64,000 nt of DNA from Tsukamurella sp. 8F (GTDB taxonomy: Bacteria; Actinomycetota; Actinomycetes; Mycobacteriales; Mycobacteriaceae): assembly GCF_029167375.1 (NCBI RefSeq), contig NZ_JARFTP010000016.1, forward strand, positions 1 to 64,000. The letters run 5' to 3'. Under the pieces are notes generated by a model. The model searched no databases and was not told the DNA's origin. It saw only the letters and a list, made by a program, of their open reading frames with translations. Both the position numbers and the translations under genes were made by a program. This document shows positions 1 through 64,000 of the stretch, one piece after another; within the stretch, counting starts at the first letter, position 1; each line of letters begins with the position of its first letter.

Positions 1-173
1 GCGGCACGCCGGCCGAAGCCGAGGGCGGCGCCCTCGTCGCGGCGCGCCAAGTGCTGTCGACGGCCACCGACCTCGCGCCCGCGATCATCGCCATGTTCGG
101 CGCCGTGGCCCTCCTGGGCAGCGCGTCGTTCATCGACGCGATGCGCAAGGCGGCCGAGGCGCGCAGCAGCTGA
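1..173 (+). CDS. C-terminal end of an unidentified membrane protein (5' truncated)
   Basis: The reading frame is open from the window edge to the TGA at 171-173 and encodes about 56 residues. It has a hydrophobic stretch (LAPAIIAMFGAVALLGSASF) that could be the last transmembrane helix, then a charged tail (DAMRKAAEARSS) that would be cytoplasmic. The frame has the strong G/C third-position bias of the neighbouring genes. Only the tail is present, so the family cannot be named. It converges on the nuclease gene, with 6 nt between the two stop codons. Confidence 0.55.
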   Translation, partial: GTPAEAEGGALVAARQVLSTATDLAPAIIAMFGAVALLGSASFIDAMRKAAEARSS

Positions 174-179
174 CGGCGG

Positions 180-1727
180 TCAGACGACGGGTAGCGCGTC
201 CATCGCGGCGCTGCACATCCACTCGCGCAGCGTCCGCGTTGCGCGCACGTCGTCCTCGTTGTACTGCAGGATGCGCTCGCGCTGACCGGCCCGCTCGGCA
301 TCGTCGTGCCCGGGCTCTCGTCCGGACGCGATCAGGTACCACGCCATGGACGCCTCGCCCCCGGCCTCAGGATCGCGCCACGCGAAACCTGCTGCGGGAG
401 CGACCTTCTTGAGCCCGCGGCCCACGAGCGACAGGAACGAGTCGCCCACGGCCACGAACATGTCGACCCATTCGGGCGACGCGATGAACTCCTCCACCGC
501 ACGCCGCGTCGGAACGCCGGGCTCACCCGCGAACCGGTCCGCCGACGCCAGCAGCCACTTGTTCTCCGCCTGCTGCGAGTAGCAGTACGCGGCGAACGTG
601 CGGCCCGATGCGTGCGCCTCCGCGCGGCGGTCCATGAGCCAGCTCCAGAACGCCCCGAACGACCGTGCCTCGTCACGGGTGGGTACCGGATCCCACGTGA
701 CGAAGGACAGGTAGCCCAGATCGAGGCCGTCTCGCCGAAGCCAGGTACCCCACAGGTAGGCGCCGTCCTCACCGAAGCTCTCCATGTCCACGTCGACCTC
801 GACGTCGGCGCGGCGCACGCGCACCTCGGGGATGCGCCGCACCAGCGTCACCCCCGCGATCCACGCGCGGGCCAGGGCCTGCAGGTCGCGGAGGGGGACG
901 AGAAGGTCCTCGGGGGCAGGTCCGTCGTAGGCGGCCAGACCGTCGACGGTGACCACACCCACCCCTGCGAGCGCGCGGGCGGACGTCTGATCGGCGACCA
1001 GGCCGACGTCCCGCTTCGCGGAGAGCTCTGCCTCGCACTGCGGCCACCACGGGCAGCGACGGCACTCCGCGATGCGCGACGGCGCGGTCGCCACCTCACC
1101 GCGCAGGATCGCGAGCCGGTCGGCGAAGCGCTCGTCGTAGCCCTGCAGCAACGGCTCGACGTCCTGGACGAGGAGCCTCTCGCCGTCGACACCGATCACG
1201 CCGCCGAGTAGCGATGACGAGGCCGCGCCTGTGTCCTGGAGCATGCGTGTGAGGTGTGCGAGGCGCATCGCGTCGCCCCGATGGCCGCGGGGCTTGACGG
1301 CATCGTCGGGAGCGGGATCCCAGCGGTCGATCGCCGAGATCAGCGCCCCTGAGCCGCGGTCGAGCACCTTGTGGCCCACCACGAGAACTGGCACATAGCC
1401 GTCGCCGACCCATTGCAGCAGCTCGACGTGACCCGAGCGCCCGTTCACGCGGGGAAGGGCCGCTCCCCAGATGCGCGGCACGCGGTCGGCGATCGCGGCG
1501 CGGGTGCGGGCGAGAGCGTCGGGGCCGGGCGCGATGACGGCCAAAGGAGCCGATGCGGCGAGCCGATCCCGTACCGCTGCGCGGTGCGCGGCGGCGGCCT
1601 CCTGGCGCAGGACCGCACCCGGATCGGGGGTGAGGGCCGCTGGGTCGGCCCGCGCCTCGAGCGCCAGCCGGTGCCGGCACCCGGTGAGCGCGCGGGCCGA
1701 GACCGACTTCGCTGCTGAGGTATCCAC
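180..1727 (-). CDS. TM0106-type RecB-like nuclease with RNase H-like 3'-5' exonuclease domain
   Basis: The 515-residue protein combines a RecB/Cas4-like nuclease half with a C-terminal RNase H-fold exonuclease half. C17 together with C222-x2-C225-x5-C231 gives the one-plus-three cysteine pattern of RecB-family nucleases that hold a [4Fe-4S] cluster. The C-terminal half has an Asp-x-Glu pair (D314, E316) and a terminal YNEDDV motif (489-494), as in DnaQ/RNase H-like exonucleases. Proteins of this architecture are usually annotated as TM0106 family nuclease; the substrate is unknown, with DNA repair or processing inferred. The start is GTG at 1727, 8 nt downstream of a GATAAT -10 element (1736-1741 on this strand), so the mRNA is probably leaderless. 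It diverges from the DUF6474-like gene. Confidence 0.85.
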   Translation of the reverse strand: MDTSAAKSVSARALTGCRHRLALEARADPAALTPDPGAVLRQEAAAAHRAAVRDRLAASAPLAVIAPGPDALARTRAAIADRVPRIWGAALPRVNGRSGHVELLQWVGDGYVPVLVVGHKVLDRGSGALISAIDRWDPAPDDAVKPRGHRGDAMRLAHLTRMLQDTGAASSSLLGGVIGVDGERLLVQDVEPLLQGYDERFADRLAILRGEVATAPSRIAECRRCPWWPQCEAELSAKRDVGLVADQTSARALAGVGVVTVDGLAAYDGPAPEDLLVPLRDLQALARAWIAGVTLVRRIPEVRVRRADVEVDVDMESFGEDGAYLWGTWLRRDGLDLGYLSFVTWDPVPTRDEARSFGAFWSWLMDRRAEAHASGRTFAAYCYSQQAENKWLLASADRFAGEPGVPTRRAVEEFIASPEWVDMFVAVGDSFLSLVGRGLKKVAPAAGFAWRDPEAGGEASMAWYLIASGREPGHDDAERAGQRERILQYNEDDVRATRTLREWMCSAAMDALPVV

Positions 1728-1795
1728 TAGAGGCCATTATCGGATATGCGATGCTGTACCCAGCACCGAGACCTCTCGCGAAGGACGTGTACCCG

Positions 1796-2584
1796 ATGGG
1801 ATTGTTCCGCAGCAAGAAGAAGCCGAAGAGCAGTCGCGCGCAGCGTCGCGCCGAGGCCGACGCGCTCAAGGCCAAGGCCAAGCTCGAAGCCCGGCTCGCA
1901 GCGAAGAACGAGGCGAAGCAGTACAGGGCTGCAGCGAAGGCCGCCGCCAAGCAGGAGAAGTCCGCGGCGAAGGCGGCAGCCAAGCAGAACAAGTCCGCGG
2001 CGAAGAGCCTGTCGAAGAAGGACAAGTCCGTCACCAAGAAGGACAAGTCGCTGGCCAAGACGGATCTGACGCGCGCCAAGATCATCGCGAAGATGCAGGA
2101 CAAGTCCGATAAGAACGAGCTGAAGATCGCTGAGACCAACGCGAAGGCTGCGGTCGACGGAAAGCTCCTGTCGGAGGCGCGGATCAAGCGCTACATCTCG
2201 ACGGGTCGCCTGCTCGCCCCGGTCGTCGTGCCCATGGCGTACCGGGCGGCGACGGTGGCGCGCACCCAGCTGGACGCCAAGCGGGCGAGCCGTCTGGGCG
2301 TGCCGGTCGCCGAGGTCGCGCAGTACTCGGGCCACGGCGGCACCCTCGCCGCGCGCGTCACGGCCGCCCGCGGATCGCTGGACAAGCTCACCGCCACGCA
2401 TCCCGACGCTGAGACCAAGGCCTTCACAGACTCCGTCTCCAAGCGGCTCGACGACCTGACCGCCGCGGTCAGCACCTCCGAATCGATGCCGACCGCACGC
2501 CGCCGCACAGCACACTCCGCAGTCGCGCGCGAGCTCGACGGTATCGAGGCGGATCTGCTGAACCGCCTCGGCGTCACTCCCTGA
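1796..2584 (+). CDS. Lys/Ala-rich DUF6474-like protein
   Basis: The protein has 262 residues. The first ~120 are extremely rich in Lys and Ala and should form a long positively charged helix or coiled coil (runs such as AKAAAKQEKSAAKAAAKQNK). The C-terminal ~140 residues are ordinary globular sequence with one weakly hydrophobic stretch. I recognise the overall form as the DUF6474 family of Mycobacteriales; the function is unknown. The charged helix could bind nucleic acid or anionic membrane, which is only inference. ATG 1796 is chosen because AAGGA lies 10 nt upstream and the sequence MGLFRSKKK matches the usual family start. The reading frame also stays open back to an ATG at 1751. It is followed after 2 nt by a membrane protein gene. 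Confidence 0.75.
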   Translation: MGLFRSKKKPKSSRAQRRAEADALKAKAKLEARLAAKNEAKQYRAAAKAAAKQEKSAAKAAAKQNKSAAKSLSKKDKSVTKKDKSLAKTDLTRAKIIAKMQDKSDKNELKIAETNAKAAVDGKLLSEARIKRYISTGRLLAPVVVPMAYRAATVARTQLDAKRASRLGVPVAEVAQYSGHGGTLAARVTAARGSLDKLTATHPDAETKAFTDSVSKRLDDLTAAVSTSESMPTARRRTAHSAVARELDGIEADLLNRLGVTP

Positions 2585-2586
2585 CG

Positions 2587-3057
2587 ATGCTGCGTGGCGC
2601 GGCCGCGGGCGCCGGGACCGCGGCCCTGGCCGTGACCGCGCACGCCGCTGCCGCGGGGATGCCCGTTCCTGACGGGCGTATCCCGATGGTCGCTGTGGTC
2701 GCCGTGCTCGTGGGCGCAGTCGCCGCGCGGGTGCGGTCGGTGTGGGGGCTCACCGGCGTCTTCGGCGCCGGCCAGCTGGCGGTACACCTACTGCTCGCAA
2801 CATGCGGCGGCCACATGGGCGACCCGTTGCGGATGGCTGTGCTGCACTCCGCAGCCGGGCTCGTCACCGTTACCGTCATCACACTCGCGGACCGCTTCGG
2901 CACGTCGGCCGCGGCCCACCTCGCCGTGGTCGCGGCCCTGCTCGGGGGCCTTCGACCCTCCCTCGCACCTCCGCTCATCCCGGTGGTGTCCGCCTCGGGC
3001 CCGGTACGAACCCGGCGCGCCCGCCCGGTGTCGAGCCGCGCTCCCCCGTTCGTGTGA
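2587..3057 (+). CDS. Small membrane protein preceding the copper cluster
   Basis: The 156-residue protein has about four hydrophobic segments in its first 125 residues and a proline/arginine-rich hydrophilic tail. It has no catalytic motif I recognise. It has few metal-ligand residues apart from one HLLLATCGGHM stretch with two His, one Cys and one Met, which may be relevant because ycnI, copC and copD lie directly downstream on the same strand. The start codon is ATG 2587, 2 nt after the preceding stop, so translation is probably coupled. A role in copper handling is inferred from position only. Confidence 0.6.
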   Translation: MLRGAAAGAGTAALAVTAHAAAAGMPVPDGRIPMVAVVAVLVGAVAARVRSVWGLTGVFGAGQLAVHLLLATCGGHMGDPLRMAVLHSAAGLVTVTVITLADRFGTSAAAHLAVVAALLGGLRPSLAPPLIPVVSASGPVRTRRARPVSSRAPPFV

Positions 3058-3100
3058 GATCCCTCCGTCCTTCACACGAACCCGAGAAAGAACCCTCACA

Positions 3101-3718
3101 ATGCATCGCCTGATCACTCGGGCGGCGTCGGCGAGCGCGCTCGCCGGAGCCGTCCTGCTCGTCGTCGCCCCCACGGCCTCGGCGCACGTCACAGTCGACT
3201 CGTCGACGACCACACCGGGCAAGACCGCCCTGCTCACGTTCAAGGTTCCCAATGAGTCGGAGACGGGCAGCCCCACAACCGAACTCACGGTCAAGCTACC
3301 CCCCGTCAAGTCGGCCATGACCGCGCCCGTCGCGGGGTGGCACTCGGTCCTCACCCGCAGCGCCGACGGTGTACCCACCTCGGTCACATGGACCGTCGAC
3401 CCCGGCAGTCCGGGGATCGGCAGGGACCAGTTCGGCATGTTCGTGCTGCGAGTCGGGCCGCTGCCCTCGGCCGCGTCGGTGGATTTCCCTGCTACGCAGA
3501 AGTATGCGGACGGCACCGTCGTGGCCTGGGACCAGAAGCAGGCCCCCGGCGCTACCGAGCCGGAGCATCCCGCCCCGTCGGTCGTGCTCGGCGCCGCCGG
3601 ATCGACTGCAGCGAAAGGGAATTCGGATGCGACGGCGCGGTGGCTAGGCGCCGCCGGACTGGTCGCGGGCCTCATCGGACTCGCGCTCGGCGCCCTCGCG
3701 CTGCGCCGCGCGGCATGA
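3101..3718 (+). CDS. YcnI-family (DUF1775) copper-associated exported protein
   Basis: The 205-residue protein has an N-terminal signal peptide that ends APTASAHVTV, so cleavage after Ala leaves a His at or near the mature N terminus. That His is the copper-binding position of characterised YcnI proteins. A beta-sandwich domain follows (HVTVDSSTTTPGKTALLTFKVPNE), then a Pro/Glu-rich linker and a single C-terminal transmembrane helix with an RRAA tail. It would therefore be anchored on the outer face of the membrane. The copC start overlaps its stop codon (ATGA, 3715-3718) and copD overlaps copC. This is the ycnI-copC-copD order seen in many actinobacteria, implying delivery of copper across the membrane. 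Confidence 0.88.
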   Translation: MHRLITRAASASALAGAVLLVVAPTASAHVTVDSSTTTPGKTALLTFKVPNESETGSPTTELTVKLPPVKSAMTAPVAGWHSVLTRSADGVPTSVTWTVDPGSPGIGRDQFGMFVLRVGPLPSAASVDFPATQKYADGTVVAWDQKQAPGATEPEHPAPSVVLGAAGSTAAKGNSDATARWLGAAGLVAGLIGLALGALALRRAA

Positions 3719-4212
3719 GGTCCGCACTGGCCGTCGTAGTGGCCGCCCTCCTGTGTGTCCTGTCCGCGCCCACGGCGCAGGCGCATTCGATCCCGGTCTC
3801 GTTCTCGCCGGCCAAGGGCGCGAAGGTGGACCTCCCGCCCCACCAGGTGTCCATCACCTTCAACGAAGGCCTCACCGAGGGCGGCGAGGCCCTGACGGTC
3901 ACCGGCCCGGGTGCTGTTGCGTCACAATGGAACACGGGGTCGGCGACCATTCACGGGGCGATCCTGTCGACACCGATCGCCCAGTTGGGCGGTGCCGGCG
4001 TCTACACGATGCGGTACAGGGTCACCTCCGCCGACGGGCATGTGGTGACCGGCAGCTCGCAGTTCACGCTGACGCGCGACGCGGGCGGCAGGCCTGTCGC
4101 CCGCGCGGCGGAACACCACGGGATCCCGGTGTGGCCCTTCGCCGCCGGCGCTGTGGTGGTACTCGTGTGCGTCGTCGTGTTCGCGGTACGTCGCGCGCGG
4201 GGCGGTAGGTGA
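3715..4212 (+). CDS. copC: CopC-domain copper-binding protein
   Basis: The 165-residue protein has a signal peptide (cleavage near AQA-HS) and a CopC beta-barrel domain. The mature N terminus begins with His, and a later YRVTSADGHVVTG segment carries the conserved Asp-x-His; these provide a CopC Cu(II) site. A C-terminal transmembrane helix with an arginine-rich tail (RRARGGR) keeps it on the membrane. The longer upstream frame is rejected because ATG 3715 overlaps the ycnI stop and starts exactly at the signal peptide. It is presumed to hand copper to the CopD permease encoded immediately downstream. Confidence 0.88.
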   Translation: MRSALAVVVAALLCVLSAPTAQAHSIPVSFSPAKGAKVDLPPHQVSITFNEGLTEGGEALTVTGPGAVASQWNTGSATIHGAILSTPIAQLGGAGVYTMRYRVTSADGHVVTGSSQFTLTRDAGGRPVARAAEHHGIPVWPFAAGAVVVLVCVVVFAVRRARGGR

Positions 4213-5141
4213 GATCCCCGTCGGCCCCGGCGGCGCTCGCCGCTGCGGCGGGCGCTCTCGGAATCACGGGCGTGCTGCTCGCCGCGGCGCTCGGCGGCGC
4301 GCACGACATCGCGGTGTGGGTGCGCCTCGTCGCGGACCTGGCAGGGATGCTGACGCTGGGGCTCGCCGCGCTACCGCTGCTCACGGAGGACCGGGCGACG
4401 ACGGGTGACCGATGCCTCGCGCCACTGGCCGTCGTCGCCGGTCTGTGGGCCGCGGGAGGCGCGGCTCAGACAGCTGTGTCCGCCGCACAGCGGGTCGGGG
4501 TGTCTGTGCTGCGGGTCGACGTCGGCGCCCTCGCCGACGTCGTGCGCTCCGGCGCGGGCGTGGTGCTGTCGACGGTCGTCGCGCTGGTCCTGGCACTCTG
4601 GGCGGCCGTGGTACTGCTGCGCGGATCGTCTGCACCCGCGCCGACCGTTGCGGTGCCCCTCGCCGTACTGGGGCTCATAGCCGGGCCCGCGACGGGGCAC
4701 CTGTCGCTCACCGACGTCGGATCGATCCTCGTGAGCGCACACGTCGCCGCCGCCGCATGGTGGTGCGGCACCCTGGCGGCGATGGCGCTGGTATTGCGCG
4801 GACGCGGGCAATGGGCGCAGGCACTGCCGCGCTTCTCATCGCTCGCGCTGTGGGCGGTCGCTCTGGTCGGTGCGACCGGCGTGACGTCGGCACTGCTGCA
4901 CAGCACCGACTTCGGCGCCGCCTACCTACGCGTGGCGATCGCGAAACTCCTCGTGCTCGTATTGCTCGTGGGCCTCGGATGGCACCAACGCCGCACGTGG
5001 CTGGCCGCAGCATCACGGCGGGGCATCGATGAGAAGGCGTGGGGCATCGATGAGAAGGCGTCGATGCTCCGCGCGATACTGGAGGTCGGCGCGATCACCG
5101 TCGCGTTCGGCCTCGCGGCGAGCCTCTCGCTCACCGCCTGA
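4209..5141 (+). CDS. copD: CopD-domain copper transport membrane protein
   Basis: The 310-residue polytopic protein has about eight hydrophobic segments, with a CopD domain in the second half (HVAAAAWWCGTLAAMAL, then the segment ending LLHSTDFGAAYLRVAIAKLL). CopD proteins are thought to move copper across the cytoplasmic membrane together with CopC. The start is GTG 4209, overlapping the copC stop (GTGA). A perfect in-frame 21-bp tandem duplication adds a second copy of a seven-residue Gly-Ile-Asp-Glu-Lys-Ala block in the loop before the last helix. The alternative label CopD-like ABC component is not supported because no ATPase is nearby. Confidence 0.82.
   Translation: MRSPSAPAALAAAAGALGITGVLLAAALGGAHDIAVWVRLVADLAGMLTLGLAALPLLTEDRATTGDRCLAPLAVVAGLWAAGGAAQTAVSAAQRVGVSVLRVDVGALADVVRSGAGVVLSTVVALVLALWAAVVLLRGSSAPAPTVAVPLAVLGLIAGPATGHLSLTDVGSILVSAHVAAAAWWCGTLAAMALVLRGRGQWAQALPRFSSLALWAVALVGATGVTSALLHSTDFGAAYLRVAIAKLLVLVLLVGLGWHQRRTWLAAASRRGIDEKAWGIDEKASMLRAILEVGAITVAFGLAASLSLTA
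5020..5061 (+). repeat. 21-bp perfect tandem duplication inside copD
   Basis: Two identical 21-bp units (5020-5040 and 5041-5061), each beginning GGGGCATCG and ending GAAGGCGT, lie head to tail. Because 21 is a multiple of three, the reading frame is kept and seven residues are repeated in a cytoplasmic or periplasmic loop. This looks like a recent slippage event. Confidence 0.95.
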
Positions 5142-5179
5142 GGGTCAGCCCGCGGCGGCGCGCAGCCCGCAACGGCGGA

Positions 5180-5956
5180 TCACCGGTCGGCAGCGGCCGC
5201 CCTCGCGCGCTCGGAGGCCTGGGCGGCTACGTCGGACGCCTGCGCAGCAACGTCCCGCCCCACGCGCTCAGCGCTGTCCCGGAGCCGACGTGCGCGCTCG
5301 GCGACGACGGGCGCCTGACGTCGTGCCGTCTCGGCACCGGCCGACGTCAGCTCGGATATCCGCTCCGCACCGGCTGCCGCTGCATCCGAGACCACCGGCG
5401 CGGTCTGCTCGGCGACCTCCGAGAGCCGGGCGCCAGCGCGCTCGGCCCAGCCGGGCTGGTCGTCGGAGCCGCCCTTGACGGACTCGACTGCGCCGGCGAC
5501 GCGCGACCTCGCCCGGTCGGCTGCGCGCCGGGTCCGCCATGCGACGCCGGGACGGCCCTCGGTGTCGAAGCCGGCGATGAGCAGGCCACCCAGCAGGGAC
5601 AGATCCTTGAGTAGCCGGACCTGCTGCTCACGTGCTGCGGTGGGGTCGTCCTCGTTCCAGAACTGGTTCTCGACCGCGGTGGTCGGCACCAGCGAGGCCG
5701 CCAGCGCGAGCGATGCGACGCGCGGGAAGCGCCCCGTCGCGAGCAGCAACCCGCCGCCGAGCTGCACACCCGAATTGACCCGAACCCACACTCGGGGGTC
5801 CTCCGGGACGAGCTCGGAGTCGGGAAGGCTCGCGGTCGCCTTCTCGACGAGCGGCCGTGCCGCCTCCGCGGCACGTTCCGGCCCGCGGGTCAGTCCCGTG
5901 ACCCCGTTGTAGACGAAGTACGAGCCCAGTAGCGGCCTGGCGATACGACGAATCAT
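5180..5956 (-). CDS. DoxX-like membrane protein with long amphipathic C-terminal tail
   Basis: The 258-residue protein has a DoxX-like N-terminal half of about 140 residues (RPLLGSYFVYNGV at the start, then two further hydrophobic segments). The C-terminal ~110 residues are Ala/Glu/Arg-rich with repeating heptad character, resembling apolipoprotein-like or LEA-like helices, and end in an AAQASDVAAQASERARAAAA repeat. CAGGAG lies 9 nt before the ATG. DoxX proteins are linked to redox and thiol stress in mycobacteria; the tail is not part of the classical family and may contact the membrane surface. The gene is near CsbD and DUF6131 stress genes on the same strand. Confidence 0.72.
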   Translation of the reverse strand: MIRRIARPLLGSYFVYNGVTGLTRGPERAAEAARPLVEKATASLPDSELVPEDPRVWVRVNSGVQLGGGLLLATGRFPRVASLALAASLVPTTAVENQFWNEDDPTAAREQQVRLLKDLSLLGGLLIAGFDTEGRPGVAWRTRRAADRARSRVAGAVESVKGGSDDQPGWAERAGARLSEVAEQTAPVVSDAAAAGAERISELTSAGAETARRQAPVVAERARRLRDSAERVGRDVAAQASDVAAQASERARAAAADR

Positions 5957-6033
5957 AAGAATTCACTCCTGAGGATCGAGAGGATTACCGGCGATTTCGG
6001 ACATACAAAAGCACACGTACACACGAGTACGCA

Positions 6034-6079
6034 AAAGAATGCGGCTCGGCGGCGGGAGAATGCGATTCTCCCGCCGCCG
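6034..6079 (-). terminator. Rho-independent terminator after csbD
   Basis: Fourteen-bp perfect arms (6047-6060 and 6066-6079, CGGCGGCGGGAGAA on the + strand) enclose a 5-nt loop. On the minus strand the stem is followed by ATTCTTTTG. This fits an intrinsic terminator 8 nt past the csbD stop codon. Confidence 0.85.
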
Positions 6080-6086
6080 AATCGGA

Positions 6087-6299
6087 TCAGTTGTTGCCGG
6101 TGAACTTATCCTTCACCGAATCGACGCCGTCCTTCACCTTATCGGCGGCGTCCGTCACCTTCTGCTTCACAGAGGCATTCGCTTGATCTCCCTGGCCCTC
6201 TGCCTTCAGATCCCGGTCGTCAGTGGCGGCCCCTGCCGCCTCCTTGACGCGCCCCTTCAGATCCTCGGCCTTGTTCTGGGCATCATCGGCGATTCCCAC
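6087..6299 (-). CDS. CsbD-family general stress protein
   Basis: The 70-residue, highly hydrophilic protein has the CsbD pattern: a KAEDLKGRVKEAAGAAT helix, a DRDLKAEGQGDQANA turn and a second charged helix. CsbD proteins are small, abundant under general stress and of unknown molecular role. The start is GTG at 6299, with GAGGAG 10 nt upstream; the ATG pair inside the ribosome-binding region is out of frame. A strong terminator follows the stop. Confidence 0.88.
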   Translation of the reverse strand: MGIADDAQNKAEDLKGRVKEAAGAATDDRDLKAEGQGDQANASVKQKVTDAADKVKDGVDSVKDKFTGNN

Positions 6300-6410
6300 A
6301 GGACATCATCTCCTCGCGTCGAGTACGTGATATCTGTCGACCCCCGCCGTCTTAGGGATCGCGATCGACCTTACCCACCGGAATCTCGCGACGCCACCCA
6401 CCCACCGGCC

Positions 6411-6626
6411 TCAGGGACTCGGCTTGGGGACGTTGCACGAGGTCACCTTGGGATTGAGACCCACGTAGTTGAGCGGCCCCGCGACCACGGTCACTGCGAT
6501 CGTGGCCGCGCCGGCGCAGTTCTGTGCGCTGCTCGTGAAGTACCCGCGCTGGACGGCCGCGATCGCGCCGATCACCAGCCAGATCACAACGATCACGGTA
6601 AGCCACCGCACTCCGCCTCTGACCAT
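6411..6626 (-). CDS. Small one-helix membrane protein
   Basis: The 71-residue protein has one N-terminal transmembrane helix (VRWLTVIVVIWLVIGAIAAVQ) and an exported tail with two cysteines, C36 and C64, that could form a disulfide. The segment GPLNYVGLNPKV recurs in small mycobacterial membrane proteins of unknown function that I recall. The start is taken as the internal ATG (MVRGG) with GGGAG upstream. An upstream in-frame ATG at 6647 would add seven residues. Confidence 0.68.
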   Translation of the reverse strand: MVRGGVRWLTVIVVIWLVIGAIAAVQRGYFTSSAQNCAGAATIAVTVVAGPLNYVGLNPKVTSCNVPKPSP

Positions 6627-6672
6627 CCTCGACTCCCATCGGTACACCGCTGTAGGCGTTCGGCCCCGCCGT

Positions 6673-6828
6673 TCAGTAGTAATGGCGCCTGCCGCCGACC
6701 GAGCGGCCGATCGACCCGAGGATGAAGAGAATCACCCCGATCACAAGAAGAACGATCCCGATCGACCACAGCACCGGAATCTGGAGCAGGAATCCTGCAA
6801 GCATGAGAAGCGCGCCGAGAATAATCAT
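6673..6828 (-). CDS. DUF6131-type tiny membrane protein
   Basis: The 51-residue protein is almost entirely hydrophobic: two helices (MIILGALLMLAGFLL and SIGIVLLVIGVILFILGSI) followed by a GGRRHYY tail. This is the DUF6131 pattern of Mycobacteriales. AGGAGGT (6834-6840) lies 5 nt before the ATG, an almost ideal ribosome-binding site. The upstream 42-residue ORF ends inside this site, so the two are probably translated from one mRNA. Function is unknown; stress-linked expression is inferred from CsbD and DoxX neighbours. Confidence 0.82.
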   Translation of the reverse strand: MIILGALLMLAGFLLQIPVLWSIGIVLLVIGVILFILGSIGRSVGGRRHYY

Positions 6829-6838
6829 CGCCGACCTC

Positions 6839-6967
6839 CTATAGAAGAACGAACATCGGAGGCGACAACACGAGAAGCAACATCAGAATCACCATCCCGC
6901 TTCGTGGATGCAACAGAAGCGGAGGAGCGTCATCGAACTCGGATCCCCTGTCCATGGAACGCGCCAT
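6839..6967 (-). CDS. Proposed 42-residue small membrane protein
   Basis: This short ORF begins MARSMDRGSEF and ends with a hydrophobic helix (MVILMLLLVLSPPMFVLL). It is supported by CAGGAG placed 5 nt before the ATG, by its stop codon falling inside the ribosome-binding site of the DUF6131 gene, and by an inverted-repeat promoter region just upstream. Against it, third-position GC is lower than in neighbouring genes and I recognise no family. It may be a leader peptide controlling DUF6131 translation. Confidence 0.45.
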   Translation of the reverse strand: MARSMDRGSEFDDAPPLLLHPRSGMVILMLLLVLSPPMFVLL

Positions 6968-6984
6968 GTCGACTCCTGGTCCGA

Positions 6985-7010
6985 AAATCTATGGTTGTCA
7001 CTATAGATTT
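6985..7010. promoter_or_regulatory. Inverted repeat AAATCTAT-N10-ATAGATTT (candidate operator)
   Basis: Perfect 8-bp arms (6985-6992 and 7003-7010) in an AT-rich island of an otherwise very GC-rich region. It lies 17 bp upstream of the 42-residue ORF on the minus strand. CTATAG within it could serve as a -10 element. It is a plausible regulator-binding site for the small stress genes; the regulator is unknown, and the nearby MerR protein is one candidate. Confidence 0.5.
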
Positions 7011-7128
7011 ACGCTAGTCGCGAGTATCGATTCATGTCAATAGCCGAGACCCTCCCGTATCCTGGCGAGCAGGGCTGAGACCACGGCCGCGACCTGCGAT
7101 CGTCGCCGAGCAGAATCGAGAATCCGCC

Positions 7129-7443
7129 GTGCAGCCCACGCCTGATCACACCGAGGCCTACGCGGACGCCGTCCGGGCGCTCACCATGGCCACCCTGCTC
7201 GTCCCGCGCTTCACAGACATCAACGGCCGCAGCGCTTTACGCGTCGACATCGGGCCCGATCGCTACCTCACCGCGATACGGACGAACGAACCCGGTGATC
7301 CGCCCGACGCCGATGCTGTCGAGTCCTGGCGGGTCCAGGTCTTCGAGCACACGCCCGGCGGTGCGGCTCCCCGGCTGCTCGCCGCCCGGACGGCGAGCTG
7401 GCTCATCGACGCCTACGACGCGGCCATGGCGGACCTGCCCTGA
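7129..7443 (+). CDS. Hypothetical protein, 104 residues
   Basis: The soluble, acidic protein starts at GTG 7129 and keeps the strong third-position GC bias of real genes here. It has the look of a small alpha/beta protein (ALRVDIGPDRYLTAIRTNE, then ESWRVQVFEH) ending in a helix. I do not recognise a family. A TATCCT element about 65 nt upstream may be its promoter. The MerR regulator follows on the same strand after 114 nt. Confidence 0.6.
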   Translation: MQPTPDHTEAYADAVRALTMATLLVPRFTDINGRSALRVDIGPDRYLTAIRTNEPGDPPDADAVESWRVQVFEHTPGGAAPRLLAARTASWLIDAYDAAMADLP

Positions 7444-7557
7444 CAGGTGACGCGGCGCACCTCGTGGACGGAGGCGGTGACGTACCATCGGTTCGGCCCG
7501 CGGCGCGGTCGCCGGGCCGATGACCGTGAGCGACGCAGCCGAGGACGGAGGCCGACG

Positions 7558-7851
7558 ATGTCGACGACCGGCGTGGTCCGCGAGCGAGGCCTGTACAGCA
7601 TCTCTGTCGCGTCCGAGCTGACGGATGTGGGGCCGCAGACACTTCGCCTCTACGAGCGGCGGAACCTGATCCTGCCGGCGCGCTCCGCGGGCGGCACGCG
7701 CCGCTACAGCGACCGCGATATAGAGCGCATCCGGCGCATCGCAGCGCTCGTCGACGACGGCGTCAACCTGCCCGGCGTAGAGCGGATCCTGGCGCTCGAG
7801 GAGGAGTGTGCCGCCCTGCGGAGACGGCTCCACAGGGAACGCCGCCCGTAG
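7558..7851 (+). CDS. MerR-family regulator, HspR-like
   Basis: The 97-residue protein is a compact MerR DNA-binding domain: YSISVASELTDVGPQTLRLYE (helix-turn-helix), a GGTRRYSDRDIERIRRI wing and a GVNLPGVERIL segment, followed by a short coiled coil (EEECAALRRRLHRER). The sequence closely resembles HspR, the repressor of dnaK heat-shock genes that binds HAIR-type repeats. It has no effector-binding domain. The start ATG 7558 has ACGGAGG upstream; a longer in-frame start at 7447 is rejected because the added residues are arginine-rich noise. No dnaK or hsp20 gene is nearby, so its target is not visible. Confidence 0.8.
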   Translation: MSTTGVVRERGLYSISVASELTDVGPQTLRLYERRNLILPARSAGGTRRYSDRDIERIRRIAALVDDGVNLPGVERILALEEECAALRRRLHRERRP

Positions 7852-7875
7852 GACGAACAGTGCAACGAGCGGGAA

Positions 7876-9426
7876 CTAGCGCCCGATGTACTTGAGGTTC
7901 TTGACGATCTCCGGCACCAGGTTGAGGAAGAGGTTGCGCGGCACGTATTTCACGCCGCCCAGGCCGATGACCCGCTGACGCGCGATGGTCTTCGCCTCCA
8001 TGTACTTCAGGATGCCCTCGGCGCCGTGCCTGCGGCCGACGCCGCTGATGCCCATGCCGCCCATCGGCGCTGCGGTGGAGCCCCAGGCCGCGGCGTACCC
8101 CTCGTTGATGTTCACCGTCCCGGCGTCGACGCGCTCCGCGATCGCCTGCGCCTGCTTCGCACTACCCGCGAAAACGCTTGCATTCAAACCGTATTCGGTG
8201 TCGTTGGCGCGCTCGACGGCCTCATCGACCGAGTCGACGGGATAGATGGAGACGAGCGGGCCGAAGGTCTCCGTGGCGTAGCAGGTCATGTCGTCCGTGA
8301 CGTCCGCCAGCACCGTCGGCTCGTAGAAGAACGGGCCGAGGTCCGGGCGTGCCTTGCCGCCGGCGACGACCGTCGCGCCCTTGGCGACGGCGTCGTCGAC
8401 ATGCGCGGCGACGGTATCGATCTGCGCCTGGGACGCGAGGGAACCCATCTCGTTGGCGAAGTCGTATCCGGGGCCGACCGGGAGCCGCGCCACCCGATCC
8501 GCGAAGGCACGCGTGAACGCCTCGGCCACGGGACGCTCCACGTAGATGCGCTCGATCGAGATGCACAGCTGCCCGGAGTTGGAGAAGCAGGCGCGCGCGG
8601 CCCCGTCGGCGGTGTGCTCGACGGGCGCGTCGGCGGTGACGATCATGGGGTTCTTTCCGCCGAGCTCCGCCGAGAAGCCGATCAGTCGGCGGCCGCACTG
8701 CTCGGCCAGCGTCGCGCCGGTAGCGGACGAACCCGTGAACATCAGGTAGTCGCAGGCTTCCACGATCGCGGTGCCGACCTTGCCGCCCGGGCCGGGGACG
8801 ACCGCGAACAGGTCGCGGGGCAGCCCTGCCTGGTAGAGCAGCTCGGCGGCGGCGAGCGCACAGAACGGGGTCTGGCTGTCCGGCTTGAGGACGACGGCGT
8901 TGCCGCCTGCCAGCGCCGCGACCGCATCCGACACCGCCAGGGTGAGCGGGTAGTTCCACGGCGAGATGACGCCGATGACGCCCTTGGGCTGGTACCGCAC
9001 CCGCGTCGTCGTGAAAACGGGAAGCATGCCGGATACCGACTTCTCGTCGAGCAGCCGCGGGGCGTTCTTGCCGTACCAGCGCGCGGTCATGGCGACGTCG
9101 AGCGTCTCCTCCTGGGCGTACTGGCGGGCCTTGCCGGTCTCGGCCTGGATCATGTCGACGAGCTCGTCGCGACGGGAGTTGACCAGATCGGCGAAGCGCA
9201 CCAACACCTTCGCCCGCTCCCTGGCGGGGCGCTCGGCCCAGTCCTTCTGCGCCGCACGGGCACGGGTGAATGCGACCTCGACGTCCTTCTCGGTGCCGAT
9301 GGGAACCGTGGCGATGGTCTCGCCAGTGAACGCCTCGAGGATGTCGCGAGACTCCCGGGACTCGGGGGTGTCGATGGCGGCGAGGGCTCGCAGGCGGTCG
9401 AACGTGGCCTGTGTCGGTGCTGGCAT
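7876..9426 (-). CDS. gabD2: Succinate-semialdehyde dehydrogenase (NADP+), GabD2 type
   Basis: The 516-residue aldehyde dehydrogenase has the conserved Asn in SPWNYPL (N158), the general base in ELGGKNP (E254) and the catalytic cysteine in NSGQLCIS (C288). It oxidises succinate semialdehyde to succinate, and the overall sequence resembles mycobacterial GabD2. No GABA transaminase gene is adjacent. The ATG at 9426 is 6 nt downstream of TACTCT on this strand, giving a leaderless transcript; the rraA promoter lies back to back in the 60-bp gap. Confidence 0.88.
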   Translation of the reverse strand: MPAPTQATFDRLRALAAIDTPESRESRDILEAFTGETIATVPIGTEKDVEVAFTRARAAQKDWAERPARERAKVLVRFADLVNSRRDELVDMIQAETGKARQYAQEETLDVAMTARWYGKNAPRLLDEKSVSGMLPVFTTTRVRYQPKGVIGVISPWNYPLTLAVSDAVAALAGGNAVVLKPDSQTPFCALAAAELLYQAGLPRDLFAVVPGPGGKVGTAIVEACDYLMFTGSSATGATLAEQCGRRLIGFSAELGGKNPMIVTADAPVEHTADGAARACFSNSGQLCISIERIYVERPVAEAFTRAFADRVARLPVGPGYDFANEMGSLASQAQIDTVAAHVDDAVAKGATVVAGGKARPDLGPFFYEPTVLADVTDDMTCYATETFGPLVSIYPVDSVDEAVERANDTEYGLNASVFAGSAKQAQAIAERVDAGTVNINEGYAAAWGSTAAPMGGMGISGVGRRHGAEGILKYMEAKTIARQRVIGLGGVKYVPRNLFLNLVPEIVKNLKYIGR

Positions 9427-9486
9427 GTGGCCAGAGTACCCGCCTGTTGACGGTCACTCAATAGCGCTCGGTCTACGATCCAGGGC

Positions 9487-9981
9487 ATGACCGCAGTCGA
9501 ATTCACCCCTACCGCAGACCTGGTCGACGAGATCGGCCCCGACGTGCGCAGCTGCGATACGCAGTTTCGTCAGTTCGGGGGCCGGAGGCAGTTCGCCGGT
9601 CCGGTGGCGACGGTCAAGTGCTGGCAGGACAACGCGCTGCTGAAGTCCGTGCTGGGCGAACCCGGTGAGGGCCGCGTGCTGGTGATCGACGGTAGCGCCG
9701 AGGGCGAGCCCTCCCTGCACACCGCGCTGGTCGGCGATCTCATCGCGGAACTCGGGCGGTCCAACGGCTGGGCCGGCGTGATCGTGTTCGGCGCGATCCG
9801 GGACTCCGCGGTGATCGGCACGATGGAGTTCGGTGTGAAGGCGCTGGGTACGAATCCGCGCAAGTCGTCGAAATCGGGCCTCGGCGAGCGGGACGTGCCC
9901 GTCACGTTCGGTGGAGTCACGTTCACTCCCGGTGACGACCTGTACAGCGACGACGACGGGATCGTCCTGCTAGCGCGGTAA
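9487..9981 (+). CDS. rraA: RraA-family protein (RNase E inhibitor / HMG aldolase fold)
   Basis: The 164-residue protein matches RraA across its length: [10 protein letters not shown] at the start, [22 protein letters not shown], and the [14 protein letters not shown] segment. In E. coli RraA binds RNase E and inhibits it; many homologues instead act as 4-hydroxy-4-methyl-2-oxoglutarate or oxaloacetate aldolases, with a G-x20-R-D motif that is present here (the GAIRDS part). Which activity applies cannot be decided. TACGAT (9474-9479) lies 7 nt before ATG, so a leaderless mRNA is likely. Confidence 0.86.
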
Positions 9982-10003
9982 CGCTCGCACCGGGGAGGTG
10001 CCG

Positions 10004-10022
10004 TGGCGCCCTAGCGGCGCCA
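10004..10022. terminator. Short hairpin between convergent rraA and S4 gene
   Basis: TGGCGCC (10004-10010) and GGCGCCA (10016-10022) form a perfect 7-bp stem around the stop codon of the S4 gene. No T tract follows on either strand, so termination is only possible. Confidence 0.35.
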
Positions 10023-10316
10023 GCGGCGCTTCTTCTTCTCGGGCGCGGGCGGGACGGGGGTGACGTCGTCGTCGGCCTCGGGCACGGCACCGTCATCGGA
10101 CTGGACCACACGCGCCTCGCGGCCCAGCAGGGATACGACGTCGCCGGGGACGAGCCGCCGACCGCGCCGGGTCTCCATCGCATCGTTGACGCGGACCCGC
10201 TCGTCGGCGATCAGGAATTTGGCGTCCGAACCCGAGTCGACCAGGCCGGACAGCTTGAGGAACTGGCCGAGCTGGATGGCCTCGTCCCGAATGGACACAT
10301 CGATGGGGTTCGTCAC
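10011..10316 (-). CDS. S4-domain RNA-binding protein
   Basis: The 101-residue protein has an S4 RNA-binding fold (EAIQLGQFLKLSGLVDSGSDAKFLI, then RVNDAMETRRGRRLVPGDVV), close to YaaA/YlmH-type stand-alone S4 proteins. A charged tail ends EKKKRRWRR. Such proteins bind structured RNA such as rRNA or tRNA; the target is unknown. The GTG start at 10316 is 7 nt downstream of GATAAT on this strand (leaderless). Confidence 0.82.
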   Translation of the reverse strand: MTNPIDVSIRDEAIQLGQFLKLSGLVDSGSDAKFLIADERVRVNDAMETRRGRRLVPGDVVSLLGREARVVQSDDGAVPEADDDVTPVPPAPEKKKRRWRR

Positions 10317-10332
10317 GCCATCGATTATCCCT

Positions 10333-10479
10333 CTAGGTACGAAGTGCGCGGATCTCGGCGGGGGTCACGAGCCGTTCGGAGTCCTCGGCGAGGGTGCGGA
10401 CCAGCTTGCGCGTGCGCAGCCGGGTCAGCGGAAGATTCGCGGTGCGGTGGTCGGTACGTCCGGGTGCGGTCAGTTTCAC
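10333..10479 (-). CDS. Proposed 48-residue basic protein
   Basis: A 49-codon frame begins GTG (MKLTAPGRTD) and ends ERLVTPAEIRALRT. GGAG lies 6 nt before the GTG. Codon third positions are strongly G/C, as in real genes here, and the rival frame over the same bases (66 residues, Arg/Pro-rich) is not. The central TRLRTRKLVRTLAEDSERL helix is basic and amphipathic. The TPAEIRALR ending looks like a small helical domain. No family is recognised. It ends 16 nt upstream of the S4 gene on the same strand and may be co-transcribed. Confidence 0.55.
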   Translation of the reverse strand: MKLTAPGRTDHRTANLPLTRLRTRKLVRTLAEDSERLVTPAEIRALRT

Positions 10480-10686
10480 GGCTGGCTCCGAGATTTAACG
10501 GTTCTGGCGGCGAGTTCAGTATCACAAATGTACTTGGCTGGACCGGCTCCGTCTACAGGTCATGACCTCTCGTGACAGAGCACACATCCGACGCGTCACT
10601 GCTGTCACATGAGTATCGCGCTTCACACCTCTTTCATCGGTTAGGCGCGCCGATGCGTTACCCGACGAGGGGTTTCGCGACGAAGA

Positions 10687-11457
10687 TCACGTGCCCGCCT
10701 CGGCGAGCCGCCGACGCGTCTCGTCGTCTGCCGGGAGGAACGTCTCGAGGTGCAGCTCGTCGACGGTGACGTCGTTCGGCGTCAGCACCTCGCTCGCCAC
10801 GGTGAACAGGCGCAACGGCGCACCGTCGTCGGCACGGACGACCAGCTCGAGCACAGGCCCGGAGGGCGGCGCCGGCGCATCGCCGTCCGCTATCGCGTAG
10901 CCGCGGCACTCCTCGAGCAGCGCGAACAGCCGCGGATCCGCCGTCCGATCCGCCCGCGCCGCCACCTGCTGCAGCAACTGCGCGCGCCACGCCGCCGCAC
11001 CGACGATCCGCGGTGCCAGCCCCTCGGGGTGCAGGCTCAGGCGCACCACGTTGACCGGCGGCTCCAGCAGATGCGCCGCGCATCCAGCGAGGAACGGCGC
11101 GACCCCCGGATTCGCATCGACCAGGTCCCAGTACCGGTCGAGCAGCACGGCCGGATACGGCATGTGGGCGTCGAGCAGCGCGCGGAACGATGCGAGCACG
11201 GCGCCGTCCGGTGCTGCGCTCGAGGCGAACCTGGGAGCATAACCGCCCGCGAGCAGCAGGGCGTCCCGCTCGCGCAGGGGCACGTCGAGATGCTCCGCGA
11301 GGCGCAGGATCATGTCGGGGCTCGGCCGTGACCGGCCCGTCTCGACGAAGCTGAGGTGCCGCCCGCTGACCTCTGCACGGGACGACAGTTCGAGCTGGCT
11401 CAGCCGCCGACGCTGCCGCCACGCGCGCAGCAGCCCGCCCACCTCTGTCGTCGTCAT
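10687..11457 (-). CDS. XRE-family regulator with MmyB-like ligand-binding domain
   Basis: The 256-residue protein has an N-terminal helix-turn-helix (RRLSQLELSSRAEVSGRHLSFVETGRSRPS, residues ~17-46). It is followed by the MmyB-like domain that in related proteins binds fatty acids (AVLLDRYWDLVDANPGVAPF). This architecture is common in actinobacteria, where it controls adjacent oxidoreductase genes. Here it diverges from the SnoaL-like and PaaI-like genes, which are its likely targets. The ATG is 6 nt after TACTGT (leaderless). Confidence 0.85.
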   Translation of the reverse strand: MTTTEVGGLLRAWRQRRRLSQLELSSRAEVSGRHLSFVETGRSRPSPDMILRLAEHLDVPLRERDALLLAGGYAPRFASSAAPDGAVLASFRALLDAHMPYPAVLLDRYWDLVDANPGVAPFLAGCAAHLLEPPVNVVRLSLHPEGLAPRIVGAAAWRAQLLQQVAARADRTADPRLFALLEECRGYAIADGDAPAPPSGPVLELVVRADDGAPLRLFTVASEVLTPNDVTVDELHLETFLPADDETRRRLAEAGT

Positions 11458-11573
11458 CGCCCGACAGTAGCCGCGTGCGGGTACATGCGGCCATTACGTC
11501 GGGCGTAATCGCGCGTGGTCACGCCGCCACCGCACAATCGACCCGACCGATCCACGAGACACCGGGAGAAACC

Positions 11574-11939
11574 ATGAACGCCATCGCGCACACCATCGTC
11601 GGGGCCTACCTCGATACCTGGAACGCCACCGACCCCCAGACCCGCGCCGCCCTCCTCGCCGACCACTGGGCCCCCGATGCGACCTACACGGACCCACTCG
11701 CCGACGTCGCCGGACCCGACGAGATCGGCGCCCTCGTCGGCGGCGTGCACGAGCAGTTCCCGGGCTTCGTCTTCTCGCTCGTCGGCGAGCCGGATGCGCA
11801 CCACCGCCACGTCCGCTTCCAGTGGGCACTCGGGCCCGCGGGAGCCGAGCCGCCGGTCGTGGGCTTCGACGTGATCACGGTCGACGACGCCGACCGGATC
11901 ACCAGCGTCGCAGGATTCCTCGACAGGGTGCCTGCATGA
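11574..11939 (+). CDS. SnoaL/NTF2-like protein
   Basis: The 121-residue protein has the small alpha+beta barrel pattern of nuclear transport factor 2-like proteins: IVGAYLDTWNATDPQTRAALL, DATYTDPLADVAG, then FSLVGEPDAHHRHVRFQWALG. Members act as polyketide cyclases, isomerases or simple ligand carriers, and the activity cannot be predicted. The start ATG 11574 has GGGAG upstream. The stop overlaps the next start (ATGA), so it is coupled with the PaaI-like thioesterase and probably controlled by the divergent XRE regulator. Confidence 0.78.
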   Translation: MNAIAHTIVGAYLDTWNATDPQTRAALLADHWAPDATYTDPLADVAGPDEIGALVGGVHEQFPGFVFSLVGEPDAHHRHVRFQWALGPAGAEPPVVGFDVITVDDADRITSVAGFLDRVPA

Positions 11940-12337
11940 ACGACGGCTCGATCGAGGTCGCGGCGCTGATGCCCTTCGCCGCCACGCTAGGCATCGCCGC
12001 AACGGAGGCGACCCCGAGGCGCGTCGTGTGCAGTCTCGCGTATCGGCCCGAACTCACCACGGCGGGCGGCGCTGTGCACGGCGGCGCGCTGATGACGCTC
12101 GCCGACTGCGCGGGCGCGGTGCTCGCGTTCCTCAATCTGCCGAAAGGTACCGGGACGGCCACCACGTCGTCGACCACGAGTTTCCTGAGCGCCGCGACGG
12201 CAGGCACGCTCACCGCGACCGCCACGCCGATCAAGATCGGGCGGCAGGTCATCGTCGTCCAGACGACCATCGCCGACGATGCCGGGAGACCTCTGACGAC
12301 GACCCTCGCCACCCAGCAGGTGCTCACGGTCCGTTGA
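11936..12337 (+). CDS. PaaI-family hotdog thioesterase
   Basis: The 133-residue hotdog-fold protein has the family motif VHGGALMTLADCAGA and a T-T-S-S-T-T-S-F strand. Such enzymes hydrolyse aryl- or acyl-CoA thioesters. The longer upstream frame is discarded because the internal ATG 11936 overlaps the stop of the SnoaL-like gene and begins the recognisable domain. The substrate is unknown. Confidence 0.8.
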   Translation: MNDGSIEVAALMPFAATLGIAATEATPRRVVCSLAYRPELTTAGGAVHGGALMTLADCAGAVLAFLNLPKGTGTATTSSTTSFLSAATAGTLTATATPIKIGRQVIVVQTTIADDAGRPLTTTLATQQVLTVR

Positions 12338-12353
12338 CACCGGCATAGTCGTG

Positions 12354-12395
12354 ACGCCGCCGCCCCGCATGCCTGAGCAGGTGGGGCGGCGGCGT
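12354..12395. terminator. Bidirectional terminator between PaaI-like gene and gltD
   Basis: Perfect 13-bp arms (ACGCCGCCGCCCC at 12354-12366 and its complement at 12383-12395) enclose a 16-nt loop in the gap between two converging genes. No long T run is present, as is typical of actinobacterial terminators. Confidence 0.7.
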
Positions 12396-12412
12396 TACGG
12401 GAACGGGTCCAG

Positions 12413-13879
12413 CTAGCGCTGCGGCGCCGTCGTCGGCTCGATCGGCGCGGGCAACGCGGTCGAGCCCATCAGAAACTGGTCTACCGCTGCCGCGGCGCTG
12501 CGGCCCTCGGCGATGGCCCACACGATGAGCGACTGGCCGCGCCCCGCGTCGCCGGCCACGAAGACGCCGGGCACCGTGGTCTGGAAGTCCTCGTCGCGCT
12601 TGACGTTGCCGCGGTCGGTGTACTCGACGCCCAGCTCGTCCAGCAGGTCGCCGCGCTCCGGACCGGTGAAGCCCATCGCCAGCAGCACGAGGTCGGCCTC
12701 GAGCTCGAAGTCGGAGCCCTCGACCTTCTCGAACTTCCCGGACTTCATCTCGACCTCGTGCGCACGCAGGCCGGTGACGTGACCGTCCTCGCCCGCGAAC
12801 GCCTCGGTGTTGACCGAGTAGACGCGCTCGCCACCCTCCTCGTGGGCGGACGAGACGCGGTACATCAGCGGGTACAGCGGCCACGGCGTCGACTCGGCGC
12901 GCGAGCGCGGCGGCATGGGCATGATCTCGAACTGGTGCACGCTCTCGGCGTCCTGCCGCAACGCGGTCCCCAGGCAGTCGGCACCGGTGTCACCGCCGCC
13001 GATGATGATGACCTTCTTGCCCTTCGCGTGGATCGGCGGCAGGCCGTCCTCGTCGACGACGTCGTCACCGTGCTGCACCCTGTTCGCCCACGGGAGGTAC
13101 TCCATGGCCTGGTGGATGCCGTCCAGCTCGCGACCCGGGATAGGCAGGTCCCGTCCCGTGGTCGAGCCGTTGGCCAGAACGATCGCGTCGAAGTCCGAGC
13201 GCAGCTCCGAGGCAGTCACGTCGACACCCACGTTGACGCCGGCCTTGAACACGGTGCCCTCGGCGTTCATCTGGGCGAGGCGACGATCGATATGCCGCTT
13301 CTCCATCTTGAACTCGGGTATGCCGTAACGCAGCAGGCCGCCGATGCGGTCTGCACGCTCGTACACCGTCACCGTGTGGCCCCCGCGCGTCAGCTGCTGC
13401 GCGGCGGCGAGCCCGGCCGGACCGGACCCGACGACGGCCACCTTCTTACCGGTCAGCGTGGTCGGGTGCTGCGGAGAGACCCAGCCCTCGTCGAAGGCGC
13501 GGTCGATCAGCTCGACCTCGACCTGCTTGATGGTGACCGGGTCCTGGTTGATGCCGAGGACGCAGGACGACTCGCAGGGGGCGGGACACAGCCGCCCGGT
13601 GAACTCCGGGAAGTTGTTGGTCGCGTGCAGACGCTCGATCCCGTCGCGCCACCGATCCTTGTAGACCAGGTCGTTCCACTCCGGAATCAGGTTTCCGAGC
13701 GGACATCCGTTGTGGCAGAACGGGATGCCGCAGTCCATGCAGCGCGAAGCCTGCTTCTGCAGGGTCTGCCGCTCGAACGGCTTGTACACCTCCTTCCAGT
13801 CCAGCAGGCGCAGCGGGACCGGCCGACGCACCGGCAGCTCACGCGAGGTGTGCTTGAGAAATCCCTGGTAATCAGCCAC
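12413..13879 (-). CDS. gltD: Glutamate synthase small subunit
   Basis: The 488-residue protein has the two N-terminal cysteine clusters of GltD ([13 protein letters not shown] at ~47-59 and [10 protein letters not shown] further on) that hold Fe-S centres. They are followed by an FAD site ([11 protein letters not shown]) and an NADPH site ([16 protein letters not shown]). It passes electrons from NADPH to GltB for conversion of glutamine and 2-oxoglutarate to two glutamates. The start overlaps the end of gltB by 8 bp, so the subunits are translationally coupled. Confidence 0.95.
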
Positions 13880-16800
13880 GAGCGGCCTCCATCACTGCAT
13901 CGTCGACGTTGCGGCCGTCGAGCTCGGCACGCGCGATTGCCGTCAGAACGCGCTTGTAATCGCGCGGCATCACCTTCGCGAACAGGCGCTTCTCCCGGCT
14001 CCAGCCGGCCAGGATCCGCTGCGCGACCTCCGAGCCGGTGTGGTCGTAGTGCTTCTGCACCAGCTTATGCACGAACTCCTTGTCGGCCTCGTCGAGTGAC
14101 TCGAGATCTACGAGCTCGGTGTTCAGGTCCCGCGCGAAGGTCTCGCCCGGGTTGTACACGTACGCGATGCCACCCGACATGCCGGCACCGAAGTTGCGGC
14201 CGGTCTTGCCGAGCACCAGCACGCGGCCACCCGTCATGTACTCGCAACCGTGGTCGCCCACGCCCTCGACGACGGCGGTCGCGCCCGAGTTGCGGACTGC
14301 GAAGCGCTCGCCCGCGACTCCGCGCAGGAAGAGCTCGCCCCTGGTGGCGCCGAACAGGATCACGTTGCCCGCGATGATGTTGTCCTCGGCCACGAAGCCC
14401 TCGGGGGCGTCCTCGGCCGGGCGGACGATGATTCGGCCGCCGGACAAGCCCTTGCCCACGAAGTCGTTGGCGTCGCCGAACAGCCGGAGCGTCATGCCGG
14501 TGGGCACGAACGCGCCGAAGCTGTTGCCGGCGCTACCGCGGAACGTGATCGAGATGGTGTCGTCGGGCAGCCCCTCGAAGCCGTACGCCTTGGTGACCTC
14601 GTGGCCCAGCATCGTGCCGACGGTGCGGTTGACGTTGGAGATCTCCGAGTCGAAGGCGACCGCGACGCCCTTGTCGAGCGCCTCGCGCGCCTGCGCGATG
14701 AGCTGCTGGTCCAGCGCCTTGTCCAGGGAGTGGTCCTGCTTGCCGGAGCAGTACAGATCCTGGTTCATGAAGGGTGACTCCACCTGCGCGAGGATCGGGG
14801 CGAGGTCCAGCGTGCCGGCCTTCGCGTCCTTCCAGTGCTCGAGCGCCTTCTCGGTGTTCAACAGCTGCGACTGGCCGACGGCCTCCTGCAGGCTGCGGAA
14901 ACCCAGCTCGGCGAGCAGTTCGCGCACCTCCTCGGCGATGAACAGCATGAAGTTCTCGACGAACTCGGGCTTGCCGTTGAAGCGGCGACGCAGCACCGGG
15001 TTCTGGGTCGCGACGCCCACGGGGCAGGTGTCGAGGTGGCAGACCCGCATCATGATGCAGCCCGACACCACGAGCGGCGCCGTGGCGAAGCCGAACTCCT
15101 CGCCGCCCAGCAGCGCGGCGACCACCACGTCCCGGCCGGTCTTGAGCTGTCCGTCCACCTGGACGACGATGCGGTCGCGAAGGCCGTTGAGCAGCAGCGT
15201 CTGCTGCGTCTCGGCGAGGCCGATCTCCCACGGCGCTCCCGCGTGCTTCATCGAGGTGAGCGGGGTCGCGCCCGTGCCACCGTCGTGCCCCGAGATGAGC
15301 ACGACATCCGCGTGCGCCTTGGACACACCTGCGGCGACGGTGCCGACGCCCAGCTCGGAGACGAGCTTGACGTGGACCCGAGCCTGGGGGTTGGCGTTCT
15401 TCAGGTCGTGGATCAGCTGCGCCAGATCCTCGATCGAGTAGATGTCGTGGTGCGGCGGCGGCGAGATGAGGCCGACGCCCGGCGTCGAACCGCGAACCTC
15501 GGCGACCCACGGGTACACCTTGTGCGGCGGCAGCTGCCCACCCTCACCGGGCTTGGCACCCTGCGCCATCTTGATCTGGATGTCGGTGCAGTTGCTCAGG
15601 TAGTGCGACGTGACGCCGAACCGGCCCGAGGCCACCTGCTTGATCGCGGACCGGCGCAGGTCGCCGTTCTCGTCGGGCGTGAACCGCGCGGGATCCTCCC
15701 CGCCCTCACCGGAGTTGGAGCGGCCGCCGAGGCGGTTCATCGCGATCGCGAGGGTCTCGTGCGCCTCGGCCGAGATCGAGCCGAAGCTCATCGCGCCGGT
15801 CGAGAACCGCTTGACGATCTCGGTGGCGGGTTCGACCTCCTCGAGTGGCACGGGTCGGCGATCCGAGCGGAACTCGAACAGGCCGCGCAGCGAGGCCATG
15901 CGCTTGCTCTGATCGTTGACCAGCGTCGTGTACTCCCTGAAGACGGAGTACTGGCCGGTGCGGGTCGAGTGCTGCAGCTTGAACACCGTCTCCGGGTTGA
16001 ACAGGTGGTACTCGCCCTCGCGGCGCCACTGGTACTCACCGCCCACCTCGAGCTCACGGTGGGCCAGCTCCTCCGGGCGGTCGCCCATGGCGCGCTTGTG
16101 CCGGGCCGCCACATCCGCGGCGATCTCGTCGAGCCCGACACCGTCGAGCTGGGACTGCATTCCCGTGAAGTACTCGTCGCAGACCTCCTGCGACAGGCCG
16201 ATCACCTGGAACAACTGCGCGCCCGTGTACGACGCGAGCGTGGAGATGCCCATCTTGGACATCACCTTCAGCACGCCCTTACCGGCGGCCTTCACGTAGT
16301 TCGCGACGGCCTTCTCCTGCGAGAGACCGGGCAGTTCGCCGCCGCGGATCATGTCCTCGATGGTGGCGAACGCCATGTACGGATTGACCGCCGCGGCGCC
16401 GAAGCCGATCAGCGCGGCCATGTGGTGCACCTCGCGAGCATCGCCGGCCTCGACGATCAGGCCGACCTGCGTGCGGGTCTTCTCGCGCACCAGGTGCTGG
16501 TGCACGGCCGAGGTGAGCAGCAGTGACGGGATAGGCGCGAGCAGCCGGTCCGAGTTGCGGTCGGACAGGATGATCAGCCGCGCGCCGCCCGCGATGGCCT
16601 CGGAGACCTGCGTACGGACCGTCTCGATCGCCTCACGCAGGCCCTGCCCGCCCTCCGCGACCGGGTACAGGCCGGGGATGACGACGGAGCGGAACTCCGG
16701 CAGGTTGCCGTCGTCGTTGACCTTGACGAGCTTGATCAGATCGTCGTTGTCGAGGATCGGCTGCGGCAGCAGGATCTGGCGACAGCTCACCGCCGAGGGG

Positions 16801-18482
16801 TGCAGCAGATCCGACTCGGACCCGACGGTGCCGCCCAGCGCTGTGACGATCTCCTCCCGAATGGCGTCCAGCGGCGGGTTGGTGACCTGAGCGAAGAGCT
16901 GCGAGAAGTAGTCGAACATCAGTCGCGGGCGCAGCGACAGGACCGCGATGGGGGTGTCGGTGCCCATCGAGCCGATAGCCTCGGCACCGGTCTTCGCCAT
17001 CGGCGTGAGGAGCAGGTTCACCTCCTCGGTGGTGAACCCGAACATCTGCTGCCGCTGGGTGACCCGATCGTGCGGCATCACGGGGTGCGGGCGATCCGGC
17101 AGCTCGTCCAGATGCAGCAGGCCCTCGTCGAGCCACTCGCGATACGGCTCGGCGGCCGCGAGCTCGTCCTTGATCTCCTTGTCGGACACGATGCGGCCCT
17201 GCGACGTGTCCACCAGGAACATCCGTCCCGGCTGCAACCGCGACTTGAACACGACGTCACTGTGCGGCACGTCGAGCACACCCACCTCGGAGCCGAGCAC
17301 GACGATGCCGTCCTTCGTCACCCAGATGCGCGACGGACGGAGGCCGTTGCGGTCGAGGACCGCGCCGATGACGGTGCCGTCGGTGAAACACACCGACGCC
17401 GGACCGTCCCAGGGCTCCATGAGCGACGAGTGGTACTCGTAGAACGCGCGCCGCGCCGGGTCCATATCCTGATGGCGCTCCCACGCCTCCGGGATCATCA
17501 TCAGGACCGCATGCGGCAGCGGCCGGCCGCCGAGGTGCAGCAGTTCGAGCACCTCGTCGAAACGCGCGGTGTCGGAGCCGCCCTCAGTGCAGACCGGGAA
17601 GATCTTCTCCTCGGCGCCCTCGCCGAACATCGAGGCGTCGATGAGCGCCTCGCGGGCCCGCATCCAGTTCTCGTTGCCGTTCACCGTGTTGATCTCGCCG
17701 TTGTGGGCGACGCGCCGGTATGGGTGCGCCAGCGGCCACGACGGGAACGTGTTGGTGGAGAACCGCGAGTGCACGAGACCGAGCGCGGACGTGACGCGCT
17801 CGTCCTGCAGGTCGAGGAAGAAGCCGCGCAGCTGCGGCGTCGTGAGCATGCCCTTGTAGACGAACGTCGCGCCGCTCAGCGACGGGAAGTACACGGTCTC
17901 GGAGCCCTCGGCCCCTGCGCCGGCGCCGTCGGTGCCCAGCTCCCGCTCGACGCGCTTGCGGATCACGAAGCAGCGGCGCTCGAGCTCGAGACCGGTGAGC
18001 GCCTCGCCGGTCGAATCGTCGCCGGTGATGAAGACCTGGCGCATCGTCGGCAGCGCATCGCGCGCGAGCGCGCCCAGCGAGGTCTCATCGGTGGGCGTCT
18101 CGCGCCAGCCGAGCACCCGCATGCCCTCCTCGGCGACGATGCGCTCGACGCCCTCCGAAGCGGCCTGCGCCTCCGCGGCGGCCTGCGGCAGGAAAGCGAT
18201 GCCGGTGGCGTACTCGCCCTCGGTGGGGAGCTCGAAGTCGACGACGGCGCGGAAGAACGCGTCCGGCACCTGGATCAGGATGCCCGCGCCGTCGCCCGTG
18301 TTGGGCTCCGCACCCGCGGCACCGCGATGCTCGAGGTTGACGAGGGCGGCGATCGCCTTGTCCACTATGTCTCGGGTCTTGCGGCCGTGCATGTCCACGA
18401 CGAAGGCGACACCACACGAATCGTGCTCGTTCGCGGGGTGGTACAGACCTTGCGGTCCTGGTGGGGTGAATCGACTGGTCAT
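13872..18482 (-). CDS. gltB: Glutamate synthase large subunit (classical)
   Basis: The 1536-residue protein has an N-terminal class II glutamine amidotransferase domain with the processed cysteine in [10 protein letters not shown] (C23), the [17 protein letters not shown] segment, an FMN-binding synthase domain ([19 protein letters not shown]), the [3Fe-4S] motif C1142-x5-C1148-x4-C1153 (CHLDTCPVG) and a C-terminal GXGXG domain. The length is normal for bacterial GltB. ATG 18482 (MTSRF) is preferred because it gives a short propeptide; the open frame continues upstream to 18608 with unlikely sequence. It pairs with GltD downstream. Confidence 0.95.
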
Positions 18483-18684
18483 GTCGAACCTGCCTTCGCA
18501 GCGGGCCTCACGGCGGTACGTCTTCAAGGTGCCTGGTGGCATGGGTGAGCCACCGCAGGCGTCGTCGGCTGTGTTGTGAACGATAAAGATCACCCAGCGT
18601 CCTTGCAAAATTCAGGGCAGCCTAATAACGCCGTGACCAGCAATGATACGCCGAGCGCCCGGGGCGGCCGATAGTCTTCCGCAC

Positions 18685-19452
18685 GTGACCGATGCGTCCT
18701 CCTCGGAGCTGCTCGAGCTCGGCCCGCCCCTCGTGGTGGCCCTCGTGCTGCTCGTCGCGGCGGGCACATGCGTTGCGTGGCTCGGGCAAACGGGCCACGC
18801 CCGGCAACTCGCGTGGGCGTCCGTCCGGGCGACCGTGCAGCTGACGGTCCTCGGGACGGTGCTCAGCTACATCGTCGGCAGCCTGTGGCTGACGGCCGCA
18901 TTCCTCACTCTCATGTCGTGCGCCGCGACGTGGACCGCGGCCTCGCGGATCACCGCCGGGCGGCCGGGCCCGCGGGCGCTGGGGCTGACGCTCCTCGCCG
19001 TCGCCGTACCCGCGAACGCCCTCGTCGTCGCCCTCACCCTGGCGGGTGTCGTGCCCGCGCGCGGCATCGCGATCATCCCGACCGTGGGCATCGTCATGGG
19101 CGGCGCGATGACGACCGCCGCACTAGCGGGTCAGCGCGCGCGGCACGAGCTCCGGGTACGGCACGGCGAGGTGGAGGCGGGGCTCGCGCTGGGCCTCGAC
19201 GGCGTCTTCATCCGGCTCGAGGTGTGCCGCTCGGGCGCCGCGACCGCGTTGATCCCCGCACTGGATCAGACGCGCACCGTCGGGCTCGTGACCATCCCCG
19301 GCGCCTTCGTCGGCATGGTCCTGGGCGGGGCATCGCCACTACACGCAGGGTTCATGCAGCTCTTCGTCCTGATAGCGCTGTTGGCGAACTCCCCGATCGC
19401 ACTGGTCGCCGTCACGCAGTTCGTGGCACGCGGGTGGTACGACGCGTCGTAG
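18685..19452 (+). CDS. FetB/YbbM-type (UPF0014) membrane permease
   Basis: The 255-residue polytopic protein has the FetB pattern: a central ASRITAGRPGPRALG loop, TVGIVMGGAMTTAALAGQRARHEL, and the TVGLVTIPGAFVGMVLGGASPL segment. E. coli FetB with its ATPase FetA exports iron. No FetA-like ATPase lies alongside, so the partner would be encoded elsewhere. GTG 18685 is chosen because TAGTCT (18672-18677) lies exactly 7 nt upstream, the leaderless pattern of this window; the longer frame from 18643 would start upstream of its own promoter. It diverges from gltB. Confidence 0.82.
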   Translation: MTDASSSELLELGPPLVVALVLLVAAGTCVAWLGQTGHARQLAWASVRATVQLTVLGTVLSYIVGSLWLTAAFLTLMSCAATWTAASRITAGRPGPRALGLTLLAVAVPANALVVALTLAGVVPARGIAIIPTVGIVMGGAMTTAALAGQRARHELRVRHGEVEAGLALGLDGVFIRLEVCRSGAATALIPALDQTRTVGLVTIPGAFVGMVLGGASPLHAGFMQLFVLIALLANSPIALVAVTQFVARGWYDAS

Positions 19453-19520
19453 GCCTCCACGAGCAAAGGGCAGGCGAGGCATAGTCTGGACCGGCGAAGA
19501 ACGAGGAGGTCCCACACATC

Positions 19521-20720
19521 GTGTCCATGCCGACCAGCTCGACCGACAGCACTCCCGACCGGCCCGCGCCGCCCCGCTGGAGCAAGCGCTCGCCCTATCA
19601 GGCCCGGGTTCTGGTCAACCGGCGGCTGTCGCTGGCCGGCAGCTCGAAGGAGATCCACCACTTCGAGCTGGATCTCGGCGACAGCGGAATCGAGTACCAG
19701 CCGGGCGACGCGCTCGCGGTGCTGCCGGTCAACCCGCCGGCGCTGGTGCAGGCGCTCCTGGACGCACTAGAGCTGGACCCGGACACCGACGTCGACGGCG
19801 TCCCCTTGCGCGAGCGGCTACTTCGGGACTGGGAGATCGCCACGCCGCACCGCTCGCTCATGAAGGCGCTGGCGGAGCGCGACCCGGACTCCGAGCTGGC
19901 CCACGTCACGGACCGCGGCGACAAGGATGCGCTGCATCATTTTCTTTGGGGCCGTGACGTTCTCGACCTCCTCCACGCGAGCCCCACCGTCCGCTTCACC
20001 CCCGTCGAGCTGGCGAAGGTGTTCCGACCGTTGCAGCCGCGCGCTTACTCCATCTCGTCGAGCCCACTGCGGCATCCGGGGCGCGCGCACCTCACCGTCG
20101 CCGCCGTGCGCTACACGGGGCACGGCGGCAACCGGGTGCACGGCGGCGTCTGCTCCACGTTCCTCGCGGACCGCGCCGGCGTGGCGCCTGCGCGCTACGG
20201 CGAGGCCGCAGGCGTCACCGAGACGATCGGCGTGTTCCCGCAGCCCAACAAGTCGTTCCGCCTGCCCGGCGACGATGCGGCCGCCATCATGATCGGCCCG
20301 GGCACGGGGCTGGCGCCGTTCCGCGGTTTCCTGCACGAACGGGCCGAACGCGGTGCGCGGGGCGGCAACTGGTTGTTCTTCGGGGACCAGCACCGCGCCT
20401 TCGACTATCTCTACGCCGACGAGATCGCGCAGTTCGAGGCCGACGGCGTTCTCACCGAGCTCGATCTCGCCTTCTCGCGTGACCAGACGGAGAAGATCTA
20501 CGTCCAGGACCGCATGTTCGCCCGCGCCGCCGAGCTCTGGGCCTGGCTCCAGGACGGCGCCCACGTCTACGTCTGTGGCGACGGCCAGCGCATGGCCCGC
20601 GACGTCGACGCTGCGCTGCACCACATCGTCGCCAAGCAGGGCGGGCTCGACGCCGACGCCGCTGCCACCTACATCAAGGATCTGAAGAAGGCCAAGAGGT
20701 ACGTGCGCGACGTGTGGTGA
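19521..20720 (+). CDS. CysJ-like FAD/NADPH reductase without flavodoxin domain
   Basis: The 399-residue protein has the FAD-binding and NADPH-binding parts of the CysJ / cytochrome P450 reductase family: an EIHHFELDLGDSGIEYQPGD connecting domain, RAYSISSS (FAD), GPGTGLAPFRGF and VYVCGDGQRMARDVDAAL (NADPH), and a C-terminal aromatic residue (YVRDVW) that should stack on the flavin. The FMN flavodoxin domain is absent, so it must reduce a separate carrier or enzyme. It is very similar to the C-terminal two thirds of the diflavin reductase at 26586-28331. GAGGAGGT lies 10 nt before GTG 19521, and TAGTCT (19482-19487) is a likely -10 box. The gap to the next gene is 265 bp. Confidence 0.87.
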   Translation: MSMPTSSTDSTPDRPAPPRWSKRSPYQARVLVNRRLSLAGSSKEIHHFELDLGDSGIEYQPGDALAVLPVNPPALVQALLDALELDPDTDVDGVPLRERLLRDWEIATPHRSLMKALAERDPDSELAHVTDRGDKDALHHFLWGRDVLDLLHASPTVRFTPVELAKVFRPLQPRAYSISSSPLRHPGRAHLTVAAVRYTGHGGNRVHGGVCSTFLADRAGVAPARYGEAAGVTETIGVFPQPNKSFRLPGDDAAAIMIGPGTGLAPFRGFLHERAERGARGGNWLFFGDQHRAFDYLYADEIAQFEADGVLTELDLAFSRDQTEKIYVQDRMFARAAELWAWLQDGAHVYVCGDGQRMARDVDAALHHIVAKQGGLDADAAATYIKDLKKAKRYVRDVW

Positions 20721-20909
20721 GTCGCACTCCCCACGGCTTCCCCTGCGATCGTCCACCCGCGGACAGCGCGAGCGGGCGACCGTGGCTGTTCCCGTGATCG
20801 TGGCTGGTCGGGGCCGCGCGCTGGGGCGCGCGACCGTCACGTGGGATATCTCATGCGGCAACGGGCCGCACACCGCCGTATCGTTGGTCGAGCTCCAGTG
20901 ACGCAGCCC

Positions 20910-20915
20910 TAGAAT
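20910..20915 (+). promoter_or_regulatory. -10 element of the second gltB operon
   Basis: TAGAAT is a good actinobacterial -10 box. It predicts a transcript start near 20922, which leaves a 5' leader of about 64 nt before GTG 20986. The IdeR box overlaps the first transcribed bases. Confidence 0.6.
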
Positions 20916-20925
20916 TTGCGCATGC

Positions 20926-20944
20926 TGAGGTTAGCCTTACCATT
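20926..20944. promoter_or_regulatory. IdeR/DtxR iron box
   Basis: TGAGGTTAGCCTTACCATT matches the 19-bp IdeR/DtxR consensus (TTAGGTTAGSCTAACCTAA) at 14 of 19 positions, including the whole AGGTTAGCCT core. It sits just downstream of the predicted -10 box, the usual place for iron-dependent repression. The operon would therefore be switched on when iron is scarce. The assignment rests on the match alone. Confidence 0.75.
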
Positions 20945-20985
20945 CCAACGGTTGACGCTGACCCCTGAACGACTGGAGCCGCCCC

Positions 20986-23900
20986 GTGAACGAAGACCGA
21001 CTCGGCCTGTACGACCCCGCTCGGGAGTCGAGCGCGTGCGGCGTCGGCTTCATCACGCGCAAGGACGGCACCCAGCACCACGACGTGATCCTGCGCGGCG
21101 AGGAAGCGCTATGCGCGATCCCCCACCGCGGCGGCATGTCCGCCGAGGGTGTGGGCGACGGCGCCGGCGTAAGCGTCGATCTCTCGGTCGAATTCTTCTC
21201 CCACCTGGCCGGCCGCGACCTGGAGCGGGGGCGGTTCGGCGTCGCCAACCTGTTCCTCCCGACCGATCCAGGCCAGGGCCTCGCGGCGCGCGAGCTGGTA
21301 CGCCTGGTCCTGGCCGAGCACGGTTTCGAAGTCCTGGTCGAACGCGACGTGCCCGTCGACCCCACTGCCATCCGCCCCGCAGCCGCCGAGTACCAGCTGC
21401 CCATCGTGCAGTGGGTGTTCGCAGCCGCGCCGGACGCCAGCGGGGAGGCGGGTGACCGAACCGCCGTGGACCGCGCCGCGAACGCCGCACTGCTCGACAT
21501 CGAGCGCGAGGCATACGGGAATCCGGCGCTGTCGGGCCTGTATCCGCTGTCGCTGAGCGCGCGCACGATGGTGCTCAAGGGGCGCCTGAACGCGGGCGAG
21601 GTCGTGCGGTACTTCACGGACCTGAGTGATCCGCGGCACTCCGTGGCCACGATGTACTTCCACACGCGGTTCTCCACCAACACCGAACCGCATCCCACGA
21701 TGGCTCAGCCGTTCCGCATGATGGCGCACAACGGCGAACTCAACACCGACCGCAAGAACCGCCTGTCGGACGACGCGCTGGCCCGCTCGCGGTCGCGCAC
21801 CATCGTCCGGCCGCCCGGGCAGTCGGACTCCTCTCGCCTGGACCAGACGCTGCAGAGCCGCGTGTTCGACGACGGCCTCGGCCTCGTCGAGGCGGTCGTC
21901 TCGCTCATGCCGCCTGCGTGGGAGAACGACGCATCCCTGCCGCAACCGGTGCGCGACATGCTCGAGTTCTTCTCGCTGTACGAGGAGAAGAACGACGGCC
22001 CGGCGGCCCTGATCTTCAGCGACGGCGACGTCGTAGGCGCGCGGCTGGACCGCCTCGGCCTACGGCCGCTGCGTAGCGTCGAGACCGACGAGTACCTCGT
22101 GGTGGCGTCCGAGGCCGGGCAGGTGGCGTTCCCCGACGATGAGGTCACCCACCGCGGCCGCATCGAGGCCGGCGGCATGCTGTACCTCGACCACCGCACG
22201 GGCGACGGCCGCGTCTACCGCACGCGCGAGGCGCTCGAGAAACTCGCGGCACAGCGCGACTACGCGGGCCTCCTGGAATTCGCGCGAGTCCGGCTCGCCG
22301 ACCTCTCGCCGCCCGAGATCCTGCGTGGCGTCGACACCCTCGGCTACCCGGGCGATCTCACTCTGCACGGCCGATACGTGTCGTACTCCCTGAATCAGGA
22401 GAGCTTCCGTTTCCTGCTCGACCCCATGCTCGCCGACGGTTCCGAGCGCATCTCCGCGATGGGCTACGGCAACGCCATCAACGCGCTCTCCGATCAGGAG
22501 GGCGGCATGGCCAAATACTTCTCGCAGCGTTTCGCGCAGGTGACCAATCCGCCACTCGACTCCATCCGCGAGGCCGATGCGATGTCGATGCGGGTCGCGT
22601 TGGGCGCCAAGACCTCCGACGGATCTCTCGGCAAGTCCGAGGCAGGCGGACTCAGCAAGCAGATCGTGTTGGAGTCCCCCATCCTGGGCCACCTGGACAT
22701 GATCAAGCTGCGCCGCCAGACGATCACGCCGCTGCGCCACTTCGAACTGCTCTACACGCCCGTACCCGACGATGCCGCCGCCAACGCCGAAGCCGTACTG
22801 GCCGCCGTGGATCGGTTGTGCGACGAGGTCGAGGCGTTCGCGCGACGGCAGGGCGGCATCGCGGTCCTCACCGACCGGCCCGTCGCCACCGACGAGGCCC
22901 CCGTGCCACTCCTGTTGGCTATCGCCGCGGTGGACCAGAGGCTCATCTCCGCCGGCGTGCGGCTGCGTGTGTCGATCGTCGCGGAGAGCGGCCAGCTGCC
23001 GTCGTCACACCACATCGCGTCGGCGCTGGGGTTCGGCGCCTCCGCGGTGTATTCGCTGTCGGCGCGGCTGCGCGCGGAGGAGAAGTACCCCAGCCCCGCG
23101 GCGCCCGCGGGCGAGTACACGGACACGGACCGCGCGTTCGACAGGTTCCGCAAAGCCGCCGAGAAGTCGCTCGCCAAGACGATGGGCCGGGTGGGTCTGT
23201 GCACCGTCGAGAGCTACATCGGCGGGCAGTTCTTCGAGCCCAACTATCTGGACACTCGGGATCCCGTGCTGGCCAGGTGCTTCCCGCACCTCGACGCGCC
23301 CGTCGGCGGCGTCGGCTTCGCACGTATCGCGCAGGCCGCCACCGAGTGGCACGCCCGTGCCGCCACCGTCGAGAACGAGAACCAGATCCCCCTGCTGGGC
23401 CTGTTCAAGGAACGATCCGACGGCGCCGGACACTCGTACGGCATCAGTGCCGTACGAGGATTCGCCGGTATGACAGAGGAGCCGACTGCGATAACCCCGG
23501 CCACAGCACCCGCCGCCGAGGGCGATGCTCTGCGACTGCTCACGCTGTCGCGGCTGGAGGACTCGTTCGGCATCACGGACGACGCCTACCGGCACAACGG
23601 ATTCGGTGCCCTCACCGCCGAGCAGATCGACTCGTTCGAGATGACGGCCGGTTACCGCGAGTTCCTCGCCGCCACGACGCTGGAACGGTCACGCCGCCCG
23701 TCGGCGCTGCGCGACGTCCTGGTGCCGCCGGCGGATGTCACGATGCTGAGCACCGAGGAGGAGTTCGCCAGAGAGCTGGGCCGGTTCTCGCTCGACGGCA
23801 ACGGCAGCCTCATGGCTCGCGGCCTGCTCGTGGAGCGACTCTCCGACAACCGATTCCGTGTCCGGCTGACCGAGGCTCCCGAGGATCCCGCGCTCGAGGA

Positions 23901-26589
23901 CGAGGCGTACTCCGGCTTCGCCGCGTTCCTTGAAGCAGCTTTCCCCGGCGAGACGGAGCACTTCCTGGGAGAGGGACTCACGGTGACGGCGCACGGCCGC
24001 GCCCGCGGCTACCTGGGACTTCTGGACACCGCGCCACCGTCGCTGCCCCTCGACGAGGTGCAGCCCGCGCACGAGATCACGCGCGCCCTGGCATCCGGGG
24101 CGATGAGCCACGGTGCGCTCGTCGCATCCGCACACGAAGCGGTGGCGCACGGCACCAACATGGTCGGCGGCATGTCGAACTGTGGCGAGGGAGGCGAGCA
24201 CCGGAGCCGCTACGGCACGATCCGCGGCTCGCGCATCAAACAGTTCGCTTCAGGACGCTTCGGGATCTGGGCCGGCTACCTCGCCGACCCCATGCTCGAG
24301 GAGCTCGAGATCAAGATCGGCCAGGGTGCCAAGCCCGGCGAGGGCGGGCAGCTGCCCGCGCCCAAGGTCACGGTCGATATAGCGGCCGCGCGCGGCGGTA
24401 CACCCGGCATCGAGCTGATCTCTCCACCACCGCATCACGACACGTACTCGATCGAGGACCTGGCGCAGCTGATCCACGACTGCAAGGCCGCGCGCGTCCG
24501 CGTCATCGTGAAACTGGTGTCGTCCGAGGGCATCGGCACCATCGCCGTCGGCGTCGCAAAGGCCGGCGCCGATGTCATCAACGTGGCCGGCAATACGGGC
24601 GGCACGGGTGCGGCGGCGGTGACGTCGCTCAAGTACGCGGGCCGCTCCGCCGAGATCGGCATCGCCGAGGTGCACCAGGCCCTCGTCGCGAACGGCCTGC
24701 GGGACAAGGTGATCCTGCGCTGCTCCGGTGCCCACCAGACCGGCGGCGACGTCGTCGTCTCGGCGCTACTGGGCGGAGACAGCTTCGAATTCGGCACCAC
24801 CGCGTTGATGATGCTCAAGTGCGTCATGGCCAAGAACTGCAACATCAAGTGCCCCGCCGGCCTCACCACCAATCCCGAGGTGTTCGACGGTGATCCGCGC
24901 GCGCTGGCGCAGTACCTGATGAATGTCGCACACCACGTACGGCAGATCCTGGCGCGGCTGGGGTTGCGCTCGCTGCGCGACGCACGCGGCCGCACCGACC
25001 TGCTTCAGCTGCTCGAACATCCCTCCGCCGTCGGGCATCTGGACGTGCGCGGCATGCTGGCCCGGGTGCCGGGCCGCACCATCGCAGACCCCGTCTACCT
25101 CGAGAAGGACTACTCCGTCGACGATGGGCTCCTGGCGCGGGTGCGCGACGAGCTGTTCGTCGCCGGAGCTCCCTCCGTGACGATCTCCGGTGTGGCGCTC
25201 TCCAATCCGAACAAGTCGGTCGGCGGACAGCTGTCCATCGACATCGAGCGTCTGTTGAACCATCCCGACGCGGACACGCGCGGCGCGTTCCCCGCCGGCT
25301 GCGTGCCGGAGGATCACCCGGCAGTGCTCGCCGACGGGCGTGGCCGGCGGTTCCTCTCCGAGGGTGCCGTGCGCGTCGAATCGCACGGCACGGCCGGACA
25401 GTCGTTCGGTGTCTTCACGGGCGACGGAGTCGAGCTGGTGCACACCGGGACCGCCAACGACGGTGTCTCCAAATCCCAGAGCGGCGGGCGCGTGATCGTG
25501 CGCTCCCCCGGCGGAGGTGCCACGGGCGCGGGCGGCCGCGCCGTGGTGCCCGGTGGCAACGTCCTGATCGGCAACTTCGCGTTGTTCGGTGCCACTGGTG
25601 GCCGAACCTTCGTACAGGGTGAGGCCGGAGACCGCTTCGCCGTGCGTAATTCGGGCGCCACGGCGGTCGTCGAGGGTGTCGGCGAGTACTGCTGCGAATA
25701 CATGACGGGCGGCGCAGTGCTCAACCTCGGCCGCTACGGCAAGGGCCTGGGCAACGGCATGAGCGGCGGATTCGTGTACCAGTACGACCCGGAACAGCGG
25801 CTCGCGCAGACCGCATCCGACGCGCTGCTGGTGCACCCGCTCGTGGGTGAGGACGTGCCGGCGTTCCACGAGGAGGCCGCGCAGACCATGCTGCGCTGGC
25901 ACGTCGAGGCCTCCGGATCACCGCTGGGCGCAGCGCTTCTCGACGACTGGGCCACCGCTCGCGAACACATCGTGGTAGGCATGCCGCGGGCCATGCTGTT
26001 GTACCAGGACGCGGACGCCATCCTCGCGGCCAAGCCCCGCAAGGATCTGCTCGATGAACTGGCCACCGCCGTGGCGGGCCACCGACTGCACGAGTTCAAG
26101 ACCGCGCTGCGCGACGGGCTCCCGATCGCCGACGGAGTCACACCCGCGCTCGGGGACACCACATCAGACCACGCGTTCGCACTGCTGTCGTCGTTCACGG
26201 TGCTGGCGCTGTCCCGCGAGGTAGCCGCCGAGCGCGTGCCGGGAGCCATCGGGCCGAACGACCCCCGTCTTATCGGCATCGCTCAGAATCTGCTGCTCAC
26301 CGAGGATTTCGCGGTGCGGGCCCGGCTGCTGAAGTACTTGCGGCCGCAGTTGGAGCGGTACGACGATCGCGAGCTCGCCGCACAGATCGCGGCCAAGAGG
26401 CTGGAGGACTACACGACCTCGCTCACCGAGCGCAACGTGCTCGGAATCGATGCACCCGGCACCTACGGCTGGATCCTGCACCAGCGCACCAAGAACGCCT
26501 CGGTCCTGGACCACCGCGCCATGGACTCCATGCTGGTGGACGCGGCCGTCAAGGATATGGCCCGATTCGTCAAGGCGGTGTCCGCATGA
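20986..26589 (+). CDS. Second, extended glutamate synthase large-subunit-like protein
   Basis: The 1867-residue protein is ~330 residues longer than the classical GltB nearby. It keeps the class II amidotransferase cysteine (SSACGVGFI, C18), RFSTNTEPHPTMAQPFR and MMAHNGELNT, the FMN domain ([20 protein letters not shown]) and a GXGXG domain (GVGEYCCEYMTGG). The Fe-S motif is altered: C1279-x5-C1285-x3-C1289, one residue shorter than the usual x5/x4 spacing. A central insertion (~800-1010) and a C-terminal helical extension of ~190 residues have no counterpart in GltB. There is no GltD partner; the stop overlaps the diflavin reductase start (ATGA). GGAG lies 7 nt before GTG 20986. Glutamate synthase activity is plausible but unproven; a changed substrate or electron donor is equally possible. 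Confidence 0.88.
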   Translation: MNEDRLGLYDPARESSACGVGFITRKDGTQHHDVILRGEEALCAIPHRGGMSAEGVGDGAGVSVDLSVEFFSHLAGRDLERGRFGVANLFLPTDPGQGLAARELVRLVLAEHGFEVLVERDVPVDPTAIRPAAAEYQLPIVQWVFAAAPDASGEAGDRTAVDRAANAALLDIEREAYGNPALSGLYPLSLSARTMVLKGRLNAGEVVRYFTDLSDPRHSVATMYFHTRFSTNTEPHPTMAQPFRMMAHNGELNTDRKNRLSDDALARSRSRTIVRPPGQSDSSRLDQTLQSRVFDDGLGLVEAVVSLMPPAWENDASLPQPVRDMLEFFSLYEEKNDGPAALIFSDGDVVGARLDRLGLRPLRSVETDEYLVVASEAGQVAFPDDEVTHRGRIEAGGMLYLDHRTGDGRVYRTREALEKLAAQRDYAGLLEFARVRLADLSPPEILRGVDTLGYPGDLTLHGRYVSYSLNQESFRFLLDPMLADGSERISAMGYGNAINALSDQEGGMAKYFSQRFAQVTNPPLDSIREADAMSMRVALGAKTSDGSLGKSEAGGLSKQIVLESPILGHLDMIKLRRQTITPLRHFELLYTPVPDDAAANAEAVLAAVDRLCDEVEAFARRQGGIAVLTDRPVATDEAPVPLLLAIAAVDQRLISAGVRLRVSIVAESGQLPSSHHIASALGFGASAVYSLSARLRAEEKYPSPAAPAGEYTDTDRAFDRFRKAAEKSLAKTMGRVGLCTVESYIGGQFFEPNYLDTRDPVLARCFPHLDAPVGGVGFARIAQAATEWHARAATVENENQIPLLGLFKERSDGAGHSYGISAVRGFAGMTEEPTAITPATAPAAEGDALRLLTLSRLEDSFGITDDAYRHNGFGALTAEQIDSFEMTAGYREFLAATTLERSRRPSALRDVLVPPADVTMLSTEEEFARELGRFSLDGNGSLMARGLLVERLSDNRFRVRLTEAPEDPALEDEAYSGFAAFLEAAFPGETEHFLGEGLTVTAHGRARGYLGLLDTAPPSLPLDEVQPAHEITRALASGAMSHGALVASAHEAVAHGTNMVGGMSNCGEGGEHRSRYGTIRGSRIKQFASGRFGIWAGYLADPMLEELEIKIGQGAKPGEGGQLPAPKVTVDIAAARGGTPGIELISPPPHHDTYSIEDLAQLIHDCKAARVRVIVKLVSSEGIGTIAVGVAKAGADVINVAGNTGGTGAAAVTSLKYAGRSAEIGIAEVHQALVANGLRDKVILRCSGAHQTGGDVVVSALLGGDSFEFGTTALMMLKCVMAKNCNIKCPAGLTTNPEVFDGDPRALAQYLMNVAHHVRQILARLGLRSLRDARGRTDLLQLLEHPSAVGHLDVRGMLARVPGRTIADPVYLEKDYSVDDGLLARVRDELFVAGAPSVTISGVALSNPNKSVGGQLSIDIERLLNHPDADTRGAFPAGCVPEDHPAVLADGRGRRFLSEGAVRVESHGTAGQSFGVFTGDGVELVHTGTANDGVSKSQSGGRVIVRSPGGGATGAGGRAVVPGGNVLIGNFALFGATGGRTFVQGEAGDRFAVRNSGATAVVEGVGEYCCEYMTGGAVLNLGRYGKGLGNGMSGGFVYQYDPEQRLAQTASDALLVHPLVGEDVPAFHEEAAQTMLRWHVEASGSPLGAALLDDWATAREHIVVGMPRAMLLYQDADAILAAKPRKDLLDELATAVAGHRLHEFKTALRDGLPIADGVTPALGDTTSDHAFALLSSFTVLALSREVAAERVPGAIGPNDPRLIGIAQNLLLTEDFAVRARLLKYLRPQLERYDDRELAAQIAAKRLEDYTTSLTERNVLGIDAPGTYGWILHQRTKNASVLDHRAMDSMLVDAAVKDMARFVKAVSA

Positions 26590-28331
26590 CCGCGGTCTTC
26601 CCACCCGAGTTGGCGGTCCCGTTCACGAGCGACCAGCAGTCGTGGCTGTCGGGTTTCCTGGCAGGGCTCGCGGCAGCCCAGCGCGACGACGAGAATTCAT
26701 CCGGGGCAGCTACTCTCACCGCCACGGTGCTGTACGGGACTCAGACGGGCAACAGCGAGGACCTGGCAGACCGACTGCTCACCGCGCTCCGCGCACAGGG
26801 ACTCGGCGGCACCGTCGCAGCCCTGGACGACGCGACGCCGGACCAACTCGCGGCGTCGTCGCACGTCCTGATCGTCACGTCGACGTACGGCGAGGGCGAG
26901 ATGCCCGACAACGCCGAACTGTTCTGGGAGGCGTTGTCCTCGGACGGCGCCCCGCGGCTGGAGTCCCTGCGCTTCGCGGTGCTCGCCCTCGGCGACAGCG
27001 GCTACGAAGGGTTCTGCCAGGCGGGTCGCCTGCTGGACACGCGGCTCGAGCAGCTGGGCGCCGTCCGGCTGGCGCCTCGCGTGGACTGCGATGTCGATTT
27101 CGAGGATCCGGCCTCGGCCTGGATCACCGATGTCACGGAGCGGCTCGCCGCCGAAGCCCCCGAGGTCCCCGGGGTGCCGGGCACCGCGGCGCCGTCGGTC
27201 GCGGCCCCGAAACCCAAGCGGGCCAAGTGGAACCGCAAGTCGCCGTATCCGTCCCGGCTGGTGGTGAACCGGCTGCTGTCCGGCGCGGACAGCGCCAAGG
27301 AGATCAGGCACTTCGAGCTCGACCTCGGCGACAGCGGCATCGAGTACGCGGCAGGCGACGCGCTCGGCGTGTTGCCTGTCAACTCACCCGCGCTGGTCGA
27401 CGGGGTTCTGGAGGCGCTCGGCCTCGAGGGCACCGAGGAGGTCGACGGCGGCGCGCTGCGCGAACGGCTCAGCACAGCGCTCGAGATCTCGACGCCGGCT
27501 AAGGACCTGTTGCACGCCATCGCCGAACGCGATCCGGCATCGAATCTCGCGGCCGTGCTGGCGCGCGGTGAGCGCGAGCCCCTGGACCACTGGCTGTACG
27601 GGCGGGACGTGCTGGACCTGCTCCAGGCGAGCCCCGGGTGCGGTTTCACGGCAGCCGAATTCACCGGATTGTTGCGCCCCCTACAGCCCCGCGCATACTC
27701 GATCTCGTCGTCGCCGCTCGCCAGCCCCGACCGCATCCACCTGACGGTGGCGGCGGTCCGGCACGGCGAGCCACGTGAGCACGGAGGCGTCGCCTCGACC
27801 TTCCTCGCCGACCGCGCATCGGAGGCCACGGAGGTCGGGATCTTCCTGCAGCCCAACGCCTCCTTCCGCGTGCCCGCCGACGACGACCGGCCCATGATCA
27901 TGGTCGGGCCGGGCACCGGTATCGCGCCGTTCCGGGCCTTCCTGCACGAACGCGCCGGCCGCGGCGCGACGGGTAGGAACTGGCTGTTCTTCGGCGATCA
28001 GCATCGCGCAAGCGACTTCATCTACTCCGACGAGCTCACCGAGTTCGCCGATCGCGGTCTGCTGCACCGCATGGACCTCGCGTTCTCGCGGGACCAGACC
28101 GAGAAGGTGTACGTGCAGACCAAGATGGAGGAGCACGGCGCCGAGCTCTACGCGTGGCTCGAGGACGGCGGGCACTTCTACGTGTGCGGCGACGCATCGC
28201 GCATGGCGAAGGACGTCGACGACGCGCTGCGCCGGATCGTCGCGGACGCGCGCGGGCGCGGGTCCGACGACGCCGACGAGTACGTCGCAACGCTCAAGCG
28301 CGAGAAACGATACGTGAGGGACGTGTACTAG
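26586..28331 (+). CDS. CysJ/CPR-type diflavin reductase (FMN, FAD, NADPH)
   Basis: The 581-residue protein has all three modules: flavodoxin domain with FMN loops TQTGNSED, STYGEGEMPDNA and LGDSGYEGFC (residues ~40-185); connecting/FAD domain (EIRHFELDLGDSGIEYAAGD, RAYSISSS); and NADPH domain (GPGTGIAPFRAF, YVCGDASRMAKDV), ending in the flavin-stacking aromatic (YVRDVY). Families of this kind reduce sulfite reductase, cytochrome P450 or heme oxygenase. No sulfite reductase hemoprotein is nearby. Translation is coupled to the GltB-like gene upstream and to the heme-protein gene 2 nt downstream, so these are its likely electron acceptors. Iron-dependent control follows from the IdeR box of the operon. 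Confidence 0.9.
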   Translation: MTAVFPPELAVPFTSDQQSWLSGFLAGLAAAQRDDENSSGAATLTATVLYGTQTGNSEDLADRLLTALRAQGLGGTVAALDDATPDQLAASSHVLIVTSTYGEGEMPDNAELFWEALSSDGAPRLESLRFAVLALGDSGYEGFCQAGRLLDTRLEQLGAVRLAPRVDCDVDFEDPASAWITDVTERLAAEAPEVPGVPGTAAPSVAAPKPKRAKWNRKSPYPSRLVVNRLLSGADSAKEIRHFELDLGDSGIEYAAGDALGVLPVNSPALVDGVLEALGLEGTEEVDGGALRERLSTALEISTPAKDLLHAIAERDPASNLAAVLARGEREPLDHWLYGRDVLDLLQASPGCGFTAAEFTGLLRPLQPRAYSISSSPLASPDRIHLTVAAVRHGEPREHGGVASTFLADRASEATEVGIFLQPNASFRVPADDDRPMIMVGPGTGIAPFRAFLHERAGRGATGRNWLFFGDQHRASDFIYSDELTEFADRGLLHRMDLAFSRDQTEKVYVQTKMEEHGAELYAWLEDGGHFYVCGDASRMAKDVDDALRRIVADARGRGSDDADEYVATLKREKRYVRDVY

Positions 28332-28333
28332 AG

Positions 28334-29323
28334 ATGATGCCCGACCACCCCACGCCGGAGCCCGACGAGACCGGGCGCGTGCCCGACTGCTCCACCTGCG
28401 GCCGCCACCCCTCCGCATGCCGACGGCTACAGGCTGCCGCCCGGGCCGGCGACCGCGTGCTCGACGCCCTCGCGGCCGATGTCGCAGGCTCGTTCACCCT
28501 GCTGACCTCCACCGTGGCGGTGACGGAGTCGATGGTCGCGACCCTGGTGCATGACGGCGAGTACCGCGCACCGTCGTTGCGGGGCGGGGCACTTCAGGTG
28601 ACGCCCGGGCGCGTGGCGCTGCGAATCGCACCCGAGCGTGTCGTCGGCGCCGTCCTCGCAGACAACCCCGACGAGCACCTCGAGGCCACCATGATCGCCC
28701 TGCTCGACGACCGCGGCGCGCCGGTACACCGGACGTGGGTGCGCGACGGGGCCGACCGGCTCATCGTCGAATCGTTCGACCACCGCGACGCCTGGGGCAC
28801 CTCGGGCGCGGAGGCGGCAGGGCTCTTATCGACCATGCCCACCCCGCCCGAGCCCGCGCCCTGGCGCGACGGCGACCTGCCTGCCCAGATCGACGCGATC
28901 CTCGCCGACGACGGCAAGGACCGTTACCACGAACTGGTGGCTTCCGACGAGTTGCACGCCATACCTGTCGACCTACTGCCGCAGGTATTCGAGTTCCTAT
29001 GTGGCTCGGCCACTCCCGTCGGCGTGGCGGTATTCCACGGCGGCGTCGCGCAGGTCTGCGCCGGGCCGCTGCACACCGCGTTGCGCGAGGGCGACCAGCT
29101 GCTCGCCGGGTACGCGGACGCCGCTCTGGAGATCGACCTGGCGCTCGTCGACGGCTGCGGGCTGGTACGTAGCCACGGCGTACACGGGCCCACGACATCT
29201 ATCGAGCTGTATGACGCCGCGGGCCGGTGTGCTGCGCTGCTCACCCAGTTCGGCCTCGTCGACGCGGGCGTGCACGCCGACTGGGAGGCCATGTGCACCT
29301 CCCTCCGCACCGCCGCCCGCTGA
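28334..29323 (+). CDS. HemS/ChuS-like heme-handling protein with N-terminal cysteine motif
   Basis: The 329-residue protein appears to hold two copies of the HemS/ChuS fold (first near residues 50-145, second near 195-325, with GVAVFHGGVAQVCAGPLH and a TSIELYDAAGRCAALLTQFG strand pair). HemS-type proteins bind heme in the cytoplasm, and ChuS degrades it when given electrons. The match is by pattern, is moderate, and no axial ligand can be assigned. The N terminus has C19-x2-C22-x6-C29, not a feature of the classical family; it could bind zinc, an Fe-S centre or heme. The ATG at 28334 lies 2 nt after the diflavin reductase stop, indicating a common transcript and function in iron acquisition. 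Confidence 0.6.
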   Translation: MMPDHPTPEPDETGRVPDCSTCGRHPSACRRLQAAARAGDRVLDALAADVAGSFTLLTSTVAVTESMVATLVHDGEYRAPSLRGGALQVTPGRVALRIAPERVVGAVLADNPDEHLEATMIALLDDRGAPVHRTWVRDGADRLIVESFDHRDAWGTSGAEAAGLLSTMPTPPEPAPWRDGDLPAQIDAILADDGKDRYHELVASDELHAIPVDLLPQVFEFLCGSATPVGVAVFHGGVAQVCAGPLHTALREGDQLLAGYADAALEIDLALVDGCGLVRSHGVHGPTTSIELYDAAGRCAALLTQFGLVDAGVHADWEAMCTSLRTAAR

Positions 29324-29478
29324 GCGGAGCACCGTTACACGACCTCGGCTCCCGCATGGCGGTTTCGCACGCTAGGAGACGAACATCACGTTGTATTCGC
29401 TAGCCGAACAGATAGGTTATCTGGCGGCGTCTATCAGTAGAGGTTCTGCGCGCCCGAGCACGTTGAAGGAGGCGCGCG

Positions 29479-30534
29479 TTGGAGTTCGAGGATGTCCCCG
29501 GCTTCAGGTTCGACCAACAGACCCTCCGCCGGCGCGGCCTGGTGGGCGTAGCGGTCATTCTGCTGATCGGCCTCGCCGTATACGGCTACCAGACGATCAA
29601 GCCCACCCACCAGTCGGCTCTGACGCTGCTCAGCCCGTCCGTCGCGGCGGGGATAGTGCCGGGTTCACCGGTGAAGTCGCTGGGCATCCAGATCGGCACC
29701 GTCGACTCGGTGGAATCGCTCGGAGGCGGCCGCCAGGCCGTGCGCCTGTCCGTCGAGGAGACACGGCTGCCGCGGCTCACCGACGACGTCGGTGTCGACT
29801 ACTCGGCGGGGAACCTGTTCGGCGTGACCGAGGTGGAGCTGACCCCGCACTCCGGCGGCAGTCCGCTTCGCGACGGCGCGATGATCACGCCGCGCGTCAC
29901 CGACAATTCGGTGGCCAACATGATCACGACGCTCGGCGACATCAACAGCGACGCGATCCGCCCGCACGCCGGCGCGATCCTGGAGAACGTCGACGCCACG
30001 ACTCAGTCGCTCATGTCGTGGCTCACCACCATCGGATCGCTCGCACAACAGGTTCACGACACCCAGAAGCTGCCGACGTCCAAGACCTTTCCGCAGGTCA
30101 CCGCGACGCTCACCGCGGCGGGCGCCGGCACCAAGGCGATCCTGAGCGCCGTAGAGGACCAGGCGGCGATCACGTGGACCCGCGACAAGACGCGCACGGA
30201 CCTCGTGTACCGGACAGAGCATTCGATCACCGATCGCCAGGACGGTGTCATCGCAGCTGCCGAACGGATCCTCAACCCGAGATCGGTAGCGGGACTGCGC
30301 GATGCGTCCCCCGCGCTGACCGCGCTACTCGACCCCGTTCTGAAGATGTTCCCGAACGGCGCAGGGTCCGCCGGCATCTCGATCCACCAGCTGATCGAGA
30401 ACATCCGCGCGGCGATGCCGAACGTCGGTGCCGGGCCGGTACTCAACGTATCGGTGCGCTTCGATCAACCAGACACCCGGTCGCAGGGCCTGCCGATCGC
30501 CGGCGCGAGACCGCAGGCGCAGCCGGGGCGCTAG
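29479..30534 (+). CDS. Orphan Mce/MlaD-family protein
   Basis: The 351-residue protein has an N-terminal transmembrane anchor (GLVGVAVILLIGLAVYGYQTI), an MlaD/Mce core (GIVPGSPVKSLGIQIGTVDSVE) and a long helical region, with a Pro/Arg/Gln-rich tail. Mce proteins form hexameric tunnels that move lipids across the envelope. Normal mce operons carry two YrbE permeases and six Mce genes; here a single gene stands alone. The start is TTG, with AAGGAGG 6 nt upstream and no better in-frame ATG or GTG. It converges on the GbsR gene with a 4-bp stop overlap. Its transport partners are not visible. Confidence 0.8.
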   Translation: MEFEDVPGFRFDQQTLRRRGLVGVAVILLIGLAVYGYQTIKPTHQSALTLLSPSVAAGIVPGSPVKSLGIQIGTVDSVESLGGGRQAVRLSVEETRLPRLTDDVGVDYSAGNLFGVTEVELTPHSGGSPLRDGAMITPRVTDNSVANMITTLGDINSDAIRPHAGAILENVDATTQSLMSWLTTIGSLAQQVHDTQKLPTSKTFPQVTATLTAAGAGTKAILSAVEDQAAITWTRDKTRTDLVYRTEHSITDRQDGVIAAAERILNPRSVAGLRDASPALTALLDPVLKMFPNGAGSAGISIHQLIENIRAAMPNVGAGPVLNVSVRFDQPDTRSQGLPIAGARPQAQPGR

Positions 30535-30992
30535 AAGCCGTGCCGCTCCACACGGTGCACTCGCCAGCGCTCCAGCATGTCGGGCAGCTCGCCCATGATG
30601 AACGCGATGAAGTCGCGCATCACCTCGACCCGCTGTGCCGCAGGGCCGCCGTCGGGTAGCTCGTCCAGTCCGTCGGAGATGACAGCCAGCCACCGCTCGA
30701 GGATCTCGTTGCGCGAGGCCAGGGACTCGTACCAGACATCGTCCGCGAGCTCGATGATGCTGTGCCGGCTACCCGGCACGTGCCGCCGACGGACCATTCC
30801 CGCCTGCAGCAGGTACCCGACCGCCCCCGAAACAGCCCCCGCCGAGACCTGCAGTTGCTCGCCGATCTGCCCCGGCGTCAGCTCGGCCTCAGGGGATGCC
30901 ATCACGGCCGAGAACACCCGCGCCGCCATGCGCTGCATACCCGCGTCCACGAGCGCCGCGGCCATACTCTCCACGAAGATCGGCGCGTCCAT
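30531..30992 (-). CDS. GbsR/MarR-family regulator
   Basis: The 153-residue winged-helix protein (ELTPGQIGEQLQVSAGAVSGAVGYLLQAGMVRRRHVPGSRH) belongs to the GbsR-like MarR group common beside ABC drug exporters. ATG 30992 is 7 nt after TACCCT on this strand, so the mRNA is likely leaderless; the ORF extends further upstream, but that part lies over the ABC transporter promoter. It should repress the divergent ABC genes and itself through the palindromic gap between them. Confidence 0.83.
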   Translation of the reverse strand: MDAPIFVESMAAALVDAGMQRMAARVFSAVMASPEAELTPGQIGEQLQVSAGAVSGAVGYLLQAGMVRRRHVPGSRHSIIELADDVWYESLASRNEILERWLAVISDGLDELPDGGPAAQRVEVMRDFIAFIMGELPDMLERWRVHRVERHGF

Positions 30993-31001
30993 GCCCGACA
31001 G

Positions 31002-31047
31002 GGTAACGTAATTCAGATACTTCACAAAGTTATGAAATGGGGTTACC
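31002..31047. promoter_or_regulatory. Back-to-back leaderless promoters and candidate GbsR operator
   Basis: GGTAAC (31002-31007) and GTTACC (31042-31047) are mirror images because each contains the -10 box of one divergent gene: TACCCT for the regulator and TACCGT for the ABC ATPase, both 7 nt before ATG. Between them, an imperfect palindrome (ATTCAGATACTT on the left, AAAGTTATGAAAT on the right, 31011-31038) covers the space needed by both polymerases and is the likely operator. Confidence 0.6.
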
Positions 31048-31056
31048 GTCGACCGC

Positions 31057-31977
31057 ATGACCAATGAAGTCGTCCTTGCCGAAGGTCTCACCAAGAGCTT
31101 CGGCAAGGTACACGCACTCACGGGCTTGGACCTGCACGTGACGCCTGGAGAGGTGCACGCCTTCCTGGGGCCGAACGGCGCAGGCAAGTCCACCACCATC
31201 CGCATCCTGCTCGGCATGCTCCGCAAGACGTCCGGGACCGTCCGTCTGCTCGGCGGCGACCCGTGGAGCGACGCGCCGGGACTACACCGCCGAGTAGCCT
31301 ACGTTCCCGGCGACGTGACCCTGTGGCCCAACCTCTCCGGCGGCGAGACCATCGACCTCATGTGCCGCCTGCGTAACCCCGACGCTGTGGGCGACGCATA
31401 CCGCGAACGGCGCGCAGAGTTGCTCGAGCGCTTCGCCCTCGACCCGGCCAAGAAGTGCCGCACGTACAGCAAGGGCAACCGCCAGAAGGTGGCCCTGGTA
31501 GCAGCGTTCGCAGCCCCGGCAGAGCTGCTCATCCTCGATGAACCGACGTCGGGCCTGGACCCACTCATGGAGGAGGTGTTCACGCAGTGCCTGCGCGAGG
31601 AGAAGGTGCGCGGGACGTCGATCCTGCTCTCCAGCCATATCCTGTCCGAGGTGGAGGCGGTGGCCGACACGGTGACCATCATCAAGGACGGCCGAACCGT
31701 CGAGTCCGGTTCCCTCGCAGGGATGCAGCACCTCTCGGGGACGCGCGTCGAGGCGACGCTCACACGTCCCGTGGACCTGGCCGGCCGGCCCGGCATCACC
31801 GACCTCGCCGCAAACGGTGACGACGTGTCGCTCACCGTCGACGGAGCACACCTCGCCGAGGTGCTCGGCCTCCTGGCCGCCGCCGGGCCGACGTCGCTGA
31901 CCAGTCGCCCGCCCACGCTCGAGGAGTTGTTCCTCAAACACTACGAGCAGCAGGCCCCCGCGGGGGCACGACGATGA
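31057..31977 (+). CDS. ABC exporter ATP-binding protein
   Basis: The 306-residue ATPase has Walker [11 protein letters not shown], a signature-like YSKGNRQKV in place of LSGGQ, and Walker [14 protein letters not shown]. The C-terminal ~75 residues are the extension seen in drug-exporter ATPases of the DrrA/TnrB type. It overlaps the permease gene by 4 bp (ATGA). Control by the divergent GbsR regulator is likely. Confidence 0.92.
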
Positions 31978-33551
31978 CCGGCTCACCGGTCGCGGGCCTC
32001 GCCCCGAGCCTCAAGCTGATCCTGCGGCGGGACCGGATCCTGCTGCCGGTCTGGTTCTATATCTTCGTCGCGATGCCGATATCGTCGATCGTGTCGGCCA
32101 AAGGGCTCTACGGAACACACGAACTGCTACGTAGCGCAGCCGATTCCGCTAATGGGAACCCCTCACTCGTTGCGATGTTCGGTCCGATCTACGCGCCCGA
32201 GCCGGGTGCCGTCGCCATGGTCAAGATGACGGTGATGATGGGCGCGTGCCTGGCCCTGCTCACCGGCCTGCTGGTCATCCGGCACACACGCGCCGACGAG
32301 GAATCCGGTCGGCGCGAGTTGCTCGGCGCCGCAGCGATATCCCGGATCGCGGCACCCGTCGGGGCCATGATCGAGGCCACCGCACTGTCGGTCGCGATCG
32401 GCGTAGTGACCGCGATCGGCACGGCCGCCCTCGGGGCGCCGGTCGGCGGTGCGGTGACGTTCGGCACCGTATGGGCGCTGACCGGGATCGTCTTCGCCGC
32501 AGCGGCTCTCGTGTGCGCACAGCTCGCCGAAGGCGCCCGCGCCGCCCGCGGCCTGTTCGCCGCGGTACTCGCTGTCGCCTATCTGCTGCGTGCGCTCGGC
32601 GACCTACAGGGCGGGAACGTGAATCCTGCCGCGTGGAGCTGGGTCTCGCCCCTGGGCTGGGCGCAGCAGATGCGCCCCTACGCCGGGGACCGCTGGTGGC
32701 CGGCGGCCCTGCTCGTGGTCGGGGCCGTCGTCCTCGCCGCGATCGGGCTATGGATCGCCGAGCGCCGCGACCTGGGCGCGGGTGTCATCGCCGTCGGTGG
32801 CGGGAGAGCCACGGCCGCAGCGTCATTGCGTTCGGCACCCGCGCTGGCCTGGCGCCTGCACCGGTCCGCGATCGGCATGTGGACCGTCGCGTTCCTCGCG
32901 GTCGGTATCGCATTCGGCGGCATGGCCTCCGCGGTCGAGGGCCTCCTCGACTCGCAGAACGCGGCCGATATGGTCCGGCGGCTCGGCGGCGGTGCCGCCG
33001 ACATCGTCGACTCCTTCTTCGGTGCCGAGTTCTCGATCATGGGCATGGTGGCCGCGGTACTCGCCATCTCCCTGGCGATCGGGCCCGCAGCGGAGGAGCG
33101 TGCCGGCCGCGCAGAGTACCTACTCGCGGCGCCGGTGCGCCGCACGACGTGGTTCGCCGCGCAGCTGGTGATCGCGCTCGCCGGGTCGGCGTCGGTCATG
33201 CTCGCGGCAGGCATCGGGGCGTCGCTGGTCGCGAGCCGCGAACTCGTCCCCGCGGCGCTGGGCGTGCTCCCGGCGGTGTGGATCCTGACCGCCGTCGGCG
33301 CCCTCGCCGGCGCGCTCTCGAGCAGGTGGACGGCGGTGGCGTGGGTCGCCCTCACGCTGTGCGTGCTGGTACTCGTGGGCGACGTACTGCGGCTGCCCGC
33401 GGCCGTGAACCGGCTGTCCCCGTTCACGCATGTAGTGACCCAGCCGGGCACGAGCATCGCGACGACCGGCGCCGTCGTACTCGTCCTGCTCGCCGGCGCA
33501 GGCCTGGTCGGGTCGGTCGCCGTGGTGTCCCGTAGGGACCTCGCCTCCTGA
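31974..33551 (+). CDS. ABC exporter permease, large two-lobed type
   Basis: The 525-residue protein has about twelve hydrophobic helices in two similar halves (each begins with a long helix around [16 protein letters not shown] and [21 protein letters not shown]). This form resembles TnrB2-type antibiotic exporter permeases of actinobacteria. With the ATPase it should form a drug or lipid exporter; the substrate cannot be predicted. Confidence 0.88.
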
Positions 33552-33610
33552 CCCCGCCGGAGGACGGCGACCGAGCCGCGCCACCGCGCCCGTGCGCGTA
33601 GCTTTCTCTC

Positions 33611-34360
33611 ATGGGGTGGATCGGGCGGCGGGCGGCCGGCGCGGTATCGGTCGCACTCCGGGCGTGCCCTGCGGTCGGCGGGAGCGCCCCCGGCAGGTAC
33701 TACGACGACCCGCGCCAGGTCGAGGTCCTGACGGCCGCCGAGCGCGGCGACCTCGACGGCGTGCGGCGGCTCGCGGCGGCCGGCGTCGATCTGGGCGGGG
33801 TGTCCAATACCCACGATTCCCGGCGCTCGGAGCTTCCCCTTCTCCTCTTCGCCGTCGAGTTCACAGGGCCGAAGGCCGTCACGACGATGCTGCGCGCCGG
33901 CGCCGACCCGCTGCAGCAGAGCGAAGGCGGGTACAACGCTGCCGCGTACGCGATCCTCCGTGAGAAGCCGCGGTCGCTGCGCGCACTGCTCGATTTCGAC
34001 CCGGAACTGGTCGAGTCGCCGGACCGACTCGGCGGCAACGTCCTCCATACGGCCGTCCTGCACGGGAACCGGCAGGCGATCGACCTGCTGCTCGGCCGAG
34101 GCGTCGACGTGAACACCCGCGCGACCGTCAGCCGGGAGACGCCGCTGTTCGGCGCGGCGACTCTCCGCCGGATCGACATCTGTATGACGCTCCTGCGTGC
34201 CGGTGCCGACGCGAGCCTGCGCGATGTGCACGGCGGTACATTCCTCCACCCGCTGTTCGTCAACGACGACGGGATCCTCACCGCCGACTTCACACGGCGG
34301 CGGTCCAGGCTCGTGAACGAGCTGCGCCGCCGCGGGTTCCCGGTGGAGACCGGCCGGTGA
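33611..34360 (+). CDS. Ankyrin-repeat protein
   Basis: The 249-residue protein contains about four ankyrin-like repeats (VLTAAERGDLDGVRRLAAAGVDL; LGGNVLHTAVLHGNRQAIDLLLGRGVDV; RIDICMTLLRAGADASLRD). The first 25 residues are weakly hydrophobic with an alanine-rich stretch that may be an uncleaved anchor. Repeats of this kind mediate protein contacts and the partner is not known. TAGCTT lies 6 nt before ATG (leaderless). The nearest neighbour upstream is the ABC permease, with no obvious link. Confidence 0.8.
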   Translation: MGWIGRRAAGAVSVALRACPAVGGSAPGRYYDDPRQVEVLTAAERGDLDGVRRLAAAGVDLGGVSNTHDSRRSELPLLLFAVEFTGPKAVTTMLRAGADPLQQSEGGYNAAAYAILREKPRSLRALLDFDPELVESPDRLGGNVLHTAVLHGNRQAIDLLLGRGVDVNTRATVSRETPLFGAATLRRIDICMTLLRAGADASLRDVHGGTFLHPLFVNDDGILTADFTRRRSRLVNELRRRGFPVETGR

Positions 34361-34394
34361 TCACACCGGAGTCGGACCGTGTCCTGAAATGACT

Positions 34395-34429
34395 ACTGAC
34401 CGCAGCGACGGGGGTCTGCTGCGGTCAGT
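34395..34429. terminator. Hairpin between convergent ankyrin and racemase genes
   Basis: ACTGACCGCAGC (34395-34406) and its perfect complement (34418-34429) form a 12-bp stem with an 11-nt loop. On the plus strand it follows the ankyrin gene by 35 nt and is probably its terminator. On the minus strand it lies downstream of the racemase gene. Confidence 0.75.
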
Positions 34430-34474
34430 GCATCATCAGAATAACAGCTCTATTACAACATTCAACTCAACGGG

Positions 34475-35308
34475 TCACGGTTTTTTCTCAGCTGGATCTC
34501 GGTCATTCCGCAGGGCGGCTCTCAGGCCTGGGCGACAGCGGTTCAGAAGCTCGCGGCCGGCGGGATAGATCCCCAGCCGCTCGGGCAGCACGCCGGGCCT
34601 CCCCGACTCGACGACGGCGACCACTGCTCCGTCGGGCCCGGAACCCCCGGGCGGGATATCCAGGCGCCGAAGCACCTGCCGCGCAACCGGTTCCGGAGAG
34701 TCGAAGACGGCCGGGCGGCGCCCGGTGCGCTCGGTGAGGGCCGCGACGATGCGGTCGGCCACCAACCCGTAGTGGGTGCAGCCGAGCACCACCGACTCGA
34801 TGTCGACGGGCGTCGCGAGCGCGGCCCGCGCGATCGCGGCGTCGACCAGCCCGGGGTCGCCCGAGTCGATGGCCTCGGCGAGTCCGTAGCAGGCGATGCG
34901 GTGCGCACGGTCCGGAGAGGCGAACCGCGAGATGAGGCCGGTCTGATAGTCACTGACGGTAGCGGCAGCGGTAGCCCACACCGCGAACGGGCGGCCCGTC
35001 GCTCCCGCCGGGCGGATCGCCGGCACCACACCGACGATGGGGGTGTCCGGCTCGAACCGCGCGCGCGCCGACTCCAGCGCATACATCGAGCCGGTGTTGC
35101 AGGCGATGACGATCGCGTCTGGGTCGTGCCTGGCGCATGCGGAGGCGACGCTGACGATGCGCTCGGCGATCTGCGCCGGTTCGAGTAGCCCATAGGGCAT
35201 GAAGTCCGGGTCGCGCGCGAGGATCAGCTCGACATCCGGCCGGATCCGCGTGAGCGCATACGCGTAGTCGACCATCCCGAAGCCAGAATCGATCACCGCC
35301 ACACGCAC
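34475..35308 (-). CDS. Divergent glutamate racemase-like protein
   Basis: The 277-residue protein has both catalytic cysteines of aspartate/glutamate racemases (AIVIACNTGS and VVLGCTHYGL). The usual N-terminal DSGVGGL substrate loop reads DSGFGMVDYA, a marked difference. Classical MurI makes D-glutamate for peptidoglycan; this may be a second racemase with altered substrate or a moonlighting paralogue. The GTG start is 7 nt after TAATAT on this strand (leaderless). It stands alone between ankyrin and ArsR genes. Confidence 0.8.
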   Translation of the reverse strand: MRVAVIDSGFGMVDYAYALTRIRPDVELILARDPDFMPYGLLEPAQIAERIVSVASACARHDPDAIVIACNTGSMYALESARARFEPDTPIVGVVPAIRPAGATGRPFAVWATAAATVSDYQTGLISRFASPDRAHRIACYGLAEAIDSGDPGLVDAAIARAALATPVDIESVVLGCTHYGLVADRIVAALTERTGRRPAVFDSPEPVARQVLRRLDIPPGGSGPDGAVVAVVESGRPGVLPERLGIYPAGRELLNRCRPGLRAALRNDRDPAEKKP

Positions 35309-35359
35309 GGTGTCGATATTAACGCCGCACGCCTGACGCCCCGCCCCGGCCGCGCGGCC

Positions 35360-35671
35360 CTAGCGCCGGGTAGCGCCCACGACGGCGTCCAGCAGACCCG
35401 GGTATGCCGATTCGACATCGTCCCGACGGAGGACCTGGTGGATCGCTCCGGCCACCGTCTCCCGGCGCGTGATTCCGGCGGTCCGCAAGATCTTGAAGTG
35501 ATGACTCGCAGTCGCCTTCGTGACGCCCTCGTAGAGGTCGCAGCACGCGACGGGTACCTCGCCGCCGACGGCCGCGAGCCGGCGCACCATCTCGAGCCGG
35601 ACGGGATCCGCTAGGGCCGCCAGCACGGTCTGGATGGGGGCCACGGAGTCGGCCTCGGCGGGTGTGGTCAT
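35360..35671 (-). CDS. ArsR-family repressor
   Basis: The 103-residue winged-helix protein (LAALADPVRLEMVRRLAA; YEGVTKATASHHFKILRTAGIT) lacks the C-x-C metal site of classical ArsR, but a pair of adjacent cysteines (VACCDLY) could be redox- or metal-sensitive. It diverges from an MFS transporter, which it probably represses through the inverted repeat in the gap. Confidence 0.86.
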   Translation of the reverse strand: MTTPAEADSVAPIQTVLAALADPVRLEMVRRLAAVGGEVPVACCDLYEGVTKATASHHFKILRTAGITRRETVAGAIHQVLRRDDVESAYPGLLDAVVGATRR

Positions 35672-35684
35672 CGTCTTCCTCGGG

Positions 35685-35735
35685 TTTGATGTTCGTCGAA
35701 CCGCAGCGTACTGTCAGGGTTCGATCAACATCTAA
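35685..35735. promoter_or_regulatory. Inverted repeat in the arsR-MFS gap (candidate operator)
   Basis: TTTGATGTTCGTCGAACC (35685-35702) and GGTTCGATCAACATCTAA (35718-35735) are inverted copies matching at 15 of 18 positions, 15 bp apart. The spacing and position between divergent genes suit a dimer-of-dimers ArsR site. Confidence 0.65.
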
Positions 35736-35752
35736 CCTACTCCGAGGACGCT

Positions 35753-36997
35753 ATGAGCACCAGCGAGACCACGGCCGCCGACGGCACCTCCCTGCCCGGC
35801 GCGCACCCGCAGCGCTGGGCGTACGGCCTGCTGCTCGTCCTGCTCGGCCTCGCGCTGGGCGTATCGGCGCTCCCCTCCCCGCTCTACCCGATATACCAGG
35901 CCGAATGGGGGCTGACGCCGCTCACGACCACCGTCGTGTTCGCGGTCTACGCGATCGGTGCGCTCGGTGCCGCGCTCACCGTCGGACCTGTTTCCGACGC
36001 CGTCGGCCGCAAGCCCGTGCTGATCGCCGCGGTCCTGGCGATCACCGTCGGGATGGCGGTGTTCCTGGGTGCGACCACAGAGTGGCAGCTCCTGATCGCC
36101 CGCTTCCTGCACGGCGCGGCGATCGGCTCCATCACCGTGGTCGCCGGGGCCGCTCTGCTGGACGTTCGACCGCACGACGGTCCCGCCAACGGCATGCGCG
36201 CCGGCGTTGCACTCAACGTCGGCATCGCCGTCACGGTGCTGGGCGCTGCGGCGGCGGCGCAGTGGGCGCCCGCGCCGCTGCGCACACCGTTCGCCGCCGT
36301 CGAGCTGGTGGTGCTGGCGATCCTGGCGGCCGTGCTGGTCCTGGTCGAGCCGCACACCGGGCGCACCGGCGGCCGCGTGCGGTTCCGACCGCCGACGGTC
36401 CCCCGCGTCATCAGCCGCGACTTCTGGTTCTCCGGTATCGGCATCCTCGCGGCATGGTCGGTACTCGGCGTGTTCCTGAGCCTGTACCCCGCGCTCGCCG
36501 AGCACGCGACCGGCGTCGACTCGGCGATGTTCACGGGCGCGGTCGTCGCCACCATGGCCGGCTCAGCCGCGCTGGCGCAGTGGATCGGCGGCCGGTACTC
36601 ACCGTTGCCCACCGCGATCGTCGGTGACGCAGGGATGATCGTCAGCCTCGCCCTCGCGGTCGTGGCCGTGCACGTGGGGTCGGCCGCATTCGTGATCGCC
36701 GACGCCGCACTGCTCGGGGTGACCTTCGGGCTCGCGTTCGGCGGATCCCTGCGGCACCTGACCTCTGTGGCGCCCGACGACGCGCGCGGTCAGGTGATGA
36801 GCGCCTTCTACCTGCTCGGATACCTCGCCATGGGCATCCCCACGGTGATCGCCGGTTACCTGTCGACGACGTTCTCCACCGCCGCGGTCTTCCCCTGGTT
36901 CGCCGCCGCCGTAGGCATCGGCTGCCTGGTCGCCGGGCTGCTCGGCGCGCGCAGCCTGACGCGCACGGGCGCAGACTCCGCGTCTCGGCCGCGTTAG
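35753..36997 (+). CDS. MFS efflux transporter
   Basis: The 414-residue protein has twelve predicted helices and the MFS loop motif (PVSDAVGRKPVLIA) between helices 2 and 3. It is of the small-molecule efflux kind often controlled by ArsR-like repressors in actinobacteria. The start ATG has GAGGACGCT upstream. The substrate is unknown. Confidence 0.88.
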   Translation: MSTSETTAADGTSLPGAHPQRWAYGLLLVLLGLALGVSALPSPLYPIYQAEWGLTPLTTTVVFAVYAIGALGAALTVGPVSDAVGRKPVLIAAVLAITVGMAVFLGATTEWQLLIARFLHGAAIGSITVVAGAALLDVRPHDGPANGMRAGVALNVGIAVTVLGAAAAAQWAPAPLRTPFAAVELVVLAILAAVLVLVEPHTGRTGGRVRFRPPTVPRVISRDFWFSGIGILAAWSVLGVFLSLYPALAEHATGVDSAMFTGAVVATMAGSAALAQWIGGRYSPLPTAIVGDAGMIVSLALAVVAVHVGSAAFVIADAALLGVTFGLAFGGSLRHLTSVAPDDARGQVMSAFYLLGYLAMGIPTVIAGYLSTTFSTAAVFPWFAAAVGIGCLVAGLLGARSLTRTGADSASRPR

Positions 36998-37091
36998 GTC
37001 CGCTGTCCTGTGACGCAGGCCGACGGACGTGCGACGACAGCGTCCGATTCGTTCATGACCCCGGGCCGTGTCAGCGCCTAGCGTCGAGCCC

Positions 37092-37490
37092 ATGCCCACA
37101 CCACGACTCAACGCCATCGGGATCGTCGCAGACGATCTGCCCGCCAGCCTCGCCTTCTATCGGTCCTGCGGCCTCGACATCCCCGCCGAGGCCGACGCCG
37201 CACCCCACGTCGACGTCGCCCTGCCCGGTGGTGTGCGCCTGATGTTCGACGCGCTCACCACGGTGCACTCGTTCGACCCCGGCTGGACCCGTGCCGCGGG
37301 AGGCTCGTCACCCTTCGCGCTCGCCTTCGACTGCGGCGCACCCCGGGATGTCGACGCGGTCGTGGCGGCTCTCGCGCGAGCGGGCCACCGCGTGCTGCAC
37401 GAGCCGTGGGACGCGTTCTGGGGCCATCGCTACGCAAGCGTCCTCGACCCCGACGGCAATCAGGTCGACTTCTACGCGCCGCTCTCCTGA
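37092..37490 (+). CDS. VOC/glyoxalase-fold protein
   Basis: The 132-residue protein is a single vicinal-oxygen-chelate unit pair: GIVADDLPASLAFYRSCGLDIP, a mid strand with ALAFDCGAPRDVDAVV, and HRYASVLDPDGNQVDFYAPL with the typical terminal Glu position replaced by Asp. It may bind a metal or act as antibiotic-binding protein. TAGCGT lies 7 nt before ATG (leaderless). The 3' end overlaps the convergent AraC gene by 19 bp. Confidence 0.84.
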   Translation: MPTPRLNAIGIVADDLPASLAFYRSCGLDIPAEADAAPHVDVALPGGVRLMFDALTTVHSFDPGWTRAAGGSSPFALAFDCGAPRDVDAVVAALARAGHRVLHEPWDAFWGHRYASVLDPDGNQVDFYAPLS

Positions 37491-38173
37491 TCGGGCCCCG
37501 CCGGCGGCGCGGCCGCGGGCCGGAAGTCCGCCGGCGACCGTCCCGTCAGCCGCCGGATGTCGCGATACATATGCGAGTAGTCGGCGTAGCCCACGCACGC
37601 GGCGGTGTCACTGAGCTCGGTACCCGCGCGCAGCTCGTCGAGCGCGCGGGTGGCGCGGAGCACGACCGCGAGCCGCTTGGGCCCGTAGCCGAAGACGCCG
37701 GTGGCACGGCGATGCAACTGGCGTTCGCCGAGGCCGAGGGTGGCCGCGATCCGCTCGGCCGGTACGCCCGCGACGAGTGCGCGCACCGTGGGCGCCACCC
37801 ACGCGGGCGGCGCCACCTCGCCCGCCGCCGCGGCAACGGCATCATCGAGGGCGGCGCCGGCGAGGACCGATTCACGGACCGCGCGCGCCAGCTCGGGCCG
37901 TACATCGGCAAGCGGCACACGCTGATCGGTCAGTTCGCGCGCAGAGACCTGGAGTACCCCGGGTAGGACGCCCGGGTCGAACCGGATCCCGCGCACCACG
38001 TCGTCCCCGCCGACGGTCACAGAATGTGGCCGAGTATCGGGGCCCGCGAGCAGCACCGCGTCGCCGTCCCAGATGAGATCCATGCACCCGTCCGGGATGA
38101 CGCCGACCGGGACTCCCACGACCCGCCGCTCCCAGCAGGTCGCCGGCAGCACCGCGGACGGAACATCGGTCAC
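37472..38173 (-). CDS. AraC-family regulator
   Basis: The 233-residue protein has a C-terminal AraC DNA-binding domain (AERIAATLGLGERQLHRRATGVFGYGPKRLAVVLR and DTAACVGYADYSHMYRDIRRLTGRSPADFR) and a DUF6597-like N-terminal sensor (IPDGCMDLIWDG). The GTG start is 6 nt after TAATCT (leaderless). The target could be the convergent VOC gene or itself. Confidence 0.86.
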   Translation of the reverse strand: MTDVPSAVLPATCWERRVVGVPVGVIPDGCMDLIWDGDAVLLAGPDTRPHSVTVGGDDVVRGIRFDPGVLPGVLQVSARELTDQRVPLADVRPELARAVRESVLAGAALDDAVAAAAGEVAPPAWVAPTVRALVAGVPAERIAATLGLGERQLHRRATGVFGYGPKRLAVVLRATRALDELRAGTELSDTAACVGYADYSHMYRDIRRLTGRSPADFRPAAAPPAGPDQESGA

Positions 38174-38217
38174 GCCCGCAGATTACGCGTCCGGTTCTCG
38201 ACCGGTAGGGCGCTCGC

Positions 38218-39462
38218 TCAGTTCTCGACCGGGAGCGCGCTCCCGGCGACCCACGTCGACCATGGCACCGACCAGTCGCCGTTCTGGTACAGCTGCAGCG
38301 GCGCGCCGCCGGTGTTGCGTACCTCGACGATGTCGCCGGGCACGCTTATCCCGTAGAACCACTGTGCGTTGGCGGGACTCAGATTGAGGCACCCGTGCGA
38401 GGTGTCCGTGTTGCCCTGCGCCCACACGGTCGACTCGAGGGCGTGCAGGTAGATCCCGTCGTTACTGATGCGGGTGGCCCAGTTGATCGCCTCCTTGTAC
38501 CCGAGGCGCGAATTGATAGGTAGTCCGTAGGTCGAGGAATCCATGATCACGGGGTTCGCCTTGTCGAGAACCGTGTAGATACCGCGCTGCGTCCAGAAGG
38601 TCAGTGTCTGGCCGTTGACGGTCTCGGTGCCGCCGCGGCCCATCGACGTCGGCATGGTGCGCACCAGTGCCCCGTTGACGTACACCTGCACCTGCTTGGT
38701 GTTGTCGTCGGCGATCGAGACGTGCGATTCGCCGATGCGGAACGAGATCGACTGGTCCTCCTGCCCCCACAGGCCGGGGCTGACCTCCTTGCCGAACACC
38801 TTCGCGGTGATGCTGATCTGCGTGCCCGGTCGGTAGTACTCCTGCGGCCGCCAGTGCATAGTCGAATCGCTGGCCCAGTACCAGGCGCCGGTCACATGCG
38901 GCGTGGTCTCGACTGTGACGAGCTTCTGCGCCGCGGCGCGGTCCGAGATCGACTCGTCCCAGTGCAGTACGACGACCTGCCCGACGCCGTACGTCGCGCC
39001 GTCGTTGAGCGAGTTGCCGGATGTGTTCTCGAAGTACGGCAACGTCATATTGGGCGGCTTGACCGTGGTGAACGTGGCGGTCTTGGTGCGGTCCTTGCCC
39101 AGGGTCTGGTACTTCACCGTCGCCGTGTACTGCGTGGAGTACTTGAGCGGGCCGTTGGACTTCCACGACAGCCGGTCCGACGAGATCTCACCCTCGAGCG
39201 GTGCGCCCTGCGGGTCCGCCACCGTGACGGTGTCGAACGTAGCCTTCGCGATGCCGATCGAGATCGACGAGAGCGGATTGATCTCCACGGCCGCGTCGGC
39301 GGGCTTGAACGTGACGACTGCCGGGTCCGGCGGCTCGGTCGTGGTCGTCGCCGGACTACCGGACCTACCTGCCTTCTCGGAGCCCCCGATCGTGCAGGCC
39401 GTGAGCGGGATCGCGGCGGCTATGCCGAGCAAGACGCTGCGGCGGTGCACCCTCTGTGCCAT
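38218..39462 (-). CDS. L,D-transpeptidase lipoprotein (peptidoglycan 3-3 crosslinking)
   Basis: The 414-residue protein starts with a lipoprotein signal (RRSVLLGIAAAIPLTAC, lipobox Cys23). It is followed by two immunoglobulin-like domains (~40-270) and a C-terminal YkuD domain with the catalytic SHGCLNLS motif (H356, C358). This is the LdtMt2-like architecture that makes 3-3 crosslinks in mycobacterial cell walls. ATG 39462 is chosen because GAGAGG precedes it and it begins the signal peptide; the frame extends 37 codons further without one. Two Arg residues ahead of the hydrophobic core may allow Tat export. Confidence 0.92.
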   Translation of the reverse strand: MAQRVHRRSVLLGIAAAIPLTACTIGGSEKAGRSGSPATTTTEPPDPAVVTFKPADAAVEINPLSSISIGIAKATFDTVTVADPQGAPLEGEISSDRLSWKSNGPLKYSTQYTATVKYQTLGKDRTKTATFTTVKPPNMTLPYFENTSGNSLNDGATYGVGQVVVLHWDESISDRAAAQKLVTVETTPHVTGAWYWASDSTMHWRPQEYYRPGTQISITAKVFGKEVSPGLWGQEDQSISFRIGESHVSIADDNTKQVQVYVNGALVRTMPTSMGRGGTETVNGQTLTFWTQRGIYTVLDKANPVIMDSSTYGLPINSRLGYKEAINWATRISNDGIYLHALESTVWAQGNTDTSHGCLNLSPANAQWFYGISVPGDIVEVRNTGGAPLQLYQNGDWSVPWSTWVAGSALPVEN

Positions 39463-39520
39463 GTACCTCTCGTTCCATCCGCGGTCGAAGAAACCGTGGT
39501 CGCAGTCTACTAAGCACTGC

Positions 39521-40159
39521 TCAATTCGGCTGTTCCGACGCTCGGTAGCGCTCGCGGTGGACGGCATCGGCAAGCGGCCGCCTGTCCCGCCAGCCGAACC
39601 GCTCGAGATCGGGCACCCGCTGGAACTCGGTCACCGGCCCGACGCACAGCCAGGCCACCACGTGCATGTGTGCGGGCAGTCCGACCAGCTCCTTGACGGC
39701 GTCCTCGTGGTAGAAGGACACCCAGCCGACGCCGATCCGCTCGGACGTCGCGGCCAACCACAGGTTCTGTATCGCGAGCGCGACGGACAGGTGCCCCGTC
39801 TCGTCGACCGTGTGGCGACCCAGGATGTTCGGGCCACCGCGGGTCGGGTCGTACGTGACGACCACGCCGGTGCCCGAGCTCTCGATGCCCTGCACGTTGA
39901 TCGGTTCGAACTTCTCGCGCCGTTCCGGGGGGAGCGAGTCGGCGAAGTCGGTGCGGCACCGCTCGACGTGGTCGGCGAACGCCTCCAACGTGGCGGGGTC
40001 CTGCACTACGACGAAGTCCCACGGCTGCGTATTGCCGACGCTGGGCGCGCTGTGGGCGGCACCGAGCAGCCGCGTGAGGGTCTGGTCGTCGATCATCTCG
40101 CCGCTGAACTCGTTCCGGACGTCCCGGCGCGCGGCGATCGCCGCGAACACGCCCATCAT
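39521..40159 (-). CDS. bluB: BluB-like 5,6-dimethylbenzimidazole synthase / nitroreductase fold
   Basis: The 212-residue flavoprotein-like sequence has the BluB pattern: AARRDVRNEF, GAAHSAPSVGNTQPWDFVVV, LGRHTVDETGHLSVALAIQNLWLAATSERIGVGWVSFY. BluB breaks down FMN with oxygen to make the lower ligand of vitamin B12. No other cobalamin gene or cobalamin riboswitch is adjacent, so the alternative is a nitroreductase of unknown substrate. Its start overlaps the stop of the GNAT gene (ATGATGA), so they are coupled. Confidence 0.83.
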   Translation of the reverse strand: MMGVFAAIAARRDVRNEFSGEMIDDQTLTRLLGAAHSAPSVGNTQPWDFVVVQDPATLEAFADHVERCRTDFADSLPPERREKFEPINVQGIESSGTGVVVTYDPTRGGPNILGRHTVDETGHLSVALAIQNLWLAATSERIGVGWVSFYHEDAVKELVGLPAHMHVVAWLCVGPVTEFQRVPDLERFGWRDRRPLADAVHRERYRASEQPN

Positions 40160-40650
40160 CGCGCAGCCCCGTTGGGCGCCTGCCCGGCGAGCGCGGCGAG
40201 GGCGTCACCGGTCAGCCGCTGCGCGGTCCACTCGTCCATCCCCACGGCGCCGATCGACCGGTAGAACCCGATCGCCGGCGAGTTCCAGTCGAGCACCGAC
40301 CACTCGCAGCGGCTGTAGCCGTTCTCGACGCACACCGCGGCGAGCGTGGCGAGCAGCGCCTTCCCGTGCCCCGCCGCACGGGCGTGCGGGCGCACGTAGA
40401 GGTCCTCTAGGTAGACACCGTGCGTACCGGTCCATGTAGAGAAGCTGCGGAACCACAGGGCCATCCCGACGACGTCCCCGCCCTCGTCTACTGCCACGTG
40501 CGCGAACACCGCGGGGTGCTCCCCGAACAGCGCAGCGCGCAACTGCTCGGCGGTGGCCTGCGCGGCGTCCGGTTCCCTCTCGTACTCGGCGAGTTCGCGG
40601 ATCATCGCGAGCATCTCGGGGACGTCGGCTTCGGCGGCGGCGCGGATCAC
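40156..40650 (-). CDS. GNAT acetyltransferase, SAT1-like
   Basis: The 164-residue protein has the GNAT acetyl-CoA loop (VRPHARAAGHGKALLATLA) and the WSVLDWNSPAIGFYRSIGA motif found in spermidine/spermine and diamine acetyltransferases. It probably acetylates a polyamine or related amine. The start GTG at 40650 is 6 nt after TACGCT (leaderless). bluB follows with overlapping codons. Confidence 0.85.
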   Translation of the reverse strand: MIRAAAEADVPEMLAMIRELAEYEREPDAAQATAEQLRAALFGEHPAVFAHVAVDEGGDVVGMALWFRSFSTWTGTHGVYLEDLYVRPHARAAGHGKALLATLAAVCVENGYSRCEWSVLDWNSPAIGFYRSIGAVGMDEWTAQRLTGDALAALAGQAPNGAAR

Positions 40651-40675
40651 CCGGTCAGCGTATGCGAGCGCCGCG

Positions 40676-41281
40676 CTACTCGGACGTCGGCTGGCTGTGG
40701 GCCGTGATGGCGGGCATCAGGCAGTCACGGACGACGACACGGGCGGTGTAGGGATCGTCGGGGGTGATGAGGCCGTCGGGCGCGAGGCACACCGAATGGC
40801 CTATTCGCGCAAAGATCTCGGCGACCGGCTTGGGATCGAACTGCGGGAGCTGCCCCGAGTCCTGGAAACGCACGATGATGTTCGCCGCGAACGTGCGGCC
40901 GATCTCGATCAGCAACGCGCCGCCCTGCGCGATCATCGGTAGGCCGACCACGACGTTACCGTCGCCGATGCCGCGGATCAGGGGCCTCTGGTTGGCCTCC
41001 CGCAGGAACGCGACGAAGCCCTCGGTGAGCGCCTCCTCGACCGTGGGCAGGCCCACGATCTGCTGCTCGATGACCCTCAGTAGCTGCTCGGCCTCGTACC
41101 GGATCGCCTGCTGGACCAGGTTGTCCTTGCGGTTGAACCGCCGGTAGACCGTCGCGACGCCGATGCCCGCAACAGACGCGACCTGCTCCATAGTCGTGCG
41201 GGCGATTCCGACGCTGCCGATGCTCGAAACCGCCGCGGAGAGGATGCTCTGCGACGTCTGATCGTTCTTGGCCGGACTCAC
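40676..41281 (-). CDS. TetR-family regulator
   Basis: The 201-residue protein has a TetR helix-turn-helix (ARTTMEQVASVAGIGVATVYRRFNRKDNLVQQAI) near residues 27-60 and a helical ligand domain. GTG 41281 is chosen: TAAACT lies 8 nt upstream, and the much longer open frame upstream is out of character. It diverges from the PaiB-like gene, the likely target. Confidence 0.85.
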   Translation of the reverse strand: MSPAKNDQTSQSILSAAVSSIGSVGIARTTMEQVASVAGIGVATVYRRFNRKDNLVQQAIRYEAEQLLRVIEQQIVGLPTVEEALTEGFVAFLREANQRPLIRGIGDGNVVVGLPMIAQGGALLIEIGRTFAANIIVRFQDSGQLPQFDPKPVAEIFARIGHSVCLAPDGLITPDDPYTARVVVRDCLMPAITAHSQPTSE

Positions 41282-41404
41282 GCCACCGGAGTTTAGTCTT
41301 CCGCGCGCCCGAATCCCCCACAAGCGGCGCGAACCCGATTCGCCGCCGCGTGTCCGCGCGCGAATCGCGTTGCGATAGGGCCCACGGCTACCTAGGGTCC
41401 GATC

Positions 41405-42037
41405 ATGCCCGGCCCGATGTACGTACCCGCACCGAACCGCACGACCGACTCTCACGCGCGCGAGCTCGTCGCGGCCGCGGCGATCGGGACCTTGTTCACC
41501 GCACCGGACCCCGCGGACCCACTCGCCCTGTACGCCAGCACCGTCCCCGTCCTGTGGGACGGCGACGAGGTCCTGCTCCATCTCGCGCGTGCGAACCCAC
41601 AGGTCCGGACTCTGGACGCGAGCGCATGCCTGCTGGTCGTGACGGGCCCGGACGGGTACGTGTCGCCGTCCTACTACCCCTCGAAGCGCGAGCACGGGCG
41701 CGTGGTCCCCACATGGAACTACAGCGAGGTGCAACTGCGCGGACGCGCCACCGTCGTCGACGGGAAGGAGGCCGTGCGAGACGTCGTGGAGCGGCTGACG
41801 GGGCGGCATGAGACACCGCGCGCCGATCCGTGGCGCGTCGACGACGCCCCGGAGCCGTACATCGAACAGCAGCTGCGCGCCATCGTCGGCGTGCGGATCG
41901 CGATCACGGACGTGCGCGCGAAGGCGAAGTGGAGCCAGAGCCGGTCCGGGGCCGATGTCGACGGTGTACTCGACGGTCTGGCCGCTGACGGCTCGCCCGC
42001 CGCGCTCGCGGAGATGCGCCGGGCGAACGAGCGGTGA
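41405..42037 (+). CDS. PaiB-like FMN-binding protein
   Basis: The 210-residue protein starts MPGPMYVP, has VLLHLARANPQ and SPSYYPSKREHGRVVPTWNYSEVQLRG, the hallmark segments of the PaiB/FMN-binding negative transcriptional regulator family (split-barrel flavin fold). PaiB itself affects sporulation and protease genes in Bacillus; actinobacterial homologues are uncharacterised. TAGGGT is 6 nt before ATG (leaderless). The alternative is a heme-independent flavin reductase-like protein. Confidence 0.82.
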   Translation: MPGPMYVPAPNRTTDSHARELVAAAAIGTLFTAPDPADPLALYASTVPVLWDGDEVLLHLARANPQVRTLDASACLLVVTGPDGYVSPSYYPSKREHGRVVPTWNYSEVQLRGRATVVDGKEAVRDVVERLTGRHETPRADPWRVDDAPEPYIEQQLRAIVGVRIAITDVRAKAKWSQSRSGADVDGVLDGLAADGSPAALAEMRRANER

Positions 42038-42077
42038 CGGGGCCATGTGATCGACAGCGCGCCACTACTATCGCGCC

Positions 42078-43169
42078 ATGGCCCTCCCTCTCGCGAGACT
42101 CCTCCATGCAGTCGGCACGAAGGTGCCCGCACCGGTCCTCGCCCGCGCCGCGCAGGCGGTGTTCGCGCTGCCCGAGCCGGTCAGACGCCGGCTCGGAACG
42201 CGGCGTCGCATCGACGGTCACGAGCTGAACCTGGACTCCCAGCTCGTCCTGTTCCTCCTGCGGCTGCAGGGCGTGGACGGACTGATCGGACCGGGTTCGC
42301 TCGCGCAGCAGCGGGAATCGATGGTGCGGCTGTCGGCCTCCGTCGGCGGGCATACACCCGGTGTCACGACGCGGGCGATGACCGTGGACGGTGCGGACGG
42401 GCCGCTGCCCGCGCGGCTGTACACCCCGTCGGCAGCGGCGCAGAAGTCACCGCTCATAGTCTTCTTCCACGGCGGCGGGTTCGTGCTCGGCGATCTCGAC
42501 TCGCACGACGCACCGTGCCGCTACATCGCAGCCAACGCTGGCGCACGAGTGCTGGCCGTCGACTACCGGCTTGCGCCCGAGCACCCCTTCCCGGCCGCCG
42601 CCGACGACGCCGTGGCCGCGACCGCGTGGGCGCTCGCGAATGCAGATAGGCTCGGCGCCGATCCGGCCGCCGTTGCCGTGTGCGGCGACAGCGCGGGCGG
42701 GAACCTGGCCGGAGTCGCCGCTCGCGAGCTGTCCCTCGCGGACGCGCCGCGGCCCGCGGCGGCGCTGCTGTTCTATCCGGTGACCGGATACGACCCCGAA
42801 CTCGCGAGCCGGGACACGTTCGCCGACGGCTTCTTCCTCACACGGCGCGACATCGATTCTTTCGCCGACCAATACACACCGGATCTCGAGACGCGCGACG
42901 ATCCCCGCACCGATCTTCTGCACGCGGACGGTCTCGCAGGAATGCCGCGCACACACGTCGTCGTGGCAGGCTTCGATCCGCTCCGCGACGAGGGCCTCCG
43001 CTTTGCGGAACGGCTCAGTCAAGCGGGTGTGGACGTGACTTCCACCACCGAATCGGGCGCAATCCACGGCTTCATCAGCATGCTCGGCGTCAGTGAAACC
43101 GCACGTGCGGCAGTCGACGAGGCCGTCGAGGTACTGCGCGCGGCGCTCGGCAATGCGGCCCGCAAGTGA
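42078..43169 (+). CDS. HSL-family alpha/beta-hydrolase (carboxylesterase/lipase)
   Basis: The 363-residue enzyme has the oxyanion-hole motif FFHGGGFVLGDLDSHD, the nucleophile elbow GDSAGGN and a C-terminal Asp/His pair (VVAGFDPLRDEG, ESGAIHGF). This is the hormone-sensitive-lipase family, represented in mycobacteria by LipN/LipU-type enzymes that cleave short acyl esters. TACTAT lies 6 nt before ATG. It overlaps no neighbour and is followed by the 6C RNA. Confidence 0.9.
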   Translation: MALPLARLLHAVGTKVPAPVLARAAQAVFALPEPVRRRLGTRRRIDGHELNLDSQLVLFLLRLQGVDGLIGPGSLAQQRESMVRLSASVGGHTPGVTTRAMTVDGADGPLPARLYTPSAAAQKSPLIVFFHGGGFVLGDLDSHDAPCRYIAANAGARVLAVDYRLAPEHPFPAAADDAVAATAWALANADRLGADPAAVAVCGDSAGGNLAGVAARELSLADAPRPAAALLFYPVTGYDPELASRDTFADGFFLTRRDIDSFADQYTPDLETRDDPRTDLLHADGLAGMPRTHVVVAGFDPLRDEGLRFAERLSQAGVDVTSTTESGAIHGFISMLGVSETARAAVDEAVEVLRAALGNAARK

Positions 43170-43233
43170 CACGCTCAGATTAGTTCCGCCGAAAAGTGGC
43201 GCACGTACGCGTACGCGTCCTATGGTGGGTGAT

Positions 43234-43349
43234 GCGAGCCGCCATATGACGTCTCCCCCCACGTCGGTGGCCGCATTTGATTGAGCCTTGATATCGGTTC
43301 CCCCTCCTCCCCCCATTTCGGGAACCGATATCAAGGCCTTTCTCTTTCT
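43234..43349 (+). ncRNA. 6C-type small RNA
   Basis: The intergenic stretch has the two features that define the actinobacterial 6C RNA: two hairpins with runs of six C in their loops. Hairpin 1 (43238-43271) has a GACGT/ACGTC stem closing a CTCCCCCC loop. Hairpin 2 (43285-43337) has 18-bp perfect arms starting GCCTTGATATCGGTTCCC with a C-rich 17-nt loop containing CCCCCC. A pyrimidine-rich tail (CTTTCTCTTTCT) follows and serves as terminator. TATGGT (43221-43226) lies about 7 nt before the predicted 5' end. 6C RNA is a growth-phase regulator in mycobacteria and Streptomyces; targets here are unknown. Ends are approximate. Confidence 0.85.
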
Positions 43350-43487
43350 AGGGTCCTGAGCGGCTCTATACAGGCGACTCCGGTCGGCCGCGCCGTATTC
43401 GGGACACCGGACCCGCAGCAGTTGGATCGGCATCGCCGACCAGCGGCGATTCCCGCCGTGGTCCGCCGGTGGCATACCCTGGACGGC

Positions 43488-44030
43488 ATGCAGGACCAGG
43501 TCACCGAGCTCGCGGTCTCCGCGCAGCGCGGAGACAACCGGGCACTGACCGCTTTCATCGCCGCGACCCAGCACGAAGTACGCCGGTTCTGCGCGCATCT
43601 CTCCGACCCCACGCACGCCGAGGATCTCGCGCAGGAGACCTACCTGCGCGCGATCACGGCGCTCCCGTCGTTCCGCCGCGGCTCGTCGGCGCGCACCTGG
43701 CTGTTGGCGATCGCGCGGCGCACCGTCGCCGACCATCTGCGCGCGGCCGCCGCCCGTCCCCGGCTCGCCGCGGCGGACTGGCGCGCGGCGCTCGACGAGC
43801 GCCGCACTGTCACCGGGCCCGCGCCCCTGGTCGAGGCGCGGCTGCTGCTCGAATCCCTCGATCGCGAGCGCCGCGAGGCACTCGTCCTGACGCAGGCGTT
43901 CGGGCTGACCTACGCCGAGGCGGCCGACGTGTGCGGCTGCCCGGTCGGCACCATCCGCTCGCGCGTGGCCCGTGCACGGGAACAACTCGTCGCGCAGCAG
44001 CATTCGGCGTCCCAGGAAGCGACGGCATGA
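43488..44030 (+). CDS. sigC: ECF sigma factor, SigC-like
   Basis: The 180-residue protein has sigma region 2 ([25 protein letters not shown], with a helix recognising the -10 box) and region 4 ([46 protein letters not shown]), and no C-terminal extension. Its link to the copper ATPase immediately downstream (4-bp overlap) and its sequence suggest SigC of mycobacteria, reported to control copper acquisition genes. TACCCT lies 7 nt before ATG; the open frame from 43281 runs through the 6C RNA terminator and is rejected. No separate anti-sigma gene is adjacent. Confidence 0.82.
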
Positions 44031-46273
44031 CAACGCTCGAGCACCAGACCGCGACCGAGGCCGATACCCACCGCATCGCCCTCGACGTCGGTGGCATGAC
44101 ATGCGCGGCATGCGCGAACCGCGTGGAGCGCAAGCTGAACAAAGTCGACGGCGTCCGCGCATCGGTGAACTACGCGACGCGCACGGCGACGGTCGAGGCA
44201 CCGTCCGGCATGGGCGTGGGCGAACTCTGCGAGACCGTCGCAGCGGCCGGCTACTCGGCCACCGAGAAGTCCGGCAACCCCCGCCGCGCCGTGGTCGCCG
44301 AGGAGCGCGAACGCCGCGACCTGCTGCGCCGCCTCATCGTGTCGCTGGTGCTGTTCGTACCCGCGGCGGACCTGTCGGTGGTCCTGGCCACCGTCCCGTC
44401 GACGCGATTCCCCGGCTGGCAGTGGGTGCTACTCGCGCTGAGCCTGCCCGTGGTGACGTGGGGCGCGTGGCCGCTGCACCGCAAGGCCGCAGCGGGTGCG
44501 CGGCACGGGGCGGCGTCGATGGACACGCTGGTGTCGACGGGGATCATCGCCGCCACGCTGTGGTCCGTGGTCACCGTGCTCACACCCGGACGCGTACGGC
44601 CGGACCCGCACGGCGTGTGGCAGGCGATCACGCACTCCGACCCCATCTATCTCGAGGTCGCGATGGGGGTCACCGTCTTCGTGCTCGCGGGCCGCTACTT
44701 CGAGGCCGCCGCGCGCAGCAAGGCGGTGAGCGCGATCCGCGAGCTGGCACAGCGCGGAGCCCGCGACGCGACGGTCCTCCTGAAGGACGGCTCGGAGCTG
44801 CGCATACCCGCAGCCGAGCTCAAAGCAGGGCAGCGCATCGTCGTCCTCCCGGGCGAGACCGTGCCCACCGACGGGACCGTCGAGGCCGGTTCCGCTTTCG
44901 TCGACGCGAGCGCGATGACGGGCGAGACCCGTCCGGTTCCCGTCGAACCCGGAGCCGAAGTGTTGGGCGGAACGGTGTGCCAGGACGGGCGCCTCACGGT
45001 GCGCGCGACCGCGGTCGGCGAGGCCACCGCACTCGCCGCGATGCGTCGCATGGTCGAAGACGCGCAGGCCACGAAGGCGCGGATGCAACGGCTCGCGGAC
45101 CGCGTATCGGCCGTTTTCGTGCCGTGCGTCTTCGCGATCGCCGTGCTCACGCTCGGCGGGTGGTTGCTCGCAGGCGGCAGCGCCGACGAGGCCGTGACCG
45201 CAGCGATCGCCGTGCTGGTCATCGCGTGCCCATGCGCCCTCGGCCTGGCCACGCCGGTCGCATTCATGGTGGCGTCGGGCCGCGGCGCACAGCTGGGCAT
45301 CTACCTGCGCGGGCACCAGGTCCTGGAGGCGACCGAGGCCGTCGACACCGTCGTGTTCGACAAGACCGGAACCGTCACGACCGGCGACCTGCGCGTCACG
45401 TCGGTCACGGGCGCCGCCCCCGGCGCGGGTATCGCCACCGACGAGGCCGTGCGCCGCGCCGCCGCCGTCGAGGCCGCGTCCGAGCATGCGGTGGCGCGGG
45501 CGATCGTCGCATACGCCGGCGACACCGGATTCGGCATTCCGGAGGACTTCCGCGCCGTGCCCGGCATGGGCGCGAGTGGGACCGTCGACGGCCACGCCGT
45601 GCGGGTGGGCAGTGCGCGGTTCGTGCCCCCGAGGGCTCTCGCTCCCGCGGTCGACGAGGCGGAGTCCGTCGGCGCCACCGTCGCAGTGGTGGAGGTCGAC
45701 GGCGAGGTGGCGGCCGTCGTCGCCGTGGCGGACGACGTCAAACCCGATGCTGCAGAAGCTATCCGGCGCCTCCGCTCCGCCAGCGTGCGGACCGTGCTGC
45801 TGACCGGCGACAACCGTGCGGCCGCGGAGAAGGTCGCCGCCGCCGTCGGCATCGAAGACGTGCGCGCCGAGGTGCTGCCGGACGGCAAGGTCGCGGCGAT
45901 CGAGACACTGCGTGCCGAGGGCCACACCGTCGCAATGGTGGGCGACGGCGTGAACGACGGCCCTGCTCTCGCAACCGCCGACCTGGGCCTGGCGGTGGGC
46001 ACCGGCACCGACGTCGCACGCGCCGCCGCCGACGTCGTCCTTATGCGAGACGAGCTCGTCGCAGTCCCCGACGCCCTTGGCCTGTCTCGCGCCACGGTAG
46101 GCACGATCAAGGCGAACCTCCTGTGGGCCTTCGGCTACAACGTCGCGGCCATCCCCGTTGCAGCCCTCGGCCTCCTCAACCCGCTCGTCGCCGCCGGTGC
46201 GATGGCGTTCAGCTCGTTCTTCGTGGTGTGGAACAGCCTGCGGCTCCGCCGTTTCGGAGCCGGCCGCCCCTGA
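44027..46273 (+). CDS. ctpB: Copper P-type ATPase (CtpB/CtpV-like)
   Basis: The 748-residue P1B-type ATPase has an N-terminal HMA domain ([13 protein letters not shown]26/C29), eight membrane helices, the copper-transport motif CPC (401-403), the phosphorylation site DKTGT (D445) and a [15 protein letters not shown] hinge. It moves Cu+ across the membrane. The start overlaps the sigC stop (ATGA), making a sigC-ctpB operon. Whether copper moves in or out is not evident; mycobacterial SigC-CtpB is discussed as copper acquisition. Confidence 0.92.
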
Positions 46274-46440
46274 CCGGCCGGCCGCCGCGGCGCCGCAGAC
46301 ATGCGTGGCCGCGCCGGCTCCACACCGACGCATGCGCAGTGTCACCGGCGTCACGCTCGCCTAGCTGGAAGTTCAGCTGATTGCCAGGATAGGTTTGCGC
46401 TATCAAATGTCGTCGGCGAACAGAGGAAACGGGGCGCAAC

Positions 46441-47361
46441 GTGACGATCGACGTGGGCACGGACGTGGACTCCCGCATCGCGGGCGCGTTCTGGCACGCG
46501 GCCGTACCGATCGGAATCGCCGACCTGGACGGCAACGTGCTCGAGGCCAACGATGCCGCCGTCGAGCTGATCGGCATACCCGCCGACCGAATGATCGGTA
46601 CGTCCGTCCTAGTCGGCCAGGCACCCGACGAGCGCCGCGCCACCGAGCAGGTGCTCGAGTCGCTGCGCGCCCCCGGCGCCGGCCCCGCGGCGCTGACCAC
46701 GCGCTTCCGCCGCGCCGACGGCACCGTCGGCGTCGTGCACTGGTCCGTGACCCGCGCACCGGGCGACGACCCGTACGTCGTCGCCGTCGGCCACGACGTC
46801 ACCATGCACCGACGCACCGAGCAGGCACTGCGTTACCAGGCCCAACACGACGAGCTCACCGGCCTGCCGAACCGCCGCCGGCTGGCCGACGCCATCGACT
46901 CGGCGCTCGGCCACGCCGGCCCGATCGGGCTGTGCTACTTGGACCTCGACGACTTCAAGGCCGTCAACGACCGCTTCGGGCACCGCGGCGGAGACGATGT
47001 GCTGGTGGCCGTGGGGCGCAGGCTGCGGGCCGTCGCCGACGCGCGCCCCGGACTGATCGTGGCGCGAATGGGCGGCGACGAGTTCGTCGCCCTGCTGCCG
47101 CAGGCCACCGACGACTCGCTCACCGCGACCACGACCGCGATGGCGAACGCGCTTGCCGACCCCGTCGCGGTCCGTGGCGTACCGGTGCGAGTGACGGGCA
47201 CCGTCGGCGCGGTCCTCGCCACCGGCACCAATGCGGGCGAGCTGCTCGCCGAGGCGGACACCCGCATGTACGAGGCGAAGCGGACCCACCGCGGCATCCC
47301 CAAACCGTGCGCCGCAGCCGCACGTGCGTGGCGCCTGCGCGCCGCGGGACCCCTGCGCTGA
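46441..47361 (+). CDS. PAS-GGDEF diguanylate cyclase
   Basis: The 306-residue protein has a PAS sensor (AVPIGIADLDGNVLEANDAAVE, residues ~15-120) and a GGDEF domain with the intact GGDEF motif (211-215). The I-site (RxxD, nine residues before the motif) reads RPGL, so product feedback inhibition is probably lost. It should make cyclic di-GMP in the cytoplasm. The start is GTG 46441, with AGAGGAAACGGGG upstream. No phosphodiesterase is nearby. Confidence 0.87.
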   Translation: MTIDVGTDVDSRIAGAFWHAAVPIGIADLDGNVLEANDAAVELIGIPADRMIGTSVLVGQAPDERRATEQVLESLRAPGAGPAALTTRFRRADGTVGVVHWSVTRAPGDDPYVVAVGHDVTMHRRTEQALRYQAQHDELTGLPNRRRLADAIDSALGHAGPIGLCYLDLDDFKAVNDRFGHRGGDDVLVAVGRRLRAVADARPGLIVARMGGDEFVALLPQATDDSLTATTTAMANALADPVAVRGVPVRVTGTVGAVLATGTNAGELLAEADTRMYEAKRTHRGIPKPCAAAARAWRLRAAGPLR

Positions 47362-47398
47362 AGTAGCCCGCGAAGCTGAACCCCGTTGGCGCGCAGGG

Positions 47399-49387
47399 TC
47401 AGACCAGGTCGTCGGATTCCTCCTCGCGGGCCGACTGCCACGCCCAGTGCAGCACCAGCCCGACGGTGACGAGCGCGATGGCCGCCTCGTCGCAGGCCCA
47501 TGCGACCACACCGCCCACGAACTGGTCGTGCGCGAGATCCGTCATCCACGGCACGTCGAGATACTGGTACAGCCGCGGCCCGATGAGACCGTTCATGGTC
47601 ATCACGATGATCGCGAAGAACATGGAGATGGGCATCATCGCCAGCAACATGCCCACGCGCCCGATGAAGGGCAGCCGATGGGGGACCGGGTCGATCTGGA
47701 ACACACGCCAGTAGAACAGGAATCCGGTCACGAGCACCGCGAGGTAGATCCCCGTATGCCCCCAGTGATAGCGGCCGATGCGGTCGTACAGCGGCGTCAG
47801 ATAGAGCCCGTAGAGGGTCAGCGCGAACAACAGGATCTGCACTGCGGGCCGCATCAACACGGCGAACGATCGCGAGTCGAGCACGCGCTCCAGCCACTGC
47901 GGGGCAAGCGTGGTCCGCAGCAGCGTGACGGGCGCTCCCAGCAGCAGGAAGACGGGTACCAGCGACGTCATCAGCATGTGTGTCACCATGTGCACACTGA
48001 AAGCCACTGTCGCATAGGTGTTCACACCCGAACTACTGAGCACCACCAGTGCCGCGCAGCCGAACAGGAAGCACGCGGTCCGGTACCACGGCCATTGGAT
48101 CGTATCGACTCCCCGTCGCCCCGCTCGCCGCACGAGCCACACGTAACCCCCGGCCAGCAGCACCGCGAGCGGCACCAGGTTCAGGTCCCACCGCCACAGG
48201 GTGAGGAACCTGCCGACGCTCGGCGGATCGAGGACGTCGTAGCCCAGCATCACCTCGCCGATCGTGAAGCGCCGCACGAGGAACGACGGCGGCGTGAGCT
48301 CCGACGCTGCGATCGCGACACCGGCGGCGACCGTGAGGACGACCGTGGCGGGAACCGTCCGACGTAGCCACTGCAGTAGCCCTGCCAGCGCGACCAGCAC
48401 GCCCGCGGCCGATACCAACCGTCCGTACAGAGTCTCCGTGAGGTCCGAACCGGGCGCCATGACCACCGCTATCACCGCCCCGTACCCGAGCGCGATCACG
48501 GCGAACACCACTCCCGTCCAGCGCCTCTCGTCGCGCCACGGCACCACCGCCTGCGCCCACAGACCGCCGAGCCACACGGCGGTGGTCAGGGCGAGCGCCA
48601 TGAGCGCAGCGGTCGTGTAGTCGTGCCGCGGGCCTTGCGCCTCGTTGGCGGTCACGACGGCGGCGAGCACGCCCAGCCCTGCGGGCAGGAGCAGCCACAA
48701 GTGGGCCATCCAGCTCAACGCGTTACCGAGCCCCACGAGGACCACCACCGCGGCAACGAACGAGACGAACCAGCCCTTGGCCGTCTCGGACGCCCCGATG
48801 GTCGCCCACAGGCCGCCGTACCGCCACACGTCGACCAGATTCTGGCCCGACGTGTCCGCCGCCGACAACGGCACCATCAGGATCGAGACGACGGCCCACA
48901 CGCGCGTCGCACGGTGCGCGAGCCGGTGCGCGAGATAGCCCCGCAGCCCCACATCGCCGGTATCCTGTACGGCGGTTCGGAAGACACCGAAGGCTATGGC
49001 GCCCAGCGTGACCGCCGCCGCGAGGGTCGCGATCAGGCGCCCGGCTCCGGCGCCGTACGACGTGAGTGCACCCGGATACGTATCACCGTTTATGGTGTAG
49101 CGCGATGCGCCCTGCGTTGCGAGCACGGCGACCACCACCGCCAGCGCCGCGAATGCGCCCAGCCCGAGCCCGAGGGTGCCTCCCCGTGGCGGGGCCACCG
49201 GCGTGACAGGTGCGGGCCGATCGACCTCCCCGGCGAGAGTGGCCGGCACCCTGCGCAGGCGTGCCGCGTCGTCGGCCCACTCCCGGCAGTCGGAGCATCC
49301 CGCGAGATGTGCGTCGAGGTCGCCGGGGGGCGGCACCTCCCCGTCGAGGCGGCTGGAGATGCCCTCCCGGGCGTCGGAGCACTGCAT
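47399..49387 (-). CDS. Anti-sigma zinc-finger fused to CopD-CtaG copper membrane protein
   Basis: The 662-residue protein starts with a ZAS-type anti-sigma zinc finger: C3, then H27-x3-C31-x2-C34 (HLAGCSDC). This is the zinc motif of RsrA-like anti-sigma factors. It is followed by a transmembrane helix and a large CopD-like region (~120-350) and a CtaG-like domain (~400-640, SVHMVTHMLMTSLVPVFLLLG). CtaG delivers copper to cytochrome c oxidase. The CopD-CtaG fusion itself is common in Mycobacteriales; the zinc-finger head is what is unusual. The only sigma factor nearby, SigC, is about 3.4 kb away, close to the copper ATPase, so it is the natural candidate partner. Confidence 0.85.
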   Translation of the reverse strand: MQCSDAREGISSRLDGEVPPPGDLDAHLAGCSDCREWADDAARLRRVPATLAGEVDRPAPVTPVAPPRGGTLGLGLGAFAALAVVVAVLATQGASRYTINGDTYPGALTSYGAGAGRLIATLAAAVTLGAIAFGVFRTAVQDTGDVGLRGYLAHRLAHRATRVWAVVSILMVPLSAADTSGQNLVDVWRYGGLWATIGASETAKGWFVSFVAAVVVLVGLGNALSWMAHLWLLLPAGLGVLAAVVTANEAQGPRHDYTTAALMALALTTAVWLGGLWAQAVVPWRDERRWTGVVFAVIALGYGAVIAVVMAPGSDLTETLYGRLVSAAGVLVALAGLLQWLRRTVPATVVLTVAAGVAIAASELTPPSFLVRRFTIGEVMLGYDVLDPPSVGRFLTLWRWDLNLVPLAVLLAGGYVWLVRRAGRRGVDTIQWPWYRTACFLFGCAALVVLSSSGVNTYATVAFSVHMVTHMLMTSLVPVFLLLGAPVTLLRTTLAPQWLERVLDSRSFAVLMRPAVQILLFALTLYGLYLTPLYDRIGRYHWGHTGIYLAVLVTGFLFYWRVFQIDPVPHRLPFIGRVGMLLAMMPISMFFAIIVMTMNGLIGPRLYQYLDVPWMTDLAHDQFVGGVVAWACDEAAIALVTVGLVLHWAWQSAREEESDDLV

Positions 49388-49606
49388 ACGGTGTTAGTCG
49401 TGCCGGCGGCCGGTTCGGTTCCCGGCTGTGACCGACGACACTGCGGCGGTTCGCGCTGAAACCCCTCCGTCAGGCGGCGTTGCGGACATGACATCCACTA
49501 CGCCGCGCGAGCGCGGGGTTTCGCCCGGCTGAACCTGCGGCCGGACGATCAACCGGCCCGGACGCAGGATCAACCGCCGCGCCCGCCGGGCGGCGACGCT
49601 GGGTTC

Positions 49607-50782
49607 ATGACCACGACGACCCGCGAAGCCGCACCGGCCCGCCCCCTGCCCGCCGTCCTCGCGCTTACGTTCGGCATCACGATGCTGGTGGCCGGCGAGT
49701 TCCTTCCGGCGGGCGTACTGCCCGCCGTCGCAAGGGATCTCAGCGTGTCCCCGGGCACCGTCGGGCTCGCGGTCGCGGCGACCGCACTGGCGGGCGCGCT
49801 GACCGCCCCGACCATCGCGTCCATCGTTCCGCGCATGGACCGGCGGACGGTGCTCGTCGGCCTACTCGCGCTCGCGACGATCTCCGACGCCGTCGTGGCC
49901 CTCGCACCGCACATCGCCGTCCTGCTGGCGGGCCGGCTGATCCTGGGGGTCGCGATCGCCGGGTACTGGTCGTTCGCATTCGGGGCAGGTGTCCACGTCG
50001 CGCAGGGCAGGAGCGCACTCGTATCCACCTCGCTCGCGTCGGGCACATCCGTCGCGACCATCATCGGCGTGCCGCTCGCGTCACTGCTCGGCGACACCGT
50101 CGGATGGCGGACGGTGTTCTGGCTGGCCACGGCACTGACGGCGCTCGCGACCGTGGTCCTGTACCGCGTCCTCACGCCGGTCCCCGCGCATCCGTCGGCG
50201 GGGACGGAGATGATGCGCCGTGCGCTCCGCAACCGGCGGCTCGTCATCGGCGCCGCCCTCGTGGCGCTAGCCGTGCTGGGCAACTTCATCGCGTACCCGT
50301 TCATCCGCCTCGCGATCGAGCGAGTCGACGCGGGCGCCGGGAGCGGGTCGAATGTGGCCGGCGGCGCCGCCGTGCTGCTGCTGGTGTGGGGCGTGGGGGG
50401 TCTGGCCGGGAACCTGCTCGCAGGCGTGCTGTCCCGGTGGCTGCGGTGGGCGGTCGCACTGGGCCCGCTGATCGTGTCGATCGCCCTCGCGGCGACACTG
50501 ACGACGTCGGTGCCGGTCCTGTTCCTCGCGATCGCTGCGTGGGGCATCGGCTTCAACCTCATCCCCGTAACCACCCAGCTGTGGGTGACGACCGTGGGCC
50601 ACGACACCGCGGAATCCGCAGTGGCGCTCCAGGTCACGGCCTTCCAGACGGCGATCACCGCGGGCGCCGTGACAGGCGGCCTGCTGGTCGATCACGTCGG
50701 ACTCGGCGCCGCGTTCCTCACCGGATCCGCCGCCGGGCTACTGGCGGCCGCAGGCTTCGCGTCGATCCGCGTCCGTGCGTGA
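49607..50782 (+). CDS. MFS efflux transporter, Cmx/AraJ-like
   Basis: The 391-residue protein has twelve helices and the pattern of chloramphenicol/arabinose-efflux permeases (FGITMLVAGEFLPAGVLPAVARDLSVSPGTVGLAVAATALAGALTAP). It probably exports a drug or sugar-like metabolite. The AraC gene on the opposite strand converges on it without overlap (stop codons adjacent), so it may be its regulator. Confidence 0.85.
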   Translation: MTTTTREAAPARPLPAVLALTFGITMLVAGEFLPAGVLPAVARDLSVSPGTVGLAVAATALAGALTAPTIASIVPRMDRRTVLVGLLALATISDAVVALAPHIAVLLAGRLILGVAIAGYWSFAFGAGVHVAQGRSALVSTSLASGTSVATIIGVPLASLLGDTVGWRTVFWLATALTALATVVLYRVLTPVPAHPSAGTEMMRRALRNRRLVIGAALVALAVLGNFIAYPFIRLAIERVDAGAGSGSNVAGGAAVLLLVWGVGGLAGNLLAGVLSRWLRWAVALGPLIVSIALAATLTTSVPVLFLAIAAWGIGFNLIPVTTQLWVTTVGHDTAESAVALQVTAFQTAITAGAVTGGLLVDHVGLGAAFLTGSAAGLLAAAGFASIRVRA

Positions 50783-51541
50783 TCAGGCCAGGCAGCGCCA
50801 CCGACCGGGCGGGACGCCGACGTCAGCGGTGAAGGCGCGCACGAACGCAGCGCTCGAGCCGTATCCGACGGCCGAACCCACATCCCCGACGGATGCGTCC
50901 GAATGCCTCAACAGGCGTCGCGCCTCAGCTATACGGGTACGACGCACGTACTGCATGGGGCTCATGCCGGTCTCGGCCCGGAACCGCTCCACGAGGCTCG
51001 ACCTACCCACGTACGCGATGCGCGCGAGTACGCACAGATTCCATTCGCGCGCGGGGTCTTCCGCTATCGCGTCCACTGCGCGCCGCACACCGGGATCCCC
51101 GGGTGCCCGGTCCTCGAGCGCACTCAGCATCGCCCCGCCGACCAGGTGCGCATATCCCGAGCCGAAGTAGGTGCGCTGGTGCGCGGCCGTGAGCGGGCAC
51201 TCGCCCAGCAGCGCCGCGACCCCCGAGTGCCGCTCGGCGAAGCCCCGAGAGACGACGATGCCCGGCGTCGGCACGTCCCGGCCGGGCCGGAGGTCCGCAA
51301 CGACGACGCGGGCGGCATCGACGGCGGCGATGGTGTACGCGGCCGCCTGGCGCAGCAGGGCCGCATCCCCCGGGTCCAGCCGGATGCGCTCGCCGACAGA
51401 GCGCACCTCGACGGTCCCGGACCGCACCAGCAGCCACGTCGACGGCCCGATCGCCTCGAGCTCCCGCCCGGCTGAAAGCTCACACGATGTGGATCCGCTC
51501 ATGCTCCACTGTGCCTCGCCCGCGGGCACCCCGGTGTCCAT
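50783..51541 (-). CDS. AraC-family regulator with cupin sensor
   Basis: The protein has ~252 residues, with an N-terminal cupin (AIGPSTWLLVRSGTVEVRSVGERIRLDPGDAALL) and a C-terminal AraC domain (NLCVLARIAYVGRSSLVERFRAETGMSPMQYVRRTRIAEA; DASVGDVGSAVGYGSSAAFVRAFTADVGVPPGRWR). It is the type often found beside MFS transporters, as here. The start is uncertain: ATG 51541 (MDTGVPAGE) is used, but an in-frame ATG at 51574 adds 11 residues. Confidence 0.85.
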   Translation of the reverse strand: MDTGVPAGEAQWSMSGSTSCELSAGRELEAIGPSTWLLVRSGTVEVRSVGERIRLDPGDAALLRQAAAYTIAAVDAARVVVADLRPGRDVPTPGIVVSRGFAERHSGVAALLGECPLTAAHQRTYFGSGYAHLVGGAMLSALEDRAPGDPGVRRAVDAIAEDPAREWNLCVLARIAYVGRSSLVERFRAETGMSPMQYVRRTRIAEARRLLRHSDASVGDVGSAVGYGSSAAFVRAFTADVGVPPGRWRCLA

Positions 51542-51630
51542 GAGCGTGACAACGCCCCGTGCCGCTGCGGGCATTCCCCGCGATCGACGCGCCGGGGGAC
51601 GAGCTGAGTGACTCAGGCTCGACAGGGTGG

Positions 51631-52587
51631 TCAGTCACCGCGGTGGACGGCCGTCGACCGGTACCAGTCGACGGTCCGGCCGATCCCCTCTCGCAGATCG
51701 ATCCGAGGCTTCCACCCCATCGCATGCAGCCGCGACACGTCCAGGAGTTTGCGGGGCGTCCCGTCCGGCCGACTCGTGTCCCAGGTGGTCGCACCCTCGA
51801 AACCGGTGGCCGCGGCCACCATCTCGGCGATCTCCGCGATCGAATGGTCCTCGCCGGTCCCGACGTTCACCTGCTCCGCGCCGTCGTAGTTGTCGAGCAG
51901 ATGCAGGCACGCCGAGGCCATGTCGTCGACGTGTAGGAACTCGCGTCTAGGCGCACCGCTGCCCCAGTTCTCCACCGCTTCGGCGCCAGCGGCGCGCGCC
52001 TCGTCGTACCGGCGGATCATCGCCGGAAGCACATGCGAGGTCGTCTCGGAGAAGTTGTCCCCCGGGCCGTAGAGGTTGGTCGGCATGGCCGAGATCCATG
52101 GCAGCCCGTACTGTTTGCGCACGGCCTGAACCTGCAGGATCCCGGCGATCTTGGCGATCGCGTAGGCGTCGTTGGTCGGTTCGAGGTGCCCCGTGAGCAG
52201 GTACTCCTCCTTGATCGGCTGAGCGGCCAGCTTCGGATAGATGCACGACGACCCCAGGAACAGCAGTCTCTCGACGCCGTGCGTCAGGGCCGCATCCATG
52301 ACGTTCACCTGGATACGCAGGTTCTCGCTGAGGAAGTCGACGGGCGCTTCGCTGTTGGCCAGGATGCCCCCGACCTTCGCTGCCGCGAGCACCACGACGT
52401 CGAAGTCGTTCTCCGCGAAGAACGCCATGACTGCGTCGCGGTCTCGCAGGTCGAGGTCCGACGAAGTCCGTCCGACGAGATCGGCGAAACCCTCCTGCTG
52501 CAGGTGGCGGTATACGGCGGAACCCACCAAACCCCGGTGCCCGGCGACGTATACCCGCGACGCGCGGTCGACCGGCGTGACACTCAT
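51631..52587 (-). CDS. fcl: GDP-L-fucose synthase
   Basis: The 318-residue SDR enzyme has the Rossmann motif [13 protein letters not shown], the Tyr-x3-Lys pair in YAIAKIAG, and the LGSSCIYPK and NLYGPGDNF motifs of WcaG/Fcl. It turns GDP-4-keto-6-deoxymannose into GDP-L-fucose with NADPH. The ATG at 52587 overlaps the gmd stop (ATGA), so synthesis is coupled. This is the nucleotide-sugar supply for the polysaccharide locus. Confidence 0.93.
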
Positions 52588-53621
52588 CGAGACAGCCCCT
52601 CCCAGCCGGCCAGCACAGGCCGGTCGATCCATGGCCGGCCTTGATGCTCCAGTGCCTCGACATCGGCGTCCACCATGATCCTGGCCAGCTGATCCGGCAT
52701 GACCGAGGCCTTCCATCCGAGCTGCCGATGCGCCTTGCCCGGGTCGCCGATCAGCGAATCGACCTCAGTGGGTCGGAGGTAGCGCTCGTCGATGCGGACG
52801 TGGTCCTCCCAGTTCAGTCCGGCGTGCTCGAAAGCCGTCGTCAGGAAGTCCCGCACCGAGTACGCGGCGCCCGTCGCAAGGCAGTAGTCGTCGGGCTCGT
52901 CCGCTTGCAGCATCCGCCACATGCCCTCCACATACTCCGGCGCGTACCCCCAGTCGCGGACGGCGTCCAAGTTGCCCATGTACACGTACTGGTCGAGTCC
53001 GGCCTTGATCCGCGCCACAGCCCGAGTGATCTTCCTGGTCACGAACGTCTCGCCGCGGCGAGGCGACTCGTGGTTGAACAGGATGCCGTTGACCGCGAAC
53101 AGGCCGTAGGCCTCGCGATAGTTGCGTGTCATCCAGTACGCGTACACCTTCGCGGCACCGTAAGGCGACCGGGGATAGAAGGCGGTCTCCTCGTTCTGCG
53201 GGGGAGGCGTGGCGCCGAACATCTCCGAGCTCGACGCCTGGTAGTAACGGCAGTCGAGTCCGGCCAGCCGGACCGCCTCTAGCAGGCGCGTCGCTCCGGT
53301 GCCCGTGGTGTCTCCCGTGTGCTCGGGCTCGTCGAAGCTCACGCGCACATGCGACTGGGCGCCGAGGTTGTAGACCTCGTCCGGCCGGATCGTGCCGAGC
53401 AGGGTCACGAGGCGGGCACCGTCGCTGAGGTCGCCGTAGTGGAGGAACAACCGAGCGTTGTCATCGTGTGGGTCGATGTAGATGTGGTCGATCCGGGACG
53501 TGTTGAACGTCGATGCTCGACGTATCAGGCCATGGACTTCGTACCCCTTGGCGAGCAATAGCTCAGCGAGGTAAGACCCGTCCTGACCGGTGATCCCGGT
53601 GATGAGTGCGCGCTTCGACAT
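52584..53621 (-). CDS. gmd: GDP-mannose 4,6-dehydratase
   Basis: The 345-residue enzyme has [12 protein letters not shown], the ASSSEMFG motif and the catalytic SPYGAAK YxxxK pair, and typical full Gmd length. It makes GDP-4-keto-6-deoxymannose, the substrate of Fcl. ATG 53621 is chosen because GGAG lies 8 nt upstream and the upstream part of the frame is unlike Gmd. It is transcribed away from the glycosyltransferase genes that start at 53837. Confidence 0.94.
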
Positions 53622-53836
53622 AGATGGTTCTCCGATACAGATGCCAGGCGGCGAAAGCCGCACCATACTGCGCACGAGGCTGTGGTCGGCAACTGCCGCA
53701 GCCCTTTTGGGCGAATCCACCACACCGTTTGACAGTTACGACGGTCCCGATACTATATGCACAGTCAAGCAACGTGAGGACCGGACATAAAACCCGATAC
53801 TCCGAGCGCCACCGTCGTCGGGAAGTCAGGAGTCGC

Positions 53837-54619
53837 GTGTCAGAGTTCGCGGGCGCACATCCGCCTTATAACGAAACAGACGTTGCGGGAATACCTTTCA
53901 TCTGCACAACCTTCGACAACGCTGTGAACCGAGTGATCGAGCTCGGCCGGACCCACGGCGCCGCGGGAACGCCCGTACGGTTGTCCAACGCCTACTGCGT
54001 AGCTCTCGCGAACCAGGACCCCGAGTACCGAGCAGTCCTGGCCGGGCCGGGCTGGAACTTTCCTGACGGTGCCCCGGTCGCCTACTTCATGCGGCGGCAG
54101 AACCGGAAGTCCCCGTCGGAGCGCGTGCGCGGCCCGTCGCTGTTCGCGGCGGTGCTCGACCGGGGCCGGTCGGCAGGCCTGCGTCACTTCATGCTCGGCG
54201 CCACGCAGGACACTCTCGACCGCCTGGTGGAGTCGATCGGAAATCGCTATCCGGGCGCCGAGGTCGCGGGGACCTACTCGCCCCCGTTCGGCCCGCTCGA
54301 CGAGTCGTTCTACACGGAGTCGATCGCGCGCATCGAGGAATCGGGCGCCGATGTCGTGTGGGTCGGCCTGGGCACCCCGAAACAGGACTTCGCAGCCGCC
54401 GAGCTGGCACGCCGCGTGCCGCTGCCGTTCCTCGGCGTCGGCGCCGCCTTCGACTTCGTGGCCGGCGTGGTTCCCGAGGCTCCCCTGTGGGTCCAGCGAT
54501 CCGGCTTCGAGTGGCTGTACAGGCTGGTGAGCGAGCCACGGCGGCTGTGGCGCCGCTACCTCATCGGCAACACCCAGTTCCTCTGGTCGGTCGCCACGGC
54601 ACCGCGCCACACCTCCTGA
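53837..54619 (+). CDS. WecG/TagA/CpsF-family glycosyltransferase
   Basis: The 260-residue protein has the family pattern PFICTTFDNAVNRV, the RLSNAYCVALANQDPEYRAVLA segment, DGAPVAYFMRR, and VGLGTPKQDFAA. Family members transfer N-acetylmannosamine or similar sugars onto lipid-linked acceptors. GTG 53837 has AGGAG 4 nt upstream; the longer frame to 53624 covers the promoter region and is discarded. TACTAT near 53749 may be the -10 box. Confidence 0.88.
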   Translation: MSEFAGAHPPYNETDVAGIPFICTTFDNAVNRVIELGRTHGAAGTPVRLSNAYCVALANQDPEYRAVLAGPGWNFPDGAPVAYFMRRQNRKSPSERVRGPSLFAAVLDRGRSAGLRHFMLGATQDTLDRLVESIGNRYPGAEVAGTYSPPFGPLDESFYTESIARIEESGADVVWVGLGTPKQDFAAAELARRVPLPFLGVGAAFDFVAGVVPEAPLWVQRSGFEWLYRLVSEPRRLWRRYLIGNTQFLWSVATAPRHTS

Positions 54620-54647
54620 TCACCGCCGTCCTGCAAGAATTGGAATC

Positions 54648-55553
54648 ATGGCCGAGAACAGCCTCGACATCAGCGTCGTGCTCCCCTTCTATAACGCCGC
54701 CGCCACGCTGTCTCAGGCCATCGAGAGCGTGTTGGAACAGCGCGGCGTCCCGTTCGAGTTGGTGCTCATCGACGACGGCAGCTCCGACGGCTCGCCGGAG
54801 ATCGCCGCACGGTACGCATCCGACCCACGCGTCCGCCTGATCTCGCATCCGAACAAGGGGCTTTCCGCATCGCTCAATATCGGCGTCGAACAGGCGCGGG
54901 CTGATCTGATCGCCCGCATGGATGCGGACGACGTCAGCCTCCCCGGCCGCCTCGAGCATCAGGTCCAATACCTACGCGAGAACCCCGACGTCGTTCTGCT
55001 CGGTGGCCAGATGGTGCGGCTCGTCGGCGACGAGCGAACGACGAAGTCGTCCTTCCCTGTCGACCACGAGAGAATCGTCTCGGCGCTCCTGCAGGGACAG
55101 CATGCGATCTCACACCCCACCGTCGCGTTCCGGAAGGATGCCGTACTGGAGGTCGGCGGCTACTGGAACGAGGGCCTCGCCGAGGACTGGGACCTGTACC
55201 TCAAGCTCGCCGAGCACGGCCGGCTGGCGAACCTCCGCGACACGGTGCTCGACTACCGCTATCACGGCAGTGGCATCAACGCCGACAGTATGCGTACGGT
55301 ACGGACGAACATCGCACTCGCCGTTGAGAATCACCGGCGTCGTCAGGCAGGCCTCGAGGAGTACACCGGCGCGCAGTTCCGTGCTGCGCTCACGCCCGGC
55401 CGCCGTTTTCGGATCGCGGCCGAATCGCGCAGCCTGAGCCTGTACCGCGCGTCGCTGGCCGGCCACGGTGTGCAGAGCAGGGCGCTGCTGGCATGCGCGG
55501 CAGCGGCATGGCCCCCCTTCGCGTGGCGCCGCATCACCCAACGCGAAGGCTGA
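54648..55553 (+). CDS. GT2 glycosyltransferase
   Basis: The 301-residue GT-A enzyme has the N-terminal ISVVLPFYNAAATLSQAIESVLEQ, the DDGSSDGS and MDADDVSLPGRLE metal-binding motifs and a GLAEDWDLYLKLAEHG acceptor motif. It adds one sugar to the growing repeat unit at the cytoplasmic membrane. It begins 28 nt after the WecG-like gene and is followed closely by the flippase. Confidence 0.9.
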   Translation: MAENSLDISVVLPFYNAAATLSQAIESVLEQRGVPFELVLIDDGSSDGSPEIAARYASDPRVRLISHPNKGLSASLNIGVEQARADLIARMDADDVSLPGRLEHQVQYLRENPDVVLLGGQMVRLVGDERTTKSSFPVDHERIVSALLQGQHAISHPTVAFRKDAVLEVGGYWNEGLAEDWDLYLKLAEHGRLANLRDTVLDYRYHGSGINADSMRTVRTNIALAVENHRRRQAGLEEYTGAQFRAALTPGRRFRIAAESRSLSLYRASLAGHGVQSRALLACAAAAWPPFAWRRITQREG

Positions 55554-55558
55554 TCACA

Positions 55559-56878
55559 TTGGCGTCCTCCAAGATTCGCGCACAGTTCGCCACCATGCTG
55601 GGCTCACGCATCACAGCGAACCTTCTGCAAGCGGTCAACGTGATCGTCCTGGCTCGGTCGGTCAATCCGAGCGAGATCGGCGTGACGTCCGCGATCATCG
55701 GCGTCTGCATGGTCCTGTTCACGGTCACCGACCTCGGTGTCTCCACGTACACCATGAAGGCCCATGCGCAGCGAGAGGAGCGCGCGGTCGCATCGGCGCT
55801 CCGCGTCACGACCTTCACCACGTGGTTCTTCGGGCTGCTCGCGCTTGCCGGCTCGGTGGGATTGTCGGGCGCAGGAGTCATCCCGCTGACGCTGACGCCC
55901 TTGGTGCTGTCGGTGGCTATCGATCGATGCGTCGAGTTCCGCCTGGGCGTCCCCATAGCGGAGGATTCGCTGAGTATCCCGGCGAGCTCGATCCTCCTGC
56001 GGCGGTTCATCCAGTTCGCGATCTTCCTGATCCTGATCCCGATGTCCGTGACCCCGCTGCTCGCGTACTCGCTGGCCCAGCTCCTCGGTGCCCTCGCGGG
56101 TTACGCCCAGAGTCGGTTCTTCCTGCGACGCTCGGTCCACTACGCGGGGCATGACTTCAAGTCACCGTTCGCGATCCTCCGCGAGTCGTTCCACTACTTC
56201 GTCAGCAACGTGACGACACAGATCCAGCTGCTCGACACCTTCCTCGTATCAGCCTGCTCCGGCGCCAAGCAGGCGGGTCTGTACGCGGCCGCGATGCGCG
56301 TCACCAGCCCACTCGTGCTTATCCCGGGTACGCTCGCCTCGGCCGTCCTTCCGCCCGCCGCGCGAGCTACCCCTCGCCAGGCGCGATCCATCGCGCTGAA
56401 GCTGATGGCGCTCGTCCCTCCCGTGCTCCTGATATCGATTCCCGGTGGTTTCCTGCTCGCGCGGCCGGTCTGCGTCCTCCTCTACGGCGAGGCGTACCGG
56501 GATGCCGCGCTCACGCTGGCGATCATGTTGCAGGGCATACCGTTCGCCATTCTCGCGGCCGCGGTGGCGGCGGTGCTGCAAGCTCAGGGTGAGGATAGAT
56601 TCGTCGCGAAGACCGGGCTCGTCTTCGCGTTGATCTTCATAGCCGCGGTATCCGGTGGCGCGCTCTGGTACGGCTCCGTCGGCGCCGCGATCGGCAGCGC
56701 GTTGACCGCGGTGTGTAAGTGCATCCCACTCGGGATACGGGCGAATCGCATGGGGCACGGCCCCCACGGACCGAACCGACCGGAAGTCGAAGCGGTCGGA
56801 TCGCCCCACCGTACGATCGATTCGCCACCTGCCACGATCCAGGACGACGGCGACGGCGGAACGCGACACGAGTCATGA
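55559..56878 (+). CDS. Wzx-type polysaccharide flippase
   Basis: The 439-residue polytopic protein (about twelve helices, e.g. ITANLLQAVNVIVLARSVNPSEIGVTSAII) belongs to the MATE/MOP polysaccharide exporters. It should flip lipid-linked repeat units to the outer face. The start is taken as TTG 55559, 5 nt after the preceding stop, with GAAGG (55545-55549) 9 nt upstream; the long frame back to 55493 overlaps the glycosyltransferase gene. The hydrophilic tail has ~45 residues. Confidence 0.84.
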   Translation: MASSKIRAQFATMLGSRITANLLQAVNVIVLARSVNPSEIGVTSAIIGVCMVLFTVTDLGVSTYTMKAHAQREERAVASALRVTTFTTWFFGLLALAGSVGLSGAGVIPLTLTPLVLSVAIDRCVEFRLGVPIAEDSLSIPASSILLRRFIQFAIFLILIPMSVTPLLAYSLAQLLGALAGYAQSRFFLRRSVHYAGHDFKSPFAILRESFHYFVSNVTTQIQLLDTFLVSACSGAKQAGLYAAAMRVTSPLVLIPGTLASAVLPPAARATPRQARSIALKLMALVPPVLLISIPGGFLLARPVCVLLYGEAYRDAALTLAIMLQGIPFAILAAAVAAVLQAQGEDRFVAKTGLVFALIFIAAVSGGALWYGSVGAAIGSALTAVCKCIPLGIRANRMGHGPHGPNRPEVEAVGSPHRTIDSPPATIQDDGDGGTRHES

Positions 56879-56909
56879 TCGCCCACCACTCGAGAAACAG
56901 GAGCATCAG

Positions 56910-58154
56910 ATGGAACTGACCAGCGTGTGGAAGGTGATCCGCGCTCGGTGGCGCATCGTCGTCGCGGGGATCCTCCTCGGGATCATCGGCGCCATCGGAG
57001 CAACCCTGTTGATGACTCCCAAGCACGAGTCCACCGCCCGGGTCCTCATCGGAACCTGTGGCGAGGGGTCGATCGACCAGTCGTACCAGTGCGGCATGTA
57101 CGCACAGCAGCGGACCAGTTCCTATGTGTCGCTGGTAGACAGCGACATGCTCGCAGGCAGGGTGATCGGCGACCTGCACCTGAACATGTCCTCGCAGGAC
57201 CTTCTCTCACGCCTGAGCGTCAAGGCGGAGCCGGATTCGGTCGTCCTCGACATCACCGCGACGGACACCGACGGCGGCCGCGCCCAATCGATCGCCAACT
57301 CTGCAGCCAAGCAGACCGGCCCCTTGATCCGGGAGGTCGAGAGGTCGGACAAGGGCGGCAACCCGTTCACCGACGTGACGGTCATCGACACCGCATCGGC
57401 ACCCACCACGACCGGCTCCGGCATGCTGCCGAATGTGGCCTTCGGGCTCGTTGCCGGTCTCGTGGTCGGGCTCATCGCAGCCTTCATCCGCGAACGCTCC
57501 GACGCCAGCGTCAACTCGCGCGACGACCTCGCGGAGCGGGTATCGGTTCCGGTTCTGACCGGCGTCTCCGACACCGACTCGCGAGACTCGGCACGTCGAC
57601 TGCGCGCGGAGGTCCTCGCCGGGCTGTCCGGTGACGACGCAAAAGTACTCGCCGTGGCCGGGGTCGAGGACCGCGCGAGCGCGACGACGGCGCGCGCGCT
57701 CGCTCGCGCCCTCGGCGAGACGTCGCCGAAGGTGCTCTTCGTGAACGCCGCTACGCCGGGCACCGCCGACGAACCGCAGGCGAAGGACGCTCCTGCCGGC
57801 CTGACGGACCTCCTGGCGGGTACGGCGACGGCGGACGACCTCGAGACGACCGCACATGAAGGCGCCGCGTATTCCGAGCTACCCCACGGATCCTCGACGA
57901 CGGACCCGGGTGTCCTCTTCGCACCGACCGCAGTGCGAAAGGTCGTCGAGGCCATGCGGGGGCGGTTCGACCACGTCGTCGTCGACGTCGGTAACGCGCT
58001 CGACGGCGCCGCGGCCGATGTCTTCTCCACGCATGCCGACGGGACGATCGTCGTGGCACGCGAACGCCTCACGCGCAAGGGCGATCTGGTGTCCGCGGTC
58101 AAGCGCCTCGAGTCGCTGGGGAGCCGGGTGCTGGGTATCGCCCTGGCTCGCTAG
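56910..58154 (+). CDS. Wzz-like chain-length protein with degenerate BY-kinase domain
   Basis: The 414-residue protein has two transmembrane helices (residues ~15-36 and ~175-193) enclosing an extracellular Wzz domain, then a cytoplasmic C-terminal domain like a bacterial tyrosine kinase. The region that should hold the Walker A P-loop (GxxxxGKST) reads AVAGVEDRASATTARALA, without the Gly-Lys-Ser/Thr core. The Walker-B-like VVVDVG strand survives at 356-361. It is therefore probably a non-catalytic kinase-like regulator of chain length. Two cysteines (C50, C61) lie in the external part. Confidence 0.85.
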   Translation: MELTSVWKVIRARWRIVVAGILLGIIGAIGATLLMTPKHESTARVLIGTCGEGSIDQSYQCGMYAQQRTSSYVSLVDSDMLAGRVIGDLHLNMSSQDLLSRLSVKAEPDSVVLDITATDTDGGRAQSIANSAAKQTGPLIREVERSDKGGNPFTDVTVIDTASAPTTTGSGMLPNVAFGLVAGLVVGLIAAFIRERSDASVNSRDDLAERVSVPVLTGVSDTDSRDSARRLRAEVLAGLSGDDAKVLAVAGVEDRASATTARALARALGETSPKVLFVNAATPGTADEPQAKDAPAGLTDLLAGTATADDLETTAHEGAAYSELPHGSSTTDPGVLFAPTAVRKVVEAMRGRFDHVVVDVGNALDGAAADVFSTHADGTIVVARERLTRKGDLVSAVKRLESLGSRVLGIALAR

Positions 58155-58193
58155 TCGCGATTTCGAGCGGATCTGGATGTGGGGAGCGAGGGG

Positions 58194-59036
58194 ATGTTGG
58201 AGAACGGGCCGCTGGTCTCGCTGCTGATTCCGGCGTATCAGGCGGAGCGCTTCCTCGGCGCCACGCTCGCCTGTGCGCTGGCGCAGACATATCCGAACCT
58301 CGAAATCGTGGTGCTGAACAACAACAGCACCGACAGCACACCCGCGATCCTCTCGGCAGTCCGCGATCCACGGTTACGAGTCGAGAGCAACTCGCAGACG
58401 CTGCAGCTTCCGGACAATTGGAACCGCCTGGTGGAACACGCGAAAGGCGACCTGATCAAGGTGCTGTGCGCGGACGATCTCATCACGCCGGACTGCATCG
58501 CCACGCAGGTCGCGGTATTGAGCGGGCGTGACGATGTGGCGCTGGTGTCCTGCCGCACGGACTTCGTGGACGAAGTCGGCCTACCCCTGCGGAACGATCG
58601 CGGACTGAGCGGTATCACGGGACCACGCACGGCGCGCGAGGTGATCAGGCGAGTCGTGCGCAGTGGCGGGAACCCGATCGGCCCGACAGCCGCGGTCATG
58701 TTCCGCCGCAACGATTTCGACACCGTGGGCGGGTTCGACGGCCGGTTCTACTTTCCGATGGAGCTCGAGCTGTGGACACGCTTATTGACGCGCGGCTCCT
58801 TCGTCGGCATCGACGCGACGCTGGCGTCGTTTCGTGTGAGCGCGTCGTCACAGACGAGCGGCACCAGCGCGCACGCGCAATACACCCAGCAGCGCGCCGT
58901 CACACACGGTCTCGTGCGCGATCCGCGATGGCGTATCACCGTCGGTGATCGCTGCATAGCGGCGGTGAACGCACAGTCCATGCAATTGCGACGAAACCTG
59001 CTGTATCGAGACGCGCGCCGCCGGGCGCGGCGCTGA
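58194..59036 (+). CDS. GT2 glycosyltransferase (second)
   Basis: The 280-residue GT-A enzyme has LVSLLIPAYQAERFLGATLACALAQ, NNNSTDSTPAILSA, CADDLITPDC and the MELELWTRLL motif. Start choice is uncertain: GGGGAG (58181-58186) stands 7 nt before ATG 58194, while a GTG at 58179 is also in frame. It acts in the same pathway and follows the Wzz-like gene by 39 nt. Converges with the beta-helix gene. Confidence 0.87.
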   Translation: MLENGPLVSLLIPAYQAERFLGATLACALAQTYPNLEIVVLNNNSTDSTPAILSAVRDPRLRVESNSQTLQLPDNWNRLVEHAKGDLIKVLCADDLITPDCIATQVAVLSGRDDVALVSCRTDFVDEVGLPLRNDRGLSGITGPRTAREVIRRVVRSGGNPIGPTAAVMFRRNDFDTVGGFDGRFYFPMELELWTRLLTRGSFVGIDATLASFRVSASSQTSGTSAHAQYTQQRAVTHGLVRDPRWRITVGDRCIAAVNAQSMQLRRNLLYRDARRRARR

Positions 59037-59085
59037 ACGCCTGTCGCCGTAGGGGTCTCGTCGCGGCCGAGCTCCGTCTGCCCGG

Positions 59086-60411
59086 TCAGGTATACGCGGC
59101 CGACGTACGCCAACCCTTGGACCCCCGGACCGCGTGTCGGAGCGTCCCGTCGTCCGTGTTCTCGACGACGGCGGTCCATCCTGGCGCCGGCCGGGTCCGG
59201 AAGTCCGCATCAGACACGGTCGTCCGTCCGGGCCCGGACACGAACTTCGTCTGCACCCCTTCGCTCGCGGAGACCGAGTGGAACAGCGAGGTACCGGTCA
59301 GGGAGACCTGGGCGAGATCGTTGCCCGCCGAAGATACGAAGGCGCCTTCGTCAATGGTCTGTCCAGCACGATCCAGCAGGCCGCGCACGCGAGACGTCGA
59401 GTTGCCCGACATGAGCAGCGTTCCCGCTGAGTCCTGCTGCTCGACCGCGGTCGAATAGTTCGTCCACCGACAGCCGGTCAGGTTCAGCCCTTCGCCCCGC
59501 TCGTAGCGGATAGACACCTTTCCGGGCGTGGTCCGGAAGAAGCGGCACGCACTGAACGTCACGCCCGCGGGACCCGTGGTATCGGTCCCGACGACCACGT
59601 CCTCGTTCTTGATGCGCTCGAAGTTGATACCGCCGAACCGCACCGTCCGCACCTCGTTACCGAGAATCCGAATACCGTTCGTGCATCCGGACCAGTCGCC
59701 ACCATCCCATAGGAGACTCTCGACGGCGTCGTCGACCTGCACGGCGGTCTCATTATCGAAGGAGTTGCAGTTCGTCAGGGTGACCGGCGACGAAGGAGTG
59801 AACCGGGTCGTCGGGAACCGCCAGCCGGTTTCGCAGTCGAAAACACTTACGTCCGAATACTGGCACGCCCACGACGACATGTGCGCGACTCCCACGCCAT
59901 GGCCGCGGATATCGATATCCCGGGCGCTGAACCTCGTACTCAGTGCGACATCGAGACCCACCGTTCTTGCGTCGGTCGCCGCATCGAGGGTGAGCCCCGA
60001 TATCGACCATCCCGGACAATACGGTCCCCCGGGCTTTCCGTGCGCCGTGATCGATGCGGCCACAGAACGATTCCGGAGCCGCGTCGCACTGCGCCCCATG
60101 CCACGCATCGACACCTGGCCGTCGTTCGGAAGGGTGAAGCCCGAATGGTCGAAGACTCCTCCGGGCACGACCACCTCCGCGCCACTCCTGGCACCCTGCT
60201 CGAGGGCGGCTGTGATCCGCGCCGAATTGTCGTCCGCAGAACTCGAGGACGACAGGTCGGCCAAGACCGCACGCGCGCGCAGATCAACCGGTGTCGCAAC
60301 AGGATCGGGGCTACACGATGCGACGACGGAGAGCCCTGCGGCCGTGCCCAAACCGAGTCCCGCCGAGCGGAGGAACCTCCGCCTGCTCTCGTCCTCCACG
60401 GCATGCTCCAT
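59086..60411 (-). CDS. Tat-exported parallel beta-helix lipoprotein
   Basis: The 441-residue protein has a twin-arginine signal (SRRRFLRSAGLGLGTAAG) ending in a lipobox (VVASC, Cys33), so it should be folded before export and then lipid-anchored. The remainder is Gly/Asn/Ser-rich with repeating ~22-residue strands (e.g. ITALTLDAA-like SISGLTLDAATDARTVGL; CNSFDNETAVQVDD), typical of right-handed parallel beta-helices in pectate lyases, tail spikes and polysaccharide depolymerases. Placed in the polysaccharide locus, it may bind, trim or cleave the polymer. The catalytic residues cannot be assigned. Confidence 0.78.
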   Translation of the reverse strand: MEHAVEDESRRRFLRSAGLGLGTAAGLSVVASCSPDPVATPVDLRARAVLADLSSSSSADDNSARITAALEQGARSGAEVVVPGGVFDHSGFTLPNDGQVSMRGMGRSATRLRNRSVAASITAHGKPGGPYCPGWSISGLTLDAATDARTVGLDVALSTRFSARDIDIRGHGVGVAHMSSWACQYSDVSVFDCETGWRFPTTRFTPSSPVTLTNCNSFDNETAVQVDDAVESLLWDGGDWSGCTNGIRILGNEVRTVRFGGINFERIKNEDVVVGTDTTGPAGVTFSACRFFRTTPGKVSIRYERGEGLNLTGCRWTNYSTAVEQQDSAGTLLMSGNSTSRVRGLLDRAGQTIDEGAFVSSAGNDLAQVSLTGTSLFHSVSASEGVQTKFVSGPGRTTVSDADFRTRPAPGWTAVVENTDDGTLRHAVRGSKGWRTSAAYT

Positions 60412-60484
60412 CTTGTAGACTCGCCTTGTTGTCGTGCAGTCGAGAATAGACAGCGCAACCGGACAGTGCAGACAGTGGGGACGG

Positions 60485-61954
60485 ATGACGACCAGGCGAT
60501 TCGATCCGCCCCGCATGGGGGGTTCCACGCGCAGCCTCTTGCACGGCGCGTTCTGGGCGATTCTGTTGTGCGTGGCGTGCATCGCCGCCGGCGCGGCGGC
60601 GACGATCACGCCGTTCGCCATCGCCGGCCTGCTCGTGATCCTGCTCGTGGTAGGCACCCTGGCCTTCCCCGACTCGGCGTGGCGATTCCTCGCATTGGCC
60701 GCCATCGTCGTATCCCCCCAGGTATTCGCACCCGACGACAATCACCCGATCCCCAATAGCGACGCAGCCCAGAAGGCCGTCCTGATACTGGGGCTGATCT
60801 GCCTCCTGGTGACGCTCGGGGCACGGTGGTCCTGGATCGGCGGAACGGCGTTGACCGCGCTTGGCTTGAGTTCATTACTCGCCCTGCTGAAGATCGGCGG
60901 AATGATCGAGGTGGGGCCCTCGCCCGTGCTCCGCGCCGCAATCGGATTCGCCCTTCCCTGGTGCTTCCTGATGGTCGATTGGCGGAAGCTGGACCTGAGA
61001 CGCGGGCTGCGGTTCATCGCCTACCTGCCGATCGTCAGTCTCGCCGGCGGTGTGGTCCTCCAACTGCTCGGCATATCCCCGATGCTCAGTCGCGAACAAG
61101 ACGGCGCACTCCGGCTGCAGGACACCGCGATTCCCGCCCACCTCGCGATGATCGCGCTCGTAGGGATGACAGCGGCCCTGTTCGAGCTGACCCTCGACCG
61201 CACCGGTCCGGCGAAGGGGGCGCCGCTGGTGCACCGGGTTCCGGCCTTCGCCCTGGTGATCATCGACCTGGTAGTCCTCCTCGGCACGTCGACGCGCAGC
61301 CCCATCGCCGTCGGCGCCGCGGTCCTCGCCGTCTTCGTCGTTCGTGCCGCCTGGGCGCGATCGGACCTCGGCGGCCGCGCCAGACGTGGTGCCATGGCGA
61401 TCGTCGGCGCCGCGGCGGTGGCCCTCATCGCGACCGTTCCCGAGTTGATCCTGCGCAGCCAGGGCAACAGTTACGAGGGGAAGTTCAACACCTCGGGCCG
61501 TGACCAGGCATGGAACTTCTTTCTCGATGTCGGCTCTGCCAGCCCTCTCACGGGGCGGGGGCTAGGCTTCTCGCCCCTTGCGGTCGAGCTGCTGAAACCC
61601 GTTGGCGTGCAGACCGCGTTCATCGCACCCCATAACGAGTACATCCACTTCTACGTCGACGGCGGCATCCTGTTCGCCACTGCGGTTCTCGGCTGCTTCG
61701 CGGCTGTATTCGTGGCCGCCGCCCGGTCCCAGACCGGGACGGCACGGTGGCTGGTCATCGTGCTCGGGATCGGAACCGCCTTCTACTCGTACACCGACAA
61801 CACCCTGTCGACGCCCCAGTATCCGATCCTCGTATTCATGATGCTGGGCCTGCTCATCAGCCATCCGGCGAGCAGATCCGAATCGGACGATTCGCCACCA
61901 CAGCCTGCCGAAGTCTCCCCGAAGGAGCCTGCTCGAAGCCCAGACATCGGGTGA
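60485..61954 (+). CDS. Wzy/WaaL-type O-antigen polymerase or ligase
   Basis: The 489-residue protein has about twelve membrane helices and a large outside loop containing the O-antigen ligase features (GRDQAWNFFLDVGSASPLTGRGLGFSPLAVELL, then APHNEYIHFYVDGGILF). The arrangement matches Wzy/WaaL proteins that join repeat units or attach chains. In this locus polymerisation of the flipped units is most likely. ATG 60485 is chosen; the longer frame from 60434 overlaps the promoter of the beta-helix gene. The stop overlaps ydcF (GTGA). Confidence 0.88.
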   Translation: MTTRRFDPPRMGGSTRSLLHGAFWAILLCVACIAAGAAATITPFAIAGLLVILLVVGTLAFPDSAWRFLALAAIVVSPQVFAPDDNHPIPNSDAAQKAVLILGLICLLVTLGARWSWIGGTALTALGLSSLLALLKIGGMIEVGPSPVLRAAIGFALPWCFLMVDWRKLDLRRGLRFIAYLPIVSLAGGVVLQLLGISPMLSREQDGALRLQDTAIPAHLAMIALVGMTAALFELTLDRTGPAKGAPLVHRVPAFALVIIDLVVLLGTSTRSPIAVGAAVLAVFVVRAAWARSDLGGRARRGAMAIVGAAAVALIATVPELILRSQGNSYEGKFNTSGRDQAWNFFLDVGSASPLTGRGLGFSPLAVELLKPVGVQTAFIAPHNEYIHFYVDGGILFATAVLGCFAAVFVAAARSQTGTARWLVIVLGIGTAFYSYTDNTLSTPQYPILVFMMLGLLISHPASRSESDDSPPQPAEVSPKEPARSPDIG

Positions 61955-62508
61955 ACGCGCGCTTCCGCAGGTGGCTGGCCCGCGGAGTCGGCTCCGCGGT
62001 CATCGCGGTCGTGGCGGTGACCGCCGCCGGCTACCCGGTCTATGTCGCCCCGCGCACCGACGCGCCCACGCGCGCTGATGCGGTCGTCGTGATCGGCGGA
62101 CCGGGTGCCGAGCGCTACACCTACGGGATCGAGCTGGCCGAGCGCGGCCTCGCGCCCCGGCTGGTGATCTCCGACCCCGATTGGGCATCCCATCAGATCG
62201 TGGGCCCCGTGTGCGCACAACCGAGCCGGCGCGGCTACACCGTCACCTGCTTCCGGCCGGACCCGCCGACCACGAAGGGCGAGATCAAGGAACTCAACAA
62301 GCTCGCGCACTCGGAACAGTGGCGGACCATCGACCTCGTCACGTTCACCCCGCACGTCTCCCGTACGCGGTACCTACTCGACCGCTGTTACTCCGGCGAC
62401 GTGCGAGTCTCCGCGAATCCACAACACATCGGATTCGTCGAAACGGCATGGCAATACGTGTACCAGACCGCGGGGTACGCGCGCGCCCTGGTACAGCGGG
62501 GCTGCTGA
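61951..62508 (+). CDS. YdcF/DUF218-family membrane-anchored protein
   Basis: The 185-residue protein has a single N-terminal helix (GSAVIAVVAVTAAGYPVYV) and a DUF218 domain (ADAVVVIGGPGAERYTYGIELAERG, VTFTPHVSRTRYLL). Related proteins take part in envelope polysaccharide or peptidoglycan metabolism, with no settled reaction. It starts GTG 61951, overlapping the polymerase stop, so it belongs to the same operon. Confidence 0.83.
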   Translation: MNARFRRWLARGVGSAVIAVVAVTAAGYPVYVAPRTDAPTRADAVVVIGGPGAERYTYGIELAERGLAPRLVISDPDWASHQIVGPVCAQPSRRGYTVTCFRPDPPTTKGEIKELNKLAHSEQWRTIDLVTFTPHVSRTRYLLDRCYSGDVRVSANPQHIGFVETAWQYVYQTAGYARALVQRGC

Positions 62509-62526
62509 CCCGAGCACCTCGCGGCT

Positions 62527-63384
62527 CTAGACCAGGGCCCGACGCAGCCCGTCGTGCCATTCGGGAAGGGGCTCGAGGCCCCATGACTCCCACGCCTCCG
62601 GCGAGAGGACCGAGTACGCCGGCCGGCGAGCGGGCCTTGGGAACTCCTCTGTGGTGCAGGGGCTCACGCGCTCGGGGTCGGCGCCCACACCGGCGAAGAC
62701 CTCGCGCGCTAGTTCGTACCAGGTCGCCTGACCCGTACCCGCCGCATGCAGGATGGCGCCCGGACGGGCTTGTTCGGCGGCGAGTCGCTCCGCGAGATCC
62801 AGCAGCCCCGCGGCGAGGTCTGAGGCATACGTCGGCGAACCGAGCTGGTCATCGACGACACGCGGATCGACGCCATCGGCCGCGAGCCGCCGCATGGTCC
62901 CGACGAAGTCACCCTCCCGACCCGAATACACCCACGCCGTGCGCACGACAACGGTGCGCGGATCGGCGGCCAGGGCCCGCCGTTCGCCGTCGCGTTTGGT
63001 TCTGCCATAAACGGTTTCGGGAACGCATTCGTCGTCGACGCGCCAGGGTCGGGGGTCGGCGGCCACAGATCCGAAGACGTAGTCGGTGGACAACTGCACC
63101 AGGCGCGCACCCGAGCGCAGACAGCGCAGCGCGAGCAGCTCCGGAGCGCGCGCGTTCAGTACTTCTGCGCCCTCGGCATCGGTCTCGGCAGCGTCCACGG
63201 CGGTGTACGCGGCGCAGTTGATCACGACGTCGTCCGGCCCGAACGCCAGCTCCTCGACCTGCTTCGGGCACGTCACATCCGCGTCGGCCCGCGTCAGGGG
63301 AACGATCTCGTGCGGGCGCGATCGACCGTGCTCCACCAGCCACGACCCCACCTGACCGCCCGCACCGGTGACGAAGACTCGCAT
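62527..63384 (-). CDS. rmlD: dTDP-4-dehydrorhamnose reductase
   Basis: The 285-residue SDR protein has MRVFVTGAGGQVGSWL, VINCAAYTAVDAAETD, LSTDYVFG and the catalytic VYGRTKRDGE pair. It completes dTDP-L-rhamnose synthesis with NADPH; rhamnose is needed for the arabinogalactan linker in Mycobacteriales and perhaps for this polysaccharide. TAGGTT lies 7 nt before ATG (leaderless), and the longer frame to 63594 is rejected. RmlA, B and C genes are not in the window. Confidence 0.93.
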   Translation of the reverse strand: MRVFVTGAGGQVGSWLVEHGRSRPHEIVPLTRADADVTCPKQVEELAFGPDDVVINCAAYTAVDAAETDAEGAEVLNARAPELLALRCLRSGARLVQLSTDYVFGSVAADPRPWRVDDECVPETVYGRTKRDGERRALAADPRTVVVRTAWVYSGREGDFVGTMRRLAADGVDPRVVDDQLGSPTYASDLAAGLLDLAERLAAEQARPGAILHAAGTGQATWYELAREVFAGVGADPERVSPCTTEEFPRPARRPAYSVLSPEAWESWGLEPLPEWHDGLRRALV

Positions 63385-63486
63385 ATCGGGCAACCTACCG
63401 CAGGGACGCACCCAGCCGCGTGCCCGTGCCACAGTCACACTGTGACCACCCCCACGTTCTCTCTGCAACGGAGCGATGACATATTG

Positions 63487-63500
63487 TCTGGATTGCCAGA
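63487..63500. promoter_or_regulatory. Short palindrome before the last gene
   Basis: TCTGG-ATTG-CCAGA is a perfect 5-bp palindrome 26 bp upstream of the GTG of the unfinished gene. It may be a regulator site; evidence is limited to symmetry and position. Confidence 0.3.
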
Positions 63501-63526
63501 TTGCGACACTTCGACGAGGAGTCCTT

Positions 63527-64000
63527 GTGCACTTCGCTCTACGGCGCCGCCCACCCGGACGCCACGAGACCATTCGCACCGGCGACGCCACCATTCATGT
63601 CGGCGAACTCGCACGTGGAGCCGTCGTGAAAGCAGCGGCAGCAGCCGGGATAGCGCGTAGAACAGCACGCGAACTCGCCGAGTCGGGCGATCTCGTCGGG
63701 TACTGGACGGTGTCTTCGCCCGACGCCTCCGGCGATGTGTCGGAGAACGCCACTCTAGTCCGGATCAACCGAGCAACCTCCGTAGCCGTCATGTGGCCGA
63801 TCGGCTCCGCGGTCACGATTACGTCCGCACAGATCGCCCTCGTCCACCGACTGACCCGAGCACACCCCGCACTCCGCCATGTCAGCCAGTGGACATCAGA
63901 TGCCGAAAACATGCTCGCCAAGACTCTCCTCGCTGCTGGGTTCAGACTGGACACTCGTCCCACTACTGCGTCAGATGCGTCAGCCAGGACGGATGGTCGG
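63527..64000 (+). CDS. Unidentified protein, 3' end outside the window
   Basis: A frame starting GTG 63527 (MHFALRRRPPG) is open to the window edge (158 codons) and has AGGAG 5 nt upstream. It reads GDATIHVGELARGAVVKAAAAAGIARRTARELAESGDLVGYWTV, with a helix-turn-helix-like stretch, then AMLAKTLLAAGFRL-like ENMLAKTLLAAGFRL, recalling the end of an acetyltransferase. I do not recognise the family. Third-position GC is somewhat lower than in neighbouring genes. The opposite-strand frame is a shadow. Confidence 0.55.
   Translation, partial: MHFALRRRPPGRHETIRTGDATIHVGELARGAVVKAAAAAGIARRTARELAESGDLVGYWTVSSPDASGDVSENATLVRINRATSVAVMWPIGSAVTITSAQIALVHRLTRAHPALRHVSQWTSDAENMLAKTLLAAGFRLDTRPTTASDASARTDGR

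What the first reader, a model, noticed from the sequence alone, without database searches (positions are those of the whole stretch)
47399..49387. Anti-sigma zinc finger fused to a copper membrane protein
C3 and H27-x3-C31-x2-C34 form a ZAS-type zinc finger at the head of a CopD-CtaG protein, near the sigC-ctpB copper operon. Mycobacterial SigC has no well-known anti-sigma factor. A copper transporter that directly binds and releases the sigma factor would be a simple sensor-actuator.
Basis: partly seen in the sequence, partly recalled or inferred. Interest (0 to 1): 0.72.

Follow-up and report, generated by a model that had tools for sequence, protein, structure and literature searches.

The report
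Anti-sigma finger fused to copper protein
In this bacterium a copper-delivery membrane protein carries, at its head, the zinc-finger grip that related bacteria use as a separate protein beside the copper-starvation regulator SigC, so the copper machine itself may hold and release the regulator.

Summary
Observation confirmed: window 47399-49387(-) encodes one 662-aa protein, a zf-HC2/ZAS finger (C3, H27, C31, C34) before a 16-helix CtiP-type copper protein. The finger belongs with zf-DUF2275 proteins that accompany SigC: 52 of 53 SigC+ family genomes carry one, against 9 of 148 SigC-; in a mycobacterial genus 191 of 192 against 3 of 105. Elsewhere the finger is a separate gene near sigC or ctiP, or is naturally fused to SigC. 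At the same locus, four congeners read lack both this sigC and the finger. The gene has the finger genes' promoter, GGGAAC-N17-CGAC exactly 36 nt before the start, as in 33 other finger genes; the element precedes ctpB in 58 of 81 loci. Best reading: promoter and finger of an anti-SigC gene fused to ctiP, so copper protein, sigma anchor and output are one molecule. SigC binding and copper-driven release are inferred. The fusion was seen in this genome only. Side result: this finger family is a strong candidate for the anti-SigC that M. tuberculosis is said to lack.

The parts
49397..49423 (-). SigC-type promoter GGGAAC-N17-CGAC, starting 36 nt before the start codon; implies a (near-)leaderless transcript
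   Evidence: Motif found de novo upstream of ctpB in SigC+ loci. The same element lies at exactly -36 in 34 of 119 unique finger-gene starts, this one included. It is the only exact N17 copy in the window.
49232..49387 (-). ZAS/zf-HC2 finger, residues 1-52 (C3, H27, C31, C34)
   Evidence: Pfam PF13490 23.7 bits; SigC/CtiP-linked finger profile 46.9 bits; AF2 helices 4-14, 24-30, 35-45.
49175..49231 (-). flexible linker, residues 53-71
   Evidence: AF2 pLDDT below 50 at residues 50-58.
47399..49174 (-). CtiP-type membrane body, 16 predicted transmembrane segments (residues 72-662 and stop)
   Evidence: Hydropathy; AF2 pTM 0.85; 61-65% identity to 13 congener orthologues that have no finger.
47441..48148 (-). 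Caa3_CtaG domain (residues 414-649)
   Evidence: Pfam PF09678 228.3 bits.
43488..44030 (+). sigC-like ECF sigma factor (SigC1)
   Evidence: NCBIfam SigC 195.2 bits, below cut-off 219; best PDB match is M. tuberculosis SigC 2o7g.
44027..46273 (+). ctpB-type P1B copper ATPase, overlapping sigC by 4 nt (named by its place beside sigC and its sequence; no family search of it gave an answer)
46441..47361 (+). PAS-GGDEF gene between ctpB and zf-ctiP (neighbour; no role assigned)

Best explanation
The protein is an anti-sigma factor for the neighbouring SigC whose sensor is a whole copper-insertion protein. The 5' part of an anti-SigC gene (SigC-type leaderless promoter plus zinc-finger head) has become joined to ctiP. 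With enough copper, or a working CtiP, the cytoplasmic finger clamps SigC at the membrane. When copper is scarce, an empty or idle CtiP changes state and the finger lets go. SigC then directs RNA polymerase to GGGAAC-N17-CGAC promoters, first of all the one in front of zf-ctiP, so that more copper-delivery protein and more anti-sigma are made together (output and negative feedback in one polypeptide). Shown by sequence: the fusion, the finger's family, its association with SigC, and the promoter element. Inferred: that SigC reads this promoter, binding to SigC, the closed state, the copper trigger, and its direction.
For: (1) zf-DUF2275 profile in 52 of 53 SigC+ against 9 of 148 SigC- family genomes; 14 of the 53 supplied the profile's own rows, so 38 of 39 are independent of it. 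In a mycobacterial genus 191 of 192 against 3 of 105. In the window's genus an anti-SigC-type finger in 5 of 5 SigC+ and 0 of 11 SigC- genomes (10 by profile; the eleventh, G201, by zf-HC2). (2) Of 54 sigC regions, the finger gene is divergent from and next to sigC in 16, in one open frame with SigC in 6, elsewhere in the region in 9 (8 with ctiP in the region), fused to CtiP in 1 (window), and not seen in 22. 72 of 80 named loci hold sigC, ctiP or ctpB with the finger gene. (3) Natural zf-DUF2275-SigC chains (Pfam on one). AF2 of that one puts sigma-2/sigma-4 as in anti-sigma-bound CnrH, RpoE and SigW (rmsd 2.6-3.9 A over 148-156 residues); full-length RNA-polymerase-bound ECF matches have 20.7-27.0 A. 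(4) Promoter GGGAAC-N17-CGAC at exactly -36, shared with 33 other finger genes; about 0.006 expected by chance at one fixed position in 119 starts. Of 41 exact N17 sites in the genome, 5 look intergenic, one of them here. (5) Same locus in G070, G113, G125, G188: hydrolase-ctpB-ctiP with neither sigC1 nor finger. (6) SigC acts in copper starvation (PMC7924339, passages); lack of CtiP disturbs the bc1-aa3 oxidase supercomplex (PMC9145763, passages).
Against: The fusion was seen in this genome alone; 13 of 13 full-length congener orthologues lack it, as do 45 of 45 CtiP genes whose full frames were checked (these 13 included). The genome has a second SigC (SigC2) with its own finger protein, so partner choice is open. 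No SigC-type promoter lies before sigC1-ctpB in the window. 79 of 119 finger starts lack the exact motif. Genomes taken to be Corynebacterium keep a finger-membrane protein away from sigC and without the H/E/H residues. Co-occurrence p-values ignore shared ancestry.
Confidence: 0.72

Rival explanations
1. The finger binds SigC, but CtiP only anchors it in the membrane. Release is triggered by oxidation or loss of zinc at the finger, or by proteolysis, not by the copper state of CtiP.
For: ZAS fingers are known redox or zinc switches (SigW-RsiW zinc-binding and oxidised forms are among the PDB matches). AF2 shows a floppy linker between head and body. The genus also has versions with a Cys-rich tail and no membrane part.
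Against: In other genera the same finger sits on a 4-TM domain with conserved membrane His/Glu/His (100 of 114 proteins), which suggests that membrane-side sensing matters. CtiP and ctpB are the recurring neighbours (61 and 62 of 80 named loci).
Confidence: 0.3
2. The head serves SigC2 (contig 12) or both SigC proteins rather than the adjacent SigC1.
For: SigC2 is the genus-typical SigC (with a long-branch warning), and a GGGAAC-N17-CGAC site also precedes a PepSY_TM gene beside SigC2, so both sigmas may read the same promoter.
Against: SigC2 has its own divergent finger protein with a Cys-rich tail. Finger and SigC1 are missing together at the same locus in the four congeners read.
Confidence: 0.15
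3. The finger is a metal-handling or structural add-on of CtiP (for example handing copper or zinc to the CopD-like part) and binds no sigma factor.
For: Cys/His sites can bind copper. The fusion was seen only once.
Against: Family-level link to SigC and the conserved SigC-type promoter at -36; fusion of the same finger family to SigC itself.
Confidence: 0.08
4. Artefact: the finger is not translated with CtiP (wrong start or assembly error).
For: Only one genome shows it.
Against: Open frame with coding composition throughout, an in-frame stop just upstream and a promoter element ending 9 nt before the finger's ATG; the congener genes aligned begin about 45 codons later (starts chosen by me).
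Confidence: 0.02

Closest known systems
ZAS-type anti-sigma factors (RsiW, ChrR, RshA)
   Same: N-terminal HxxxCxxC finger of about 50 residues with an upstream Cys, genetically tied to an ECF sigma factor, with a promoter of the type linked to that sigma
   Different: Those known to me are carried by short soluble or few-TM proteins (recalled); here the finger is carried by a 16-TM copper-insertion protein
ECF36 sigma factors fused to a DUF2275 anti-sigma (KLO31890.1 of Mycolicibacter heraklionensis, as tabulated in PMC8999054, passages)
   Same: Same sigma group as M. tuberculosis SigC by that paper, and the same architecture as L085 here (zf-HC2, DUF2275, sigma regions 2 and 4); KLO31890.1 itself was not fetched
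   Different: There the anti-sigma part is fused to the sigma factor; here the finger is fused to CtiP and the sigma factor is free
CtiP of Corynebacterium glutamicum (PMC9145763, passages)
   Same: 16 TM segments and a Caa3_CtaG end; CopD-like middle there; links copper to bc1-aa3 oxidase assembly
   Different: No anti-sigma finger is described in the passages read; its N-terminal function is given as unknown
CorE and OrbS, metal-responsive ECF sigma factors
   Same: Metal sensing joined to ECF control
   Different: There the sensor is part of the sigma factor (PMC8999054 passages; PMC9023288, title and abstract start in the listing); here it would be part of the metal-delivery protein

Membership tests
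ZAS anti-sigma factor | Cys ... HxxxCxxC finger at the N terminus | tested here: met
ZAS anti-sigma factor | genetic association with an ECF sigma factor | tested here: met
   Adjacent SigC1; finger-profile co-occurrence
ZAS anti-sigma factor | own gene preceded by a promoter of the type linked to its sigma | tested here: met
   GGGAAC-N17-CGAC at -36. That SigC reads this motif is inferred from its place before ctpB, a direct SigC target in M. tuberculosis (PMC7924339, passages)
ZAS anti-sigma factor | binds and inhibits its sigma factor | not testable with these tools
   Needs a binding or transcription assay
ZAS anti-sigma factor | finger lies in the cytoplasm | tested here: inconclusive
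   16 hydropathy segments and, by eye, an Arg/His-rich loop between TM2 and TM3 suggest N-in; not measured
zf-DUF2275 anti-sigma (ECF36 type) | DUF2275 4-TM part with H/E/H residues | tested here: not met
   P0001 matches only zf-HC2 and Caa3_CtaG in Pfam; only the head belongs with this family
CtiP | Caa3_CtaG domain and 16 TM segments | tested here: met
CtiP | CopD domain | tested here: inconclusive
   No Pfam CopD match at E 0.1
CtiP | needed for cytochrome aa3 activity | not tested
   -
SigC (NCBIfam NF007231 equivalog) | score over the curated cut-off of 219 bits | tested here: not met
   195.2 bits, E 8.3e-58; it is the best match in that library, and 2o7g the best in the PDB, hence called SigC-like

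The most novel reading that the evidence does not exclude
One polypeptide is copper-insertion protein, copper-status sensor, membrane anchor of the sigma factor and a predicted first target of that sigma factor; and the same finger family, on a 4-TM sensor with a conserved His/Glu/His site, is the long-missing anti-SigC of mycobacteria, explaining how copper starvation is sensed.
Probability: 0.5. Interest if true: 0.87.

Novelty: new variant of a known kind. Interest (0 to 1): 0.77.

Why it matters
How M. tuberculosis senses copper shortage through SigC is stated as an open question, with no anti-SigC factor identified to date (PMC7924339, passages), and a later review lists its SigC among ECF factors not associated with an anti-sigma factor (PMC8999054, passages). 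The finger family found here tracks SigC almost gene for gene in the genomes examined and supplies testable residues: the finger, and the membrane H/E/H site. The window's fusion ties that family to a copper-insertion protein, which points to copper delivery to the oxidase as the signal.

Tried and rejected
Whole-genome zf-HC2 counting alone was too coarse: 16 of 16 genomes of the genus have a match, so a SigC/CtiP-linked profile was used instead. A promoter pattern recalled for M. tuberculosis found nothing before sigC or zf-ctiP; the motif was then found de novo. Search for a second finger-CtiP fusion: judged by where the match to the window protein begins, none among the listed matches of 201 family genomes (list truncated) and 249 order genomes (80 with E <= 1e-60). 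G065, G133 and G153, whose matches begin at residue 12 or 28, were read and have no finger; matches beginning at 30 or later were not all read. 45 of 45 CtiP frames checked have no finger in their first 200 residues. Fold search with the window-protein model gave no PDB match at E <= 0.001. A first CtiP alignment with whole small finger proteins misaligned them and was replaced by one with finger stretches. M. tuberculosis itself was not identified among the genomes examined; seven mycobacterial genomes of 3.3-4.6 Mb were looked at. The recalled candidate Rv0093c could not be tested, and the three papers that name it (listing only) were not read for it. A CtpB query written from the wrong base gave no family match, so ctpB was named by its place and sequence. 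Regex finger hits that did not resemble the family were dropped by eye, and hits under fixed score thresholds were dropped.

Not found in print: no paper describing a finger-CtiP fusion or an anti-SigC was seen in the listings, or in passages read from five papers (PMC7924339, PMC9145763, PMC8999054, PMC9600254, PMC10449499); a sixth, PMC9147137, had no hit for the terms asked. Morosov 2018 was asked for and is not held. Casas-Pastor 2021 and Toyoda and Inui 2016 were not read; C. glutamicum sigma-C facts were recalled and carry no weight in the argument.

Full report
What is there. Window 47399-49387 on the minus strand encodes a 662-residue protein whose first residues hold C3, H27, C31 and C34. 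Pfam calls zf-HC2 on residues 3-35 just over its cut-off and Caa3_CtaG on 414-649. Hydropathy gives 16 membrane segments starting at residue 72, the number reported for C. glutamicum CtiP, whose CopD-like middle and CtaG end serve the bc1-aa3 oxidase (PMC9145763, passages). Pfam CopD itself is not matched. AF2 (41 rows) gives pLDDT 86.5 and pTM 0.85: three short helices in the head, a floppy linker at 50-58, then the membrane body. sigC and ctpB lie on the plus strand, facing the fusion gene, overlapping each other as ATGA; a PAS-GGDEF gene lies between them and it.

The head is an anti-SigC-type finger. A profile built from finger heads of SigC- or CtiP-linked proteins gives the window head 46.9 bits and the genome's RshA-like finger 12.0. 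That other finger lies behind another ECF sigma gene.

Survey of SigC and the finger. SigC was found in 53 of 201 genomes of the family (weakest E 5.6e-35). Reading 54 sigC regions: in 16 a finger gene starts next to sigC on the opposite strand; in 6 finger and SigC lie in one open frame; in 9 the finger gene is elsewhere in the region (8 with ctiP in the region); in 1 (the window) it is fused to CtiP; in 22 none was seen, 15 of these being one genus of small genomes taken to be Corynebacterium. Many of the proteins are finger plus a DUF2275-like four-helix membrane part; others are short and soluble. A profile of 14 of the membrane ones hits 61 of 201 genomes, including 52 of the 53 with SigC (14 of these supplied the profile). 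The 9 hits without SigC are three genomes of one genus in which the match is split across frames and six weak hits between 1.9e-7 and 9.7e-7. In 297 genomes of the genus that holds Mycolicibacterium rhodesiae (one search names G112's contig), the finger profile hits 194 and SigC 192: both 191, finger only 3, SigC only 1 (63% complete), neither 102. Fisher p-values are extreme but ignore common descent. In the window's own genus an anti-SigC-type finger is present in the 5 genomes with SigC and was not found in the 11 without.

Named relatives. A scan of GTDB genomes with the finger-DUF2275 alignment gave 301 relatives, of which the best 80 were kept. In those 80 loci (some on short contigs, some from the same genomes as above) sigC lies in 55, CtiP in 61, ctpB in 62, at least one in 72; a common order is finger, ctiP, then ctpB and sigC divergent. 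M. gordonae, M. szulgai and M. asiaticum are among those with sigC in the locus; M. lepromatosis keeps finger and ctpB together without sigC nearby. In two 3.3-Mb genomes finger and sigC are both kept but lie far apart. No finger and CtiP shared a frame.

A paired comparison at one locus. Congeners G070, G113, G125 and G188 have the same gene order (hydrolase, ctpB, ctiP) as the window, but no sigC between hydrolase and ctpB and no finger on ctiP; a small gene with a signal-like start precedes ctiP instead. A fifth, G053, lacks finger and sigC beside ctiP, and its ctpB was not in the stretch read. All 13 full-length congener orthologues fetched lack the finger in and near their frame. The window genome's other SigC groups with three congener SigCs (support 97/97), while SigC1 falls elsewhere with weak support (91/70); the tree carries long-branch warnings.

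Promoter. Upstream of ctpB in SigC+ loci the most enriched spaced pair is GGAAC..CGAC, in 67 of 82. With GGGAAC and CGAC the spacing is 17 in 58 of 81 (58 of 80 after removing one duplicate), and other spacings from 10 to 24 occur at most 4 times. Within -250 to +30 of estimated starts the motif stands before ctpB in 58 of 77, before finger genes (within 250 nt) in 40 of 122, before sigC in 0 of 108 and before separate ctiP genes in 1 of 56. Of 119 unique finger starts, 40 have it, 34 at exactly -36 and 3 at -39; the window gene is one of the 34. Background is 266 sites in 5.07 Mb, so about 0.006 would be expected at one fixed position in 119 starts. In the window genome 41 exact N17 sites exist. 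By a simple gene caller 5 are intergenic: before zf-ctiP, 55 nt before a PepSY_TM gene beside SigC2, 155 nt before a lipoprotein-like gene, and two without a gene behind them. The window therefore keeps the promoter, the start geometry and the finger of an anti-SigC gene, with ctiP in place of DUF2275. That SigC reads this motif is inferred: ctpB is a direct SigC target in M. tuberculosis (PMC7924339, passages).

Structure of a natural finger-SigC protein. AF2 of the 451-residue zf-DUF2275-SigC protein of L085 (46 rows) gave pLDDT 79.4 and pTM 0.44. Its SigC part is 88-92% identical to solved M. tuberculosis SigC domains. VIA-align places sigma-2 and sigma-4 together as in CnrH-CnrY (Z 15.6, rmsd 2.6, 151 residues), RpoE-NepR (14.3, 3.4, 148) and SigW-RsiW (14.2, 3.9, 156), whereas full-length matches to RNA-polymerase-bound ECF factors have rmsd 20.7-27.0. 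Against this: two anti-sigma complexes fit badly (sigmaE-RseA 11.4, SigK-RskA 9.4), and SigG1 (7qh5), whose title names no anti-sigma, fits at 3.1 over 138. I could not see the finger's position, and SigC alone was not predicted, so this is only consistent with an inhibited complex.

Sensor modules. On separate proteins the finger is joined to a four-helix membrane part with His/Glu/His in 100 of 114 unique proteins and, by eye, often a Met/His-rich loop, or, in the window's genus, to a soluble Cys-rich tail. In the window the module is CtiP. The finger thus appears to be a portable sigma grip on bodies that look metal-related.

Mechanism and confidence. Shown: fusion, finger family, association with SigC, promoter element. 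Inferred: binding, inhibition, copper trigger. I put anti-SigC function of the head at about 0.8 and release governed by the state of CtiP at about 0.5. Known: ZAS anti-sigmas, and ECF36 members fused to DUF2275 anti-sigmas (PMC8999054, passages). New, as far as the searches named in Tried and rejected show: the joining to a copper-insertion protein, the near one-to-one link of the finger family with SigC in these genomes, and the shared leaderless promoter.

Noticed in passing
L033 (G000 contig 12), L034, L035, L036: Small soluble finger proteins divergent from sigC end in a metallothionein-like Cys-rich tail (for example CGCGDVCRCEPECTCGDLCAC): possible cytosolic copper-sensing anti-SigC.
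   Followed up: partly
L223:1919-3268 (G000 contig 12): A PepSY_TM gene beside SigC2 has an exact GGGAAC-N17-CGAC site 55 nt before its start: a likely SigC target in copper or iron handling.
   Followed up: partly
L108:8041-9014 (G040; also G106, G143): Genomes without a detected SigC keep a zf-DUF2275 gene split across frames; in G040 it lies near ctiP- and ctpB-like genes: probably a relic of the regulator.
   Followed up: partly
L039, L077, L079, L084, L085, L086 and many mycobacteria: zf-DUF2275 and SigC lie in one open frame: natural anti-sigma-sigma single chains.
   Followed up: yes
L096-L105, L112: Genomes taken to be Corynebacterium keep a finger-4TM protein, not beside sigC or ctiP, without the H/E/H residues: a candidate anti-sigma for sigma-C of that genus.
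   Followed up: partly
window 43286-43336: Perfect 17-bp inverted repeat CCTTGATATCGGTTCCC/GGGAACCGATATCAAGG followed by a T-rich stretch between hydrolase and sigC: probably an intrinsic terminator.
   Followed up: no
window 46441-47361: PAS-GGDEF diguanylate cyclase between ctpB and zf-ctiP; no match in the five congener loci read.
   Followed up: no
window 51631-58154: A polysaccharide-type gene cluster (gmd- and fcl-like sugar genes, glycosyltransferases, flippase, Wzz-like protein; names from reading the ORFs, not searched) follows the copper locus.
   Followed up: no
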